From: Verrucomicrobiota bacterium
GTDB taxonomy: Bacteria; Verrucomicrobiota; Verrucomicrobiia; Limisphaerales; UBA9464
Assembly: GCA_947471985.1 (NCBI GenBank)
Contig: CANIZL010000028.1
Span: 1-60,828, forward strand
Direction of reading: 5' to 3'
Length of the DNA stretch: 60,828 bases
The notes under the pieces are model-generated. The model was not told the origin of the DNA. It searched no databases and saw nothing but the letters and a program-made list of their open reading frames with translations. Of this stretch, positions 1 through 60,828 are shown piece by piece; the stretch's first letter is position 1; each line of letters opens with the position of its first letter. Position numbers and translations under genes: made by a program.

Positions 1-2
1 AA

Positions 3-1046
3 TTCGCCGAGACCCTGGAACTTTCCCGGGAGATGGGCGCGCTGGTGGCCGGGGTGGCCTTGTCCACTTTCCCCTATGCGCTCGATGTCACCGCCAAAGT
101 GACCAGCCTGCGCGATTTCTTCGTCACCCTGTTTTTTGTGAGTCTGGGTATGAAGATCAGTCCCCCCGGCGGTAGCGTGGTGGGTTGGGCGGTCGTCTTT
201 GGCGCCTTTACGGTGGTCGCCCGATTGCTCACGACGTTTCCGCCCTTGTACCTGCTGCGCCAGGGCTTCCGGACGAGCCTGCTGCCGGCCATCAATCTCG
301 CCCAAGTCAGCGAATTCTCCCTGGTGCTCTTGGAAATCGGGGCGGACCCGAAATCCGGTCACGTCAGTCCCGCGGCCAAGGACATGGTTTCCATCGCCTT
401 CGTCCTGTTGGCCGCGGGTTCCACCCTCGCCATGGGGCGCTCCGACAGTCTGGTGCGGTTTTTCATTCCAGTACTGCGCAAACTCGGCCTGCGGGACTTG
501 GATGCCGCCACCGAAGCTCACCCTCACGGCGGTGGACACGGCAGCGGATCACGCATCCTGCTCCTGGGCTTCTTCCGTTCCGCCAGCGCGCTGCTCGCCG
601 AAATGGAACAGCGTGCGCCGGATTTGCTCGCGTTGACCGGCGTCGTGGATTTCAACCCCGAGGTCCACCGCGAACTCAAGGCCCGGGGAATCAATGTCAT
701 CTACGGGGACATCTCGCAGCGGGACACCCTCGTCCACGCCGGCGTCGGGCATGCGGAGGTGCTGGTGTGTTCGGTCCCCGACAGTCTGCTCAAGGGGATC
801 ACGAATGAAAAACTGGTACAGCAGCTGCGGGAGCTGAACCCCAAGGCCACCATCATCGCGCCGGCGGAGCTTCTGAGTGATGCGGCCCGACTGATCGCCG
901 CGGGAGCCGACCAAGTGGTCGTGCCACGGATCAGTGACGGAGCCGAGCTACTGGAGGCGCTGCGCGCGTGGCAGACTGGCACCTTGCGGGAGGCCCGCGA
1001 CACCCTCCTCAATAACCTGAAATCCCGCCGCGAAGTGCTGCACTGA
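3..1046 (+). CDS. Kef-type cation:proton antiporter, 5'-truncated by the window edge
   Basis: This is the C-terminal part of a CPA2 (Kef/RosB-like) monovalent cation:proton antiporter; the frame is open from base 3 and the true start lies outside the window. The first ~150 residues carry the last membrane helices (for example FFVTLFFVSLGMK and VSIAFVLLAAGSTLAMG). A His/Gly-rich linker (HPHGGGHGSGS, about fragment residues 172-182) joins them to a cytoplasmic RCK_N/TrkA-N domain with the acidic residue of VVDFNPE that normally contacts the nucleotide ribose. The usual GxGxxG loop reads GFFRSA, so nucleotide gating may be altered. The family exchanges K+ or Na+ for protons across the inner membrane. 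The next gene lies 106 bases on, same strand. Confidence 0.88.
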   Translation, partial: FAETLELSREMGALVAGVALSTFPYALDVTAKVTSLRDFFVTLFFVSLGMKISPPGGSVVGWAVVFGAFTVVARLLTTFPPLYLLRQGFRTSLLPAINLAQVSEFSLVLLEIGADPKSGHVSPAAKDMVSIAFVLLAAGSTLAMGRSDSLVRFFIPVLRKLGLRDLDAATEAHPHGGGHGSGSRILLLGFFRSASALLAEMEQRAPDLLALTGVVDFNPEVHRELKARGINVIYGDISQRDTLVHAGVGHAEVLVCSVPDSLLKGITNEKLVQQLRELNPKATIIAPAELLSDAARLIAAGADQVVVPRISDGAELLEALRAWQTGTLREARDTLLNNLKSRREVLH

Positions 1047-1152
1047 CCGCCGATGGCCCGCTCCACGCTCGGCGATGGATCCGCCCGGTCTGGAAACCCG
1101 GAGGCCTCCTTTCACTCGCCAGCCCAAAGCCGTACCGATAGGCTCCCGCCCC

Positions 1153-1911
<759 letters not shown>

Positions 1912-1917
1912 CCGCTC

Positions 1918-3075
1918 ATGCCTCTGACCCTGGAAGCTCTGCAAAACGACGATGCCCTGCGGCATCACGAATTCCCCGTCACCCGCAAGTCGATCTTCCT
2001 GGGGCACGCCGGCGTCTGCCCGCTGCCGCGGCGCGTGACGGAGGCGATGACCGGGTATCTCACGGCCTGTCAGGACGGCGGGCAGGAGACCGCCCTGCCC
2101 CTCCGCCTGGAGGCCGACACCCGCGAAAGCGCGGCCCAGCTGCTTCATTGTTCCGCGGAGGAGATTGCGCTCGTCGGGCCCACCTCCCTGGCCCTCTCCT
2201 TTGTGGCGGGCGGACTGAAATTCCGGCGCAATGACAACATCCTCGTCTACCACGACGACTACCCCTCCAACGTCTACCCGTGGCTGGCCCTCGCCGATCG
2301 CGTGCAGGTGCGGTTTCTGAACGTCCGCGAACTTGGCCGCATCCGCCTCATCGATGTGCAGGGACAGGTCGACGACAACACGCGCCTGGTCGCGCTGGCC
2401 AGCGGTCATTACCTGTCGGGTTGGCGCCTCAACATGGATGCCTTGGGCAAATGGCTGCGGGCCCGCAATGTTTTGTTCTGTGTGGATGCGATCCAGACGC
2501 TTGGGGCCTTCCCCACCACGGTGAAACACGTCGATTTCCTCGCCGCGGACGCGCACAAATGGCTGCTGGGCCCCAGTCATGCCGGCATTCTTTATGTCCG
2601 CCGGGAAGTACAGGCGAAGCTCTCACCCATTGTTCATGGCTGGCACAATCTCCGTTGCCCCAATTTCCTGACGCAGGATGAACTGGTATTCAAGGACGAC
2701 GCCCGACGCTACGAATGTGGCACCAACAACTTTCTGGGCATGGTCGGACTCCGGGAATCACTTCGTCTGATTCAGGAAATCGGCGTCGACACCATCGCGG
2801 CCGAGCTGACCCGCAAGCGCCAGTGGCTGGTCCCCGCATTACAAGCCTTGGGCTACGAAGTGATCTGCCCGGTCGCGCCCCCGGAAAATACCGGCGGGGT
2901 GATCAGCATCCACAAGCCCGGAGTGGATCTGGCGGAGGTCCACAGCCGCCTGACCGCCGCGGGGATCGTCACATCGCTGCGCCACCTGCCTGGGGGACAA
3001 CCCGTGCTGCGATTGGCCCCGCATTTCTACAACACCGATGCCGAGATGCAGCGGGTTCTGGAAGTTCTCGCCTGA
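1918..3075 (+). CDS. Aminotransferase class V-fold PLP enzyme
   Basis: A 385-residue fold-type I PLP enzyme of the class V aminotransferase/cysteine desulfurase/isopenicillin N epimerase group. The PLP Schiff-base lysine is Lys214 in DAHKWLLGP, preceded by the pyridoxal-binding Asp of FCVDAIQTLGA. The substrate-side HxxY/GTNN region appears as ECGTNNFLGM. The active-site loop cysteine of NifS/IscS is not evident, so this is more likely an epimerase-, kynureninase- or selenocysteine lyase-like enzyme than a sulfur-donating desulfurase. The start ATG follows the TerC gene closely. Substrate unknown. Confidence 0.88.
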   Translation: MPLTLEALQNDDALRHHEFPVTRKSIFLGHAGVCPLPRRVTEAMTGYLTACQDGGQETALPLRLEADTRESAAQLLHCSAEEIALVGPTSLALSFVAGGLKFRRNDNILVYHDDYPSNVYPWLALADRVQVRFLNVRELGRIRLIDVQGQVDDNTRLVALASGHYLSGWRLNMDALGKWLRARNVLFCVDAIQTLGAFPTTVKHVDFLAADAHKWLLGPSHAGILYVRREVQAKLSPIVHGWHNLRCPNFLTQDELVFKDDARRYECGTNNFLGMVGLRESLRLIQEIGVDTIAAELTRKRQWLVPALQALGYEVICPVAPPENTGGVISIHKPGVDLAEVHSRLTAAGIVTSLRHLPGGQPVLRLAPHFYNTDAEMQRVLEVLA

Positions 3076-3143
3076 CACCGGTCCCGCACGAAAGCGGTCC
3101 CGTAAATTTGCCGGGCCGCCAGGCAGCGCGTTGAATTCCGCGC

Positions 3144-4436
3144 GTGAAGTGTTTTTCGACGGCCCCTGAGTCGGGTGGTTACCTTTCGCGGCAACCGGCA
3201 AGAGCGACGTACCAGTGGCTGCGCTGCATGGCGCTCACCGGCGCGTGCCTCGCCGCTCTGGCGTCGACCCCACCCGTCAATGCCGCCCAAGTCACGTTGC
3301 CCAGCGGTTTCGTCCGCGAACCCCTGGCGGGCTCGGAGCTGGCCGAACCGGTTAATCTGGAGTTCGCGCCGGATGGGGCCCTCTGGATTTGCGGACGACA
3401 GGGAAATCTTTGGCGGCTGAACACGACGACCAAGGCATCGCATCAAGTCGGCCACATCGACACCCAGACGTCCGGCGATCGCGGTCTCCACGGGTTCGCC
3501 TTCCACCCCGATTTCCCGCAAAACCATCAGGTCTTCGTCTTTTACAACGCGCCCACCAACGCGCCGTCGAAACTGCTTAGCCGGATCAGTCGCTTCACGA
3601 TCACCGGCGATGGCGTCGACGCAAAACTCGATCCGGGCTCGGAAATTCGCTTGTTGGAATTCGCCTTCAATGATTATGGGCAACACGTGGGGGGAGCCCT
3701 GCTGGCCCATCCGCGCGATCGCACCCTGTACATTTCCACCGGCGACAACAACGAGATCGGGCGCCTCAAGGAATACTGCAATGACCCGGAAAATCAGGCC
3801 CAATCGCTCCACGATCTCCGGGGCAAGGTATTGCGCCTCGGATTTGACGGTACGATTCCCCAGGATAATCCCTTCGTGGGAACCGCAGGCGCGCGGGGCG
3901 AAATTTACACCCGCGGGCACCGGCAACCGTGGCAGTTGAGTTACGATGCCCCGACGGGTTGGATTCTCCTGGCCGAGAACGGCGGCGATCAACTCGACGA
4001 TCACGACGAGGTGAATCGACTGAGTCCCGGACTCAATTGCGGATGGCCGCGGGTGTTTGCGGATGGCAAGGAAACCCTGACACGGACGAACCATGTGGCG
4101 GGGTTCCCGACGCCTTGGTTTTCCTACCTGCGCAATACCGGCGCGTCCGCAACCGGAGCCTTGATCTATCGACCGCCCGCAGCGGGAAGAGCTTTTCCAA
4201 AAAAATTCCACGGCGGACTTTTCTATAGCGATTACAACCGCAAATCCGTGCGATTTGCCCCCGTTGATCCAGCCGCCGAGCACCCGGGTAAAAGCGAGCC
4301 GTTCGCCCAGAATTTTGCCGGTGGTCCCGTGGCCCTTCGGGAAGGTCCCGACGGCGCCCTTTATCTGGCGGAATACGGCGGATGGTTCCAAGCCCACACG
4401 AACGACACCCTGTCCCGCATCGTCTGGAAACCGTAA
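3144..4436 (+). CDS. Exported PQQ-type soluble sugar dehydrogenase
   Basis: A 430-residue protein of the soluble glucose/aldose (sorbosone) dehydrogenase family, a six-bladed propeller that uses PQQ in the periplasm. Family marks are GLHGFAFHPDF, LYISTGDNNE, DLRGKVLRL, EIYTRGHRQPWQL, LLAENGGDQLDDHDEVN and GPDGALYLAEYGG. The histidine of RGLHGFAFHP is the expected catalytic base region. The N-terminus contains a signal peptide ending near STPPVNAAQ; an in-frame ATG at 3228 (MALTGACLAALAS) would give a more normal signal peptide than the ATG at 3144. No PQQ synthesis genes are in the window. Sugar specificity cannot be read. Confidence 0.85.
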   Translation: MKCFSTAPESGGYLSRQPARATYQWLRCMALTGACLAALASTPPVNAAQVTLPSGFVREPLAGSELAEPVNLEFAPDGALWICGRQGNLWRLNTTTKASHQVGHIDTQTSGDRGLHGFAFHPDFPQNHQVFVFYNAPTNAPSKLLSRISRFTITGDGVDAKLDPGSEIRLLEFAFNDYGQHVGGALLAHPRDRTLYISTGDNNEIGRLKEYCNDPENQAQSLHDLRGKVLRLGFDGTIPQDNPFVGTAGARGEIYTRGHRQPWQLSYDAPTGWILLAENGGDQLDDHDEVNRLSPGLNCGWPRVFADGKETLTRTNHVAGFPTPWFSYLRNTGASATGALIYRPPAAGRAFPKKFHGGLFYSDYNRKSVRFAPVDPAAEHPGKSEPFAQNFAGGPVALREGPDGALYLAEYGGWFQAHTNDTLSRIVWKP

Positions 4437-4467
4437 CCGTAACCAGACCAGGGCCCGCCCCGGAGCT

Positions 4468-5409
4468 CTAGGAGAGCGGAGGCGGATTAGCGCTGCGGTT
4501 TGTCGACGTCCCCAACGCAGTCGTGGATTGCGCAGCCAGCAGCTGCCCCAGGAGCGCCGCCCCCTCCGGCAGCAAAGTTACGCGGCCCTCGGAATGAACG
4601 ACCTTCTGGGTTTCCAAAACCCGGAAGAGGGCGTCTGCGACCTCGGGATCCTGCGAGATCTGATCGAGGGCTGCACCGACAATGTTCGGTCGGATGGCAC
4701 TGGCCTTGGCAAACTCCACCGCCGCCTGCCGGTCCGCGGTACTGGTGATGATGCTCACCTGATTGGCGCCATCCTGCTTGATCGCGGACGTAACCTGGCG
4801 CAATCGATTCACGACCTTGCTCTCAATCTGTTTGATCATCGCGAAGTCCCGGAAGTGCACTTTGCGGATATAGACAGAACCGAGTTTGTAACCCCACTCA
4901 TGCGATTTCGGAGAAACTTCCGCCCGCACCGTACTGCTCATGGCATGCCGATTGATGAGCATGCTACCCAGCGGCAGATTACTCAGGCACCGCACCGTGG
5001 AGTTGCTGACGTTGGCCGCCAGTGAACCGCGCGGATCGGTGTTCTTAAAGAGGTAGGAAACCGGATCGCTGATGAACATCTCGTACCAGATTCCGATGCC
5101 CATGGGCGCCCCTTCCTCGGAATTCACCGGCTGACTCCGCAGGTATTCCTGATCCAGTCGCATGTCGAGCACGTGGCAGGTGCCCAGCCAGTTTACAATC
5201 AGGGCGCGCCAGCCCATCCGGGTGATCAGCATGTGAAGCCCGGGGTCGTCGATGGTGTCCACCACCTTGCCAAAGAGCACGTAGACAAAGCACCGTCGTT
5301 CGGGCACCACGGCGTAGAATCCCAACAGCCGGGCAAGCAGCAGGGCGATGGGCATGACGATGAACCCGGCCACAAATGTGGCGGCGGCGGCGATCAGGAA
5401 GGGAATCAC
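4468..5409 (-). CDS. SPFH/Band 7 membrane protein, HflC-like
   Basis: A 313-residue SPFH-domain protein, second of a two-gene pair. One N-terminal membrane helix (residues ~4-30, LIAAAATFVAGFIVMPIALL) is followed by the SPFH domain with a variable helical tail. SPFH proteins form oligomeric cages at the membrane that organise proteases or microdomains; HflK/HflC cages hold FtsH. The GTG start overlaps the upstream gene's stop by four bases (GTGA), showing translational coupling. No FtsH gene is nearby, so the partner protease is unknown. Confidence 0.83.
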   Translation of the reverse strand: MIPFLIAAAATFVAGFIVMPIALLLARLLGFYAVVPERRCFVYVLFGKVVDTIDDPGLHMLITRMGWRALIVNWLGTCHVLDMRLDQEYLRSQPVNSEEGAPMGIGIWYEMFISDPVSYLFKNTDPRGSLAANVSNSTVRCLSNLPLGSMLINRHAMSSTVRAEVSPKSHEWGYKLGSVYIRKVHFRDFAMIKQIESKVVNRLRQVTSAIKQDGANQVSIITSTADRQAAVEFAKASAIRPNIVGAALDQISQDPEVADALFRVLETQKVVHSEGRVTLLPEGAALLGQLLAAQSTTALGTSTNRSANPPPLS

Positions 5410-6434
5410 GGTCTGGCCTCCACGAAAATTTTCTGGGCCTTGTCAAACAGCGAAAGGCGGACATTGCGAACGTAGGCGGCCAGCACACCGGAGCCGCTTC
5501 GTTTCAACTCACTCAACTGTTCCGCCTGCCGCAACAATGGCTCCACTTCCGCCTGCGCTCGCAGGGTTTCGATTTCCACCGCTCGGCGTGACTGGACGAT
5601 CTTCTGATCCGCCGCTGCCTGGGCAAGACTGATATCGGAGGACACCTGATTGTAGGCGGTATTGATCGCCGCGAGGGCCGACTCCACCTCCGGCGGCGGA
5701 TCAATGCCGGTGATCAAGGAGGCATCGAGCACCATGCCATAACGGGCTGCCGACGACCGGCATTCCTGGTCCATGTGCTCATTCAGATCCCGCATGTTCT
5801 TGCGGATGTCATTGATCGAAATGCCGGTGACAATGGTCGCATCCGGACCACCAATTGCCGGCAGGACCGGTGCGTCCGGTGAAACATGGGGCGCCTCGAA
5901 ATTCGCGATCCGTTCGCGTAGGACCGAAACGAAATACCCCATCACGTGCGCAATCGGATGTTTTACCCCGAAGAGGTAGGCGTAGAGGTTGCGATCGGCA
6001 ACGCGGTAACGGATCTGGCCGGTAAGTCCGGTGTTCAGCTGATCCTTGGTCACCGCCTCCAAAATTGTCCCGCTGCCATTGGCCGAGGCATCCGTGGGGT
6101 CCCACGCCATGTTCACCGTCTCAGTGGCAATGGACACCTTGTAAACCCGCTCCCACGGCCACCGGAAGTAAGGTCCACCGGGGGGAATCACCCGCACCTG
6201 CGGATATGTGTAACGCGTTTTTTCATCCTCCGTGAGCGCCTCGGAAATGGGATCGTCCGAGGTGGTCAATTCACCGACACGCTGGGCCCGGCCGAAGCTG
6301 GTTTTAACGGCCCGCTCATTCTGATTGACGGTATAGAGTCCGGCGACGAGGTAGCGGACGAGGAACCAAGCCACGAACCCGAAAAGGCAACCGGCAAGGA
6401 TATTCATAAATGGACGGAAGCTGGTTAGGCCCAT
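5406..6434 (-). CDS. SPFH/Band 7 membrane protein, HflK-like
   Basis: A 342-residue SPFH-domain protein, first of the pair. An N-terminal helix (NILAGCLFGFVAWFLVRYLV, after a short cytosolic lead) precedes a Band 7 domain starting at LYTVNQNERAVKTSFGRAQ, typical of HflK/stomatin. The C-terminal ~80 residues are a charged coiled coil (DQKIVQSRRAVEIETLRAQA) used for oligomerisation. ATG 6434 is used here; ATG 6407 (MNILAGCLF) is an alternative directly before the helix, and neither has a strong Shine-Dalgarno sequence. Three 9-base tandem repeats lie 40-64 bases upstream. Likely co-translated with the next gene. Confidence 0.85.
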   Translation of the reverse strand: MGLTSFRPFMNILAGCLFGFVAWFLVRYLVAGLYTVNQNERAVKTSFGRAQRVGELTTSDDPISEALTEDEKTRYTYPQVRVIPPGGPYFRWPWERVYKVSIATETVNMAWDPTDASANGSGTILEAVTKDQLNTGLTGQIRYRVADRNLYAYLFGVKHPIAHVMGYFVSVLRERIANFEAPHVSPDAPVLPAIGGPDATIVTGISINDIRKNMRDLNEHMDQECRSSAARYGMVLDASLITGIDPPPEVESALAAINTAYNQVSSDISLAQAAADQKIVQSRRAVEIETLRAQAEVEPLLRQAEQLSELKRSGSGVLAAYVRNVRLSLFDKAQKIFVEARP

Positions 6435-6473
6435 TGTGGGACGCGACCAAGGGGAATCGGCTAACTTCGCTCA

Positions 6474-6498
6474 CCCCCACTTCCCCCACTTCCCCCAC
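6474..6498. repeat. Three tandem copies of CCCCCAC-TT upstream of the SPFH pair
   Basis: CCCCCAC occurs at 6474-6480, 6483-6489 and 6492-6498, each separated by TT, a period of 9 bases. On the minus strand this is a G-rich track (three G5 runs) lying 40-64 bases before the HflK-like start, i.e. in its probable leader or promoter. Confidence 0.8.
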
Positions 6499-6550
6499 GT
6501 CCGTCACCGAATCGGAATGCCCAAAAATGGGCCACCCGTCAGAGTCCATT

Positions 6551-6949
6551 TCAGGCCCTCAGCTTCCAAGCCACATCCCCGTCAAAGGACCGATAATCAC
6601 AGGTCAATTCGGTCCCGGCCGGAAGATCGGCCAGCGCCACAGTCACCGGATCCCCCGCGGCATTCCCAATCCTCGGATCGATGCCCGTGGTGGGTGTCGC
6701 ACTATGATTCATAAATCGCCCGTGATCAGCATTCAGAACGAACTGACCGGTAGTGCGATCAAGATAGGCATAGTGGCGGAGGAACTCCCGGGCCGGCTCC
6801 GGGAGCTCTTGGAGATCCTCCACCAGGAAGGTGGTGTCGAAGCCGGCCTGGAACCGCCAGATTTCCGTCCCCGCCGCCACCGGCTGGCGCGTAAAAACAC
6901 CCAGGCCGTGAATATGGCTGGGTGCCAGGTCCGTGGGAATCAGCAGCAC
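6551..6949 (-). CDS. Small SET-domain protein (putative lysine methyltransferase)
   Basis: A 132-residue stand-alone SET domain. The N-terminal SPSxIHGLGVF-type opening appears as APSHIHGLGVF, the SAM/lysine-site motif FxNHS as RFMNHSATPT, and the closing ELTxDY as ELTCDYRSFD. The cysteine-rich post-SET zinc motif is absent, as usual in bacterial versions. I place the start at GTG 6949 (protein VLLIPTDLAPSHIHG), since the longer frame runs into the upstream NIPSNAP gene. It would methylate protein lysines using S-adenosylmethionine; the target is unknown. It lies 38 bases after the NIPSNAP gene and is probably in its operon. Confidence 0.75.
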   Translation of the reverse strand: MLLIPTDLAPSHIHGLGVFTRQPVAAGTEIWRFQAGFDTTFLVEDLQELPEPAREFLRHYAYLDRTTGQFVLNADHGRFMNHSATPTTGIDPRIGNAAGDPVTVALADLPAGTELTCDYRSFDGDVAWKLRA

Positions 6950-6987
6950 AAGCAGAGTACCGGAGCGATGCCGTCCGCCGTCGCGGA

Positions 6988-7830
6988 TCAGCGGGTGGGA
7001 GAATAATCCGTCGGACGGAGGAACGTCGATTTGACCCCGTTCGCAGCCGTCAACGAGCCACCCGCCGCCGCCTCGCTGGCCTTGCGAGCCGCGTCCCAAC
7101 GCGGGTCCGACCCAAACGCCTTAAAGCTTTTTCCGGCGGCCTCCGGTGAGGCATGGTGCAGAAAATACTGGAGGGTGATGTCTCCGTTCGGTTGGTCGGC
7201 CAGCCGGTGGAAATAGCCCCAGTTACCCATTCCGTGTTCGGCGAAGAGCCGAATGGTGTGATCCCGGAAGCGGGCGTCCAGATGGCTCAATCGGCCCGGA
7301 GGTGTCGTGTACGACCGCAATTCAAAAACGCCACCTTTGGAAACATTCCCCAACCCGACTGACGGAGAATAGTCGGTCGTGGCGAGATAGAAATTCTCCG
7401 GCGGCTTGGCCAGAATGGGCCCGGCCGCTTCGCTGGCCTTTTGAGCCGCCTTCCAATCGGGATCGGCCATGAACGCCTTCCAGGAAGCTTCGCGCGCTTC
7501 ACGGCTTGGATAGCGCAGCAGGAAATGGAGACGTTGATCCGCCGTGTCGACCGGCATCCAGTAGCCCACGCTCTCAATGCCGTGCTTCTTGAACAAGCGC
7601 AACGTCGCAGTACGAAACCGGTTGTGCAACGCGTCGGCCTTGCCGGGGTTGATGGTGTAAATCCGCAGCTCGTACATATGGGAATCCGGATGTCCGGAAG
7701 CCCGTTGCCCGGCACCGGCGGCACTGGAGTGGGTTGAGGTCAGGAGGTCCGCGGAACCGGTGGCACAACCGCCAATAACGACAGCGGAAGCGGCCACGGC
7801 GGACGCATTAAGAAATTCGCGACGATTCAT
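6988..7830 (-). CDS. Tat-exported protein with two NIPSNAP domains
   Basis: A 280-residue protein with a twin-arginine signal (NRREFLNASAVAASAVVIGG, residues 2-21), followed by a cysteine that could be lipidated (IGGC). Two dimeric alpha/beta-barrel NIPSNAP domains follow: MYELRIYTINPGKADALHNR (about residue 52 on) and VFELRSYTTPPGRLSHLDAR (about residue 165 on). In bacteria NIPSNAP proteins are often found beside sugar or aromatic metabolism genes, but their chemistry is not settled. The start ATG is 111 bases after the last respiratory gene, so it may be read through from that operon. No function can be assigned. Confidence 0.85.
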   Translation of the reverse strand: MNRREFLNASAVAASAVVIGGCATGSADLLTSTHSSAAGAGQRASGHPDSHMYELRIYTINPGKADALHNRFRTATLRLFKKHGIESVGYWMPVDTADQRLHFLLRYPSREAREASWKAFMADPDWKAAQKASEAAGPILAKPPENFYLATTDYSPSVGLGNVSKGGVFELRSYTTPPGRLSHLDARFRDHTIRLFAEHGMGNWGYFHRLADQPNGDITLQYFLHHASPEAAGKSFKAFGSDPRWDAARKASEAAAGGSLTAANGVKSTFLRPTDYSPTR

Positions 7831-7941
7831 GGTAATCGCCGGGAGACTTGGCGCGAGGTCGCACGGAAGGCAAAAGAAATCGACCGAGTCTCAGCGGATC
7901 GAGCCTGAACCGAAGGAGCGGAAAACTCAACGCCGCGCCGA

Positions 7942-8640
7942 CTACTTCCCGAGTTCCTTCAACAACGCCTGCAACTTCTCCGGCGGCAACGCCTTCAACT
8001 TGTCCCGCAGCTGCTCGGGAGTCAGTTCCGTCGCCGATCCACCCCCAAGACTCTCAGGAATCTTCTCCAACTCCGCCACCGTCCACTTGGCCTCGCGGCC
8101 CTTGGTTTCGTTCAGAACCGCCTTGATCTGATCCACGGAAACCGGTCCGCCCTTATTTCCCCAAGCCTGCCGGATGAACGTGGACACCGCTGCCAGCTGC
8201 TCGGGTGAGAGCTGCGATCCCCAAGCCAGCATACCGGTGTTATTGTATTCCTTGCCCGCGACTTTAATGGGACCTTCCACCGCGTGCGCCAGGATCCGGA
8301 TCAAGCGAGCCGGGCCGGCGGCCACCACCCACTCTGACTTGTCCAAAGGCGGAACTCCGGGCGCCCCTTCGCCTTCACCGCGGGTACCGTGGCAAGCCTG
8401 GCAATTCGCCACGTAAATGCGGCGACCTTCCTTGAACTCCGGAGACTCAGGGGCAGCCGCCGGACCGGCACTGACGGTCCGTTTGGTGGGTACCGCTTCA
8501 AACTCACTCCCGTCGAAGCGCCCGCCGTAATGTCCGAGATAGACGCCGCCCCAGGCGATCAACCCGAGCGAACCGACCAAAATCACGGTCTCAAGCACGC
8601 CCATGCCACGAGTCTGGATGGAATCCACAGAAATTCTCAC
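7942..8640 (-). CDS. Membrane-anchored monoheme cytochrome c, CcoP-like position
   Basis: A 232-residue protein with one membrane helix (about residues 14-40) and one class I cytochrome c domain: heme motif CQACH followed by GTRGEGEGAPGVPPLDKSEW, and a likely Met axial ligand in NNTGMLAWG. The C-terminal ~80 residues are a Lys/Glu/Leu-rich helical extension (LTPEQLRDKLKALPPEKLQ). By position and shape it takes the place of CcoP of cbb3 oxidases, but CcoP normally carries two hemes and this one carries one. The GTG start overlaps the upstream stop (GTGA). It would hold electrons on the periplasmic face. Last gene of the ten-gene respiratory cluster. Confidence 0.85.
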   Translation of the reverse strand: MRISVDSIQTRGMGVLETVILVGSLGLIAWGGVYLGHYGGRFDGSEFEAVPTKRTVSAGPAAAPESPEFKEGRRIYVANCQACHGTRGEGEGAPGVPPLDKSEWVVAAGPARLIRILAHAVEGPIKVAGKEYNNTGMLAWGSQLSPEQLAAVSTFIRQAWGNKGGPVSVDQIKAVLNETKGREAKWTVAELEKIPESLGGGSATELTPEQLRDKLKALPPEKLQALLKELGK

Positions 8641-9290
8641 GGAGCCTCCTCCTTCTTGGGCAATGCCGCCTCGGGCAATTCCACACTTTGACGCAAGCTC
8701 ACCAGATACGCCGCCAACTGCTCGGCCTTGAGGGTCGGAACCAACTGACTGCCCCCTTTGAGGGCCGCCGCACCGCTCAGCGCCAACGCCGTGGGCGAAA
8801 CGCCCCGATCCTTGGTCCGGCTCACCTCAAACAAATAAGGCGCCCCCGGACACAAACTTGCGGCGTTATTCGTCAGCAGCCGAGGATTATAGAGACGTAC
8901 CAAAGGAAAGGCGTTCGTCCCCAACCGTTCACCATAATTGGCCAGATCCGGGCCCAACCGACTGAAACCCGGGATCGCCGGCGCCTCGAAAACGTAATCC
9001 CGAGCCACGGAACGTCGTTGCCCCCAACCGCGGGCCAAATCCGATCCTTCACTCGCCGGACGAACCTGCTGAGTGTGACATTCCGTGCAACCTTGGGCCC
9101 GATAGATCTCGGCGCCCTGCCGGGCCGCTCCCGCGCGTTCGGCCGGCACATAAGTGACGACCCCAATGTCGTTGGTGCTGCCCTGCGGGGAGAGATCCCC
9201 CAACTGCAAACGCGGCGCCACGACCAGTCCGTACCACGACGCGGAGAACGTCGCCAAGACACCAAAAAAAAGGAGAGGACCCTGATTCAT
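8637..9290 (-). CDS. CcoO-like membrane-anchored cytochrome c
   Basis: A 217-residue protein resembling CcoO (FixO), the monoheme cytochrome subunit of cbb3 oxidases. The N-terminal anchor is FFGVLATFSASWYGLVVAP. The heme motif with its family context, GCTECHTQQVRP, matches the CcoO pattern GCxxCHxQxxRP, and EGSDLARGWGQRRSVARDYVFE matches the downstream CcoO signature. A loop with LYNPRLLTNNAASLCPGAPYLFEV supplies the distal region. It starts 4 bases after the CcoN-like stop and overlaps the next gene by 4 bases. With no functional catalytic subunit beside it, its partner is an open question. Confidence 0.85.
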   Translation of the reverse strand: MNQGPLLFFGVLATFSASWYGLVVAPRLQLGDLSPQGSTNDIGVVTYVPAERAGAARQGAEIYRAQGCTECHTQQVRPASEGSDLARGWGQRRSVARDYVFEAPAIPGFSRLGPDLANYGERLGTNAFPLVRLYNPRLLTNNAASLCPGAPYLFEVSRTKDRGVSPTALALSGAAALKGGSQLVPTLKAEQLAAYLVSLRQSVELPEAALPKKEEAP

Positions 9291-9294
9291 CGGG

Positions 9295-10722
9295 TTATTT
9301 TGCAGAGCGCACCGTCGCTTGGGTTTTCAGGATCTCCTCCTGAATCAAACCGATCGCGAACTGTTTCACCGCAGGAAAATGCCGCACACACAGGAGCACC
9401 CAGTGTCCCAGAAACACCAATTGTGCTCCGAGCAACACCAACAATCCCAGTCCCTGCAGGCGCAGGCAATTGAGCAGCGACCCATTGACGGAATTCACCG
9501 ACCACTGCGGCAGATTCAGGTGATTCCCCTGGATCCATCCGCCCAACAACAAGGGAAGAAAACTAAGAGCCAATCCCAAACCGGAAAGGGCTACATGCCC
9601 CAAAATCAATTCGGCCCGAGGCCAGGCAAATCCGGCGAGGCGCGGCAGAATCACATATAATGACGCCAGCAGCCCGAGCCCCACAAAGCCCAGCAGCGCC
9701 AGTTCGCTCAAGGCTTGGGGAAACACTGTGAAGTGCAGGATCCGATTCGCACACCGCAGCGAAGTCATCGCCGTGAGCGTCCCCGTCAGCACAAAGCTCA
9801 GTCCGGAAAGAATCGCCAATGAACCTCCCGGGCTGGAAATGCGCCCAAACAAATTAAAGCCGATGAGCACGACGGGAATGATCAGCAACACCCCGGCGAC
9901 CACTCCGACCGAGCTAATCCAAGCCGGAATTGGACCGCCAACCAAGGCCGTCGCCCCGGTCCAGCCCGCCAGCAGCAACAATCCCCAAAATCCCAGCACC
10001 GCAAACGCAGGCCGAGCGAGCTTCGGGGAACCATCTTCACTGCGGACATGCCAGAGTGCGGCAAGCGTCAAAGGCGTCAGGACACCCCAGAACAAACCCT
10101 GTTCGTACCATGAGCTCACCAAGGCCGGCAGGATTCCCCGGACAGGCATCCAAAACACCAAAACCTGGGCGGTGGTCAGCAACCAAGGGAACCACAACAG
10201 AGCCGCCAGCACCAACAGCTGCGGCAGTTTCAAGCTGCCGCGAAAGTTCGCCCCGAATCCCACCAAAACCGCCAGACCGATCAAAAAGTAAGCCGCCAGC
10301 AGAATGCCGCCGGTATAGGCCGGAAAGTCCAATCCCCGAATGCCCGATGCCTCTCCCAGAATGATGCCCACCACACCGGTGGCCACGCCGATATTCCACA
10401 TCACCGAACCAGCGGCCACCGCCAAGCCGGTTGGAACCGGCCGGCTCGAACTCCGAAACAGGATCCAAACGCCCACTCCCAATCCGGTCTGGATGGCGAA
10501 GCCATACGTCAATGCGACGCGGGCAGCCGCAGCCATTTTTCCGAACCCGAAGTATTCGCATCCACCCAAAGACGGCAATTGCCGAACCAGGCTTGCCCCG
10601 AGTAGGAGCGCCAGGCCAGCGATCAGCCAAGCCAGTCCGCCCAAGACCAACTTCAACACCGGCAGACGGCATGACGCGTCCACGGCATCCGGTCGGGTGA
10701 TCTGGGAATTTTCAGCACTCAT
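9295..10722 (-). CDS. CcoN-like heme-copper oxidase subunit I homologue lacking metal ligands
   Basis: A 475-residue, roughly 12-helix protein that aligns by eye with cbb3 oxidase subunit I over most of its length. Anchor matches are SGIRGLDFP, SSWYEQG (CcoN WYGHN), FWGLLLLAGWTGATAL (CcoN FWALIFIYIWAGPHHL) and TVFPQALSELALLG (CcoN TIGHVHSGALGW) followed by SLYVILPRLAG (CcoN ALYHLIPKVFG). At the expected ligand positions the low-spin heme His is in AAARVALTYGF (none), WYGHN is WYEQG (His to Gln208), the HH pair is T258-A259, the cross-linked Tyr is Ala, and HVH is P335-Q336-A337. It therefore should not bind hemes or CuB in the usual way. ATG 10722 follows GAGG; an upstream TTG at 10734 is less likely. 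Confidence 0.82.
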   Translation of the reverse strand: MSAENSQITRPDAVDASCRLPVLKLVLGGLAWLIAGLALLLGASLVRQLPSLGGCEYFGFGKMAAAARVALTYGFAIQTGLGVGVWILFRSSSRPVPTGLAVAAGSVMWNIGVATGVVGIILGEASGIRGLDFPAYTGGILLAAYFLIGLAVLVGFGANFRGSLKLPQLLVLAALLWFPWLLTTAQVLVFWMPVRGILPALVSSWYEQGLFWGVLTPLTLAALWHVRSEDGSPKLARPAFAVLGFWGLLLLAGWTGATALVGGPIPAWISSVGVVAGVLLIIPVVLIGFNLFGRISSPGGSLAILSGLSFVLTGTLTAMTSLRCANRILHFTVFPQALSELALLGFVGLGLLASLYVILPRLAGFAWPRAELILGHVALSGLGLALSFLPLLLGGWIQGNHLNLPQWSVNSVNGSLLNCLRLQGLGLLVLLGAQLVFLGHWVLLCVRHFPAVKQFAIGLIQEEILKTQATVRSAK

Positions 10723-10726
10723 GGCC

Positions 10727-11101
10727 TCACTCAAAAACGGCCGCCTTCTTGGACGCCTCCAACCGCTCCAACAGCTTGGATCGCCCCTCCGACGTATCGT
10801 TCTTCCACTCGCTGAGGAACACTTCCATCGCCCGGGAAACGCTCAATTGAGCCTTGTTTTCCTTGTTACCATCGATGGCGAATTTATTGACCTCGACCGC
10901 CGTGGCCGCGTCCAGATCGTTGCGCACCTGATAACGGGCCACCTCGCGTTGGAGATCCAACGCCGGAGTGGGGTCCTTGCGGGTGGAATAGATGGCCAGG
11001 GCGCCGATCACGGCAAAGGAACCCACGACGCCGAGCACCCACGCCGCTGTGGTCAGCGTGCAGGAACAGCAGGACGATTTGTTCGAAATCACTTCGTTCA
11101 T
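10727..11101 (-). CDS. Small single-helix membrane protein within the respiratory operon
   Basis: A 124-residue protein I do not recognise. It opens with a cysteine cluster (SNKSSCCSCTL, residues ~6-16), then a single hydrophobic helix (WVLGVVGSFAVIGALAIY) and a charged, helical periplasmic tail (ALDLQREVARYQVRNDLDAAT ... SKLLERLEASKKAAVFE). It sits 10 bases after actF and 4 bases before the CcoN-like ATG, so it is certainly co-transcribed. Some ACIII complexes have a small extra subunit (ActG), but I cannot show homology. An accessory or assembly subunit is the simplest guess. Confidence 0.75.
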   Translation of the reverse strand: MNEVISNKSSCCSCTLTTAAWVLGVVGSFAVIGALAIYSTRKDPTPALDLQREVARYQVRNDLDAATAVEVNKFAIDGNKENKAQLSVSRAMEVFLSEWKNDTSEGRSKLLERLEASKKAAVFE

Positions 11102-11111
11102 GAGACCTCCA

Positions 11112-12431
11112 TTAATGGTGCGCCGCGGCTTGGCCGGGTGCGGGGATTTCGTGGTGCGTAATGGCCTCCTTCAAGCGCGGATCCTTCAAGGGATACGCCG
11201 GGTGCGATCGGAAATCCTTCAGGAAGAGATAACCCAGCACGGCAACCAGTCCGGGCCAGCAGACCAGGTCCCAGAAACTCAGATGCAAACCCTCGGGATA
11301 CAGCACCGGCATGATGTTGAACGTCATATCGACGTAGTGCATCAACCACGCCCACGCCGCGACCGGGATCATGACCACCAGATTGCTCTTGATGCTCTGA
11401 TTCAACAGCGCCACGAACGGCAGGAAGAAGTGCCCGAAGAGAATCAAATGCCCCACCCAGAACCAAGATCCCTTCTCACGCAGGACGTACCAGAAGGTTT
11501 CCTCCGGCATGGCCGCATTCCAGATCAGGAAGTACTGGGAGAAATGGATATAGGCGTAAAAGACCGTGAAGGCGAAGAACAGCACACCCAAATCATGGAT
11601 CTGCCGCTTGCCGACCACCTGGGCGAGCACCTGGCCCGGTCGGCTGAAGTACTGCGCCAGCACATACGTGGTGATGAACGTCAGCCACATGCTGCCGGCG
11701 AAGTAGTACACACCATACATCGTGCTGAAGAATTGGTGCTGCAGTGACTTCATCAGGTAGAAGACCACCAAGGTCAGAGTCAGCGAAAAGTAGAAGATGC
11801 CCCAAGCGGCGAGAACCCGATTCTTCCGGGTCCAGACTGCGGCGCCATCCTTGTCTTGCGCGAGTGAGTTTTTCCGGAAGCTGCGGGCAATGAAACCCCA
11901 CGTGGTGATCAGCAGAGGCACCAAGGTGAAAAACATTGGCTTATTGAACATGCCCTTCTTGACGTCCAACGCGTGGTCGGTCGCCGGATCAATGGTCAAC
12001 CACGGATACATCCGCGTCGCCAGAAGCAGAATGGGAATCACCAGAATCAGCATCCACGGAAACATCAGCGAGGCGATGTGCTCGGAGATACGGCGCGTGG
12101 GAACCGACCAACCCGCATCAAACAAGTGATGCAGGAAAACCAGATACAGGCTCGCGGCGCAGAGGCTGAGGCAGAACATGTACGCCGTCAGATAGCTGTA
12201 GCCGAACTGGGTCAGCAGACTGTGTGCATCGGGGACACCATTGCCGTGGGCATGATGGGCATCTGCCGCCGCACCGTGCGCGGCCGCCGCGGGCTCCGCA
12301 TGCGCCGCAGGCGCCGCCTCATGAGTCTCGGCGGCCGCGACCGTGGCGGGCGCCAAAACCAGCGCGAGCATCATTGCCATGCCGGACAATGCCAGCATCC
12401 AATTTCTGCAGGTGGAAAGGATAGTTTTCAT
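11112..12431 (-). CDS. actF: Alternative complex III subunit ActF (NrfD-like membrane subunit)
   Basis: A 439-residue polytopic protein, the second NrfD-like subunit of alternative complex III. A signal-like first helix and a His/Ala-rich stretch (THEAAPAAHAEP to HHAHGNG, about residues 36-65) precede ten or so helices, including FGYSYLTAYMFCLSL, PWMLILVIPILLLATRM and FWVGHLILFGHFFLPFVALL. ActF and ActC form the membrane quinol-oxidising and possibly proton-moving part of the complex. It begins 7 bases after actE. The His-rich N-terminal stretch could bind metal. Confidence 0.88.
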   Translation of the reverse strand: MKTILSTCRNWMLALSGMAMMLALVLAPATVAAAETHEAAPAAHAEPAAAAHGAAADAHHAHGNGVPDAHSLLTQFGYSYLTAYMFCLSLCAASLYLVFLHHLFDAGWSVPTRRISEHIASLMFPWMLILVIPILLLATRMYPWLTIDPATDHALDVKKGMFNKPMFFTLVPLLITTWGFIARSFRKNSLAQDKDGAAVWTRKNRVLAAWGIFYFSLTLTLVVFYLMKSLQHQFFSTMYGVYYFAGSMWLTFITTYVLAQYFSRPGQVLAQVVGKRQIHDLGVLFFAFTVFYAYIHFSQYFLIWNAAMPEETFWYVLREKGSWFWVGHLILFGHFFLPFVALLNQSIKSNLVVMIPVAAWAWLMHYVDMTFNIMPVLYPEGLHLSFWDLVCWPGLVAVLGYLFLKDFRSHPAYPLKDPRLKEAITHHEIPAPGQAAAHH

Positions 12432-12438
12432 CGACGGA

Positions 12439-13065
12439 TTACTTCAAGGTTGCACGCACGGCATCCGGAATCTCGTCCTTCTTGCCCAAGCGACTGAGTT
12501 GGAGCGAACGCACGTAGCTGATCACGGCCCAGCGGTCGCTGACTTCCAGCTTGTCCGCGTAGGAACCCATGAGGTTCTTGCCCTGGGAGATGGTGTTAAA
12601 GATGTCTCCGTCCGGCAGTTTGATGATGCGCTCGTCGTGAAGATTGGCGACATTCGCCATGCCAAACTTTGTGGTGATGCCCTTGCCATCACCCACCGCA
12701 CTGTGACACGGCTGGCAGTAAATGGTGAACCGATCCTGGCCCCGCTTCAGCAGTTCCGAAGTCACCTTGACCGGCAGAGCCTCGACAAAAGCGCCATCCG
12801 CCTTCTTGCCGGTGGCGTAAGGCGTGTCTTCGTAGGCGGATCCGCGGGCGACCGTTCCCAGCACCGAGGGACGGGAACTCTGTCCGTCGGCAAATTGGGA
12901 AAATTTGGTGGTCGTCTGCGGCCGCAGTTTGGGCATGTGATCCATGTCCGAGAAAATCTCAAACGGACGGCGCGTGGTCATCGACCCGCGGAAGCCCGCA
13001 ATAGAGAGGACCGCCAGCACCGCCACGGCCCAAAGACTGAGGAAATAGAGGATAAATTTTTTCAT
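12439..13065 (-). CDS. actE: Alternative complex III subunit ActE (cytochrome c)
   Basis: A 208-residue cytochrome c subunit. A signal/anchor helix (KKFILYFLSLWAVAVLAVLS) is followed by FRGSMTTRRPFEIFSDMDHMPKLRPQ, a conserved ActE opening with MDxMPKxxPQ, and one heme site CQPCH in FTIYCQPCHSAVGDGKG. The start is ATG 13065, with GAGGA upstream and 4 bases after the actD stop; the longer in-frame version to 13266 overlaps actD in a different frame and is not real. ActE passes electrons from the complex towards the terminal acceptor on the periplasmic side. Confidence 0.9.
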   Translation of the reverse strand: MKKFILYFLSLWAVAVLAVLSIAGFRGSMTTRRPFEIFSDMDHMPKLRPQTTTKFSQFADGQSSRPSVLGTVARGSAYEDTPYATGKKADGAFVEALPVKVTSELLKRGQDRFTIYCQPCHSAVGDGKGITTKFGMANVANLHDERIIKLPDGDIFNTISQGKNLMGSYADKLEVSDRWAVISYVRSLQLSRLGKKDEIPDAVRATLK

Positions 13066-13069
13066 CGGA

Positions 13070-13603
13070 TCAGTCCTCGACCGTTTCAATGATCTTGGCT
13101 CCGGCACTCTGCAGGGTTTCCTGCGCGTGCCCGAACTTGGGGTCGACAGCCTCAATGCAAATGAAGAACTTGTCGTTGGACGCCCGCTTGAAGCGTTCGT
13201 TTTTGAAGAGCGGATTGTACCACTTCGGCAGGCGGCACAGGGCCGCCAGACCGAACAGTGTACCAAACGCGCTCAACAGAATCGTCAGCTCATAGCTGAC
13301 CGGAAACGCATAGAGCGGAGTGAACAAAGGCTTGCCGCCGACCACCAGGGGATAGTCGAACTTGTTCATGAACCAGATCATGGTCATGCCCGTGGTGAAG
13401 CCGGTGCAACCACCGGTGAACGTGAACCAGCCCACCAGGGATTTCTTCAAGCCCATGGCATCATCCATACCGTGGATCGGAAACGGGGAATAAACATCCC
13501 ATTTGGTGTAACCAGCGTCACGGCATTTCAAAGCCGCCGCCATCAGGTCCGCCGGCGTATCAAATTCCGCCAGCAAACCGTGGGTTTTCGCAGGAGCGCT
13601 CAT
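13070..13603 (-). CDS. actD: Alternative complex III subunit ActD (DUF3341)
   Basis: A 177-residue DUF3341 protein. The opening GLLAEFDTPADLMAAALKCRDAGY and SPFPIHGMDDAMGL are typical of ActD. Two membrane helices follow (LVGWFTFTGGCTGFTTGMTMIWF and ELTILLSAFGTLFGLAALCRLP). The domain lacks cofactors; ActD is a structural subunit of ACIII between the membrane NrfD subunits. It starts 25 bases after the actC stop. Confidence 0.92.
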   Translation of the reverse strand: MSAPAKTHGLLAEFDTPADLMAAALKCRDAGYTKWDVYSPFPIHGMDDAMGLKKSLVGWFTFTGGCTGFTTGMTMIWFMNKFDYPLVVGGKPLFTPLYAFPVSYELTILLSAFGTLFGLAALCRLPKWYNPLFKNERFKRASNDKFFICIEAVDPKFGHAQETLQSAGAKIIETVED

Positions 13604-13628
13604 GAAGATTTATGGTTCGCGTTCCGAT

Positions 13629-15146
13629 TTAATGGTGTTCCTTCGCGCCACCCAATGGATGATGCGGATCCGCCTGGGGCGTCACACCCTTCACTTCGCT
13701 GATCGCAATGACCGGAAGGAAACGGATGAACAGGAGGAACAATGTCATGAACAACCCGAAGCTGCCCACGAAGGTGAAGACATCGACCCAACTCGGGGTG
13801 AAGTAACCCCAGGAAGAGGGCAAATAGTCGCGGTGCAGCGACGTCACGATGATGACGAAGCGTTCGAACCACATGCCGATATTCACGAAGATCGATACAA
13901 TCCAGACGAACACCACATTGGTGCGCAGCTTCCGCGACCAGAACAAATGGGGTGAGATCACGTTACACGAGATCATCATCCAATAAGCCCACCAATAGGG
14001 AGCCGTCGGAACCTTGAAGAGCGGACCGAAGATGAAGGGATCGGCCACGCGGTTGCGGAGGAACGCCCACAGCTCGTACGGACTACCACCGTACCAGGCG
14101 ATGAAGAACTCCATGCCGTAGGCATATCCGACGATGGACCCGGTCGCGAGCAGCACTTTGCACATCAACTCGACGTGCCGGACGGTGATCAGGTCGTGCA
14201 GATTGAACAGGCTGCGCATCGGGATCAGGAGCGTCAACACCATCCCGAATCCGGAGAAGATCGCGCCGGCCACGAAGTAAGGCGGGAAGATCGTGGCGTG
14301 CCAGCCCGGGACTTGCGATACCGCGAAGTCGAAGGAAACGATGGAATGGACGGAGAGCACCAGCGGCGTGGACAAGCCCGCGAGGATCAAATACGCCTTC
14401 TCATAGTTGCTCCAGTGCCGATTGGAATTGGACCAACCGAGGGAGAACACACCGTAACCCAGCTTCCGCAGCTTGGTCTTCGCCCGATCCCGCAACGTGG
14501 CGAGGTCAGGAATCAAGCCGACATACCAGAACAGCAGCGAAACGGTTCCGTAGGTGGACACGGCGAATACGTCCCAGAGCAGCGGAGAACGGAACTGGGG
14601 CCAGATCCAGTTCGAATTCGGCATCGGAATCAAGTAACCGGGATAGAGCGCGAACCAGACACGGCCGGTATGAAAGACCGGGAAGATACCGGCGCACGCC
14701 ACGGCGAAAATCGTCATGGCCTCGGCGGCGCGATTGATTGAGGTACGCCACTTCTGCCGCAGCAGGAACAAGACGGCCGAAATCAGCGTTCCGGCGTGAC
14801 CGATACCGATCCAAAAAACGAAGTTGGTAATGTCCCACGCCCAGTTCGCGGAGGTATTCAAGCCCCAGACGCCGGTACCGGTCGAAACCAGGTACGCCAG
14901 CAGACTGAACATCATCCCCATCGTGCCGGCGGAAAGAATGAAGGCGGGCCACCACCATTTCGGCATGGGGTTCTCACAAACACCCGCGACGGCGTCCGTG
15001 ATCCAACCGAGGGATCGATTGTTGAGCACCAGCGGCGCGCGCTCCAACTCACGGGGAGCGTCGGCCACCTTGAGCACCGGCGGCGCGTGATGTCCGCGAC
15101 TACCGGTGGCCTCGGCGCCGCCGGATGCGTTAGCTATTTTGGCCAT
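13629..15146 (-). CDS. actC: Alternative complex III subunit ActC (NrfD-like quinol-oxidising membrane subunit)
   Basis: A 505-residue NrfD/PsrC-family protein with about ten helices. [21 protein letters not shown] and [24 protein letters not shown] are the family's first-helices signature; the [11 protein letters not shown] segment is where menaquinol is oxidised. A long N-terminal cytosolic lead (~45 residues) precedes the first helix. Its ATG shares a base with the actB stop (TAATG). In ACIII this subunit binds quinol and couples oxidation to the iron-sulfur chain of ActB. Confidence 0.93.
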
Positions 15147-18100
15147 TACGCGCCTCCCTTTCGTTCACCACCCAGGGCGGCGTGCTTTTCCTCGTGACCA
15201 TGGCTTTCTTTGAACGGATTCTCGTGTCGGAAGAGTTCGTAATCCCGCATGGAGTCGGGATTGGCGCCGCGGCCCTCGAGCGCCGTGACGGCCGGATTGG
15301 GATTCCGGATGCGCGCCAGGTAGGTAACCCGCGGCCGATTGTCCAAGAACCCAAGTACTGAATAATTGCGGGGATTGAGTTTCAGCTTCGAAACCTCGCT
15401 TTCGGCATCCAGGATGTTACCGAATACGATGGCCTCCGCCGGGCACGCCTGCTGGCAGGCGGTCTTGATCGTGCCATCGGGAACCGCGACCTCTCCGCTG
15501 TTTCCGACCTTCACCTTCTGTGCGATCTTGGCTTGCTCGATCCGCTGAACGCAGAACGTGCACTTTTCCATGACACCACGCATCCGGACCGAGACATCGG
15601 GATTCTTGATCAACTTGATGATCTCCCATTCCGGTGCGGAATTGCGATCCTGCGCCAGCGGTCCCTTGTACAGATTGCCCGTATTCAGGAACAGCTGTTG
15701 CTGCGCCGCCCCGTAATCAGTCTCGCGCTTGTTGAAATCGAACCAGTTAAAGCGACGGACCTTATACGGACAGTTGTTGGCGCAATAACGGGTGCCGATG
15801 CACCGGTTATAGGCCATCACATTCAACCCTTCCTCGTCATGCACCGTGGCATTCGCCGGGCAAACGCTTTCGCAGGGCGCCGATTCGCAGTGCTGACAGG
15901 TCATCGGCTGGATGACCATTTGCGGGTCCTCCGATTCAATGCGCTCGCGCAGATCGTCCTTCGCGTTGGTGCTGTAATAGCGGTCGATCCGCATCCACAG
16001 CATCTCGCGACCACGGGTCACCTGATCCGCACCGACAATCGGGATGTTGTTCTCGCTCTGGCAGGCGATCACGCAGGCATTACAGCCCACGCACGACTGC
16101 AGATCGATGGTCATACCCCACTGATGAATCTTGGAGCGCGTCTCCCGATTCTGATCGTAGGGGTGTTCGTAAATGTTCTGAAGCCGTCCCGGATTCCGGC
16201 CATCGGGCACCGTCTTTTCCGGCACATAATGCGGAAGATGCGCATCCAGGTCCATGTTGGCCGCGAAGCCAGGGGTTTCCTTGAATTGAGCCAGATTGCC
16301 TTCCCGAATCACCGGGCGGCCTTCCATCATGCCGTGTTCCTGGGTCACGGCGACCCGTTGCTTCCGGGCAACCTTTTCGACCCGACCCGCGGTCAAATGA
16401 CCGGAACCGCTGCGGAAAAGGGCAAACGCATCGGCGCCCACCTTCGTTCCGACCCGGCCGGTGACCTTGCGACCATATCCCAAGGCAATGGCCACCGTAT
16501 TGTCAGCCAGACCCGGTTGAATCCAGACCGGGGCCTCGATGCTGCGTCCGGCGACGGTCAACTTGAGCACGATCTGGTCGTACTGGCCGTCATGGGCATG
16601 CGCACATTCGCTGACGCCCAAGGCGCGCGCCGTGGCCGGCGAGACCTGAATCACATTACCCCAAGTGATCTTGGTGACCGGCTCAGGGCATTCCATCAGC
16701 CAGCCATTGTTATTGTAACGGCCGTCATCCACGCCCGCCGAGCGATGCAGAACCACTTCATACTCACCGGCCGCCGGCGCAACGGCAGACTTAATCTGGC
16801 CGAGACTGCGCACGATCGAACCGGCATCCAGACGGGCAGTCGCCGCGGCAGCTGCTGTCCCGGCCGCGAAGCCGTCATGCAGGAACTTTTTCCAAGCGCT
16901 GTCCGTACCGCCGAAGGTCGCCCGAACGAGTTCGTAAGGGGCGGTTTTGTCAGCGCCCAAAAAGCGGGCCAAAACTTCAATATCGGTCAGCCCGTTGAAG
17001 AGAGGTTCGATCAGCGGCTGGACGGGCACCACCGTGCCATCAGCGGTCCGGGCGTCATTCCAAGATTCTAGAAAATGAGCCGCAGCCAGGTGCCACGTCG
17101 TGAGCGCCGTGGTTTCGTCCTCGTAATACCCGAGACGCACGACATTCTTGGCGGATTTGATCGCACCGGCAAAATCGAGGTCGACCGGAGCGTTATACGC
17201 CGGGTTCCCGCCCAGAATGATCACGGTTTCCGCGCCGGCCTTCAGGGCGGCGACGGCTTCCACAATGCCTCCGTCATTCCGGGCCTCGATCGCGGGCGTC
17301 AGGGTCAGCGTCGTACCGTACGCACCCAATACGTTGTTGATCGCGGTCGCGATCAAATGCACGGCGAGCGGCTGCGCATAACCCGCCAGCACCACCGCAC
17401 TTCCCTTGGCGCTGAGGAGATCCTGGGCAACCTCACGCGCCCAAGCGGTCTGCCGCGCATCCGCCCCTTGCGCGAGAGCACCAATGGCCGTGGCGAGCTC
17501 GCCGCCAACCCCCAGCTGAGCCGCGACCAGCGCCGCCAACTTGACCACATCGCTGGGCTTGGTGCGGAGCCGGTGATCCGCCTGACCGCCGGTGAGCGAC
17601 ATCATCGACTCAGCGACATAAAGGCGGCTCATTTCCGCACCTTTGACATCGGGCTTCCGGCCCTTGGCGTAGCCCCGGATCATCCGGTAGGCCTCAGCTT
17701 CGGAGCCCACGAAATCGCAATCCAAGGAGAGGATCCGCTGAGCCCGTTCCAAATTTGGACGGACCGCCACATCGGCGCCAAAGGCTATGCTGGCGGCCTG
17801 ATTGGGACGGGCGAAATCAATGGGCTCGTAAACGAACCATTTGGCCTTCGGCAGTTTGCTGCTGTACTCGGCCTGAAGCCGGGCCCGGCTGGGGGACGAA
17901 CTGCGCTCCGCGAGCACCACCACACCCGCACCGCCCGAAGCCACCGCGGCTTTGCCCAAGGCGGCCAGGCCATCCCGCACCGCCTCAATCTTGACATCAT
18001 TGCCGCCCTTGGTGTGGCGGATCGCCCGGTCCGGATCGTAAAGATTCAGGATCGCGGCCTGAGCAAAGAGATCGGTGCCTCCATTGCTATCCGGAACCAA

Positions 18101-18484
18101 GGCATTGCCTTCCAGCTTTACCGGGCGCCCGTCGGTGGCCTTCGCCACCAGCGGTACCGCGGAACCCCGCGTCGGCATGGCCGTCGCGTAGTACTGGGGC
18201 TTGCCATGGATATAACCCTCGGGTTGTTTGGCAAACGGGGTCAGGTGCGCCTCAGGACGCCGGCAACCCGTGGCCATGCCTCCCATACCTGCCAGCAGGA
18301 AGCTGGCGGACATGAGCTTCATCCAATCACGGCGGCTTTCGCCGTCCGGCGCCAAACTCGCGCCGGCCGGAAATTCACGTTCAACCCACGCCCGAACTTC
18401 CGGCTTTTCCGCCAAATCGTCGAGGGAACGCCAATACTTCGGGCCCGTCAGGGGCTCCGGACAAACAGGAGGAATCGTCTTCAT
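15146..18484 (-). CDS. actB: Alternative complex III subunit ActB (molybdopterin-like + ferredoxin fusion)
   Basis: An 1112-residue iron-sulfur subunit. The N-terminus opens with the ActB-specific [13 protein letters not shown] and EFPAG, then a Tat-like export signal [19 protein letters not shown]. Residues ~90-700 are a molybdopterin oxidoreductase-like domain, which in ACIII is thought to carry no molybdenum cofactor. The C-terminal part from about residue 790 is a ferredoxin module with four cysteine clusters: [37 protein letters not shown] and CTFC...CQQACP, enough for three [4Fe-4S] and one [3Fe-4S] cluster. It shares one base with the actA stop (TGATG). Confidence 0.93.
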
Positions 18485-19119
18485 CAGCGATGGCAGGTAG
18501 AGCAGCTCTGGCCGGGCTGGACTTTCCAGTCATGCGCGGCTTTCTTTCCGTCGAACTCGCCCTTCCAGTCGAGCTTGGTCACAAATTCATTGGGCCGGAT
18601 CTGGGCCCCGGGATCCCGATGGCACTCCAAACAGAAGCCCATGGACAACGGCTTGGCGTGATAAACCTCGTCCATCTTCTGGACTTCACCGTGGCATTTC
18701 ACGCAGGAAACGCCCCGGTTCACGTGCACCGAGTGGTTGAAATAAACGTAGTCCGGCACTTGGTGGATCTGCACCCAGGGAATCGGCTGGCCGGAGGCGA
18801 AACTATCGCGCACCAGCGCCAGTTTTGGCGACTCCTTGCCCACCTGATTGTGGCAGTTCATGCAGGTATTGCCGGACGGGATGTTGGAGAACCAAGACTT
18901 CTCCACCCCGTTGTGGCAGTATCGGCAGTCCAAGCCGAGCTGGTCGGCATGAATCTTGTGCGAAAACGCCACCGGCTGCTTCGGTTGGTACCCCACACGG
19001 GTGTACTTGGGCGTGAAGTAATAGGTCACGCCCGCCGCCACCGTGGTGCCCAGCACCACAGCCACAATGGCACCCATCACAGGCACCTGATTCGTCCACT
19101 TCGGAAAAATGTCCGACAT
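18484..19119 (-). CDS. actA: Alternative complex III subunit ActA (pentaheme cytochrome c)
   Basis: A 211-residue membrane-anchored multiheme cytochrome. One N-terminal helix (VPVMGAIVAVVLGTTVAAGV) is followed by five CxxCH heme motifs: CRYCH, CMNCH, CVKCH, CLECH and CSTCH, the last at the very C-terminus. The opening FSHKIHADQLGLDCRYCHNGVE and PSGNTCMNCHNQV match ActA. It is the first gene of the operon, with a GGAAGG Shine-Dalgarno before ATG 19119. ActA takes electrons from ActB and hands them to ActE or soluble carriers. Confidence 0.93.
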   Translation of the reverse strand: MSDIFPKWTNQVPVMGAIVAVVLGTTVAAGVTYYFTPKYTRVGYQPKQPVAFSHKIHADQLGLDCRYCHNGVEKSWFSNIPSGNTCMNCHNQVGKESPKLALVRDSFASGQPIPWVQIHQVPDYVYFNHSVHVNRGVSCVKCHGEVQKMDEVYHAKPLSMGFCLECHRDPGAQIRPNEFVTKLDWKGEFDGKKAAHDWKVQPGQSCSTCHR

Positions 19120-19142
19120 GCTCGACCTTCCCGGACCACACC

Positions 19143-19169
19143 GAGTACGGATTGAACAAATCCGTACTC
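19143..19169 (-). promoter_or_regulatory. 11-bp perfect inverted repeat in the actA leader
   Basis: GAGTACGGATT (19143-19153) and AATCCGTACTC (19159-19169) are exact reverse complements separated by five bases (GAACA). On the actA transcript the hairpin would lie 24-50 bases before the start codon, just upstream of the Shine-Dalgarno sequence. It could be an operator or an RNA structure affecting translation; no U-tract follows, so a terminator is unlikely. Confidence 0.7.
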
Positions 19170-19300
19170 AAACCCATCTACTGGGTGCGCATGGTCCGAA
19201 CGTTTAGTTCGTCTTGCCGCGGAATTCGATCGTTCGGAGGCTTCCTGAATTCCCTTGGGGAGAACCCGGCCGCTTCCGGACAAAACCGTCAACCATCGAC

Positions 19301-19318
19301 TTGTGAAAAAAATCACAA
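19301..19318. promoter_or_regulatory. CRP/FNR-family-type palindrome upstream of the act operon
   Basis: TTGTGA (19301-19306), six A bases, then TCACAA (19313-19318): a perfect 6-bp palindrome with N6 spacing that contains the classical CRP half-sites TGTGA-N6-TCACA exactly. It lies 182 bases before the actA start on the operon's upstream side. A TTGACG hexamer occurs at 19292-19287 on the minus strand, but no good -10 is spaced from it. The regulator itself is not in the window. Confidence 0.6.
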
Positions 19319-19553
19319 AGTCCCCCCATGGCGCAAGTTTTCGTTCAATAAAACGAGCCAACCCGACCACTGCAGTCTCGTGTCAATGGCTAAAGAAAGC
19401 CGGCCCATTAACTTGAGCCACAACGTGATATGGCGATAGGGCATAGTGAACCTAAAGTCCGCGCTCCCCGACTCCCGTGATCGGCTGGGGATTCCCGGAG
19501 GCCCGCCAAGCTCGATTGTCACGTTCCTCCAACTTCCATCGCCTTCCCCGGCG

Positions 19554-20414
19554 TCAAGCACCCGCACCCGGCGCGATCGACGCCTCCGCAGTCACCGTCC
19601 GCGGAAAGAACTGCTGAAACGAGCGGATGGTCTGAACCGCCGCGGCTTCGCTATTGGGAAAAGGCAGGCATTCCGCACTGATATAGCCTTGGTAACCCAT
19701 CGACCTCAGCGCCGCCGCAATCGGCGCGACGTCCAAATGCCCAAACCCCATTGCTCGCCGATTACTGTCCGCAAAATGCACATGCCCCAGACGCTTCCCC
19801 GCCAACTGCAAGGCGGCGGCGACGTCGGCCTCCTCGATGTTCTCATGAAACAAGTCACATAACAGCGCGACATTACGCGTCTGGAGGGAGTCCAAAAACG
19901 ACAGACCCTCCGCCACCGTGTTGAAGAGATTGGATTCGTACCGATTGAGCGGTTCGAACAGCAAGGGAACCCCCAGCGCGTGGGCTCGCGGCGCCAATTG
20001 ATCCAGTTCCTGGCGCAACCAGCCCAGGGCCTGCTCCCGCGTACTCCCTTCACCCCAGCGCCCCTGCAGGGACCCGATGATGGCTGGTGCACCAAAGCCA
20101 CCGGCGAAATCAATGATGGCCGCCGCAAAATCGCGCGCCGCCATCCGCCGATGCGGATCGGGATCCGTCAGTCGGTGCTGATGCCGGACCCAGCCGGCAC
20201 CGGTGCCGATGGCCGCGAGGCTCAGTCCGTGCTGACGCAGCAGTTCCCTCAATTGATAGCCATCCAACTCGTCGGCGTGGCCGGGAAAGATCTCGACCGC
20301 GTCGAAGCCCTGAGCCCGGGCCGCCGCACAGCCGGCCGCGAGATCACCGTGAAAAACAAAGGGTCCGGAACGAGCCTCGGGTACCAACGAGATAGTTACA
20401 GCGCTACGAATCAT
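19554..20414 (-). CDS. TIM-barrel sugar isomerase/epimerase family (hydroxypyruvate isomerase-like)
   Basis: A 286-residue xylose isomerase-like TIM barrel. The metal-binding residues of the family are visible: Glu in FEPLNRYESNLFN, Asp in CDLFHENIEEADV, His in HVHFADSNRRAMGFGHLD and Glu in ISAECLPFPNS. The double NR and the FGHLD loop suggest a hydroxypyruvate isomerase or tagatose/psicose epimerase type. ATG 20414 (MIRSAVTISLVPEA) fits the family start; the frame continues upstream without support. Substrate undetermined; a divergent NhaD gene starts 147 bases away. Confidence 0.85.
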   Translation of the reverse strand: MIRSAVTISLVPEARSGPFVFHGDLAAGCAAARAQGFDAVEIFPGHADELDGYQLRELLRQHGLSLAAIGTGAGWVRHQHRLTDPDPHRRMAARDFAAAIIDFAGGFGAPAIIGSLQGRWGEGSTREQALGWLRQELDQLAPRAHALGVPLLFEPLNRYESNLFNTVAEGLSFLDSLQTRNVALLCDLFHENIEEADVAAALQLAGKRLGHVHFADSNRRAMGFGHLDVAPIAAALRSMGYQGYISAECLPFPNSEAAAVQTIRSFQQFFPRTVTAEASIAPGAGA

Positions 20415-20561
20415 GGCCCCGCAGGATGCAGTCTGACGACGCCGAAAGGAAGATTGTTTGCAGCGCTTCCATCCCGTTTGGAAAAGCCTCCTCCCCGGCC
20501 CGGCGAAGTGCCGGACCCATCGATTCCTTTCCGGAGGGCAATCCAAGGCTAGCCTACCCGA

Positions 20562-21998
20562 ATGGACGTCGTCGCCGCCGAGACTCTGCCCGCCTTATGG
20601 AGCCTGATACCTTTTATCACCCTCCTTGGGCTCATCGCACTGGCACCCCTCTGGTTCGGGGACTGGTGGGCCCGACACTATCCCAAGGTCGCGTTTACCC
20701 TCGCCGCGCTCATCCTCGGCTATTACTTTTTGGCCCTCGGCAAAGGTCATTCGGTGGGGCATGCCGCGGTGGAATATTTCAGTTTTATCAGCCTGATCGG
20801 CTCCCTCTATGTGGTCAGCGGAGGAATCGTTCTAAAAGTCCGCGGCGAGGCTACCCCGCTGGCGAACACCGTATTTCTCGGCGTCGGCGCCGTGCTCGCC
20901 AACCTCGTGGGAACGACGGGGGCCTCCATGCTGCTCATCCGTCCGTGGCTGCGGATGAACAAATACCGGGTCACCCAGCACCACGTGGTCTTCTTTATCT
21001 TTGTAGTCTCCAATGTGGGTGGTTGCCTGACGCCCATCGGTGATCCCCCGCTCTACATCGGCTATCTGCTCGGCATACCCTTTTGGTGGGTCGGCGAGCA
21101 TCTGTGGCCGATCTGGATCACCGGGGTGGGCGTACTGCTCGCCATGTTCTACCTGGTGGACCGACGAAACTACCTGCGTGCCCCGCGGGAAGTGCGCACA
21201 GAGCAGGCGGAGGGGCCCGATGAGTGGCAGTGTCAGGGAGCGCTCAACTTTTTCTGGCTGGCCGTAATCCTTGGCGCGGTTTTCGTCAAGGAGCCCCCGT
21301 TTCTGCGGGAAACCCTGATGCTCGGGGCGGCGTGCGGCAGCTATTTCACAACCCCAAAACGCCTGCATCAGGCCAATGCCTTCAATTGGCATCCGGTACA
21401 GGAGGTTGCGATCCTCTTTGTGGGCATCTTTGCCACCATGATTCCCGCGCTGGAATTGCTCGAAGCCAACGCCCGGGCCATGGGCACACCCACCCCCGGC
21501 CTTTTTTTCTGGGCGAGTGGCGGACTCAGCTCCGTCTTGGATAACGCCCCGACGTACCTTTGCTTCCTGAAAACCACGTTCGGAGCTTTCATTGATCCGG
21601 ACACCATCCGGCAGGTGGAACACCTAGTCACCACCCATGGGGCCGACGCCGGCACCTATATCCACGGCGCACACACCGCGGAAATTCGCAACACGTGGGA
21701 CGCCCTAAATAAATATCACGCCGGCGCCCTGGCCGCGGGCAAGATTAATACCGACCAGATCGAAGTGGCCTATCTGCTCGGCAATACGTCGCTCAACCAC
21801 CTGGTGCTCGCCATCAGCGCCGGGGCCGTCTTTTTTGGCGCCAACACTTATATCGGCAACGGCCCCAATTTCATGGTGAAGTCCATCGCCGAACATGCCG
21901 GGGTCAAAACCCCCACCTTTCTCGGTTATATCGGGCGCTTTACCCTGCCCTACATGCTCCCGATGCTGGCCTTGGTTTGGTGGCTCTTCTTCCGTTGA
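20562..21998 (+). CDS. nhaD: Na+/H+ antiporter NhaD family
   Basis: A 478-residue integral membrane antiporter of the NhaD/ion transporter superfamily. Typical stretches are VSNVGGCLTPIGDPPLYIGYLLGIPFWW (intramembrane GD-P motif), VKEPPFLRETLMLGAACGSYF, WASGGLSSVLDNAPTYL and a closing SAGAVFFGANTYIGNGPNFMVKS. About 12 helices are visible. A hydrophilic insertion of ~55 residues (PDTIRQVEHLVTTHGADAGTYI on) interrupts the C-terminal half. The family expels Na+ or Li+ in exchange for protons at the inner membrane. Single-gene unit, divergent from the preceding gene. Confidence 0.9.
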   Translation: MDVVAAETLPALWSLIPFITLLGLIALAPLWFGDWWARHYPKVAFTLAALILGYYFLALGKGHSVGHAAVEYFSFISLIGSLYVVSGGIVLKVRGEATPLANTVFLGVGAVLANLVGTTGASMLLIRPWLRMNKYRVTQHHVVFFIFVVSNVGGCLTPIGDPPLYIGYLLGIPFWWVGEHLWPIWITGVGVLLAMFYLVDRRNYLRAPREVRTEQAEGPDEWQCQGALNFFWLAVILGAVFVKEPPFLRETLMLGAACGSYFTTPKRLHQANAFNWHPVQEVAILFVGIFATMIPALELLEANARAMGTPTPGLFFWASGGLSSVLDNAPTYLCFLKTTFGAFIDPDTIRQVEHLVTTHGADAGTYIHGAHTAEIRNTWDALNKYHAGALAAGKINTDQIEVAYLLGNTSLNHLVLAISAGAVFFGANTYIGNGPNFMVKSIAEHAGVKTPTFLGYIGRFTLPYMLPMLALVWWLFFR

Positions 21999-22020
21999 GC
22001 CGCCGCGCCAACGCCGGGGA

Positions 22021-22794
22021 TCACCCTTTTCGGGCCATCACAAACGCATTGAACAGCCCGTATTTCAGCGGGGTGACATTCAAGGCCCAATCCAGCAACC
22101 CGGGCACGGTGCGATCCGTACATGCCAGCGTCTCGGTGCGGCATCCGGCGCGGCGCAGAAAAAAGGCCATGTCGAGCAGGTTCGTACAAACGATCGCATC
22201 ATCGTCGGGCTGGAACTGCGCGCGATGGATGGGGGCCATGCGCTCGAATCGAACGGTCTCGGGCGCGGTGCGCATGCGCCGCCGCCGGGCGAGCTGCGCC
22301 CGCAAGTTGGCCACCTTGTTACCGACCCCTCGCATCCGCGGGTGATAGTCCCGCCAGCCCAGAAAGCGGAGGAAATTCGGGCTACTGAGAACGATCCTTC
22401 CGCCCGGGGCCGTTACGCGCACCGCTTCCCGGATGAACCCCTCCGGATCCTCCACATGCTCCAGCACGTTCAACGCGCCCACACATTCAAAATGGGCGTC
22501 CGGGTACGGCAGCCGGGCGCCGTCGTAGACCAAACAGCGCTGGGTAAAGGCGCGGGTCTTGGCGATGTTGGGCTCGGTGACATCCACGCCATGGGCCTCA
22601 AAGCCTTCCTGGGTCAAACGCGCCACCACCTGCCCTACCCCGCAGCCGATGTCCAAAACGCGTCCCCCCGCCCGCGCCGGGCGGAGCGAAGCGGCGAACT
22701 TGTCGTAGAAGCCGGCATCCCAGGAAGCGAGCAGGTCCGCGTAGGCGGCATCATCCCGCACATGATCCAGATGCGAGGGTCCGGAAGATTTCAT
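22021..22794 (-). CDS. Class I SAM-dependent methyltransferase
   Basis: A 257-residue methyltransferase of the Methyltransf_11/UbiE type. Motif I is VLDIGCGVGQVVARL, the acidic ribose-binding step is AHGVDV, and the post-motif region GALNVLEHVEDPEGFIREAVRVTAPGG is clear. The C-terminal ~90 residues (YHPRMRGVGNKV on) are a variable substrate part. The stop is close to the next (convergent) gene's stop. It starts 6 bases after the YfhO-like gene, so the pair is probably co-transcribed; it may act on a lipid-linked or glycosyl product. Substrate unknown. Confidence 0.85.
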   Translation of the reverse strand: MKSSGPSHLDHVRDDAAYADLLASWDAGFYDKFAASLRPARAGGRVLDIGCGVGQVVARLTQEGFEAHGVDVTEPNIAKTRAFTQRCLVYDGARLPYPDAHFECVGALNVLEHVEDPEGFIREAVRVTAPGGRIVLSSPNFLRFLGWRDYHPRMRGVGNKVANLRAQLARRRRMRTAPETVRFERMAPIHRAQFQPDDDAIVCTNLLDMAFFLRRAGCRTETLACTDRTVPGLLDWALNVTPLKYGLFNAFVMARKG

Positions 22795-22800
22795 CCGCGC

Positions 22801-25446
22801 TTACCGAAGTGGGGGGTTCGAGCGCACCGGCAGCACAAAGGCCAGCAGGGTGAGCAGACAGACGCCGAGGGCGGCGATGGTGGACTTCAGGGCGGGCACC
22901 GGCGGCGTATAGCGAAACTCGACCACATGCTCCCCGGCCGGCAGCGCGACTCCGCGCATGATGTAATTGGCCCGGAGTACCGGAGCCGGTTGGCCGTCCA
23001 CCGTGGCGAACCAGTAGTCGTCCCAACGATCGTTGAGCAATAGGACTCCGGGACCCGCCGATTGGGTGCTCACCTTGACCAGGCGCGGAGTATAGGTGGT
23101 GATTCGGGCCGTACCCGTTTGGGCCGACGCATTGGTTCCGGCCGCGGCGAGCCCCGGCTCCGCCGCCAGCAGGACCTGCGTCTGGGGATCAAACTCCGCC
23201 GATTTCAATCGCGCCAGCGTGGCCGGACCGTCCGCGACGACCTGCCAATCGGAATAGAGTTTGGCCCGCGACAAAGCGCCCGAAAACTCCATCACTGCAT
23301 AGGGCCCGTTGGTATTCGCCACCGCCGTCCAGGCGTCCGCCTCGCGCTCCGCCTGCTGCTGGGTGACGCCCGGTTTCGGCTCCAGCGCAAACGCCAGCCG
23401 CGGAATCACGCGGGCCGGGGCAAAAGCGTTATTCAACTCAGCCGCGATTCCCGCCGCCCCCAGAAGATACCGGGTGCTCGTCAATTGCCACAGCCGCCCG
23501 ATCGATTTCAGATCCAGCTGTCCCTGGGCCGTAAGGCCAAAGGCGTCGCGATAACGGGCATCAATATCCGGGGTGCGCGGCCACTGAATCACATCCAGGG
23601 TCTGGATGCGGAAATACTGCAGATGATGCTCCAACCAAAGATTCTGCACGACCGCCCACAGGGAGTCATTGGGTTGCGCCAGCAGACTGCGGCTGAAGGG
23701 CAGCAGTCGCGACGTCAGACGGCCATATTCCTTTTCCTGGCCTTGCAGATATTTCACCACGGGATTGGCCTCGTAGCGATGCCGATAATCCGCGTGCACC
23801 ACCCAGGGCGCGGCGGCCCGGCCCAGGTCCAGAGTGATGAGCAGCGCCAGCAGGATCAGCCAGCGGGAGTTCTCCCGGCCCGGTGGCGATGCCTCCAGGC
23901 GACGGCCAAAACCCACCACCGCCAGGGCCAAAAGCCCCAACGTGGCCAGCAAAACGACAAAAAAGAGCAGCAGTTCGCGAATGGCAAAACCGGCCATTGC
24001 GCGGGCATCGTCGGGTTTGAAGCCGCTGGCAGCGATCTCCCGGCTCAGCGTCTCGCCGGACGAGGCCCCCAGCAGAACCCACAGCGCAGCGACCGAACCG
24101 AGGACGCCCAGGATCCAAACGATCCGCCGGTCAAAGCCCTGAGCCGACCGCCACCACTGCTTCCAGCGATCGCTCGCGCTGCTCAGCAACGACGAGGAAC
24201 CGACGAAATACAAGCGGTGCAGGCCCATCAATCCGTACCCAAAAAGAATGATCACCGACAAGTGCAGCCCGTGCAGGTACTTCATCGGAATTCGAATCGT
24301 ATTCAGCACCGGCAGGGCGAAGATGACTTTGAACAACGGGAAGAAGTGTCCGTAGGCCAGGAACAACGAGACCACGATGGCCACGATCCAGAACCAGATG
24401 CGCCGCCGTTCCTCATCGCTAAACGGCTGCTTGCCGCTGCGGGACAGTCCGCGGGCGGCCGCCCAAAACGCGATCAACAGCACTGGCACCCCGGCGTACT
24501 CACCACTCCCGGAAAACCGCGGAGGACTTCCGTCAGCACCCACCCGACCGCGGTAGTTTCCACCCTCGGGCGTATCCATCCGATAGCCGTAGAGGCCCGG
24601 AACAAAGAGGCGTGTCGTCTCGTCCGGAGGCAGGCTCCAACCCGTAATGAATTGCCAACGTTCGGCCGCACCTTCCCGGGTGGCTTCCATGCCGGACACG
24701 CCTTTCACGGCGAAACTCTGAAGCACGACCACCGCTTGCCCCGCCACCCAGAGGGCGCATAACGCCGAGAAGCCCAGGCGCAGAGCCCCGCGCACGGTGG
24801 ATGCCCCTGTGCGGGCCGGATCCAGCAGGGTGATCCAAACCACGTACGCGGCAAAATAGAGGCTGAGAATCACGCCGACATCGCCGGCCTCCATGACATT
24901 GAGTCCGAGGGCAAATCCGGCGAGCGCGGTGCTCGCCCATCCACGCCAGCCTTTCCGCGACCCATCCAACGCGGCCAACGAAAGGAGGAAGAAGCCAAAG
25001 GCCACCGGTTTGGCCGTCAGTCCCCAACACGCGTAGGAAAAGGGATTCGAGTTCAACTCCGCCGCCAAGCCAACGCAGAGGGCCGCCCACCAACCGAGCC
25101 CCAGTCGACGTGCCAGCACCCACGCCGACCAACCGAAGAACGCCAGGCCGATCACCGGAAACCACTTGGCAAAATGCAAGGGCGAACCCAGTAACCAGAA
25201 CAAGGCCTGGCTGAATCCCGGCAGCGGCTCCAATTCATGTCGCCCGAGCCAGTTCATGGTCACCCAATACCCCGTGAAGGCCTCGCCCGCGTACTCGGAT
25301 TGCGAAACCAACAACCCGAACGGACCGTCGTTCGAGAACACCACCTTCGGTTCCTCAAAGCTGGCCCGAAACAACCAAAGCAGCGGCAGCAGCAGGCAGA
25401 AAAAGGCCAGCAATCCAGAGCGCAATTGCGCCAGTCGGTTTTTCAT
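22801..25446 (-). CDS. YfhO-like large membrane protein
   Basis: An 881-residue polytopic protein. The N-terminal ~560 residues hold a dozen or more membrane helices with GT-C-like spacing (LLWLFRASFEEPKVVFSNDGP opening, and long loops with GRVGADGSPPRFSGSGEYAG). The C-terminal ~250 residues form a periplasmic domain ending in the YfhO signature: VLLLNDRWDDYWFATVDGQP, then ANYIMRGVALPAGEHVVEFRY, and a final helix. YfhO proteins have roles in glycosylation of cell wall polymers in some Gram-positives; here the function is open. ATG 25446 is chosen over GTG 25497 because the first helix then follows a basic start (KNRLAQLRSG). Confidence 0.82.
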   Translation of the reverse strand: MKNRLAQLRSGLLAFFCLLLPLLWLFRASFEEPKVVFSNDGPFGLLVSQSEYAGEAFTGYWVTMNWLGRHELEPLPGFSQALFWLLGSPLHFAKWFPVIGLAFFGWSAWVLARRLGLGWWAALCVGLAAELNSNPFSYACWGLTAKPVAFGFFLLSLAALDGSRKGWRGWASTALAGFALGLNVMEAGDVGVILSLYFAAYVVWITLLDPARTGASTVRGALRLGFSALCALWVAGQAVVVLQSFAVKGVSGMEATREGAAERWQFITGWSLPPDETTRLFVPGLYGYRMDTPEGGNYRGRVGADGSPPRFSGSGEYAGVPVLLIAFWAAARGLSRSGKQPFSDEERRRIWFWIVAIVVSLFLAYGHFFPLFKVIFALPVLNTIRIPMKYLHGLHLSVIILFGYGLMGLHRLYFVGSSSLLSSASDRWKQWWRSAQGFDRRIVWILGVLGSVAALWVLLGASSGETLSREIAASGFKPDDARAMAGFAIRELLLFFVVLLATLGLLALAVVGFGRRLEASPPGRENSRWLILLALLITLDLGRAAAPWVVHADYRHRYEANPVVKYLQGQEKEYGRLTSRLLPFSRSLLAQPNDSLWAVVQNLWLEHHLQYFRIQTLDVIQWPRTPDIDARYRDAFGLTAQGQLDLKSIGRLWQLTSTRYLLGAAGIAAELNNAFAPARVIPRLAFALEPKPGVTQQQAEREADAWTAVANTNGPYAVMEFSGALSRAKLYSDWQVVADGPATLARLKSAEFDPQTQVLLAAEPGLAAAGTNASAQTGTARITTYTPRLVKVSTQSAGPGVLLLNDRWDDYWFATVDGQPAPVLRANYIMRGVALPAGEHVVEFRYTPPVPALKSTIAALGVCLLTLLAFVLPVRSNPPLR

Positions 25447-25719
25447 TTCAGAGAGAAGGGTGCGAACTCGTGGCGGTCGTGTGTGCAATAAGGACACCCC
25501 TCGGCAGGGATTTGTATGCGGCCGGCACAGGAATAAGCATCATGCATCAACATCCACCGCAGGATCAGGCCAACCTGCCCGCCGGCGAACGGCCCCCAGT
25601 CTCGTCAGGGCAATTCAAATTATCCATGAGAATTCCACCCTTCCCCCGTGGGTTGGCCGTTGCCACCCGGCACCCCTTCGCCTCCCTTGTTCGCGCATCG
25701 CATCGATGCCTAGGATTTT

Positions 25720-26071
25720 ATGAACGATCTTCCCCCGCCCACCCTGGCCCCCCCGCAGCGACGACCGTCTTTGGATTGTGCTCTGCCACCTTTCGGCCCT
25801 GCTCGGTGTCGGCATCCTCCTGCCGCTCATCGTTTATCTCGTCAAAAAGGACGACTCCCCGCAGGTGGCCCGGCATGCCCGCGAGGCCTTGAATTTCCAC
25901 ATCTCCGTTTTCCTGTACGCCCTCGCCTGCGTTCCGCTCTTCTTTGTCTTTATCGGCTTTCCCTTGGTGATGCTGATCAGTTTCAGTGCCCTGGTCTTCG
26001 CCGTCATTGCCGCAGTCAAGTCGGCCGGCGGCATCGACTACCGTTACCCGCTCACTCTACGATTGGTGTAG
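25720..26071 (+). CDS. DUF4870 membrane protein, apparently frameshifted at a C7 run
   Basis: The body (in frame from 25778) is a DUF4870 protein, a small four-helix Tic20-like membrane family of unknown function: LCHLSALLGVGILLPLIVYL, KDDSPQVARHAREALNFHIS, ALACVPLFFVFIGF and SFSALVFAVIAAVKSA. The family normally opens with DRxW before LxHLS, and here DDRLWIV precedes it, but in a frame that has a stop at 25721. A good ATG at 25720 with an AGGA Shine-Dalgarno reads MNDLPPPTLAPP in the other frame. Removing one C from the C7 run at 25748-25754 joins both halves perfectly (LAPRSDDRLWIVLCHLS). So the gene is either sequenced with one extra base or truly slipped. Confidence 0.75.
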
Positions 26072-26134
26072 TCACCCGGCCATCGGACCACCCCGGGCGG
26101 GGCCGCGTATTCAGCTATTGCTTTACCCGGCACC

Positions 26135-29100
26135 GTGCGTCAATTCGTGATCATGAATCTTGCAGTCGCTGGTGTGTTCACCTGGGGAATCGCCGCCGGC
26201 CTGGCCCTGGCGGACGGACTCGATGCCACGACGCAAGTCTCGCAAGCCGTCGAGCAATACCGCACGCTGGCCCCGCGCTTTGGTCAACCGACCGTGGTTA
26301 CGACGAGCGCCAACACCACCGCCGCGACCCTCGCCACCCAGCTGCGATCGGTTCTGAACCAACGCGCCCCGGGCACCTTTCAACCGGCGCCCGCGCCCCT
26401 CACGGCGTCCTCCCCGCAAACATCCCCGACGGCCACGAATCTCCGCCAGCGCGACGCTTTGGCCCGACTGAGCGAAACCACGGACAGCAGCCTGCTGATC
26501 CAATTGCGGCCGGAAAATCAAACGATCCGACAGATCCGGGCGACCGATCTGCTCAATCCAACCCTCCGCAGCCGCGCACGACCGGCTGGCGGAGGCGCCC
26601 CCGCGAAGGAATCCCTGGCCCGCACATTTCTCAACCAGCATCGGGCGGCATTTCAATTGGAGGATCCGGACACGGAACTAATCACCGTGGCGGTGGAAGA
26701 CGACCTGCTCGGCCATACCCACGTACGCTTTCAGCAACAACATCAGGGTCATGAAGTCGCCCTCGCGCGCTTGACCGCCCATTTTCATCCGGACGGACGA
26801 CTGGAACTTTTGGACGGTGCCTACATCCCAACCCCGCAAGATGTGCCCGTCGCGCCCACGGTTGCCGACGCCGACGCCCTTCTCGTGGCCCGGGCATCGA
26901 TCCCCGGCGGTTTCCGCGGCACCGCCGGTGCCGCCCGTACCGTCATCCACGCCCCGCTGGATGGCGCAGCCCGGTTGGCGTGGGAATTTGAAATCGCCGT
27001 GGGACTGGCCCAGGCCTGGCAGTTCACCGTGGACGCGGTCGACGGTCGAATCCTGAGCCGCCGCAGTCGGGTCTACGATGTGGCCGCCACGGGCTCCGGC
27101 GTGGATCTTTCCGGAACCTCGAGGGCCCTGAATCTCTGGCGCGTCGGTGCCACCTATACGCTGGCCGACACCAGCAAGCAGATGTTCAACGCCGCGGGCG
27201 ATCCGCTCAGCGATCCCAAAGGCGTTATTACAGTTCTGGATGCCCGAGGCACGGGCATCAATTCGCTGGATGACAACACCGTCTTCGCCATCACGTCCAG
27301 CAATCCGAATCAATGGTCGGTGCCCGGAGGCATCAGCGCCGCGTTCAACTTCGCACAGACCTACGATTACTACCTCGAACGGCACGGCCGCAATTCCATC
27401 AATGGCAGCGGCGGCAATGTCACCGCCGTGGTCGGCGTGGGGGGATACGACAACGCCTCCTGGCATGGCAATCTGGGAATGATGTTCTTCGGCAACGTGC
27501 GAAAATATCCCGGTTCCCTGGATGTCGTCGCCCACGAACTCACCCACGGCGTCACCGAAAACTCGGCCAACCTGGTCTACGAGATGCAGTCGGGTGCCCT
27601 TAACGAGGCATTCTCGGACATCTTCGGCGAATGCGTGGAGGCCCGCACCCGCACTAAAAACGATTGGAAGATGGGCACCGACCTGGGTGAGGTCTTCCGG
27701 GACTTGAAAAACCCGCACTCCATTACCATTGGCGGGCTCAATCGCCCCTACCCCGCCCGCTTCTCGGAACTGATCAAACTTGCCAACACCCCGGATGCCG
27801 ACAATGGCGGCGTGCACCTCAACAGCAGCATCATCAATCACACGTTCTACCAATTGGCCGAGGGCTTGACCGGGGCCATCGGGATTCCTGACGCGGAAAA
27901 GATTTTTTATCGCTGCCTGACCCGGCATCTGCAGGCGCGGTCCCAGTTTCTCGACTGCCGGCTCGGCTGCCTCGCCGCCGCCGAGGCACTCTTTGGTCCG
28001 GGTTCCAACCAAGTCGCCAAAACCGCCGAGGCCTTCGATCTCACCGAAATCTTCGCCGGTCCAACCGCGCCCAAGCCGGTGCCGCTGCCCGCGGTAAATG
28101 CGCCCGATTCCCTGATGTTTGTCTATTTCGATCCGAGCGAGCGGATCTTCAATCTCGGACGCCGGGAGGCCGCCTTGAACGACGATGCAACCCTGGGCAA
28201 TTTCCGCTTCAGCTTTGACGTTCGCCCCACCCGGCCTTCCCTCACCGGGGACGGCGAATTGGTCATCTACGTCGATTCCTTGAAGACGGTGTGTCTGGCC
28301 ACCACCGCGCCGCCGGCGAAGGAACAATGCGTACTTTCCACCCGCGGCTCGGTACATTCCATCGCTCTATCGCCCGACGCCTCCCGGGGCGCGTTTGTGC
28401 CCATCAACCCCCAAACCGGAGAGCCCTTGGGGCAGATCGTCGTGTTTGGCGTTTTGGATGAAACCCTGCCCACCCGCACGTACGACCTCGTCGCTCCTGG
28501 CTTGGATGGGGCCTCCGTGGATCAGGTCTTGAATGCCGATTCCATGACCTTCAGCACTGACGGCCATGAATTGGTTTACGACGCCCGTTCACGCATCCGC
28601 TTCAACGGCCGGCCCGCGGTCGAATCCTGGAGCCTCTACAATCTCAATCTCGACACCGATCGCACCGCCATTCTCGTCCCGCCCCTGGAGGAGTTTGATA
28701 CGGGCAACCCGACGGTCGGGCGCGTCGGCACCCGGTACGTGGCTTTCGACGCCTCGCGCCGGGCCGATGGAGAGAATGCAGTGCTGGTCCTCGACACTTT
28801 TACGGGTGAGGTCGGCAGTGTGGCGGCCAACGGCAAAGTGCTGGGCTACCCGGCCTTTACCGGGGACGAAGGCAAGGTGCTCTATTCGCAAGCCGATGGA
28901 TCCGCCAGCGGCAGTTCGCTCATGCTCCAATCCCTGGCCGCCGACCGTTTGAGCAGCACGGGGCAACCGGGACTCTTCTATGCGGACGCCACCCTCGGCG
29001 CCTTGTATCGACGGGGCGCTTTTGTCGGCCAGAACGCCGCTCCGACCATCAGCCTGGCGGCCAGCCGGACCAATGCCCCCGCCCCGACTCCGGTGACGCT

Positions 29101-29524
29101 CACCGCCACCGCGCAGGATTCCGACGGATCCGTGGTTCGGGTGGAATACTATGATGGCCCAACCAAACTGGGCGAATCCACGGCCGCACCACATCGCTAT
29201 GTGTGGAACGCGCCGGCGCTGGGCGATCACCGCGTGGTGGCCCGAGCCATCGACAACCTCGGTGCCACCACGGATTCCAGCCTCCTGCGCATCGTGATTG
29301 GGGCCACCACGACCGCCCGTCTGGCCGCCTCGCTCGGAGCCAACAACAGCCTGCGCCTAACCCTCACGACCGCCCCAGGCACATTCACGGTGCAACAGAG
29401 CGCAGATCTCCGAACGTGGTTGGATGTACAGGCGATGACCGTGGGGGCCGACGGAACCGGCAGTGTCGACGTGACGGGCGGCGCCACGACTCCGCCAGCC
29501 CGTTTTTTCCGCGTCCGTCGTTAG
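26135..29524 (+). CDS. Secreted M4 (thermolysin-like) metallopeptidase with large C-terminal extension
   Basis: An 1129-residue exported zinc protease. A signal peptide (FVIMNLAVAGVFTWGIAAGLALA) is followed by the FTP/PepSY-type propeptide (residues ~100-310). The catalytic M4 core has the zinc motif H467-E-L-T-H471, the third ligand E491 in GALNEAFSD, and the active-site histidine region GGVHLNSSIINHTFY. From about residue 640 onwards there is a WD40/PD40-like region (LSPDASRGAFVPIN, MTFSTDGHELVYDARS), one Ig-like module (APTISLAASRTNAPAPTPVTL) and a short final beta domain. GTG 26135 is used; ATG 26153 is an alternative. Its stop overlaps the nadD stop. Confidence 0.88.
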   Translation: MRQFVIMNLAVAGVFTWGIAAGLALADGLDATTQVSQAVEQYRTLAPRFGQPTVVTTSANTTAATLATQLRSVLNQRAPGTFQPAPAPLTASSPQTSPTATNLRQRDALARLSETTDSSLLIQLRPENQTIRQIRATDLLNPTLRSRARPAGGGAPAKESLARTFLNQHRAAFQLEDPDTELITVAVEDDLLGHTHVRFQQQHQGHEVALARLTAHFHPDGRLELLDGAYIPTPQDVPVAPTVADADALLVARASIPGGFRGTAGAARTVIHAPLDGAARLAWEFEIAVGLAQAWQFTVDAVDGRILSRRSRVYDVAATGSGVDLSGTSRALNLWRVGATYTLADTSKQMFNAAGDPLSDPKGVITVLDARGTGINSLDDNTVFAITSSNPNQWSVPGGISAAFNFAQTYDYYLERHGRNSINGSGGNVTAVVGVGGYDNASWHGNLGMMFFGNVRKYPGSLDVVAHELTHGVTENSANLVYEMQSGALNEAFSDIFGECVEARTRTKNDWKMGTDLGEVFRDLKNPHSITIGGLNRPYPARFSELIKLANTPDADNGGVHLNSSIINHTFYQLAEGLTGAIGIPDAEKIFYRCLTRHLQARSQFLDCRLGCLAAAEALFGPGSNQVAKTAEAFDLTEIFAGPTAPKPVPLPAVNAPDSLMFVYFDPSERIFNLGRREAALNDDATLGNFRFSFDVRPTRPSLTGDGELVIYVDSLKTVCLATTAPPAKEQCVLSTRGSVHSIALSPDASRGAFVPINPQTGEPLGQIVVFGVLDETLPTRTYDLVAPGLDGASVDQVLNADSMTFSTDGHELVYDARSRIRFNGRPAVESWSLYNLNLDTDRTAILVPPLEEFDTGNPTVGRVGTRYVAFDASRRADGENAVLVLDTFTGEVGSVAANGKVLGYPAFTGDEGKVLYSQADGSASGSSLMLQSLAADRLSSTGQPGLFYADATLGALYRRGAFVGQNAAPTISLAASRTNAPAPTPVTLTATAQDSDGSVVRVEYYDGPTKLGESTAAPHRYVWNAPALGDHRVVARAIDNLGATTDSSLLRIVIGATTTARLAASLGANNSLRLTLTTAPGTFTVQQSADLRTWLDVQAMTVGADGTGSVDVTGGATTPPARFFRVRR

Positions 29525-30117
29525 GGTGACCGAGCGCCATCTACGTCGATATACAGTCCCTCGCTGGCCATGACGGCTTCGATACCCGGCGGCACGAGGT
29601 CGGCGTTGGAGCGCCCGGAGCGGACCCGTTCACGGATTTCGGACGAAGAAACATTTAAGGGCCATCCGCGGAGCTGACGGAGTCGAAAAGGCGGCGCGAG
29701 TTCCGCCGGGGGTTCCCCGGGCCGGGGAATTACCACAAATTCCACCAACGCGGCCAGATCCGTCGCATCCCGCCACAAAGGCAACGTGGGAACGTGATCA
29801 GCGCCAATCAGCCACAACAGCTCAGCCGACGGGTATCGTCGTTGGAATTCCCGGGCGGTATCGATGCTGTAGCTCACTCCACCCCGCTGTAGTTCCAACT
29901 CGTCCACCGCAAACCGCGTACGCCCCGCGAGGGCCATCCGGAGCATCCGGCTCCGAATCTGCGGTGGGGCCGGGCGGGAGCCGAGTTTGAAGGGCGACCG
30001 GGCGGCGGGGATGAAGAACAATCGGTCCAAGCCCAACTCCTCCAAAGCCGCCTGGGCCACCAAAAGGTGTCCCAGATGCACGGGATCAAACGAGCCGCCA
30101 TAGAGTCCAAACCGCAT
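29521..30117 (-). CDS. nadD: Nicotinate-nucleotide adenylyltransferase NadD
   Basis: A 198-residue nucleotidyltransferase making deamido-NAD+ from nicotinate mononucleotide and ATP. The ATP motif is GGSFDPVHLGHLLVAQ near the N-terminus, the partner motif is SSSEIRERVRSGR close to the C-terminus, and LWLIGADHVPTLPLW is the family core. Length and layout match bacterial NadD. It is last of a leftward run downstream of the glycosylasparaginase gene (101-base gap), and its stop overlaps that of the convergent peptidase gene. Confidence 0.93.
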   Translation of the reverse strand: MRFGLYGGSFDPVHLGHLLVAQAALEELGLDRLFFIPAARSPFKLGSRPAPPQIRSRMLRMALAGRTRFAVDELELQRGGVSYSIDTAREFQRRYPSAELLWLIGADHVPTLPLWRDATDLAALVEFVVIPRPGEPPAELAPPFRLRQLRGWPLNVSSSEIRERVRSGRSNADLVPPGIEAVMASEGLYIDVDGARSP

Positions 30118-30218
30118 GCCCGGAGATAAGCGTCAAAGCATCCCACGGGCCAACGGAATCCTTGCCGGCCCAAACTGCGAGCGGTCTCCGACCTCGAGTC
30201 GAAGGACCCGGCACCGCA

Positions 30219-31271
30219 CTACTTCCGATTGCCACCAATGGGGCCGACCTTGCTCGACGTCAGACCGGGGCTTTGCAACACCCGGGAGAATTTGCCGCAG
30301 GTCACCGAATACTCGAACCCGCTGCCCGTGCCGGCCGCGCCAAAACGGCCCTTTTTGTCGAGCGCCACAAAGTTGATGCTCAAATCGAAGCCCTTGGGAT
30401 CCTTCTTGGCAATTCGTCGAATGGTCTCCAGGCACGCCTCCTGCGGATGCAATCCCTGACGCATGTACTCCACCACCAGGAAAGACCCGCAATAGCGCAT
30501 GACGTTTTCGCCAATGCCAGTCGCCCCCGCCGCTCCGATGTCGTCATCCACGTACAGGCCGCTGCCGAGAATCGGCGAATCGCCCACCCGCCCCGCCAGT
30601 TTATAACCCCAACCGCTCGTGGAACAGCCCCCGTAAAGGTGCCCATCCGGCGCCAGGAGCACCATGGCGATCGTGTCGTGGTTGTCCGGTTTCGCAGCGG
30701 CTCCCCCGGTGGCGGCCTTGGCCGGCGCCGGACGGGCAGCCTGCTCACGGCGCCACTTTTCCCACCCGTCGCGCTGACCGGCCGTCAACTCCGGCCCGCG
30801 CGCAAAACCCTGTTCGGTGGCAAACTTGGCCGCACCGTCCCCCACCAGCATGACGTGCCGGGTGGTTTCCATGATGCGCCGGGCCACGCTGATCGGATGG
30901 GGAAATCCCGATAAGGCCCCCACGCTGCCCGCCCGGTGCCCGGGGCCCGACATGATGCAGGCGTCGAGCTGCACCACGCCATCCGCATTGGGAATGCCGC
31001 CCAAACCCACACTCGGATTACCCGCATCAGACTCCGTGACGTTGATCCCCTGTTCAATGGCATCCAAGCCGGCCCCACCGGCCTGGAGCACCTTCAGGGC
31101 CTTTTCATTGGCGGGCTGGCCAAACGGCCAGGTGGAGACGACCACCGCCCCCTGCGCCCGCAGTTCCGCCAACGGCAGCAAGGGCGCGCCTTGCGCGCGT
31201 TGGTAAATCGCTCCGCCCGCAAAGGTTACGGCGGCGGATTGCAGGAAACGGCGACGCGGCATGGCGGACAT
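30219..31271 (-). CDS. Tat-exported glycosylasparaginase (N4-GlcNAc-Asn amidase family, Ntn hydrolase)
   Basis: A 350-residue Ntn-hydrolase of the isoaspartyl peptidase/glycosylasparaginase family. The twin-arginine signal is PRRRFLQSAAVTFAGGA. The autocleavage and catalytic residue is Thr200 in DNHDTIAMVLLAPDG; downstream the substrate loops STSGWGYKLAGRVGDSPI and VDDDIGAAGATGIGENVMR match glycosylasparaginases rather than plant-type asparaginases. It would be exported folded and cut itself into two chains, then split the Asn-GlcNAc bond of glycopeptides. ATG 31271 or 31262 can start it. Confidence 0.88.
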   Translation of the reverse strand: MSAMPRRRFLQSAAVTFAGGAIYQRAQGAPLLPLAELRAQGAVVVSTWPFGQPANEKALKVLQAGGAGLDAIEQGINVTESDAGNPSVGLGGIPNADGVVQLDACIMSGPGHRAGSVGALSGFPHPISVARRIMETTRHVMLVGDGAAKFATEQGFARGPELTAGQRDGWEKWRREQAARPAPAKAATGGAAAKPDNHDTIAMVLLAPDGHLYGGCSTSGWGYKLAGRVGDSPILGSGLYVDDDIGAAGATGIGENVMRYCGSFLVVEYMRQGLHPQEACLETIRRIAKKDPKGFDLSINFVALDKKGRFGAAGTGSGFEYSVTCGKFSRVLQSPGLTSSKVGPIGGNRK

Positions 31272-31376
31272 AAAATCAGTGAAAAAATCCAGAATCAGCG
31301 ATCAACCAACCGCCGGCGGAATCCGTTCGCCGGAAACTCGGGCCGGGAGAGTTCACGGCGAATGGACCACCGTGGA

Positions 31377-31577
31377 TCAGGTCGCAGCGGGTTCGGTCGC
31401 GGCCGCGGCCGGGGCCGGCGAAACCGGTGCCGCCTTGCCACCCAGAATTTTGAACATGACAACCCCGCAAGTCGGGCATTTGCCCTTCACGGCCTTACGA
31501 CCGTTCTTCATGACCTCTTCCACGCCGTCCGCAATCGGCTTCTTGGTCTTGCACTTGACGCAATATCCCTCGTGCAT
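31377..31577 (-). CDS. DUF5679 small zinc-ribbon-like protein
   Basis: A 66-residue protein with two CxxC pairs, YCVKCKTKKPI and GKCPTCGVVMFKI, the pattern of DUF5679, which probably binds one zinc ion. An Ala/Pro-rich tail (APVSPAPAAAATEP) follows. The ATG at 31577 (MHEGYCVKCK) is the family start; the frame upstream to 31616 adds nothing recognisable. It lies 105 bases before the asparaginase start on the same strand. Function unknown in the family. Confidence 0.8.
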   Translation of the reverse strand: MHEGYCVKCKTKKPIADGVEEVMKNGRKAVKGKCPTCGVVMFKILGGKAAPVSPAPAAAATEPAAT

Positions 31578-31683
31578 AGTGGTGTCACAGTCCGGATTCC
31601 CCGGTGGCCGCGACACTCCACCCTAGGTTCCGGTTCGGTTCAAAGTCAAACGGGGCTGCCATTTTCTACCTTCCGCCTTCCGC

Positions 31684-32715
31684 TCAGAAAGCAATCAGGT
31701 CGATCAGCTCATCACCCTTCCCCGTCAGTGTCCAAGCCTGCCCACGCCGAACCACCAGTCGCCCACACGGATGCGACCGCCATTCCGCCTCATTAACCGA
31801 GAGCAATCGGTGCGTCGTCAAACCGCCCAGTTCGGCCGCCGTCCGGGGAATCATTTCGACGGGAATTCCATTGAAGTTGACCCCGAGTTCATAGCCCGCG
31901 ATTCCCTCGCGATCCACCCGCGGATTGGGACGCACCAACTGCGGATACCGAGTGGCAAAGCGCAGCCGGGGATTCTTCACCAGCACCCGGGCCATCACCG
32001 GTTGGCTGGCCAGAAAGCGGGCCAGACTAAATTCCGCGCCGCGTGCCCGTTGCTCCAGCAGCACGGCCCGGGGATCAATGCCCAAAAGGTTTCGCCCATG
32101 GAAATTGCCGTGGTCGTTTCGCTCGTTGGGATAGTGGCGACGGAACCATTCCGTGAACCGGTCATTCAGAATCACATTGATCTCAAAATGAACGTGGGCC
32201 CGCTCTTTTCCGATGGGCTGCCCCGTGCGCCCCATCGTCCCCAGCCGATCACCGGCCTCCACGCGGGTTCCGGGCACCAACTGGGGTTGTACCGTACTCA
32301 AGTGCGCGTACAACGTGTAAACCTCCATCCGCTCCACGTAGTGGCGCACCAGCGCATAATTGCCGTAGTTCGAGGCGCCGGAACGCCGGTTCAAATACGC
32401 CACGGTTCCGGGTGCGCTGGCCAGGACTGGATCCGTGGGCTCCCCGCGACCGTCCTTGGTGAGGGATTTGATGTCCAAACCTTCGTGCAGACGCGGCCCG
32501 CCCTTATCCGTCCGCACGCAGCCAAACGAACCACTCTCCCAGGTCCGCCCGGGGGTGGGCGCCAGGAACGCGGCATCGCCATTGGGTTCAAACAAAGCAT
32601 GATTGGCCGTGGGAAAACGAAACACATCCCCCGCGAGGGCCCCGGTTGCCACCAGGCACCCGGTCACCACCGGAAACCACCAACGAATGCCTCCGAGCGA
32701 ACCCCGACCGCTCAC
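31684..32715 (-). CDS. M23-family (LytM) peptidase, exported
   Basis: A 343-residue M23 metalloendopeptidase. A signal peptide (WWFPVVTGCLVATGALAGD) leads to a LytM domain with the zinc-binding LHEGLDIKS (H...D) and AHVHFEIN (HxH) motifs, separated by YTLYAHLSTVQPQLVPGTRV and GTMGRTGQPIG. A C-terminal ~150-residue part contains PNERNDHGNFHGRNLLGIDP and has no clear domain. Zinc ligands look complete, so an active peptidoglycan or protein endopeptidase is likely. GTG 32715 overlaps the upstream lipoprotein stop (GTGA). Longer frames into that gene are spurious. Confidence 0.86.
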   Translation of the reverse strand: MSGRGSLGGIRWWFPVVTGCLVATGALAGDVFRFPTANHALFEPNGDAAFLAPTPGRTWESGSFGCVRTDKGGPRLHEGLDIKSLTKDGRGEPTDPVLASAPGTVAYLNRRSGASNYGNYALVRHYVERMEVYTLYAHLSTVQPQLVPGTRVEAGDRLGTMGRTGQPIGKERAHVHFEINVILNDRFTEWFRRHYPNERNDHGNFHGRNLLGIDPRAVLLEQRARGAEFSLARFLASQPVMARVLVKNPRLRFATRYPQLVRPNPRVDREGIAGYELGVNFNGIPVEMIPRTAAELGGLTTHRLLSVNEAEWRSHPCGRLVVRRGQAWTLTGKGDELIDLIAF

Positions 32716-33365
32716 TTGAACATCTCCTGTTCCTCCGTCGGCTTGGTCTTCTTGCCCTTCCCTTCGGTCTTCGGCTTCTTCGGTTTCGCCTGATTCTCCA
32801 GCTTGATCGCCACGTTGTTCAATCCCCGCACAATCCGCTCGGCTTCCGCCCGCGAGCAATCCGGAGTGAACACAAAGACGCCATCATCAATCCCGCGTTG
32901 CACGACCGGCGCCGCCAGCCACCGCCCTTCGGTCCAGCGACTCCACACGGCTACCCGACGCCCCGGATGCGGTGCGGTGGCCATTTGCAGGGCCATCTTG
33001 CCGCGTCGGGTGTACTCGATCTGAATCAGGTGCCCGCCGTGCTGCGAATCCACCACTGTGGCCTTCGTGATCTCACCTTCATCGACAAAAGCCGTCTTCT
33101 GCACGGTCATTTTCGTGGGCTGACTGCGGAAAACCTCGACGGAACCCACTCCAATGCCGACGTCATTTTCCTCCATGTGCAGGCGCAACGTGGACGCCTC
33201 TTTGTCCGGTTTTGCGGGCTTTTCCTTCGTATCCGTGGTCTTGCAACCGACGGAAAATGCCAGCAGAAAGACCGCAACCACCCCGCGGCGCGTCCACAGA
33301 GACTTGAAAAAGGGGTTGATGCGGGCCTCATCAGCCCACAGTTTGCAGTGAAATCGCTTAGTCAT
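32712..33365 (-). CDS. Putative lipoprotein, co-translated with the M23 peptidase
   Basis: A 217-residue protein of unknown function. The sequence RRGVVAVFLLAFSVGC at residues ~27-42 is a lipobox-type signal (LAFSVGC), followed by a Lys-rich linker (KTTDTKEKPAKPDKEAS). A compact domain (FRSQPTKMTVQKTAF on) and a basic tail rich in Lys/Pro (KPKKPKTEGKGKKTKP) follow. The ATG at 33365 gives an unusually long n-region of ~26 residues. The overlap with the peptidase gene hints at a periplasmic partner for it. Its start lies only 21 bases from a divergent small gene. Confidence 0.75.
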   Translation of the reverse strand: MTKRFHCKLWADEARINPFFKSLWTRRGVVAVFLLAFSVGCKTTDTKEKPAKPDKEASTLRLHMEENDVGIGVGSVEVFRSQPTKMTVQKTAFVDEGEITKATVVDSQHGGHLIQIEYTRRGKMALQMATAPHPGRRVAVWSRWTEGRWLAAPVVQRGIDDGVFVFTPDCSRAEAERIVRGLNNVAIKLENQAKPKKPKTEGKGKKTKPTEEQEMFK

Positions 33366-33386
33366 TCGAAATCATTCAAAACCTTT

Positions 33387-33500
33387 ATGGGTCAACAGTC
33401 CAACAAAGTTCAGAAACGTCGTCGTCGCGCCAGCTATGAAAAACGCCGGAAGGAGACCGTGAAAACCAAGACGGCTCCCAAGGCCGCCCGCAAGTCCTGA
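33387..33500 (+). CDS. Very basic 37-residue protein
   Basis: ATG 33387 opens a 37-codon gene for MGQQSNKVQKRRRRASYEKR and a further 17 residues; 15 of 37 residues are Lys or Arg. I believe similar short basic proteins recur in Verrucomicrobiota genomes, but I cannot name the family. Such composition suggests RNA or ribosome binding. A strong Rho-independent terminator follows 29 bases after the stop, giving the gene its own transcription unit. No Shine-Dalgarno is visible before the ATG. Confidence 0.6.
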   Translation: MGQQSNKVQKRRRRASYEKRRKETVKTKTAPKAARKS

Positions 33501-33529
33501 GCCGCCGACGCTCTCTGGATTGCTTCAGC

Positions 33530-33560
33530 AAGCCGCCCTCCCGGGCGGCTTTTGCTTTTT
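33530..33560 (+). terminator. Rho-independent terminator of the small basic gene
   Basis: AAGCCGCCC (33530-33538), loop TCCC, and GGGCGGCTT (33543-33551) form a perfect 9-bp hairpin followed by TTGCTTTTT, a classic T-rich tail on the plus strand. Confidence 0.88.
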
Positions 33561-33659
33561 CGGAACCCGGGCTCGGGATCAAGGTCATCCCCGATGGGAC
33601 CGCTCAACCGAAGTCGACTCACGTGGACATCGACCCATTTCTCGTCGAAACGTTCGCCG

Positions 33660-34370
33660 ATGATCAAGACAGCTGTTGTCACAGGGGCCGGAAGCGGCGT
33701 CGGCCGGGCCACCGCCCTGAAACTGGCGCTGGCCGGATGGCGGGTCGCCTTGGTGGGCCGCCGGCTGGAAGCCCTGGAAGAAACCCGCGAACTGGCCGGC
33801 GCCGCCCGGGACCAGTTACTTCTCTGCCCGACGGACATCGGCCAACCCGAAGCCGTGACGCAAATGGCCGCGCAGGTCCTGGCCGCCTTTGGCGAGGTGG
33901 AGGTCCTGATCAACGCCGCCGGCACCAACGCACCACAGCGCTCGCTGGAAGTGCTCTCGCTCGCCGACTACCGCGCCATGCTCGCGACCAATCTCGACGG
34001 CGCCTACTACTGCGTGCAGGCCTTCCTCCCGGGCATGCGAAACCGCGGCTCGGGCACCATCGTCAACGTCGTCTCGGATGCCGGCAAGCAGGCCTCCCCC
34101 AAGGCCGGTCCCGCCTATGTGATGAGCAAGTTTGGCCTGGCCGGACTCACCCAGGCCATCAACGCCGAGGAACGCGGCCGCGGCGTGCGGGCCATCGCCC
34201 TTTTCCCCGGTGACATCGATACTCCCCTGCTCGCCAAGCGGCCGGTGGTGCCGGACGCTTCCGCCCGCGCCAAAATGATGCAGCCCGAAGACATCGCGGA
34301 TTGCGCCCTGTTCTGCGTCAATCTGCCGTCCCGCGTCATCATCGAGGAAATGCTGATCCGCCCCCGCTGA
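33660..34370 (+). CDS. SDR-family oxidoreductase
   Basis: A 236-residue short-chain dehydrogenase. The cofactor loop is VVTGAGSGVGRATAL (TGxxxGxG), the structural Asn is in INAAGTN, the catalytic Ser precedes AGKQ in NVVSDAGKQ, and the YxxxK pair is YVMSKFG. Arg in VGRR after strand two suggests NADP(H). ATG 33660 (MIKTAVVTG) is the natural start; upstream in-frame sequence is terminator DNA. Followed 35 bases later by a VOC-domain gene and by a HAD phosphatase, likely one transcription unit. Substrate unknown. Confidence 0.9.
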   Translation: MIKTAVVTGAGSGVGRATALKLALAGWRVALVGRRLEALEETRELAGAARDQLLLCPTDIGQPEAVTQMAAQVLAAFGEVEVLINAAGTNAPQRSLEVLSLADYRAMLATNLDGAYYCVQAFLPGMRNRGSGTIVNVVSDAGKQASPKAGPAYVMSKFGLAGLTQAINAEERGRGVRAIALFPGDIDTPLLAKRPVVPDASARAKMMQPEDIADCALFCVNLPSRVIIEEMLIRPR

Positions 34371-34405
34371 CCGCGCCCCTCAAACTGCGCTGCGCATCCA
34401 CCCGC

Positions 34406-34810
34406 ATGTATCCCATTCATTCCGCGGTCGAACATATCGGCCTCGCCGCTCTCGACCCCGCGGCACTCGCCAACTGGTACTGCGAAGTCCTCGGGGCCCG
34501 GGAGATCTGGAATAACGGTGAGCAACCTCCCGCGGTATTCATCGCCCTGACCGGCGGACCCGTCCTGGAGATTTACCCCACCCGCATCGCGGTCCCGCAA
34601 ACGGGCGACAATCGCACCGGTGGCTGGCGGCACCTCGCCTTGCGCGTGCCCAATCTGGAAACCGCACAACGGGAACTGAGCCGACGGGGCGTGGTCTGGA
34701 ACGATCCCATCAAGCCGGCCGGCGGCGGCGGACGCGTGCTGTTCTTCGCCGACCCGGAGGGGAATCTGTTGCACTTGGTGGAACGGACCGCCGACTCCCC
34801 ATTGGCCTGA
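34406..34810 (+). CDS. VOC (glyoxalase/dioxygenase-fold) family protein
   Basis: A 134-residue single VOC domain pair. The repeat-like elements are AVEHIGLAALDPAALANWYCEVLG and GWRHLALRVPNLETAQRELSRRG with FADPEGNLLHLVE; the histidines of VEHIG and WRHLA and the acid of LHLVE are at the usual metal-ligand places. It could be a glyoxalase, fosfomycin-type or dioxygenase-like protein; no specific substrate is visible. ATG 34406 (MYPIHSAVEHIG) is the family-fitting start. Confidence 0.85.
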   Translation: MYPIHSAVEHIGLAALDPAALANWYCEVLGAREIWNNGEQPPAVFIALTGGPVLEIYPTRIAVPQTGDNRTGGWRHLALRVPNLETAQRELSRRGVVWNDPIKPAGGGGRVLFFADPEGNLLHLVERTADSPLA

Positions 34811-34865
34811 CGTCCCCCCGGACAATTCCGTCACCTTATCCGCCCCTGCCCCGTCCCTGGATCCC

Positions 34866-35498
34866 ATGACTGCCGTTCTCTTTGATCTTGATGGCGTGCT
34901 CATCGATAGCGAGCCCCGTCACGCTGCCGCCTTCGAAACCGTCTTCGCCGAGCTCCTGCCGGATCGCCCCCACGGCCTCGACCTGGCCTCCTACATCGGC
35001 AAATCCGATCGCGCCGTCTGGCTGGATTTCATTGCGGCGCATCAGCCGCGGCAATCTCTCGCCGAACTGACGGCCCTCAAGCAGCAGCGCGTGATTGAAT
35101 TGTTCCGCCGCGAGGAACCCATCTTTCCGGAGATCCCGGCGCTGATCCAATCGCTGGCCACTCGGTATCCCCTGGCGGTCGCCTCGGGCTCCGTTCACGC
35201 GGTCATCCGCGAAGTCCTGGCGCTCAAAGATCTGGCGCGGCATTTCCGTGCCGTGGCGAGTGTGGAGGATGTCGGCAAAGCGAAACCTGCTCCGGACATT
35301 TTCCTGCGCGCCGCCGAGCTTCTTGGGGTGGCACCTTCCGACTGTTGGGTGATTGAAGACTCCCGTCCCGGAGTCCAGGCGGGGCTGGTCGCCGGTGCCC
35401 GCGTCATCGCCATCACCAACTCCCATCCCGCCCACGAATTGCAGGCGGCGCATCACGTCGTCAGTACTTACGCCGAGATCCGCCAGTTGCTGGCTTGA
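34866..35498 (+). CDS. HAD-superfamily hydrolase, beta-phosphoglucomutase/phosphatase type
   Basis: A 210-residue HAD enzyme of the subfamily IA. Motif I is LFDLDGVLIDSEP (nucleophile and acid Asp), motif II is the Ser of VASGSVHAV, motif III is the Lys of VGKAKPAPDIFL, and motif IV is EDSRPGVQAG. The helical cap lies between residues ~18 and ~85. It would dephosphorylate or isomerise a small sugar phosphate; the exact substrate is not readable. Third gene of the SDR-VOC-HAD run. Confidence 0.9.
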   Translation: MTAVLFDLDGVLIDSEPRHAAAFETVFAELLPDRPHGLDLASYIGKSDRAVWLDFIAAHQPRQSLAELTALKQQRVIELFRREEPIFPEIPALIQSLATRYPLAVASGSVHAVIREVLALKDLARHFRAVASVEDVGKAKPAPDIFLRAAELLGVAPSDCWVIEDSRPGVQAGLVAGARVIAITNSHPAHELQAAHHVVSTYAEIRQLLA

Positions 35499-35535
35499 TA
35501 TTCCCTTGGGCGCCGTGCCCGACCCGGCAGGCCCG

Positions 35536-37209
35536 TCAGGGACTCGCCAAATTTTGTCGCGCATTCACCTGGGAAGCCTCCCGGCGAATCTGCCGGATGG
35601 ATCGCACCAGAGCCCAGAGGCTCGCCCCAACACACGTCCACCCGAAGACATCGCCCCGTCGATGGTAGTAGGTCTCCGACCGGGCCACGCCGACCGGAAT
35701 GCGGATGATTTGAAATCCCGCTTGGTAGACACTTCCCGACTCACCGAAGATATCGTGCGGGATACCGGCGGCATCGAACCAGACGGTCAATCCATTGTTT
35801 GCCACGCGCACCAGCGGCACTCCATTTTCCACCGCGCGAAAGGCGGCATTCGCCGCGTGCTGCCACTGGGCACTGCTTTCGCCAAACCACGCATCATTGG
35901 TAATCTCCAGCAGCAGATCCGTATCGGGCCGGACATGGTCCCGCACCCCGTGCGGAAAGGTGTCCTCGAAACAAATGATCGGAGCAATCTCCACCGGCGC
36001 AGTCCGATTCGTCAGTTGAAGGGAAAACGTGACCGGCTCCGTGCCGGCGACAAAGCTGGACCCGATCGGTGTCAGGTACCGCAGGAAGGGCAACCATTCC
36101 TCCAGAGGGATGCGCTCGCCGAACATCACCAGGCGCCGCTTGTCGTAACGGCCCCGAAACTGCCCCGTTGGATCCAGCCACATCGCTGAATTCATGGGCT
36201 TCTGCTGAGCATTCTCGGTGGCCGTATTGAAAATCCACGAGGCACCCGCCGCCCGGGTGAGATTGGTGATCCGCGACCAGGTGTCATCGCTCAAGCCAAA
36301 GGAGCCCTCCGGCCAGACCAAGACATCGGGCTTCAGAGCCAGCGCCTGCTCGGAAAGCCCGAGGATCCGGGTGAAATTGGTGGCATCGGCGGTTGCATCC
36401 CACTGGAGCGTTTGCGGGACCGACGGTTGGATCAGCGCCAGCCGAACAAACTGCCGCGCCGCGTCGCGCTCGCGCCGGTGTCCCAGCAGCGCCCAGAAGC
36501 CGCCGCCGGCGATCAGCACTAGCATGAACAGCGGCATCCGCGTCTCCGCGGTCCACGTCCAGCGCTCATGGGGACGATGGATGAGTGAAATGCCAGCACC
36601 CACCAGCGCCAGACTCAGCCAGCAGATCAAAAAGGACAATCCATAGACCCCGGTCACCGAGGCGGTCTGGAGGAGCGGGAGTTGGTGCCACTGCGAGACG
36701 CCGAGCAGATTCCAGGCGAAACCAGAAAACAGACGGGCCCGCAGCATTTCCAGCGAGACCCACACGGCCGCCAGCAGCGCCCACGTCGCCGCCCGTTGCC
36801 AAGATGACTGTGCGGCCAGCTGCCGGAGAGCCACCCGCCAGGCCTCCCGCGAGGCCCCTTCCCCGACCACCCCGCGTGATTGGAGCAACAAGCTGCTCAA
36901 CCAAGTCCAAGCCCCCGCATACACGGCACAGTACGCGCTCAACGCCAGCCACCCGGCGACGGCGCCCGCCGGGTGCGGCATGTGCAACAGCCAGCGCAAT
37001 GATATCAGATAATGGACTGCACCCGCGACACACCCCATGAGAAAGGCCGCCCGCCCGGACAAGCCCACGAACACCAACATCAACGCCCCGGGCACCGTCC
37101 AGGCCAGTCCCGCCCAACCCGGTTCCGGAAATGCCGCCGCCCACAGGCCGCCCACCAGCACCGCCGCCAGGTATCGCGCCTTGGTAAAATTCAGAACGTG
37201 TCCACCCAT
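35536..37209 (-). CDS. lnt: Apolipoprotein N-acyltransferase Lnt
   Basis: A 557-residue inner-membrane enzyme that adds the third acyl chain to lipoproteins. About six to eight helices fill the N-terminal half (YLAAVLVGGLWAAAFPEPGWAGLAW opening), and a nitrilase-type domain forms the periplasmic half with the catalytic triad Glu in LVWPEGSFGLSD, Lys in RYDKRRLVMFGERIPLE and Cys in APIICFEDTFPHG. ATG 37209 is preferred to an upstream TTG at 37248. The window's lipoprotein signals are natural substrates. It follows an SDR gene and lepB on the same strand. Confidence 0.92.
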   Translation of the reverse strand: MGGHVLNFTKARYLAAVLVGGLWAAAFPEPGWAGLAWTVPGALMLVFVGLSGRAAFLMGCVAGAVHYLISLRWLLHMPHPAGAVAGWLALSAYCAVYAGAWTWLSSLLLQSRGVVGEGASREAWRVALRQLAAQSSWQRAATWALLAAVWVSLEMLRARLFSGFAWNLLGVSQWHQLPLLQTASVTGVYGLSFLICWLSLALVGAGISLIHRPHERWTWTAETRMPLFMLVLIAGGGFWALLGHRRERDAARQFVRLALIQPSVPQTLQWDATADATNFTRILGLSEQALALKPDVLVWPEGSFGLSDDTWSRITNLTRAAGASWIFNTATENAQQKPMNSAMWLDPTGQFRGRYDKRRLVMFGERIPLEEWLPFLRYLTPIGSSFVAGTEPVTFSLQLTNRTAPVEIAPIICFEDTFPHGVRDHVRPDTDLLLEITNDAWFGESSAQWQHAANAAFRAVENGVPLVRVANNGLTVWFDAAGIPHDIFGESGSVYQAGFQIIRIPVGVARSETYYHRRGDVFGWTCVGASLWALVRSIRQIRREASQVNARQNLASP

Positions 37210-37277
37210 CACCGCCACGCACTTAGCCGGAGCCGGGCGACGGGACAACCCTCGCCCGACAAAACCTGCACCGACGC

Positions 37278-38087
37278 CTAAAACTGCCCTTCACTGACGG
37301 TCCATCCGCCGTCCACGGCAATCACCTGTCCGGTGACAAACCGGCTGGCTTCCGACAAGAGCCAGACCACCGCGCCATCCAGATCCTCGGGCTCGCCGAT
37401 ACGACCGCCATCGAGGGGTTGTTTGGTGCGGATGAACTTCAAGATCTCCGGATTCGTCTGCGCCCGCTGGCTCATGGGCGTGGCGACCAAGGCAGGCGCC
37501 AGAACATTAAAACGGATACCGTGGGACGCGTAGTGGCTGGCACTGGCCTGCGTGAGGCCAATGATCGCCGCCTTGGTGGCGGCGTAAGCGTGGGTGGTGA
37601 AGTAGCGCGGCGACGGCGAAAACCCCAGCACCGAACCGCAATTTACGACCGTGCCCCCGGAACCTTGCGCCAGAAATTGGCGGACAGCCGCCCGATTGGA
37701 ATAAAAGGCGGAAGTCAGATTGAGCTGCAGGGTGTATGCCCAACCCGCATCGGTTAATGCGTCCAGTGGACCGTCCCCGTGCGCCCGACCGCTGCCGCCC
37801 GCCACGTGATACAAACCATCGAGTCGACCGAACTCCGCCACCGCCAAGGACACCGCTCGATCCACCGTGGCGGCATCGGTGGCATCGCCCGTCACGATCT
37901 GGACGGCGGCGCCCAACTCCCGTTGCAGCGCTTCCCCTTTTTCCGGGTCACGCCCCACCGCCACCACGCGGGCTCCCGCCGCCACACAGGCCCGAGTGGC
38001 CGACCGGCCCAAGCCACCTGTCCCGCCCACGATAACCACACTCTTCCGCGCCAACGCCGTGGCCGAGAAGAGGGATTCGGGCTGCAT
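37278..38087 (-). CDS. SDR-family oxidoreductase
   Basis: A 269-residue classical short-chain dehydrogenase. The Rossmann motif is VVIVGGTGGLGRSATRA, the Asn is in HVAGGSG, the catalytic Tyr-Lys pair is YAATKAAIIG, and the C-terminal SRFVTGQVIAVDGGWTVSEG is a textbook SDR end. The segment FSPSPRYFTTH following the catalytic Ser region is family-typical. The gene sits between lepB (33 bases) and lnt (68 bases), but a role in lipoprotein maturation has no sequence support. Substrate unknown. Confidence 0.9.
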   Translation of the reverse strand: MQPESLFSATALARKSVVIVGGTGGLGRSATRACVAAGARVVAVGRDPEKGEALQRELGAAVQIVTGDATDAATVDRAVSLAVAEFGRLDGLYHVAGGSGRAHGDGPLDALTDAGWAYTLQLNLTSAFYSNRAAVRQFLAQGSGGTVVNCGSVLGFSPSPRYFTTHAYAATKAAIIGLTQASASHYASHGIRFNVLAPALVATPMSQRAQTNPEILKFIRTKQPLDGGRIGEPEDLDGAVVWLLSEASRFVTGQVIAVDGGWTVSEGQF

Positions 38088-38120
38088 GGCGATCGGGCCG
38101 GCGGTGGTGGGTGCGTCCGC

Positions 38121-39476
38121 TTAGTTCACCGACTTTTTGCGCGGGCCCGATTCAAAGCCCCAGTTGCAGGGCGGCCACATGACGAAGCAGGATTTGCCGA
38201 TGATCTTCTGCTCGGGCACCTCACCCCACGCCCGGCTGTCCGACGAGCCCATCGTATTATCACCAAATCCCATGTAATGATGCGGCTGGAGCGTGTGCAC
38301 GGTGGCCTCGTCCGGGAAGTATTTGGCCACGCTGTAGGAGCCACCCCGGGCAATCCGCTCCGCTTCACCTCTCCATTCCTCCACAGAAAAACGGTCGGGA
38401 CGGGCTTCCATTGCAGCCGCCAGCTGCGGCGCGATGTAAGCCTGTCCATTGACGTAGCCAGAATACTGACTGTCGCGCGCCAGCTTCTGCGGATCAAAGC
38501 CCAGCACCCGTTCAAACCCCGGATCGGTGGCTTCCAGACGGCGCTCATTCACGTAGACATGGCGGTCGTTCCCAATGCGCAAACGCTCATTGGGCCCGCC
38601 GACCAGTCGTTTGATGTAGTGCGTGCCTTGGGTGACCGCTCCGGGGTGGTCCCCGACACCGGACGACTGAAAAACAAAGTACTCGCCCCGTTTCGGCTGC
38701 CGAAAATTATACATCACCCGCTCCACCACAATGCGATCCCCGGAACGAGTCACACACCGGACGATCGGCTCGCCTTTCTTGAAGCGGGTCTTGCGCGGAC
38801 CGTAGGTGGTCGGATCAATCAAACCGAGGTGCTTCGCCTCCTCTGGCGCCCAAGGAATAATGTAGGTTTTGAGCTGCCCATTCGCGAGCCGGACCGGCAC
38901 GGGAAACTTGCGATCAAATCCCGGAAAGGGAATGGGCAGCGTCCCGCCGACCGGCTTGAGGCGCCGGGCATCCATCTCCGCCAGCTCGCAGTCATCCTCA
39001 GCGATCAGTTCGTACCAGGCCTCGCCATTCCAGATCTTGCTCAACCATCCCGACACTCCGCTGGGAAACGGCACTTCCGGGTGATCCCGCAAATCCTCAC
39101 AGGTGATCCCGTAGTAGGTCGGCTGCGCCGAACCCGTGGGAATCTGCATCGGCGACAGGAAAAAGGTCTTCACCGCAAAGACCAGCGCAAAAGTGCCCAG
39201 AAAGCTCTCCGCATTGTCCCGGAACGACGCGTTCGGATATCGCTGCAACCATTTGTTGGCGATGCCCTCCAGCTTGTCGGCGGCAGCTTGAATTTCCGGT
39301 CCCTTAACCTCCGGGCGCGCCACCGTCGCCTCGAATTCCGTCAGGCCAGTGGCAATCGCGTCCCGGTGCGCGGTGGGCAGCACGTCGGATTGATGCCGGA
39401 AATGCTTCCGGACGATGGCCCGAAGTTCCGAAGCCTTCCGATAATCCCGCGAAATCAGCCAGCGCAAAAGTGACAT
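38121..39476 (-). CDS. lepB: Signal peptidase I, enlarged verrucomicrobial type
   Basis: A 451-residue signal peptidase I (E. coli LepB has 324). A ~90-residue cytosolic N-domain precedes one membrane helix (FLGTFALVFAVKTFFLSP). Box B is IPTGSAQPT with the catalytic Ser116 retained, Box C is SGDRIVVERVMYNF, Box D is HYIKRLVGG with general base Lys289, and Box E is GDNTMGSSDSRAWG. The Ser and Lys are 173 residues apart against 55 in E. coli; the extra ~115 residues (about 120-235) lie between boxes B and C. ATG 39476 gives MSLLRWLISRDYRK; upstream frame overlaps the propeller gene. It cleaves Sec signal peptides. Confidence 0.9.
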   Translation of the reverse strand: MSLLRWLISRDYRKASELRAIVRKHFRHQSDVLPTAHRDAIATGLTEFEATVARPEVKGPEIQAAADKLEGIANKWLQRYPNASFRDNAESFLGTFALVFAVKTFFLSPMQIPTGSAQPTYYGITCEDLRDHPEVPFPSGVSGWLSKIWNGEAWYELIAEDDCELAEMDARRLKPVGGTLPIPFPGFDRKFPVPVRLANGQLKTYIIPWAPEEAKHLGLIDPTTYGPRKTRFKKGEPIVRCVTRSGDRIVVERVMYNFRQPKRGEYFVFQSSGVGDHPGAVTQGTHYIKRLVGGPNERLRIGNDRHVYVNERRLEATDPGFERVLGFDPQKLARDSQYSGYVNGQAYIAPQLAAAMEARPDRFSVEEWRGEAERIARGGSYSVAKYFPDEATVHTLQPHHYMGFGDNTMGSSDSRAWGEVPEQKIIGKSCFVMWPPCNWGFESGPRKKSVN

Positions 39477-39522
39477 GCCGCGCGGAAGGAAGCGGAAATC
39501 CGCGGGATCGTCCACCTTCTCC

Positions 39523-40791
39523 TTACTTGGCCGACCCGATCCGATACAGCTGCTCGGCGCCCCGGATGTACAGGGTCCCGTCCGCGACGGCGTACGACGC
39601 CAGCGTGCGATCACCCAGTTCGTTCCGGGCCAGCACTTCAAATGTCGTCCCCGGCTTCACGACAAACCCCGTGCCGGTCTCGTTCTGAAAATACAGACGG
39701 CCATCCGCGTAGACGGGAGACGCCGAGAAATCGCCGCCCAAGCGCTCGTTCCAATGCACCTTTCCTGTGCGCGCATCGGCGCACGTCGCCGTGCCGGAGT
39801 CGGAAACAAAGTAGATTTCATCGCCCACACTGATGGTGGAGGGCGTGTTCGGGGCCCCCTTGGCGGTCTGCCAGGCGATCGCGGTGTCCGTGGCGTCCCC
39901 GGTGGCGCCCGCGGGACGGACGGCGAACAGGCTCGGGCGATCATACCCCGTGCCGATAAACAGCAATCCGTGCGCGTAAACCGGCCGGGGCACCACCGAG
40001 TAACCCTCACCGTACCGAACCCGCCACAGCTCGCTGCCGTCCTTCGGCGCATAGCCGGCCACAAAACCGCTGCCCGGCAGGATGACCTGGGGTTTGCCGT
40101 CCAGTTGAATCACCAGCGGCGTGCAGAACGAAAAGGTTTTCTTCGCGGGCGTTTTGCGCGGCGTCCGCCACCGCACCTTGCCATCCTGGCTCGACAGGCC
40201 CACTACCACCGGCTCACTCGCCGCATCAATACTGAAGATCAGCGTGTCCTCCCACAACACCGGCGACCCTCCGTTGCCGTGCACCGGAGTGTATTTCAAC
40301 TCGGTTTGTCGCCACAAAACTTCGCCGTCCGCCGAGAGCGCCGCCGTTCCAAGATGACCGAAATGCACATAGATCCGGCCGTCCCGAAAGATGGGTGTCG
40401 GGCTGGCTTGCCCGTTTTTGCTGTGAATCCCCGGCAGTTCGCCCGCCTCCCGCCGGAACACTTCGCGATTCCAAATCGTATGACCATCCACCGTGCTCAA
40501 GCAGAGGGCATTCAGCGTAACTTCCCCATCGGCAGCATTGATCGCCGCAGTCAGATACAACCGATCCTTCACCACGATCGGCGACGACCATCCGCGCCCG
40601 GGGGCGGCCACCTTCCAGACGACATTCGAAGAGCCCGTCCAGCGCACCGGCACCGAACGGGCGTCGGAATGCCCTTGGCCCGTTGGGCCCCGAAACTCGG
40701 TCCAGTCGGTCGCCCCCCAGGCCGAGCCGGTGAAGACGGCCAGCAACACGAGGCTCTGCGGGGTTCGGCGCAGGGTGGGGAGAAAATTCAT
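39523..40791 (-). CDS. Exported PQQ-like beta-propeller repeat protein
   Basis: A 422-residue exported protein made of PQQ-like eight-bladed propeller repeats. A signal peptide (LVLLAVFTGSAWGA) is followed by DWTEFRGPTGQGHSDARS, a typical verrucomicrobial and planctomycete opening with FRG.xGxG. Blade motifs such as WKVAAPGRGWSSPIV, NGGSPVLWEDTLIFSID and DGSELWRVRYGEGYSVVP recur. It might be a scaffold or an outer-membrane assembly factor like BamB. ATG 40791 is preferred. It lies 46 bases upstream of lepB on the same strand. Confidence 0.85.
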   Translation of the reverse strand: MNFLPTLRRTPQSLVLLAVFTGSAWGATDWTEFRGPTGQGHSDARSVPVRWTGSSNVVWKVAAPGRGWSSPIVVKDRLYLTAAINAADGEVTLNALCLSTVDGHTIWNREVFRREAGELPGIHSKNGQASPTPIFRDGRIYVHFGHLGTAALSADGEVLWRQTELKYTPVHGNGGSPVLWEDTLIFSIDAASEPVVVGLSSQDGKVRWRTPRKTPAKKTFSFCTPLVIQLDGKPQVILPGSGFVAGYAPKDGSELWRVRYGEGYSVVPRPVYAHGLLFIGTGYDRPSLFAVRPAGATGDATDTAIAWQTAKGAPNTPSTISVGDEIYFVSDSGTATCADARTGKVHWNERLGGDFSASPVYADGRLYFQNETGTGFVVKPGTTFEVLARNELGDRTLASYAVADGTLYIRGAEQLYRIGSAK

Positions 40792-40997
40792 GGGCGGATG
40801 ATCAGCAGAGAGCCCGGTAAACGCCAAAAGAATCTGCCCTTCACCCTTTTCGTCCGTCCCCGTTTTGCCCCGGGGTACAACTGGTCAACGACCCGAAACT
40901 CGCTAGTTTTGATCGGCATGAGCCTCCACCACGCGGCCCGGATACCGGGCGTCCCCCGCCCACCCGGCCAAACGTTCCGGAGGGAGCCATCGCAGCC

Positions 40998-41876
40998 ATG
41001 CCCGGAATGATCTGGCAGTGCCGCGGGCAGTCCCTGTCGCTGACGGAGCCCCTAGTGATGGGCATCCTCAATGTGACCCCGGACTCCTTCTCGGACGGCG
41101 GCGCGCATCACGATCCCGCACGGGCCGTCGCGCACGGCGAATCCCTGGTCGCCGACGGCGCCGCATTGCTGGATATCGGTGGTGAGTCCACGCGACCCGG
41201 GGCCACGCCGGTGCCGCCCGCGGAGGAACTTCGCCGGGTACTCCCGGTCTTGGAACGTCTTCGGGATCGCGTACGGGTGCCGCTTTCCGTCGACACCCGC
41301 AATCCGGAAGTTGCCGCGGCGGCGCTTTCGGCGGGGGCCCACATCATTAACGATGTCGCCGCCCATCGCACGGATCCCACTCTGTGGCAACACGTAGCCC
41401 GCCACGGCGCCGGTTACGTCGCCATGCACATGCAGGGCCTTCCGGCCACCATGCAGGTCGCCCCCCAATACCGGGATATCCTTGCGGAAATGCGGGAGTT
41501 TTTTACCGAACGGCTGGCCCGGCTGGCGGAACACGGTGTCACCGGGCCGCAGGTGGTGCTGGATCCCGGGATTGGTTTCGGGAAAAACTTGGAACACAAT
41601 CTGGCGTTATTGCGGGACCCGTGTTTGTTTGCCCCGGCCGGTCGGCCGATACTGGTGGGTGTTTCACGCAAGTCCTTCCTGGGAAATCTGCTGGGAGTCG
41701 GCATCGAAAAGCGCCTCCCGGCCGGTTTGGCGTGCACCCTCTGGGCCGCACAACGGGGCGTTCGCATTTTTCGCACGCACGATGTCGCCGAGACCGTCCA
41801 GGCGTTGCGCATGTGGACGGCACTGGCCGCCGGCGAGGACCGCCACCCACCGGGTGTGGGGCCGGGCAGGAACTGA
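40998..41876 (+). CDS. folP: Dihydropteroate synthase FolP
   Basis: A 292-residue TIM-barrel enzyme joining p-aminobenzoate to dihydropterin pyrophosphate in folate synthesis. Family signatures are MGILNVTPDSFSDGG, DIGGESTRPGATPV, DPGIGFGKNLEHN and GVSRKSFLGNLL. The C-terminus adds a short GEDRHPPGVG tail. An SD-like GGAGG lies just upstream. The stop is directly followed by the GTG of cdaA, so folP, cdaA, cdaR and glmM form one unit. Confidence 0.95.
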   Translation: MPGMIWQCRGQSLSLTEPLVMGILNVTPDSFSDGGAHHDPARAVAHGESLVADGAALLDIGGESTRPGATPVPPAEELRRVLPVLERLRDRVRVPLSVDTRNPEVAAAALSAGAHIINDVAAHRTDPTLWQHVARHGAGYVAMHMQGLPATMQVAPQYRDILAEMREFFTERLARLAEHGVTGPQVVLDPGIGFGKNLEHNLALLRDPCLFAPAGRPILVGVSRKSFLGNLLGVGIEKRLPAGLACTLWAAQRGVRIFRTHDVAETVQALRMWTALAAGEDRHPPGVGPGRN

Positions 41877-42716
41877 GTGAACGAGATATTGCCATTATTG
41901 CAGCAGGGTTGGCGACCGGCGTTGGAGATCTTCATCCTCGCCGTGGGGATCTATTATGCCTTCGTGTTCCTCCGCGGCACCCGCGGTGCGCCGATTGTCA
42001 CCGGGTTCCTTGCCCTGCTCCTCGGACTCACGCTCCTCACCAGCGTTCTAAATCTCGAAGTCCTGAACGCCCTGCTCGGGCAGTTTCTGGCCTTCCTCGC
42101 TCTCGCGGTCGTGGTGATCTTTCAGCCCGAACTTAGACGAATCCTGGCCGAGTTGGGCAACTTACCACTTTTCAATTCCGCGCAGGACGCCCGGGAGAAC
42201 CTCGAGATCATCGTCGAAACCGTCGATCGTCTCGCGCCGGTCCGGATCGGCGCCCTGATCGCCATCGAACAATCCATTCACTTGATCGAAGCCGTCGAAG
42301 CCGGCATTCCGGTGGATTGCGAAGCCACTCCGGAGATGTTGGAGACGATCTTCTTCCCCAACAACGCCATCCACGACGGCGGCGTCATCATCCAGGGCAA
42401 TCGCATTCTCCGCGCCGGTTGCATCTTCCCCCTGTCTCAAAAAACGGACCTGCCAAAATCCCTCGGCACCCGCCACCGGGCGGCGATCGGCTTGACCGAA
42501 GAGACCGATGCGGTCGTCATCGTCGTGTCCGAGGAAACCGGCCAAATCAGCTTTGCCCACAAAGGCGCCCTGACCCGCAACGTCTCCGTCGTCGAACTCC
42601 GCGCCTATCTCACCCAGGTTCTGGTGCGTCGCGCGGAGCCGCGGGGTATCTGGCGCTGGCTGCGCTGGGGACAGCGGCTCCCGGCCGCTGCGCCCGGAAA
42701 AGGAGGTCACGCATGA
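41877..42716 (+). CDS. cdaA: Diadenylate cyclase CdaA
   Basis: A 279-residue membrane-bound cyclase making c-di-AMP from two ATP. Three N-terminal helices (PALEIFILAVGIYYAFVFL, IVTGFLALLLGLTLLTSV, FLAFLALAVVVIFQPELRRIL) precede the DAC domain. Active-site motifs are DGGVI at D167-G168-G169 (family DGA) and GTRHRAAIGLTE (RHR). GTG 41877 is the start, immediately after the folP stop. The C-terminal tail (RRAEPRGIWRWLRWGQRL) is basic. Followed by cdaR with a four-base overlap. Confidence 0.93.
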   Translation: MNEILPLLQQGWRPALEIFILAVGIYYAFVFLRGTRGAPIVTGFLALLLGLTLLTSVLNLEVLNALLGQFLAFLALAVVVIFQPELRRILAELGNLPLFNSAQDARENLEIIVETVDRLAPVRIGALIAIEQSIHLIEAVEAGIPVDCEATPEMLETIFFPNNAIHDGGVIIQGNRILRAGCIFPLSQKTDLPKSLGTRHRAAIGLTEETDAVVIVVSEETGQISFAHKGALTRNVSVVELRAYLTQVLVRRAEPRGIWRWLRWGQRLPAAAPGKGGHA

Positions 42717-43132
42717 ACTGGGGACAGTTCGTCCGGCACAACCGGTGGCAAAAACTGACCGCCTTCCTGCTGGCGGTGCTTATCTGGCTGACCGTGGCGC
42801 GCAAACTCCGCAACGGAGGCGGCGTGCGGCTTACGTTCGACGGTTCCAGCCGGGTCTTCGAAGGCGTGCCGGTACGCCTGCTCACTCCCGACGGTAGCGT
42901 CGGGCGTTGCCAGCTCATTCCGGCGACTGTGGCCGTGACCCTGCGCGGTGATCCCGGTCTGCTGAACCGCTTGCACGCCGACCAAATCCGGGCGTTCGCT
43001 CCCTTGGAAATCCGGCCCGGTTCCGACGTCCGGGTCCCGCTTCAAGTCCTGGCCAGCGGCTTCGACGTCCTCGAAATTTCCCCCAAAGAAGTGTTGATCC
43101 GACCGTTTTCACCCCTCACTAACCACCCGTAG
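42713..43132 (+). CDS. cdaR: CdaR/YbbR-domain regulator of CdaA
   Basis: A 139-residue protein with one N-terminal helix (WQKLTAFLLAVLIWLTVA) and a single YbbR-type domain (RLTFDGSSRVFEGVPVRLL, PATVAVTLRGDPGLLNRL, RVPLQVLASGFDVLEISPKEV). CdaR usually carries several YbbR repeats, here about one. A strong AGGAGG Shine-Dalgarno at 42701-42706 lies 6 bases before ATG 42713, which overlaps the cdaA stop. CdaR binds and modulates CdaA at the membrane. Confidence 0.85.
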   Translation: MNWGQFVRHNRWQKLTAFLLAVLIWLTVARKLRNGGGVRLTFDGSSRVFEGVPVRLLTPDGSVGRCQLIPATVAVTLRGDPGLLNRLHADQIRAFAPLEIRPGSDVRVPLQVLASGFDVLEISPKEVLIRPFSPLTNHP

Positions 43133-44530
43133 ATGCCCCCTATGTCTGCCCCTAAAAGAATCTTCGGCACGGACGGTGTCCGTGGTCGAGCCAACGTGGA
43201 ACCGGTCACCGCGGAAACCGCCCTGAAACTCGGGCGCGCCGCCGCTCATGTATTCAAGCACCGCGCGGGCCGCGCCCGCAACCGGCTCCGGTACCGGATC
43301 GTCGTCGGCAAGGATACCCGTTTGTCCGGCTACATGATGGAGAACGCCATTTCTTCGGGCATCCTCTCCATGGGCGTGGACGTCATCTTCATCGGCCCCC
43401 TGCCCACCCCCGGCGTCGCCTACGTGACCCGCTCCCTCCGCGCCGATGCCGGCATCGTCATCACCGCCAGCCACAATCCTTACGACGATAACGGCATCAA
43501 ATTCTTCGGCCCCGATGGCTACAAGCTGGCCGACGAGGTGGAGATCGAAATCGAAGACTTGGTCTTTAGCGGCGAAATTGAAAACATCCGCCCGACCGCG
43601 AGCGAAATCGGGAAGGCCTACCGCATCGACGATGCCGTCGGGCGTTACGTTGAGCAGGCCAAGAGCAGCTTCCCCCGCCGTCTGACGCTCGAAAGCATGC
43701 GCATTGCCATCGATTGCGGGCACGGCGCCTCGTACCGCTCCACCCCCGCCGTCCTCCAGGAACTAGGCGCGGAATTGATCATTTTCGGCACGCAACCCAA
43801 CGGCACGAACATCAATCACGAGTGCGGTTCCATGCACCCCCAACACCTCTGCCAGAAGGTGCGGGAGTATCGGGCCGACATTGGCATCGCCCACGATGGC
43901 GACGCGGATCGCGTCCTGTTGTGCGACGAAAACGGCCAACTGATCGATGGCGATGACATCATGGCCATCGCGGCGCTGCAGATGCTCAGTGAAGGCAACC
44001 TCCGGCAGAAGACGCTGGTCACCACCGTCATGAGCAACGCCGGCCTCGACGCAGCCATCCTCGCCGCCGGTGGCAAAACCATCCGAACCCCGGTGGGTGA
44101 CAAGCACGTCATTGACGAGATGCTCCGGGGCGATTTCAACTTCGGCGGCGAGCAAAGCGGACATCTGATTTTCCGCGATCACAGTTCCACCGGCGATGGC
44201 CTCGTTGCGGCGTTGCAAATTCTCAGCACGATGAAGACGACGGACAAGCCGTTGTCCCAGCTCGCCAACTGCTGGAAACGCTATCCGCAATTGACCACCA
44301 ATGTCCGGGTCCGGGAAAAGCGTCCGTTTGAAGACATGGATCAGGTGATGGATCTGATTCGCAGCGCCGAAGCCGAGGTGAAGCCGCACGGCGGCCGGGT
44401 GCTGCTGCGCTATTCGGGCACCGAGCCAAAGGTTCGGCTGCTCATCGAGGGCCCGGACCAGCATGTCATGGAGAAGTGGTCGCGCTCGATTTGTGACGCG
44501 ATCGTCCGGCAAATCGGCACCGGGACCTGA
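43133..44530 (+). CDS. glmM: Phosphoglucosamine mutase GlmM
   Basis: A 465-residue alpha-D-phosphohexomutase converting glucosamine-6-P to glucosamine-1-P for peptidoglycan precursors. The opening IFGTDGVRGRAN, the phosphoserine loop ITASHNPYDDNGIK (Ser113), the metal loop HDGDADRVLL, the sugar loop GGEQSGHLIF and the phosphate-binding RYSGTEPKVRLLIEG are all present. Two ATGs (43133 and 43142) are possible; GlmM and CdaA are physical partners in Firmicutes. Last gene of the folP-cdaA-cdaR-glmM unit, directly abutting cdaR. Confidence 0.94.
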   Translation: MPPMSAPKRIFGTDGVRGRANVEPVTAETALKLGRAAAHVFKHRAGRARNRLRYRIVVGKDTRLSGYMMENAISSGILSMGVDVIFIGPLPTPGVAYVTRSLRADAGIVITASHNPYDDNGIKFFGPDGYKLADEVEIEIEDLVFSGEIENIRPTASEIGKAYRIDDAVGRYVEQAKSSFPRRLTLESMRIAIDCGHGASYRSTPAVLQELGAELIIFGTQPNGTNINHECGSMHPQHLCQKVREYRADIGIAHDGDADRVLLCDENGQLIDGDDIMAIAALQMLSEGNLRQKTLVTTVMSNAGLDAAILAAGGKTIRTPVGDKHVIDEMLRGDFNFGGEQSGHLIFRDHSSTGDGLVAALQILSTMKTTDKPLSQLANCWKRYPQLTTNVRVREKRPFEDMDQVMDLIRSAEAEVKPHGGRVLLRYSGTEPKVRLLIEGPDQHVMEKWSRSICDAIVRQIGTGT

Positions 44531-44613
44531 GCAGGTTCCCTGCCCCCGCCACGGTTTCCCACCAACAACGTGGGAATAGGGCGTCGATAAATTTCCGTTA
44601 TCTGACGTTGTCC

Positions 44614-44644
44614 GGACGCACGAGCCTGCTTCACTCGTGCGTCC
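44614..44644 (+). promoter_or_regulatory. 11-bp perfect hairpin abutting the dnaB start codon
   Basis: GGACGCACGAG (44614-44624), loop CCTGCTTCA, and CTCGTGCGTCC (44634-44644) form a perfect 11-bp stem ending one base before ATG 44645. No Shine-Dalgarno sequence remains between stem and ATG. The structure would cover the ribosome entry region, which suggests translational control or that the real start lies further in. No T-tract follows, so a terminator for glmM is unlikely. Confidence 0.75.
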
Positions 44645-46126
44645 ATGCTCGACGGCAGTGACTCCTCCAACGGTAACCCCGGAAATTCCGACGGCCATCG
44701 GTCCGCGGATTTCAAAAAGAACAAGCGCCAGCGGCAGGGCTTGGTCGATCTCGGTAAGATCGACCGGCTGCCGCCCCATTCCGTCGAAGCCGAACAAGGC
44801 ACCTTGGGTTGCGTGCTACTGGCCCCCAACGACGCGATGGCCATTTGCGTCGATAAGCTCAAAGCGGGCCCGGAGATGTTTTATGATCTCCGGCATCAGA
44901 CCCTGTACGAGGTGCTGACGAAGATGTACGACGCCCGGGATCCGATCGATCTCATCACCGTCGGCCAGCGTCTGCGCGATCTGCACCAATTGGAGGCGAT
45001 GGGCGGACTGGCCTACCTGAGCGCCCTGCAGGATGCCACCCCATCAGCGGCCAACCTCACCTACTATCTCGAGATCGTCCGGGAGAAATTCATTCTCCGA
45101 CGAATGGTTGCCACATGTACGGACGTGGTGACCCGCGTCTACGAGCAGCCGGGGGAAGTTGACACGCTGCTCGATGAGGTGGAACGCGACATTCTCAAGA
45201 TCTCCGAAGATCGCGAAACCACGACGATCAAGCCGATGAAGGACCTCGTCCGCGGCGCGATCGACCTCATCCAGGATTATCATCAACGGCAGGGCGGATT
45301 GACTGGATTGGCGACCGGATTCACCGACCTCGACAAGATGACCAGCGGTCTGCACGAGGGCGAAATGATCGTCATCGCGGCGCGGCCTTCGATGGGCAAG
45401 ACCTCGCTGGCGATGAACATCGCCGAACACGTGGCGGTGAACGAGAAGCAACCGGTCGGTGTTTTCAGTCTGGAAATGACCAGCGAATCGCTCGTCATGC
45501 GTCTGCTGTGTTCACTGGCGAAGGTCAACGGCCGGGCGATCCGCGACGGGTTCATGAGCGAAGGCGACTTCCGCAAGCTCACGGCGGCGGCCAGCAAACT
45601 GGCGAAGGCCGGGATTCACATCGACGACACCCCGGGCCTCAGCATCCTGCAGCTTCGGGCCCGCGCCCGCCGCATGTGGCAGCAGCACGGCTGCAAATTG
45701 TTTATCATCGATTACCTCCAGCTCCTGCACAGCAGTTCCAAGAAGGCTCAGGACAATCGCCAACAGGAGGTCGCCGAACTTTCCTCTGGTGTGAAGTCCC
45801 TGGCCAAGGAACTCAAGGTGCCAGTGATTGTGCTCTGTCAGCTCAACCGCGAAATGGAGAAGGAAAAGAACCGAAAGCCGCGTCTCTCCGACCTCCGCGA
45901 ATCCGGGTCCATTGAACAGGATGCCGACTTGGTAGGCCTGCTCTACAAGCCGGCGAGCGAAGACGACGAGGAAGCCCAGCCCGGACCGGATTCGGAAGGC
46001 AATGCCATTCCGGTGAATCTACTGATCGCCAAGCAGCGCAATGGCCCCACGGGCGACGTCTGCCTGACCTTCCTCAAAGGATTCACCCGTTACGAGAGTG
46101 CTTCGAAGATCGCCGATGGAGCCTGA
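44645..46126 (+). CDS. dnaB: Replicative DNA helicase DnaB
   Basis: A 493-residue hexameric helicase. A Ser/Asn/Gly-rich ~40-residue lead (LDGSDSSNGNPGNSDGHRS) precedes the N-terminal domain at RLPPHSVEAEQGTLGCVLL. The RecA-like core has Walker A ARPSMGKTSLA, Walker B FIIDYLQLL, and the DnaB motif ESGSIEQDADLVGLLYKP. The Gly/Ser-rich lead may be real or the start may be internal, given the hairpin touching the annotated ATG. DnaB unwinds DNA ahead of the replisome. Confidence 0.93.
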   Translation: MLDGSDSSNGNPGNSDGHRSADFKKNKRQRQGLVDLGKIDRLPPHSVEAEQGTLGCVLLAPNDAMAICVDKLKAGPEMFYDLRHQTLYEVLTKMYDARDPIDLITVGQRLRDLHQLEAMGGLAYLSALQDATPSAANLTYYLEIVREKFILRRMVATCTDVVTRVYEQPGEVDTLLDEVERDILKISEDRETTTIKPMKDLVRGAIDLIQDYHQRQGGLTGLATGFTDLDKMTSGLHEGEMIVIAARPSMGKTSLAMNIAEHVAVNEKQPVGVFSLEMTSESLVMRLLCSLAKVNGRAIRDGFMSEGDFRKLTAAASKLAKAGIHIDDTPGLSILQLRARARRMWQQHGCKLFIIDYLQLLHSSSKKAQDNRQQEVAELSSGVKSLAKELKVPVIVLCQLNREMEKEKNRKPRLSDLRESGSIEQDADLVGLLYKPASEDDEEAQPGPDSEGNAIPVNLLIAKQRNGPTGDVCLTFLKGFTRYESASKIADGA

Positions 46127-46152
46127 ATTGGCACCCCTTGGAGCAATGGAGC

Positions 46153-46209
46153 GGCCGCCTCGATGCTTGCGGCCATCGCCCTACGTCGGTGGCCAGGCCG
46201 CCACCGACG
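46153..46209. other. Two inverted repeats between the convergent dnaB and Rsm22-like genes
   Basis: GGCCGC (46153-46158) and GCGGCC (46169-46174) form a 6-bp arm pair; CGTCGGTGGC (46184-46193) and GCCACCGACG (46200-46209) form a perfect 10-bp pair that overlaps the last codons of the leftward gene. They may help end transcription from both sides, but neither has a T-tract. Confidence 0.4.
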
Positions 46210-47206
46210 CCGCCCGGTCGGGGCGCTGCGGATCCGGCGTCACTTGATAAAAGTCTCCGCCACGTTCCTTGGACCAGGCCTTGTAGATCGCCGGAGCGGA
46301 TCGCTGCTGCACGTCCAATTCGGCAACACCAGCTGCGCCACAGAAAAGAACCCGGGCGAATCCTTTGTAAACCCGAGGGGATCCCAGGACCCGCTGGAGA
46401 TCCGGAGGCTCGGAGGATCGAGCGGCCTCACGCAAACGATCCGTCACCAGAAACGCGTACGGGAGCGCCCGCAGATCCACGCCGGCCCGCTGGCCAAAAC
46501 GAACCCAATCCGAATTGGCAAAAATCTCCGGGGGCGGATCCGCGAAATGATGGCACCAATGGCGTTCGTTACCGGCTGCCAGCAGCCCGCAGGCGGCCTG
46601 ATGGGTGCAAGGCGCCACCATGCGATGTCCGGCTCCGGTGACCAAATCCTCACGGACTGCCTGCAACCCGCGAGCTACGGAATGAATACCGGGTTCCACC
46701 CACAATACCGCAGCCGCCTGCGCTGCCACCCGCCGCAGGGCCGCAGCGGCTTCAGCGGGCAATTCATTCCAGACGTGGGAAACACAGAGCACATAGGAGT
46801 TCGACTCCGTCTCCGACCGTGCCTCGGCCAATACGTCCAACCCGGGGCGCGCCGCTTTCGCCCGGTCCGCGGCATACTCCATCGCGAGCCGGGAATGATC
46901 GGTCAGCCGCAGGCGGGAAAAACTTTCCGGCCAGGCCCCGAGCACGCGCCGTCCGGCGACGCCGCTGCCACAACCCCAATCCCAGAGTTCAGCACCGGCG
47001 GGCGGCGACCAACCGCGGAGTTTCAATTCCCGCAGCACCGCATCCCATTTCCAGCCGATGCGCTCTCCCAAGGTGAGATCGTACTGCGCCAGGTCCGTCG
47101 CATCCCGCCAATAGGATTCGCCCTCGAACTGCCCGTTCAGGAATAAGGCCCGCAGGCGATCCAGCCGCCGCCAATCGAGAGCTTCAAACGTCATGCTTTG
47201 ATTCAC
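46181..47206 (-). CDS. Rsm22/METTL17-like methyltransferase with four-cysteine cluster
   Basis: A 341-residue class I SAM methyltransferase of the Rsm22 type. Motif I is LWDWGCGSGVAGRRVL, with LTDHS at the end of strand two. Four cysteines are placed as in the iron-sulfur-binding Rsm22/METTL17 group: C200 in APCTHQAAC206, C218 in RHWCHHF and C289 in ARVLFCGAAG, with RVLGSPRVYKGFARVL as the C-terminal family signature. The family acts on the small ribosomal subunit or its assembly. GTG 47206 or ATG 47194 can start it. Confidence 0.8.
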   Translation of the reverse strand: MNQSMTFEALDWRRLDRLRALFLNGQFEGESYWRDATDLAQYDLTLGERIGWKWDAVLRELKLRGWSPPAGAELWDWGCGSGVAGRRVLGAWPESFSRLRLTDHSRLAMEYAADRAKAARPGLDVLAEARSETESNSYVLCVSHVWNELPAEAAAALRRVAAQAAAVLWVEPGIHSVARGLQAVREDLVTGAGHRMVAPCTHQAACGLLAAGNERHWCHHFADPPPEIFANSDWVRFGQRAGVDLRALPYAFLVTDRLREAARSSEPPDLQRVLGSPRVYKGFARVLFCGAAGVAELDVQQRSAPAIYKAWSKERGGDFYQVTPDPQRPDRAASVAAWPPT

Positions 47207-47240
47207 CGAATATTGACGCGCGCCGGCGGGCCACCCGGCA

Positions 47241-48422
47241 TCAAATCAGCGAAATGCCCAGCCGTTTGGCGAGCCGCTGTTCCTTGACCCCATAGAAGCG
47301 GGCCAGTTCCTGCACCCGGGTGCGAGCCTTGGTATCGACGGTCGCCTCCCGTTTGATGGCCACGATCATGAGGTTCTTGCTCGTATGTTCCGGCGAAATA
47401 AATTCAAATACGCGCGGCTCATAGCCCGCGCATTCGAGCAGCGCCGCCCGCAGGGCATCGGTAAGAAACTCCGCCTCGCGCTCCAACAGGATGCCGTGGT
47501 GCAGGGCCCCCGCGAGCACGGCCGGTGGCACGATCTGCGGCCGGATTTCCTTGTGGCAGCACGGCGCCACCACCAGCAGCGTAGCCCCGGCATCGATGCC
47601 CCGCGCCAGGGCGTCGTCGGTCGCCGTATCGCACGCATGCAGAGCGATCACCACGTCGGTGCGATCCAGCGGCGTCCCCGCAATACTGCCCGGCACAAAC
47701 TCCAAACCCTCCCAACGCATACGTCGCACCACGGCGTTCGTGTGCTCCACCAAATCCGTCCGGACCTCCACGCCGCGGGTGCTGACGGGCCGCAGGGCCA
47801 CACTGCGCAGGTGTTCATGCAGGGCAAACGTGAGATATCCCTTCCCGGCGCCCATATCGGTCACCCGCAACGGGTGTTCTCCGGCCAGCAAACGGGCCTC
47901 CGTGAGCAGCGGACTCAACAACTCCACGAACCGGTGAATCTGCCGAAACTTCGCCTCCATGCTCGGCCGGATCGTCCCGTCGGGATTGGTCACCCCGAGC
48001 TCCTTCAGCCAGGGCGCCTGTTGTGACACCATACGTTCCTTGGGCCGGTCATGGGTGAGACTCGGCACCGCCGCCACCTCGGCCCGTCCCAGAATCAGGC
48101 GGGCACTGCGGCCCTTCCGCAGCGTCAGCTGCGCCGTTCCCGTGGTTAACGAGAGAAACGCATTAGCAAAACTACCCCCGATCAATTCCTCCAGCAGCAC
48201 GTAGGCATCCTCGGGAACCAAATTCTTGACCACGTCCCGCTTGGCATGGCGATAGGTGAAGGATAGGTAGAGGCCGTCCCGCAACTGCACCGGGCGGACG
48301 AAGATGTTGTGCACGGCATCGTCGTCACGCAGCGGATGCCCCAGATTGACCCGGACAAACGTGCCCGCGCTGACGGCACCGCGGAGCTGATCGAAGAATT
48401 GAACTTTTTCAGGAACACTCAA
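47241..48422 (-). CDS. SAM-dependent methyltransferase, Methyltransf_32 (RRNAD1-like) family
   Basis: A 393-residue methyltransferase. The first ~150 residues are a domain with no name I can give (VQFFDQLRGAVSAG, FVRVNLGHPLRDDDAVHNIF); the core begins around MEAKFRQIHRFVELLSPLL with motif I VTDMGAGKGYLTFALHEHL, motif IV-like VIALHACDTATDDALARG and VVAPCCHKEIRP, the Methyltransf_32 signature. The start is placed at TTG 48422, preceded by GAGGA four bases upstream; the frame continues upstream without family sequence. Substrate unknown; RNA is likely. Confidence 0.82.
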   Translation of the reverse strand: MSVPEKVQFFDQLRGAVSAGTFVRVNLGHPLRDDDAVHNIFVRPVQLRDGLYLSFTYRHAKRDVVKNLVPEDAYVLLEELIGGSFANAFLSLTTGTAQLTLRKGRSARLILGRAEVAAVPSLTHDRPKERMVSQQAPWLKELGVTNPDGTIRPSMEAKFRQIHRFVELLSPLLTEARLLAGEHPLRVTDMGAGKGYLTFALHEHLRSVALRPVSTRGVEVRTDLVEHTNAVVRRMRWEGLEFVPGSIAGTPLDRTDVVIALHACDTATDDALARGIDAGATLLVVAPCCHKEIRPQIVPPAVLAGALHHGILLEREAEFLTDALRAALLECAGYEPRVFEFISPEHTSKNLMIVAIKREATVDTKARTRVQELARFYGVKEQRLAKRLGISLI

Positions 48423-48533
48423 AGCATCCTCAACTAAGCAGATGGGACGCGCCGGGAAATGACGGATTCTGGTCCGGCCAACGCGAATTCGTCCGGGCCG
48501 CCTTCGGGAACCCGTCAACGGCTCCCGCTCAAC

Positions 48534-49412
48534 TCAAGGCTGCGCCGGACGCCGCGCCGCCAGCAACTCCACCTGCACCGCCGGCAGCCGCACCGAACCC
48601 ACCAAGGGATGATCCTTCGCCATCCCATGGCAATCGCTCCCGCCCGTGGCCACCAGATTCAGCTTGGTGGCGAGAGCCGCATAAGTGGTGCTCTGGCCCG
48701 CCGTATGTTTGGTGTGCCAGCATTCCAGTCCATCCAGCCCTGACGCGGCGATCTGGGGGATCAGTCCGTCATTGCGGTAAATTCCCGGGTGCGCCAGAAC
48801 GGCCACCCCGCCCGCGCCATGGATCAATCCCACGGCGGTGGTTACATCCATCCGGGCCTTCGAAACAAAGGCAACCCGGCCCTTTTTCAGAAAGCGCTCA
48901 AAAGCCGCATCGAAATCCACCGCCATCCCGGCCGCCACCAGGGCTCGGGCCACGTGCGGTCGCCCGGGGGAGTTGCAACCCGCCAGGGTCGTCACCGCTT
49001 GCAGGGACAAAGGGACACCCGCTGCATTGAGCCGGCGGACCATCTCCACGATCCGATCCTGCCGCACGCGCTGAAACTTCTCCAGCGCCGTCTGCAAGGT
49101 CGCATCTCCGGTGTCCAACCAATACCCGAGAATGTGCACCTCCACCCCGGCACACTCCGCCGTCAGTTCCGCCCCCGGGATGAACTCCAGTCCCTCCGCC
49201 CCACAGGCGTACGCCATGCGCCCGCAGCCTTCCACGGTATCATGATCGGTGAGGGCCACGATATTCAGGCCCTTTTCGCGGGCCCGGCGAGCCAGCTCCT
49301 CCGGCGAAAAGGTGCCGTCGGAAAAAAAGGTATGCAGATGCAAATCCGCCACCCGGCCTCCCGCCGGGCCCGGAACGGTACGGGTCGCTGGCGCCGCGGT
49401 GGTAATGTTCAC
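48534..49412 (-). CDS. PHP-domain phosphatase, YciV/RnaAM-like (3',5'-nucleoside bisphosphate)
   Basis: A 292-residue PHP-domain phosphoesterase. The metal-binding motifs are ADLHLHTFFSDG, ALTDHDTVEG, IPGAELTAE, HILGYWL, AVLAHPGIYR and GGSDCHG, the complete set for a trinuclear PHP enzyme. By length and motif spacing it resembles the E. coli YciV family, which removes phosphates from 3',5'-bisphosphonucleotides and trims RNA 5' ends. GTG 49412 overlaps the nusB stop (GTGA), so translation is coupled. Confidence 0.87.
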   Translation of the reverse strand: MNITTAAPATRTVPGPAGGRVADLHLHTFFSDGTFSPEELARRAREKGLNIVALTDHDTVEGCGRMAYACGAEGLEFIPGAELTAECAGVEVHILGYWLDTGDATLQTALEKFQRVRQDRIVEMVRRLNAAGVPLSLQAVTTLAGCNSPGRPHVARALVAAGMAVDFDAAFERFLKKGRVAFVSKARMDVTTAVGLIHGAGGVAVLAHPGIYRNDGLIPQIAASGLDGLECWHTKHTAGQSTTYAALATKLNLVATGGSDCHGMAKDHPLVGSVRLPAVQVELLAARRPAQP

Positions 49413-49936
49413 ACCGGAGAACCGTCCTTGGCTGTACGGGCAGGACGGAGAATCTCGCCCTTGATCTGGTCCAGGATGCCGTTGACGAACTTGCCGCTGT
49501 CGCCCGTGGAAAACTTCTTCGCGATGTCCACCGCTTCATTGATGCTGACAATCGGCGGAATGTCCTCCCGATGCAGCATCTCGTAGATGGCCAGGCGCAT
49601 CAGATTGCGATCCACCACGGCCATCCGGTGGAGATCCCAATTCTTGGCGTATTTTTTGATCCGCTCATCCAGCGCCGGGCGGTTCTCGAGCACGCCGCGG
49701 ATCAATTCATCGGCAAAAACCCGCGTGGCCGCCTCCTCGGCGGTCGGGGGCGGCAGCGGAATCTTCTCACCGTAGGTCGCGGCATGACCGCGCGCCTCCA
49801 TGACGGTGTTCATCCGCGTGCTGTCCCAAAAATGGTCCAGCGTCGCCGCCAATTCAGCAGGGGTGGTCGGCGGATTTACGTCCACCTGAAAAAGAAACTG
49901 CAAAGCCCGTTCCCGGGCCTCACGCCGTTTGCGCAT
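49409..49936 (-). CDS. nusB: Transcription antitermination factor NusB
   Basis: A 175-residue all-helical NusB, somewhat longer than E. coli NusB (139). It opens with KRREARERALQFLFQVDVNPP and closes with DRNLMRLAIYEMLHREDIPPIVSINEAVDIAKKFSTGDSGKFVNGILDQI, which are the N- and C-terminal signatures; the middle ~35 residues (ATLDHFWDSTRMNT on) are an insertion. NusB works with NusE/S10 in rRNA antitermination. First gene of a nusB-PHP pair. Confidence 0.93.
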   Translation of the reverse strand: MRKRREARERALQFLFQVDVNPPTTPAELAATLDHFWDSTRMNTVMEARGHAATYGEKIPLPPPTAEEAATRVFADELIRGVLENRPALDERIKKYAKNWDLHRMAVVDRNLMRLAIYEMLHREDIPPIVSINEAVDIAKKFSTGDSGKFVNGILDQIKGEILRPARTAKDGSPV

Positions 49937-50148
49937 CGTGACACCATCGTGGCGGATGAGCGCGCCGGGGGAAAGTATTCGATGCCGCGACGTTACACTG
50001 GCACCGGACCTCCTCCCCGGGGATCCATGGGTGGACCACCCAGCCCATTCGGGGACGAAAGACCTCGCGAACTAGCGAATTTCTTCCTCGGAGTGCGTCC
50101 GGTCATTGACCCACACCCGCACACCCGCATACTGGCCGCGTTTTGGAA

Positions 50149-51315
50149 ATGAGTTCGCCCGCCCTTCTCGCTTTGTCCGACGGCACGGTCTATCACGGCC
50201 ATGCCTTCGGTGCCCGCGCCACTGCCATAGGCGAGGTTTGCTTCAATACCTCGATGACCGGTTACCAGGAGATCCTCACCGATCCCTCGTACAAGGGCCA
50301 GATCGTCACCATGACGTATCCCCAGATTGGCAACTACGGGGTGAACAGTCAGGACGTGGAAAGCTGGCGGGCCCACTGCTCGGGATTCGTCATCCGCGAG
50401 TTGAGCCCCATCGTGAGCAACTGGCGCGCGGATTACTCGCTGGCGGAGTACCTGCTCCAGTACGGCATCCCCGGTATCTCCGGCATCGATACCCGGGCCT
50501 TGGTGAAGCGCCTCCGGGTCCGGGGGGCCATGCCCGGCTGCCTCACCACGGAAGGCCTCACCCCCGCCGACGCCATCGCCCGGGCTCAGGCTTGGGGCAG
50601 TATGGAAGGCCGGGACTACGTCACCGAGGTCACCCATGAAGAATCGTTTGCCTGGGATCCGCAGGACCGTGACAGCGGCGCCTTTAAGCTGACCAAGGAA
50701 ACCGTGGCCGCGTCCCCGCGCGAAATCCGGCAACCCATGCCGCCGGCGGACCTGCCGATCGTGGCCTATGATTTCGGCCTCAAGTACAACATTCTCCGCC
50801 GGCTCCGCCAAAAAGGATTTCGCACCCAGGTGGTCCCCGCGCATACGTCGGCGGCGGACGTTTTAAAACTCCGGCCCGCCGGTGTGTTCCTCTCCAACGG
50901 CCCGGGTGATCCGGCCGCCCTCGGCAGCATCGTCCGCGAAATCAAGACTCTGGTGGATACCGGAATCCCGATCTTCGGCATCTGCCTCGGTCACCAATTG
51001 CTCGGCCAGGCGCTCGGCGGTCGCACCTTCAAATTGAAATTCGGACACCGCGGCGGCAATCAACCCGTCAAGGACCTCGATTCCGGCCGCGTGGAGATTA
51101 CCTCCCAGAATCATGGCTTCGCCGTGGATGCCGCGTCGCTGCCGTCCGAAGTGAAAGTGAATCGGATCAATCTGAACGATCAAACCGTGGAAGGATTGCG
51201 CCACACCACGAAGCCCATCTTCTGTGTGCAGTATCATCCGGAAGCCGCACCCGGCCCGCACGATTCCACGCCACTTTTCTCCGACTTCCGCGATTTGGTG
51301 ACCCGCCACGGCTGA
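50149..51315 (+). CDS. carA: Carbamoyl-phosphate synthase small subunit CarA
   Basis: A 388-residue glutaminase subunit of carbamoyl-phosphate synthetase, supplying ammonia for arginine and pyrimidine synthesis. The N-domain signature is [22 protein letters not shown]; the class I amidotransferase C-domain has the nucleophile in [15 protein letters not shown] and the catalytic His/Glu in [16 protein letters not shown] 50149 is preferred over TTG 50143. A TTGACC hexamer at 50106-50111 with TACTGG at 50130-50135 is a weak promoter candidate. carB is not in the window. Confidence 0.93.
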
Positions 51316-51317
51316 TA

Positions 51318-51360
51318 TAGGCGAACGGATTGATAATTCAGCCGTTCGACTATTTGCCTA
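51318..51360 (+). other. Hairpin just after carA
   Basis: CGAACGG (51322-51328) and CCGTTCG (51342-51348) form a 7-bp stem with a 13-base loop; TAGGC (51318-51322) and GCCTA (51356-51360) can close an outer stem with an eight-base bulge. It sits 2 bases after the carA stop. There is no T-tract, so terminator function is uncertain. Confidence 0.45.
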
Positions 51361-51372
51361 CACCCGCACAGT

Positions 51373-51423
51373 TGTTTCGTACGAAACACTCGTTGACCCC
51401 CACCCACCCGGGCCGCTTATTCT
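51373..51423 (+). promoter_or_regulatory. Palindrome plus promoter of the FHA gene
   Basis: A 16-base perfect palindrome, TGTTTCGTACGAAACA, occupies 51373-51388. Directly after it are a -35-like TTGACC (51393-51398) and a -10-like TATTCT (51418-51423; 19-base spacing, or TTATTC one base earlier with 18). The start codon at 51437 follows within about 14 bases of the -10, so the transcript would be almost leaderless. The palindrome ends 4 bases before the -35, a common operator or activator place. Confidence 0.55.
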
Positions 51424-51436
51424 GACCCCAGCACGT

Positions 51437-51931
51437 ATGCCGAAATTGGTAGTTATCACTCCAGGATTGACGGGCCTCGCCCACGAGGTCACGACCGACA
51501 AGGCTTCCGTCGGGCGCGTTGAAGACAATCGATTCTGCATCACCGAGCCCAGCGTCAGCTCGCATCATTGCGAGTTGTGGCTCAAGGGTGATGATGTCGT
51601 CGTCAAGGACTTGAATTCCACCAATGGCACCTTTGTAAACGAGGTTCAGGTGGCGGCGGAAAAGGAAGTCATGCTGCGCCCCGGGCAGGTATTGCGGCTG
51701 GGCCAGGTGGAGCTGCGCTACGAGACGGGCAAGAAGCAAAACGAGCAGCCGCGGCAGACGGTCAAACTGGATCCCGCTGCGGGCGCCACCATCGTCATGA
51801 CGAAGGGCGCCGGCTTCGGCAAAAAGGAAAACAAGATCAACAAGATCTTCCTGATCGTCGGCGGCGTGTTGGTGGTTATCATTATCGTCGCGCTCGTCGT
51901 GGCTTTGATGAAAGTGGGCCCCAGCGCCTGA
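51437..51931 (+). CDS. FHA-domain protein with C-terminal membrane anchor
   Basis: A 164-residue protein. Residues ~1-95 form a forkhead-associated domain with the phosphothreonine-binding residues in VGRVEDNRFCI, SVSSHHCEL and LNSTNGTFVN. A Lys/Gly-rich linker (KGAGFGKKENKINK) leads to one membrane helix (IFLIVGGVLVVIIIVALVVALM) near the C-terminus. It would recruit phosphorylated partners to the membrane; no kinase gene is visible in the window. No Shine-Dalgarno lies before ATG 51437, which fits the near-leaderless promoter described separately. Confidence 0.88.
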   Translation: MPKLVVITPGLTGLAHEVTTDKASVGRVEDNRFCITEPSVSSHHCELWLKGDDVVVKDLNSTNGTFVNEVQVAAEKEVMLRPGQVLRLGQVELRYETGKKQNEQPRQTVKLDPAAGATIVMTKGAGFGKKENKINKIFLIVGGVLVVIIIVALVVALMKVGPSA

Positions 51932-52020
51932 TCGCCCCCCCGGTCCACTCCCCCTCCGTCGAGCGGTGGAGTCCTACCTGCGGTTCGGTGTTTCTGTTCC
52001 GCCTCTCCTGATAGCTTGGC

Positions 52021-54435
52021 CTATCGAGGGCGACGGAACTCCGCCTTCAAGTCGTCCGACCAGTTGATTTGATTGAGGGCCCGGCCCGCGGCATCAGGAT
52101 CCACCCGCAGCCAGCGCTCCATCGCCAGCTTCTGTAATTCGAGGCGACTTTGCTCGTTGGCCACCGCGCCGGACCACTCCCAAGCCGCGGCGGGTTCCCG
52201 CGGGGTCACGGTCCGCGCGAATTCTTCAATGGCCGCCTGTTGTGCTGGACCGACTGGTTGCGTCCGCAGCCATTCCCCGGCGGCGGGCGCGTCATCCTGC
52301 GCCCAATGGTTGATAAAGCCAACCTGCGCCCGGGTCCGCAGGGTTTCATCCGGAAAGGCGGCCAACCATTTGGCGCCGGTGGCCGGATCCTGCTCGGCGT
52401 AGGCCCCCAGCACCGATTGCAGGGCTCCCTCCTGAAGTTCGAGCGGCAACTGGCCCGCGTAGGCGGCCGCGTCGGAGGGCGATTGCTGGGCCCACGCGCC
52501 GATGACGCTGGAGACCAACTCCGGCCGTAAGTCCGCCCCGGAAAGCGAAGCTACCCAGCGAACCGCAGCCTGGGGATCGGATTCCGCCCAATGCCGGGCG
52601 AGATTATCAGCAAAAGTATCGCGCCCCTGGCCTGGTCCCAATTCCTTCCAAAATGCCGCACCCGCGACGGGATCTCGTTGCGCCCATTCCGTCGCCACCG
52701 CGTCGAGCAGCCGCGTCCGGCCATCGGTCTCCGGTTGTTTCAGGGCGTATTTCGCCGCGGCCTCGGGATCCTGCCGCCCCCACACCCACGCCAACTGTTC
52801 CATCGCCCCGTCCTTCGCGGTACCGGCCGGGAGTTTATCCAGCATTTCCACCGCACCCGTGAGATTCGAATTGGCCAGCCCGGCCACCATGCCGGACAAC
52901 GCCCGGGTACGAGCCTCACCGGCGGGCAATTCATTGACCAACGCCAGAGCGGCCGTCGGGTCCGATTCCGCCAATTGCTGGATGGCATTCGGCGCCATCT
53001 CCGTAATAAGTCGGCGATCCCCCTGCCCCACCAGCCACTTCGCCGCCGCTCCCGCCTCGCGGCCGGACCATTCCGCCACGACAGTTTGCAGCGCCTGCCG
53101 CCGCAACCGTGGATCGGTCAGGGTTTCCACCCGCGCCAGAGCGGCCTGCGGATTCACTGCCGCCTGCTCGGCAAGGATGGCCGGGATCGCCGATAATTGC
53201 TGCCGCGCAGGCAACGTCTGCGCCCAGCCCATCGCCGCGGTCAAATCACGTTGCGCCCACTGCCGGGCGATCAGCCCCAGATGCTCCTCGCGTTGTCCGC
53301 CGGCCGAGGAATCCGGCATCTCCCGCAGCAGGGCGGCGGCCCGACGGGGATCCACTCCCGCGAGATACTCAATCGTCGCCAATTTCGCCATCCGCACCAA
53401 CGCCGGCTCCCGGCTCGCCTCCGCCCAGCGCAGCGCGCCATCGGCATCTCCCCGAACCCATTGGGTAAACGCCTGCTGCAGGGATTGTTCCCGCAGCCCT
53501 CCCGGCGGCAGTGTTTGCACCAAGGCCAGCGCCGCCTCCGGTTGTCGGCGGGCCAACTCCCCCGCCAGCCCGACAATCAACTGATTGCGCTGCGGCCCCG
53601 CCGGCTGCTGCTGCAACCATTCCCGGGCTGCCCGCGGATCGTGCTCAAGCCAGGCACCCACGACCTCCTGCGCCAGGGAGCCATATCGATCCTTTCCCCA
53701 GAATCCCATCGCCGTGCGGGCCGCTCCCGGGCCGTCCATCCGGACCCGCGCCAAGAGGACGATCTGCACCAACTCCACGCGATCACCCGTCTCCGGCAGC
53801 TTTTCCAGCACGGCCCAAGCCCGAATCGGATCCACGTCCGACATCCCGCCAAACGCCGCCACCAGCAGCAGATGGTGCAATTGGGGCTCCGCCAACTTCG
53901 CCACAAATTCGAGGACAGCAGAGCCGTCCCGTCGCGCCCAGACCCGCACCGCTGAAGACATCAAGGCATCACGGCCACCGTTGGGCTGCTGTTGAGCCCA
54001 CGCTACTGCGGCCGCGGCATCGATCTGGGCCCAGCGTCCCACCACCACGCTCCGAAATTGCTCGGCGTCCGGGGGGCTGAGTTTCGCCTCCGCCATCGCG
54101 AGGATCGCCGCGGGATTGTCCAACTCCGCCGCCCGGGCCAGATCCGCCAGCCGCTCCAGGCGCTGCGCCGGCTCCAAAGTCTTCAACAGGGAAAGTTCCC
54201 GATCCAAGTCGGCAAAGGCCACCGGAACGAGCGATCCTGGCGGCCAGCGTCGGGTGTCCGGTTCTCCACCGGTCTTGCCCGCGGCATCCGGCCGGGCGGA
54301 AGTTACCCGGACAGCCGGCGCTGCTGCCGCCGTCGATGCGACCGCCGGCCCGCGGAAACGTCCCCAAGCAAATCCGCCCCCCGCTCCCAGCGCGAGTGCA
54401 GCCACCAGCGGAACTACCGGCAACTTGGATTGCAT
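52021..54435 (-). CDS. Large membrane-anchored WA-rich helical repeat protein
   Basis: An 804-residue protein I cannot assign to a named family. A single N-terminal helix with glycine-zipper character (VPLVAALALGAGGGFAWG) anchors it, then from about residue 60 to the end runs a tandem array of ~35-40 residue helical repeats built around W-A-x-x-D-P and A-x-x-W-L (examples: VRVWARRDGSAVLEFV, REWLQQQPAGPQRNQL, ARHWAESDPQAAVRWVASL, GVINHW-type end as VGFINHWAQDDAPAAGEWL). No catalytic motif is visible. The likely fold is an alpha-solenoid acting as a periplasmic scaffold. Gene stands alone, convergent with the FHA gene. Confidence 0.75.
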   Translation of the reverse strand: MQSKLPVVPLVAALALGAGGGFAWGRFRGPAVASTAAAAPAVRVTSARPDAAGKTGGEPDTRRWPPGSLVPVAFADLDRELSLLKTLEPAQRLERLADLARAAELDNPAAILAMAEAKLSPPDAEQFRSVVVGRWAQIDAAAAVAWAQQQPNGGRDALMSSAVRVWARRDGSAVLEFVAKLAEPQLHHLLLVAAFGGMSDVDPIRAWAVLEKLPETGDRVELVQIVLLARVRMDGPGAARTAMGFWGKDRYGSLAQEVVGAWLEHDPRAAREWLQQQPAGPQRNQLIVGLAGELARRQPEAALALVQTLPPGGLREQSLQQAFTQWVRGDADGALRWAEASREPALVRMAKLATIEYLAGVDPRRAAALLREMPDSSAGGQREEHLGLIARQWAQRDLTAAMGWAQTLPARQQLSAIPAILAEQAAVNPQAALARVETLTDPRLRRQALQTVVAEWSGREAGAAAKWLVGQGDRRLITEMAPNAIQQLAESDPTAALALVNELPAGEARTRALSGMVAGLANSNLTGAVEMLDKLPAGTAKDGAMEQLAWVWGRQDPEAAAKYALKQPETDGRTRLLDAVATEWAQRDPVAGAAFWKELGPGQGRDTFADNLARHWAESDPQAAVRWVASLSGADLRPELVSSVIGAWAQQSPSDAAAYAGQLPLELQEGALQSVLGAYAEQDPATGAKWLAAFPDETLRTRAQVGFINHWAQDDAPAAGEWLRTQPVGPAQQAAIEEFARTVTPREPAAAWEWSGAVANEQSRLELQKLAMERWLRVDPDAAGRALNQINWSDDLKAEFRRPR

Positions 54436-54589
54436 TCCAGTTCAGGACTTAGCTTCGCGCAGCGTGGGCTGTCGAATCTCGTTGGCACGGTGCAACTCCA
54501 GCCCGGAGCAACCCGCCCAACGTCACGCTAAACCCGGATACTCCGCCACCAACGCTTGACCCGACCGTTCCCTCCCGCTGGTTACGGTC

Positions 54590-56278
54590 ATGTTACAAGC
54601 AACAGGGCGGCGTCTCGCCCGGATTGCGGGATGGTGGGTGTTGCTGCTTCCGTTGGCGGCCTTCGCAGGCTTGAAACCCGCTGCCAGGGTCCAGACCTCC
54701 GCCCGCAGCGGCTGGTTCACTCAATCATTCAGTTTGGAACTGGCCACCGATTCTCCCGGGGCCACCATCCTGTTCACGACCAACGGGGCCCTGCCGCATC
54801 CCAATTCGGCGACCGTTTACCGGGAGCCCATCACCATTGCCCATACCACCATCGTCCGGGCAATCGCCACCCATCCCAAGCGGACCAATTCCGCAGTCAG
54901 CACGTGGAGTTTTTGTCGTGCCGACGATCTGTTGACTCAAACGGGTGCGGGCTGGCCGGATCACTGGGGTTCGAGGGAAGGCCTTCCGGTTCCGGCCGAC
55001 TATGCGATGGACCCCACTCTGATGGTCCAACCTTCCTTCCCTTCGCAATTGGCGGCGGCGGTCGGCGCCCTGCCCACGATGTCCGTCGTGGTGGACCCTT
55101 CCGATCTTTTCGATTCAAACTCCGGCATCTACGCGCACCCGACCGAATCCGGCGAAGCCTGGGAACGAGCCGCCAGCGTGGAATATTTCCCCACGCCCAC
55201 TTCGGACCTGGCCGACACTGGGTTTCGTCAGCCGTGCGGTATCCGCATTCAGGGCGGATGGAACCGTCGTCCGGAGGAATCCCCCAAACACTCACTCCGG
55301 CTGATCTTCCGCAAACGTTACGGGGAATCACCCCTGCGTTACCCGCTCTTCCCGGGTCGGCCCACTGAATTCAGCACGCTGATCCTGCGCGGCGGCAACA
55401 ACAATTCCTGGCTGCACTGGAGCAGTGAAGAACGTCGTCGGGCCGACTATCTCCGCGACGAATGGATGCGTCAAACCTACGCCGCCCTGGGGCGGACCTC
55501 CGCCCGCGGCCGCTGGGTGCATGTCTACCTGAACGGCCTGTACTGGGGCATCTACGATCTCTGCGAACGTCCCGATGAACATTTTGCCGCCGCCCATCTG
55601 GGAGGCACGTCCGCCGAGTACGACGCGCGCAATGCCGACAAGATCCTGAACGGTGACGACGAAGCGTGGCGCTCACTCTTGCGCCGAATCGAAGCCGGCG
55701 TACCGGACGCCGCCGCGCTGGCCGAGGTGAATCGGCTGCTCGATCTGCCCGCGTTCATCGATTTTGTACTGCTCAATCTGTACGGGGCGAACGGCGATCT
55801 GGACGGTTCCTCCAACTGGTACGCCGCCCGCCGCCGGAAGCCCGAGGGACGATTCCTCTTCTTCGTGTGGGATGGCGAGCGCACCTTGGAGCAAGTCCAG
55901 GACAGTCGATTGTCTGAGGACGCCGCCGATTCGCCGTGGCGGATTTTTCAGAAACTCCGCCAAAATGAGGAATTCCGTCGTCAATTCGCCGCGCGGGCCC
56001 GGAGCGTCTGCCGGGGCGACGGCCCGCTCGCTCCCGCGCCGGCCGCCGCACGTTTTCGCCAGCTGGCCGGGCAACTTGCGCCCGCCCTGCCCCTCGAGTC
56101 CGCCCGCTGGGGTGATCACCGGCTCACGGTTACTCAGTACAAGACCGGACCCTATGAACGCTACACGGTGGAGCAGCACTGGCGCCCGGAAATCAAGCGC
56201 TTGCTGGACGAGTACTTTCCGGCCCGCTCGGCCGCCTTTCTGCAGCAGTTGCAAGCCGGCGGCTTCCCCGTGGAGTGA
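54590..56278 (+). CDS. CotH-kinase-family protein with N-terminal CHB_HEX_C-type domain
   Basis: A 562-residue exported protein. After a signal peptide (WWVLLLPLAAFAGL), residues ~35-100 form a chitobiase/beta-hexosaminidase C-terminal-like domain (ATILFTTNGALPHPNSATVY, TTIVRAIATHPKRTNSAV). The rest is a CotH-type atypical protein kinase domain with IRIQGGWNRRPEESPKHSLRLIF, LILRGGNNNSW, WVHVYLNGLYWGIYDLCERPD, and the metal-binding FLFFVWDGERTLEQV. CotH kinases phosphorylate secreted proteins in other bacteria; the target here is unknown. Convergent with the next gene. Confidence 0.85.
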   Translation: MLQATGRRLARIAGWWVLLLPLAAFAGLKPAARVQTSARSGWFTQSFSLELATDSPGATILFTTNGALPHPNSATVYREPITIAHTTIVRAIATHPKRTNSAVSTWSFCRADDLLTQTGAGWPDHWGSREGLPVPADYAMDPTLMVQPSFPSQLAAAVGALPTMSVVVDPSDLFDSNSGIYAHPTESGEAWERAASVEYFPTPTSDLADTGFRQPCGIRIQGGWNRRPEESPKHSLRLIFRKRYGESPLRYPLFPGRPTEFSTLILRGGNNNSWLHWSSEERRRADYLRDEWMRQTYAALGRTSARGRWVHVYLNGLYWGIYDLCERPDEHFAAAHLGGTSAEYDARNADKILNGDDEAWRSLLRRIEAGVPDAAALAEVNRLLDLPAFIDFVLLNLYGANGDLDGSSNWYAARRRKPEGRFLFFVWDGERTLEQVQDSRLSEDAADSPWRIFQKLRQNEEFRRQFAARARSVCRGDGPLAPAPAAARFRQLAGQLAPALPLESARWGDHRLTVTQYKTGPYERYTVEQHWRPEIKRLLDEYFPARSAAFLQQLQAGGFPVE

Positions 56279-56310
56279 CCTGCCACCCGCGTGAGCTCGG
56301 CTCCCACCCT

Positions 56311-58092
56311 CTAATACGAAACCCGCACCCGATAATAGTTATTGGGCGAAGGTACGGGCGCAGTCACTTCACTCCCATCCAGAGAGGCCGAGTCCGTTAG
56401 GGGCGCCCAAGGTCCCTGGGATGCCGGGGCGGCTTCAATGAGATACCGACGATTTGGCAATACCGGATCAGCCCGCAGCACGATTCGATCTGCCAGCACA
56501 GTTGCGTTCAGCAGCAACCGGGACTGCGGATCCCGCGGATCGGTACCCGCGGTGATTTCGTCCTCGTTGGTGTATCCGTCGTGGTCCGGATCTTCCCCTG
56601 CGGCGATCAATTCCGGACGGACCGTACTTCCGAGGACCGCCGTGAACACACCCACCAAATCCACCCGATTCGTCTCGGCAGGACGCACGCGGAGGAGAAA
56701 CTCTCCCGGGGGCAGATCGACCGCACCAAACCAACCATTGGCGTCGGTCGTAATACTGCGGGTCACCCGCCCCCGCACCTCCACGCGGGCCCCATCCAAA
56801 GCCAGCCCTCCGACCTGCGCCCGTCCCACCATCCGAACGCGATTGGGGCGCGTCTTCCAAGGCATTCCGGGCACCGGCACGGCGGATGAAAACAGCGGGT
56901 CGGAGTGCGTCTCAAACTGATTCGTCATCACCAGACTGCGGAAGAAATCGGCCGGCTTTCGATCCGCTGAAGGGGCCGAGTAACTGGCGAACACCATACC
57001 TTCCACTCCCCCCGGTCGCCCCGTCAACTCGCGCACCGAACGGGCAAGCGCGAGGGTGTCAGTCAGGCTGTTCAATTGGGCGCCGAGCCCGACCACGACC
57101 TGCCGCTGATAGCGGTTGGCCGGCAGGAAATCGCTCCAGGCGCGCCAGTCGGCCGGATGGATCCGGGCCTCGAAATACATCAACGGAACGGCGGTGTCGA
57201 GCGTGCCCTCCCGCAGCCAAGTTCGCCAATCCTGCAAGTCGTGCCGGTAGCCCCGCGTACTTTCCCAGACGATCGGATAGACCCCGCCGGCGTCCGCCCG
57301 ACATCCGGCACTCAGCCGCAACGCCGGTCGTCGGATGCCCATTTCACCGACGATCCGCCGCACCAAAAACGTTAACTGATCCCGGCGAAATTGTTCCCAC
57401 GCGGGCTCGTTCGGCGGCGGGGGCGTCGGGCGGGAGAATCTCTTTTGGTACCGCTCCACAGCGACCGGATTGTAGCCCCACGATTGGGCCTTCTCCGCCG
57501 TTCCACCAGCGGGATACCAAAAATCATCCAGATAGAGCCCATCCAGCTCGTAGCGGGAGACCAGTTCCCCGGCCACGGCAACCAGATGATCGGCCACGGC
57601 CGGGTGCCCGGGATCGAGAACATAGGCGAGACCGAAGTTGGTGCCCCGGAAATCGCGGGTCAGCCATTCCGGATGTTCCCGAGACGCATGCCGGCGATCC
57701 GCCGGCGGGGTATCGCGCTGGTTCCAGACCGGCAGCAGACTGACCCACGCATGCACCTCCAGCCGCGGTCCCTGCTTGGTGTCGTGGGCCTGCCTCACGA
57801 CCTCCGCCAGTGGGTCGAACGCGCCGGCAGCCGCCGGAGCGGGCGGCAGCAATTCAGACCGGTAATTGGCCTGCCCCAGCTTGACCGCTTCGACAAACAA
57901 CGCGTTCAAGTGGGCCGCCCGCGCTACCCGGACCAACTCCGCCACTTCACCGGCGGATTTGATCCCGGCGGGACCCGACTCAACCCACAGGCCGCGCATT
58001 TCCGCCGCCGGTGATTCCTGGGCGAATAAGTGTGGAACAACACCGGCCACCAGCAACGCCCACGCCCGGCGGCAGTTAACAAAACGGAACAT
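56311..58092 (-). CDS. GHL10-like glycoside hydrolase-type protein
   Basis: A 593-residue exported protein of the glycosyl hydrolase-like 10 (GHL10/YngK, DUF187) family. A signal peptide (CRRAWALLVAGVVPHLFA) leads to the catalytic barrel with MRGLWVESGPAG, LNALFVEAVKLGQANYRSELLP, VHAWVSLLPVWNQRDTPPA and YELDGLYLDDFWYP, the motifs of this family. The C-terminal ~190 residues hold two beta domains, one CarboxypepD_reg-like (VEVRGRVTRSITTDANGWFGAVD), then a Ca2+ repeat (DPDHDGYTNEDEITAGTDPRD). ATG 58092 fits the signal peptide. It would act on polysaccharide in the periplasm or outside. Confidence 0.82.
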   Translation of the reverse strand: MFRFVNCRRAWALLVAGVVPHLFAQESPAAEMRGLWVESGPAGIKSAGEVAELVRVARAAHLNALFVEAVKLGQANYRSELLPPAPAAAGAFDPLAEVVRQAHDTKQGPRLEVHAWVSLLPVWNQRDTPPADRRHASREHPEWLTRDFRGTNFGLAYVLDPGHPAVADHLVAVAGELVSRYELDGLYLDDFWYPAGGTAEKAQSWGYNPVAVERYQKRFSRPTPPPPNEPAWEQFRRDQLTFLVRRIVGEMGIRRPALRLSAGCRADAGGVYPIVWESTRGYRHDLQDWRTWLREGTLDTAVPLMYFEARIHPADWRAWSDFLPANRYQRQVVVGLGAQLNSLTDTLALARSVRELTGRPGGVEGMVFASYSAPSADRKPADFFRSLVMTNQFETHSDPLFSSAVPVPGMPWKTRPNRVRMVGRAQVGGLALDGARVEVRGRVTRSITTDANGWFGAVDLPPGEFLLRVRPAETNRVDLVGVFTAVLGSTVRPELIAAGEDPDHDGYTNEDEITAGTDPRDPQSRLLLNATVLADRIVLRADPVLPNRRYLIEAAPASQGPWAPLTDSASLDGSEVTAPVPSPNNYYRVRVSY

Positions 58093-58186
58093 GTGCCACC
58101 AGTGAAACGGACACCCCGGGCGGCGGTCAATGCCGGAACGCCAGGATCCGGCTTGGATTTCCCGCCTGAAGTGCTTTGCTGCCGGC

Positions 58187-58525
58187 ATGACCCTTTTCGA
58201 GAAGATAATCGCACGACAAATCCCGGCCGACATCGTGTACGAGGACGAGTTCGTGCTGGCGTTTCGGGATCTGCACCCCCAGGCCCCCGTCCATGTCTTG
58301 ATCATCCCCAAGAAGCCCATCCCGCGGATTGGTGAGGCCTCCCTGGCCGATCAGGCATTGCTCGGGCACCTCCTGCTCCAGGCCCAGGTCATCGCGCGCC
58401 AACTCGGCGTCTTTGATTCGGGATTTCGGTTGGTGATGAATCAGGGTCGCGACGGCGGCGAATCCGTGCCCCACCTGCACTGCCACTTGCTGGCTGGCCG
58501 CGCGCTCACCTGGCCGCCCGGTTGA
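58187..58525 (+). CDS. HIT-family (histidine triad) nucleotide hydrolase, HinT-like
   Basis: A 112-residue HIT protein. The triad is VPHLHCHLLAGR (HxHxHxx), and YEDEFVLAFRDLHPQAPVHVLIIPKKPI is the family strand pair. HIT proteins of this size hydrolyse nucleoside phosphoramidates. ATG 58187 (MTLFEKIIARQIPAD) matches HinT starts; the upstream in-frame codons are in the shared intergenic space with the leftward hydrolase gene. Convergent with apbE. Confidence 0.92.
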   Translation: MTLFEKIIARQIPADIVYEDEFVLAFRDLHPQAPVHVLIIPKKPIPRIGEASLADQALLGHLLLQAQVIARQLGVFDSGFRLVMNQGRDGGESVPHLHCHLLAGRALTWPPG

Positions 58526-58552
58526 GGTCCACGGAGGACGACGTACGGGTCT

Positions 58553-59488
58553 TCAACCCGGGAGTCCGTGATACCATCCCCGGAGCCCGACTCCTAAGCT
58601 CGGCAGTTCCGACAGGAAGGTCGCCCCCGCCACCAGCAAGGCGGTGCTGAGGACATCCGTAATCAGGCCGCTCGGGCCCACCACGGCCGCCCGCCGTGGA
58701 CCTTCGACCGGTTCACCGGTACGCGGATCCAGGATATGCCCGCGCAGGCGGCCTTGGGGATCCCGATGCGTCCGTCCCCAAGTGGCACTGACCGACAAGG
58801 CGGCGTCCCACAGGGGCACCCGCAGCCGTTCCGTGGGCGGCGACGCCGGCGCGTCCGGCGCATCCGCGATTTCGATCCACCATTCCGCGGCGTCCGGCGG
58901 CGAGCCCAACGCCGCCACGGTACTGGTTCCGCCGTGCAAGAGCGCTGACGTCACACCCGCCTCCCGCAAGACCTCCAGCGCCCGGTCCAAAGCCCACCCC
59001 TTGCCGATACTCCCGAGATCCAACTGAATCCCGGGACGATGAAACCGCACCGCCCCCGCCGCCAACTCCACGTCCCGCCAACCCACCAATCCACGCGCCG
59101 TAGCCATCCGGGACGTCCAGTCTCCTGCGGCGGGATCCGCTTCCCGCCAGAACCGCACCAGCGGACCCACCGTGGGATCAAAGGCGTTCCCGGTCCGTTG
59201 CGACCAGTCGCGGGCCGCCACCAACAAGGCAAACACCGGCAGTAAAACGCGGACCGGCGCGCGAGCGGCCCCGGAATTCACTCGAGCAATCTGGGACTGC
59301 GGTCGATAAACCGATAGCCAGTCTTCCACCTCGGCAATTTCCGCCAACGCGGCTTCCCCCGCCGCCCGCAGCGAGGCCTCCCCAAGGCCCGGTTGCCCGA
59401 TCGGCAATACCAATTCAAACCGCGTCGCCATCGCCGCGATCGCCAAGCGCACCGCCGCACCGCCCGGAGAGCAACATGGATCGAGCAC
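58553..59488 (-). CDS. apbE: FAD:protein FMN transferase ApbE, without export signal
   Basis: A 311-residue ApbE-family flavin transferase that links FMN to a threonine or serine of a target protein. Recognisable parts are MATRFELVLPIG, VYRPQSQIARVNSGA, GNAFDPTVGPLVRFW, LDLGSIGKGWALDRAL, LLHGGTSTVAALG, SATWGRTHRDPQGRLRGHILDPRTGEPVEG and LITDVLSTALLVAG. Unlike many ApbE proteins it lacks a lipoprotein signal, so it should act in the cytosol. Possible starts are GTG 59488, GTG 59452 or ATG 59431. It is the last gene in a row with three sulfur-relay-like genes; the flavinylated partner is not in the window. Confidence 0.85.
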   Translation of the reverse strand: MLDPCCSPGGAAVRLAIAAMATRFELVLPIGQPGLGEASLRAAGEAALAEIAEVEDWLSVYRPQSQIARVNSGAARAPVRVLLPVFALLVAARDWSQRTGNAFDPTVGPLVRFWREADPAAGDWTSRMATARGLVGWRDVELAAGAVRFHRPGIQLDLGSIGKGWALDRALEVLREAGVTSALLHGGTSTVAALGSPPDAAEWWIEIADAPDAPASPPTERLRVPLWDAALSVSATWGRTHRDPQGRLRGHILDPRTGEPVEGPRRAAVVGPSGLITDVLSTALLVAGATFLSELPSLGVGLRGWYHGLPG

Positions 59489-59502
59489 GCCGACAGCTCG
59501 GG

Positions 59503-59694
59503 TTACCAGACCGAGATCGAGTCCGCCGCAAAAATCTGGTCGAGGAGCGCGTCGTAATTCGGCGGCTCAGCGGTCGTCAAATCCGCCACCTGAACGACGA
59601 AATCAGCGGCCCCCGCCTGGGTTTGCTGCTGCTGGATCAACCCGGCCACGAGGTCATCCGCCGGAGCCGTCAAAACGTGCAAAATGGTTCGCAT
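59503..59694 (-). CDS. Small DsrH/TusB-like protein (tentative)
   Basis: A 63-residue protein. The opening MRTILHVLTAPADDLVAGL and the closing DALLDQIFAADSISVW with a terminal Trp resemble the ends of TusB/DsrH, which also ends in Trp, but the protein is shorter (TusB has about 95) and the usual cysteine is absent. Its position between a DsrE-like gene and apbE supports the call more than the sequence does. It may be inactive as a sulfur carrier but keep a structural role. Confidence 0.5.
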   Translation of the reverse strand: MRTILHVLTAPADDLVAGLIQQQQTQAGAADFVVQVADLTTAEPPNYDALLDQIFAADSISVW

Positions 59695-59736
59695 GGTGAG
59701 GCAATTCGCGCTGGGTTTTGGAAAAATTCGTCGGGG

Positions 59737-60099
59737 TTAAAAGCGCAGGACGGCGGTGGCGCGGCTGGCCAGTTCCGCCAGTTGTTGGTCATCGATGGCC
59801 ATCGAGTCGTGCGACGGCACCCCGAGTTCCGCCAGTTCCGGCGCGCCCGCCTGCACATAAATCGGTCGACCGGCCTCCACCAGCAGCGGCAGGTAGCGGG
59901 TGTAATTGTCCTCGTCGCGGAGTTCGTCGACCCACTCCCCCAGCGCCCGGATGGCCGGTCCCCGGAGATAGACGGTGATGGCGACCTTTTTCCAGGCACC
60001 CAGACCGGCCGCAACGCGGATCGCCTCCGCCGGGCGGGCCGTCGTCCGGGGATCGCTCGTCAGCAAAAACAACAGGGAAGGTTGAGCCGCGGAAATCAT
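59737..60099 (-). CDS. DsrE/DsrF-like (TusC-type) protein
   Basis: A 120-residue DsrE-fold protein. LLFLLTSDPRTTARPAEAIRVAAGLGAW is the family's first strand-helix unit, and VAITVYLRGPAIRAL the second. No cysteine is present at the usual carrier position, so like TusC it is probably a structural partner. ATG 60099 is used; a TTG at 60111 overlapping the previous stop is an alternative start. Middle member of the trio upstream of apbE. Confidence 0.7.
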   Translation of the reverse strand: MISAAQPSLLFLLTSDPRTTARPAEAIRVAAGLGAWKKVAITVYLRGPAIRALGEWVDELRDEDNYTRYLPLLVEAGRPIYVQAGAPELAELGVPSHDSMAIDDQQLAELASRATAVLRF

Positions 60100-60107
60100 G
60101 GGAACGT

Positions 60108-60428
60108 TCAATTGAAACTCACCATCCGGTCCGTGCTGGCGAACATGTCACTGAGGACCGTCAGACCGACATAAGTCGCCCGCGCATCCACCGGAAGCCC
60201 CCGCTGCTGAGCCCCGTAAGCGCACGCATAAAGCTTCAGTCCGGAAGTGCACAGCCGCTGCAACTCTCCGTCCCCCACCCCAGCCACGGCATCATCCAGA
60301 CAGTAGAAGTACGTATCCAGTCCGCGCCCCAGCGCGGCCGCGGCCAATTCCACGCCGCGGCGAAACCCCGGCCGTTCCGGACCACAGGTCAACAAGAGTC
60401 CAAATTTTCGCCCACGTAGATCCGCCAT
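60108..60428 (-). CDS. DsrE-family (TusD-type) sulfur-relay protein
   Basis: A 106-residue DsrE-fold protein. FGLLLTCGPERPGFRRGVELAAAAL is the phosphate-loop-like first unit, GLDTYFYCLDDAVAG the second, and LKLYACAYGAQQRGL contains the conserved carrier cysteine in the place where TusD/DsrE holds its persulfide. ATG 60428 (MADLRGRKFGLLL) is the natural start. It overlaps or abuts the next gene, so the three small genes and apbE are transcribed together. A tRNA 2-thiolation or sulfur-trafficking role is suggested by family only. Confidence 0.75.
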   Translation of the reverse strand: MADLRGRKFGLLLTCGPERPGFRRGVELAAAALGRGLDTYFYCLDDAVAGVGDGELQRLCTSGLKLYACAYGAQQRGLPVDARATYVGLTVLSDMFASTDRMVSFN

Positions 60429-60828
60429 CACACCACAGAGCGAAACCCAGGGATGGCACGGGGTCAATCACCGGAAGCAGCCAGCGATCCCGACCGATCC
60501 GGGGAATCTCGCGAGGTCCTCGACGGCGGCGGTCCGCCGGCACAGTTGCAACAAACGCTCGTGCCGAACGGGACCCAAATCACCAAAGGGTGTGAGACAG
60601 AAATCTTCTACTGAAGGTAAATGACGCGATCTGACAGTGTTTGGTGTCTAGGAGGCCTCGCCAAAAAAGCGACGGACGGGGTCACGCGGAGACGCGGGGA
60701 ACACGGAGGAGTCCCCCGGAAATTATTCATTTTCCCTCTCCGCGCCTCCGCGCCTACCAATGAACTGAACCAAATTCGCGCCACTTGGGCGTCTTTGATT
60801 CAGGTTGCCGGGATTGGGTCGGATTCCT
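60429..60828. other. 400-base terminal region: promoter side of the DsrE cluster and an inverted repeat
   Basis: No gene is apparent to the window's end. The DsrE cluster must be driven from here, but I see no convincing promoter hexamers. The part from 60681 to 60753 carries an inverted repeat with GC-rich arms and a tandem 8-base unit, listed separately. A gene could begin beyond 60828. Confidence 0.5.
60685..60752. repeat. Inverted repeat with tandem CTCCGCGC units
   Basis: CGCGGAGACGCGG (60685-60697) pairs with CCGCGCCTCCGCG (60740-60752) at 12 of 13 positions. The right arm also contains CTCCGCGC twice in tandem (60738-60753). The look is that of REP-like intergenic elements in GC-rich genomes; no second copy is in this window. 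Confidence 0.65.

Follow-up and report, generated by a model that had tools for sequence, protein, structure and literature searches.

A conserved DsrE-type gene trio of Verrucomicrobiota, probably a persulfide carrier, next to an ApbE flavin transferase gene

Near one end of a 60,828-nt contig from a Verrucomicrobiota genome, the whole of which was analysed and is called the window below, four open reading frames (ORFs) lie end to end on the minus strand. They encode two small proteins named DsrE1 and DsrE2 in this work, a third protein of 63 residues, and an ApbE-family flavin transferase; a first-pass annotation of the sequence had claimed these four adjacent ORFs, and all of them are indeed present and tightly packed on that strand:

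60108..60428, minus strand: DsrE1, 106 aa, TusD/DsrE-like presumed persulfide carrier subunit; ATG start at 60428
59737..60099, minus strand: DsrE2, 120 aa, DsrE-fold subunit in the DsrF/TusC position, no cysteine; ATG start at 60099
59503..59694, minus strand: third protein, 63 aa, in the DsrH/TusB position, no cysteine; ATG start at 59694
58553..59488, minus strand: ApbE-family FAD:protein FMN transferase (PF02424), GTG start at 59488; outside the conserved trio

The GTG start of the ApbE gene follows the stop codon of the 63-aa gene by 14 nt, and upstream of DsrE1 another 400 nt remain before the end of the contig. No Rfam family reaches its gathering score in the window, and NCBIfam returns nothing for the small proteins. 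A HIT-family gene at window positions 58130-58525 is convergent with ApbE, and in one relative (genome G028, loci L059 and L226) a HIT gene is also found near the ApbE orthologue, there on the same strand.

The three small genes form a conserved operon, with order and close spacing kept in dozens of genomes, which is more than chance would produce. DsrE1 is present in 46 of 58 genomes of the order, comprising all 35 from the source family and 11 of the 23 from other families. Scanning a single genome for each species, with patterns that favour close relatives, yielded 134 loci, 80 of which were examined: DsrE2 is the next gene in 76 of these (gap of -4 to +84 nt), and in 73 the 63-aa gene follows directly after DsrE2 (gap of -1 to +38 nt). 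By record title, 78 of the 80 loci come from Verrucomicrobiota taxa (some labelled Akkermansia), one from an Omnitrophota genome, and one from a record named only as a bacterium. When 100 loci were pooled and 14 with identical DsrE1 DNA removed, 86 distinct loci remained, of which 82 carry DsrE2 and 78 the full trio in order; at least three of the eight loci lacking the full trio (L150, L171, and L181) stop at a contig end. The first-pass annotation had proposed checking whether the genes occur together in other genomes, and for the three small ones these 78 of 86 loci give a positive answer. Among 288 genomes sampled from the phylum there were eight DsrE1 matches, namely the source genome, six genomes of one other family, and one weak match (E 9.4e-4), and a scan of viral sequences found no relative.

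The window copy of DsrE1 scores 18.7 bits against the DsrE family (PF02635), below the cut-off of 22.7, and among its relatives all 14 aligned rows match that family, with a best E-value of 2.2e-8. The protein has four cysteines, of which two are conserved, Cys43 (in YCLDDAV) and Cys69 (in ACAYGA); both positions hold a cysteine in all 79 rows of an alignment built from the 80 sequences minus two over-long ones plus the window copy, and one distant row aligned separately (G053) has leucine at position 43. By hhalign, Cys69 is paired with the cysteine of TusD, if weakly (E 0.012), and the DsrE1 profile also matches a single TusB sequence weakly (E 0.043). On this sequence evidence we regard DsrE1 as a TusD/DsrE-like presumed persulfide carrier with Cys69 as its putative carrier cysteine and with a second, nearly invariant Cys43, which E. 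coli TusD does not possess. The first-pass annotation was right that the carrier cysteine lies in DsrE1 and that the two other small proteins of the window have none, but it had credited DsrE1 with one cysteine instead of four.

DsrE2 is more diverged, its window copy scoring 15.9 bits against PF02635 (cut-off 22.7) and five of ten rows of relatives matching, the best at E 0.0012. Its AlphaFold2 model (pLDDT 94.7) retrieves YchN (E 1.2e-5) and DsrF of A. vinosum (2hy5_B, E 5.6e-5) in Foldseek, and in VIA-align it superposes on YchN (1jx7) with Z 14.9, on TusC (2d1p_B) with Z 13.3 and an rmsd of 2.4 over 111 residues, and on DsrF (2hy5_B) with Z 12.4, so that the predicted structure is securely that of the DsrE fold. 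As the top fold match is YchN, the fold by itself does not single out DsrF/TusC, and it is the position of the gene that suggests this assignment; in hhalign the DsrE2 profile matches single TusC and TusB sequences weakly and at nearly the same level (E 0.024 and 0.027). A cysteine occurs in DsrE2 in 33 of 76 loci.

The third protein is predicted with high confidence as a b-a-b-a-b structure (AlphaFold2 pLDDT 95.7), and its C-terminal tryptophan is invariant in 49 rows; a cysteine occurs in 24 of 73 loci. The window protein matches no Pfam family, and DsrH/TusB (PF04077) is matched in none of the 58 genomes and in three of 14 controls. Foldseek returns nothing at E 0.001 for the model (best 0.23), and VIA-align gives generic matches up to Z 6.5, with no TusB or DsrH chain among the 50 matches listed. 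The hhalign match of its profile to TusB is weak (E 0.095, with ribosomal controls at 0.23-0.57); across the trio, hhalign hardly separates the right from the wrong partner among the E. coli Tus proteins, and searching the sequences of solved structures with a profile for each of the three proteins turned up nothing relevant. The C-termini of the three proteins do resemble, by eye and in order, those of TusD, TusC, and TusB, with DRMVSF comparable to DRVVQF of TusD, VLRF to VILRF of TusC, and the final tryptophan to that of TusB, a likeness that is suggestive only. What likens the third protein to TusB/DsrH is its position, this end motif, and co-conservation, and not a family or fold match. 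The arrangement of TusD, TusC, and TusB proposed by the first-pass annotation finds partial support: its first member through family membership and the carrier cysteine, its second through the fold, and its third through those three points of likeness.

Set beside TusBCD of E. coli (2d1p) and the type I DsrEFH of A. vinosum (2hy5), the trio shares the gene order D/E, C/F, B/H in a tight operon, the carrier cysteine in the first subunit, the DsrE fold of the second, and the C-terminal motifs judged by eye. It differs in that the source genome contains no match to TusA or to TusE/DsrC, and in its third protein, which has 63 residues against the 95 of TusB and falls outside PF04077.

The fourth gene of the locus is a clear ApbE (180 bits against PF02424, cut-off 25.6) and, as the first-pass annotation stated, it has no lipoprotein signal, neither a signal peptide nor a lipobox being seen by eye. 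In these respects it is like the cytosolic ApbEs that are already known (PMC12052999); it is unlike them in that no protein with a flavinylation motif was found in the window. The first-pass annotation had coupled ApbE to the sulfur relay, guessing at a flavinylated enzyme that uses relayed sulfur or at DsrE-type carriers serving the target of the flavin transferase. The two parts lie on the same strand with a gap of 14 nt, so they are probably co-transcribed in the source genome. Against this, ApbE lies downstream of the trio in none of the 70 loci with at least 1 kb of downstream sequence, and just one of the 86 loci (L176) has an ApbE at all, 1.1 kb away and on the other strand. All 45 relatives that possess DsrE1 have their best match to the window ApbE on a contig other than that of DsrE1 (44-55% identical in 36 of them, the other nine having only weaker, paralogue-like ones among the matches listed), a separation that is weak evidence on its own as these assemblies are fragmented; one genome (G044) has a weaker ApbE on the DsrE1 contig, some 31 kb away. 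The suggested search for the ApbE target motif came back empty as well, D-x-x-[ST]-G-A-[ST] being absent from window frames of at least 100 aa and FMN_bind (PF04205) having no match in the source genome. A partial NqrB/RnfD-like match on another contig was considered as a target and set aside, its 289-aa frame being devoid of a flavinylation-like motif. A search of genome contigs with ApbE gave no relative, and ApbE, flavinylation, and DsrE occur together in none of the papers searched. Functional coupling of ApbE with the trio is rejected, as the neighbourhood is not kept in relatives, and we give that reading hardly any credence.

With ApbE unlinked from the trio in relatives, the joint between them is most likely a rearrangement private to the source lineage. 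An assembly error near the contig end, which lies 400 nt beyond DsrE1 on its upstream side, would also give a joint found in one genome only, and the GC content changes across the joint (0.69 for ApbE, 0.63 for the trio, and 0.62 for the window); but close relatives of both ApbE and the trio exist in the family, and the gap between the two looks natural for neighbouring genes, so that we judge such an error highly improbable. The joint serves as a warning against reading function from adjacency in one draft genome.

Elsewhere the ApbE orthologues keep company of their own. Among 20 such orthologues, AM[AG]TRFE occurs close to the start in 18 and the HGGTS signature in 17; a cluster of Gfo/Idh/MocA-kind ORFs recurs in 11 of the 20 loci and, by a crude motif filter, such ORFs stand directly upstream of ApbE on the same strand in six. 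Pfam confirms the Gfo/Idh/MocA identity for L087 and L103, and an oxidoreductase of this type is a possible partner of the ApbE orthologue. By eye, the oxidoreductase just upstream of the orthologue has a Tat-like leader in L087, L091, L093, L096, L102, and L103.

In E. coli, the sulfur relay runs from TusA through TusBCD and TusE to MnmA, and in characterised three-subunit carriers generally, sulfur comes in from TusA and goes out to TusE/DsrC. The first-pass annotation had advised looking for tusA, tusE, and mnmA, and in the source genome mnmA was found and the two others were not. Neither TusA (PF01206; 11 of 14 controls match) nor TusE/DsrC (PF04358; one of 14 controls matches, E. coli) was detected in the source genome or in the other 34 genomes of its family, the absence being bounded by the 96% completeness of the source genome and by matches that may fall below detection. 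Across the 58 genomes of the order, TusE/DsrC occurs in two, both without DsrE1, and TusA in eight, four of them above the family cut-off. In the two members of the order with DsrC (L227 4216-6707 and L228 5267-7713), its gene is flanked by one for an SQR-like flavoprotein and one for a DsrE-like protein, and an ArsR-like regulator is present as well; judged by eye, this is a cluster for sulfide oxidation.

MnmA is matched strongly, at E 2e-65 or better, by 52 of the 58 genomes, with E 2.1e-75 in the source genome, and four others have weak partial matches only. The trio could accordingly be the local TusBCD, passing sulfur taken directly from a cysteine desulfurase to MnmA for 2-thiouridine in tRNA after loss of TusA and TusE. 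The gene order, the carrier cysteine, and the C-terminal motifs are those of TusDCB, and TusA is less frequent among the genomes with DsrE1 (3 of 46) than among those without it (5 of 12; Fisher p 0.007), although this contrast ignores kinship and half of the eight TusA matches lie below the family cut-off. MnmA, for its part, also has strong matches in ten of the twelve genomes that lack DsrE1, and no recurrent mnmA-like neighbour of the trio was noticed in the neighbourhoods, and we consider this role unlikely, if the least unlikely of the rivals.

The nearest precedent of the trio is DsrEFH type II, here compared by its published description (PMC13293266). As described there, the type II of the YTD cluster in cable bacteria is compact, is missed by sequence tools, and has Cys67 as carrier; sulfur transfer with TusA and to DsrC has been shown in vitro, and the trimer has a predicted mass of 33 kDa. 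The same source describes bacterial type II genes as syntenic with tusA and yeeE/yedE, as mostly from Desulfobacterota and Nitrospirota, and as accompanied by reductive dsrAB in 74% of cases. The verrucomicrobial trio is alike in being compact and diverged in sequence and in having its carrier cysteine at about residue 67-69, and unlike in its setting, the source genome having no match to TusA or to YeeE/YedE, which is matched in 10 of the 58 genomes. A dissimilatory DsrEFH for sulfur oxidation, of type I or of the newly described type II, would agree with the similar position of the carrier cysteine and with the predicted masses of the trio in the source genome (11.4, 13.0, and 6.7 kDa, compared with the 33 kDa of the type II trimer). 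That the source genome also lacks a DsrC match argues against it, as does the main text of the type II survey, in which "Verrucomicrob" does not occur despite 985 type II genomes, and such a function appears very unlikely.

Other systems offer looser likenesses. A plasmid search gave nine records with E-values of 1 or less. Eight of them are haloarchaeal and carry DsrE genes in adjacent pairs; the top match (32.8% identity, E 0.08) is not significant alone. On pNG700 of Haloarcula marismortui (L230 4992-5961), the order is DsrE, DsrE, and an 81-aa gene annotated as hypothetical, and among ten proteins the DsrE1 profile scores best with the first (22.4 bits) and the DsrE2 profile with the second (12.6 bits); all pNG700 scores are low, and that of the 81-aa protein with the profile of the third trio protein is not significant. 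Unlike the trio, the pNG700 pair stands among genes for molybdenum hydroxylase, yqeB, yqeC, selD, and TusA, none of which was noticed beside the trio, in what has been described as a selenium-use locus (PMC2432076). An SQR-TusA-DsrE2 operon is reported for a verrucomicrobial methanotroph (PMC10205796). Verrucomicrobia and TusD occur together in none of the papers searched, and no title on this trio stood among the matches listed.

Three kinds of gene adjoin the trio in a minority of the 86 loci. A glutaredoxin-like gene follows it directly in six (L080, L068, L081, L145, L167, and L193), all six matching PF05768. This family is above cut-off in only three of the 58 genomes, each time directly after the trio, and in the genomes of L080, L068, and L081, searched whole, the gene after the trio is the sole PF05768 match; the source genome has a match below cut-off only, on another contig. 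An A-type Fe-S carrier gene lies within 220 nt downstream in nine loci (L065, L077, L115, L124, L152, L153, L169, L187, and L192; PF01521 confirmed for L115 and L169), and a CheY-like response regulator gene within 200 nt upstream of DsrE1 on the same strand in 12 (L075, L080, L116, L117, L120, L128, L130, L154, L167, L173, L174, and L183; PF00072 confirmed for L167). Most loci have none of the three. DUF4912 genes (by Pfam) and genes that by eye are GH57-, flagellar-, or MFS-like also recur around the trio in some loci; we attribute their presence to clade synteny and do not regard them as partners.

The A-type carrier in nine loci and the glutaredoxin-like gene in six invite the reading that the trio works with these two proteins in Fe-S cluster assembly, either providing the sulfur or regulating its supply. 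The two genes were never found together in a single locus, though, and most loci have neither, which makes a role in Fe-S assembly rather improbable.

We favour, as the probable explanation, that the trio is the verrucomicrobial form of a DsrEFH/TusDCB-type persulfide carrier, operating with neither TusA nor TusE, and that ApbE is an unrelated, private neighbour. In this verrucomicrobial variant, Cys69 of DsrE1 would receive its persulfide sulfur not from TusA but from some other donor, such as a cysteine desulfurase or a rhodanese, and DsrE2 and the 63-aa protein would be the structural remainder of the complex. The sulfur would then pass to an acceptor other than TusE/DsrC, and a thiol reductant may help in the discharge, a part that could fall to the glutaredoxin-like protein where one is encoded and to Cys43 within DsrE1. 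Complex formation and persulfide chemistry, like the donor, the acceptor, and the reductant role, are what we infer, and the scarcity of neighbours, no partner adjoining the trio in most loci, counts against the carrier model. ApbE would have been brought downstream by the lineage-private rearrangement and would serve a different process.

Whether the trio amounts to a third, verrucomicrobial DsrEFH/TusDCB type, with a two-cysteine DsrE, a minimal 63-aa subunit, no TusA, TusE, or DsrC, and glutaredoxin-like discharge, is a more tentative matter, which we place a little short of an even chance. Such a type, if true, would provide persulfide sulfur in the cytosol with a new route. With the trio in every sampled genome of the family and the usual partners undetectable there, the favoured reading would show that a carrier of this kind works in another circuit, and it would give a conserved verrucomicrobial sulfur-handling operon a testable role.

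Six of the DsrE1 matches in the phylum sample belong to another verrucomicrobial family with genomes of 2.2-2.5 Mb (L201-L206), and in these no relative of DsrE2 or of the 63-aa protein was found around the DsrE1-like gene. This solo gene encodes both conserved cysteines in five of the six (L202-L206), and in L201-L205 it is, by eye, convergent with a superoxide dismutase-like gene.
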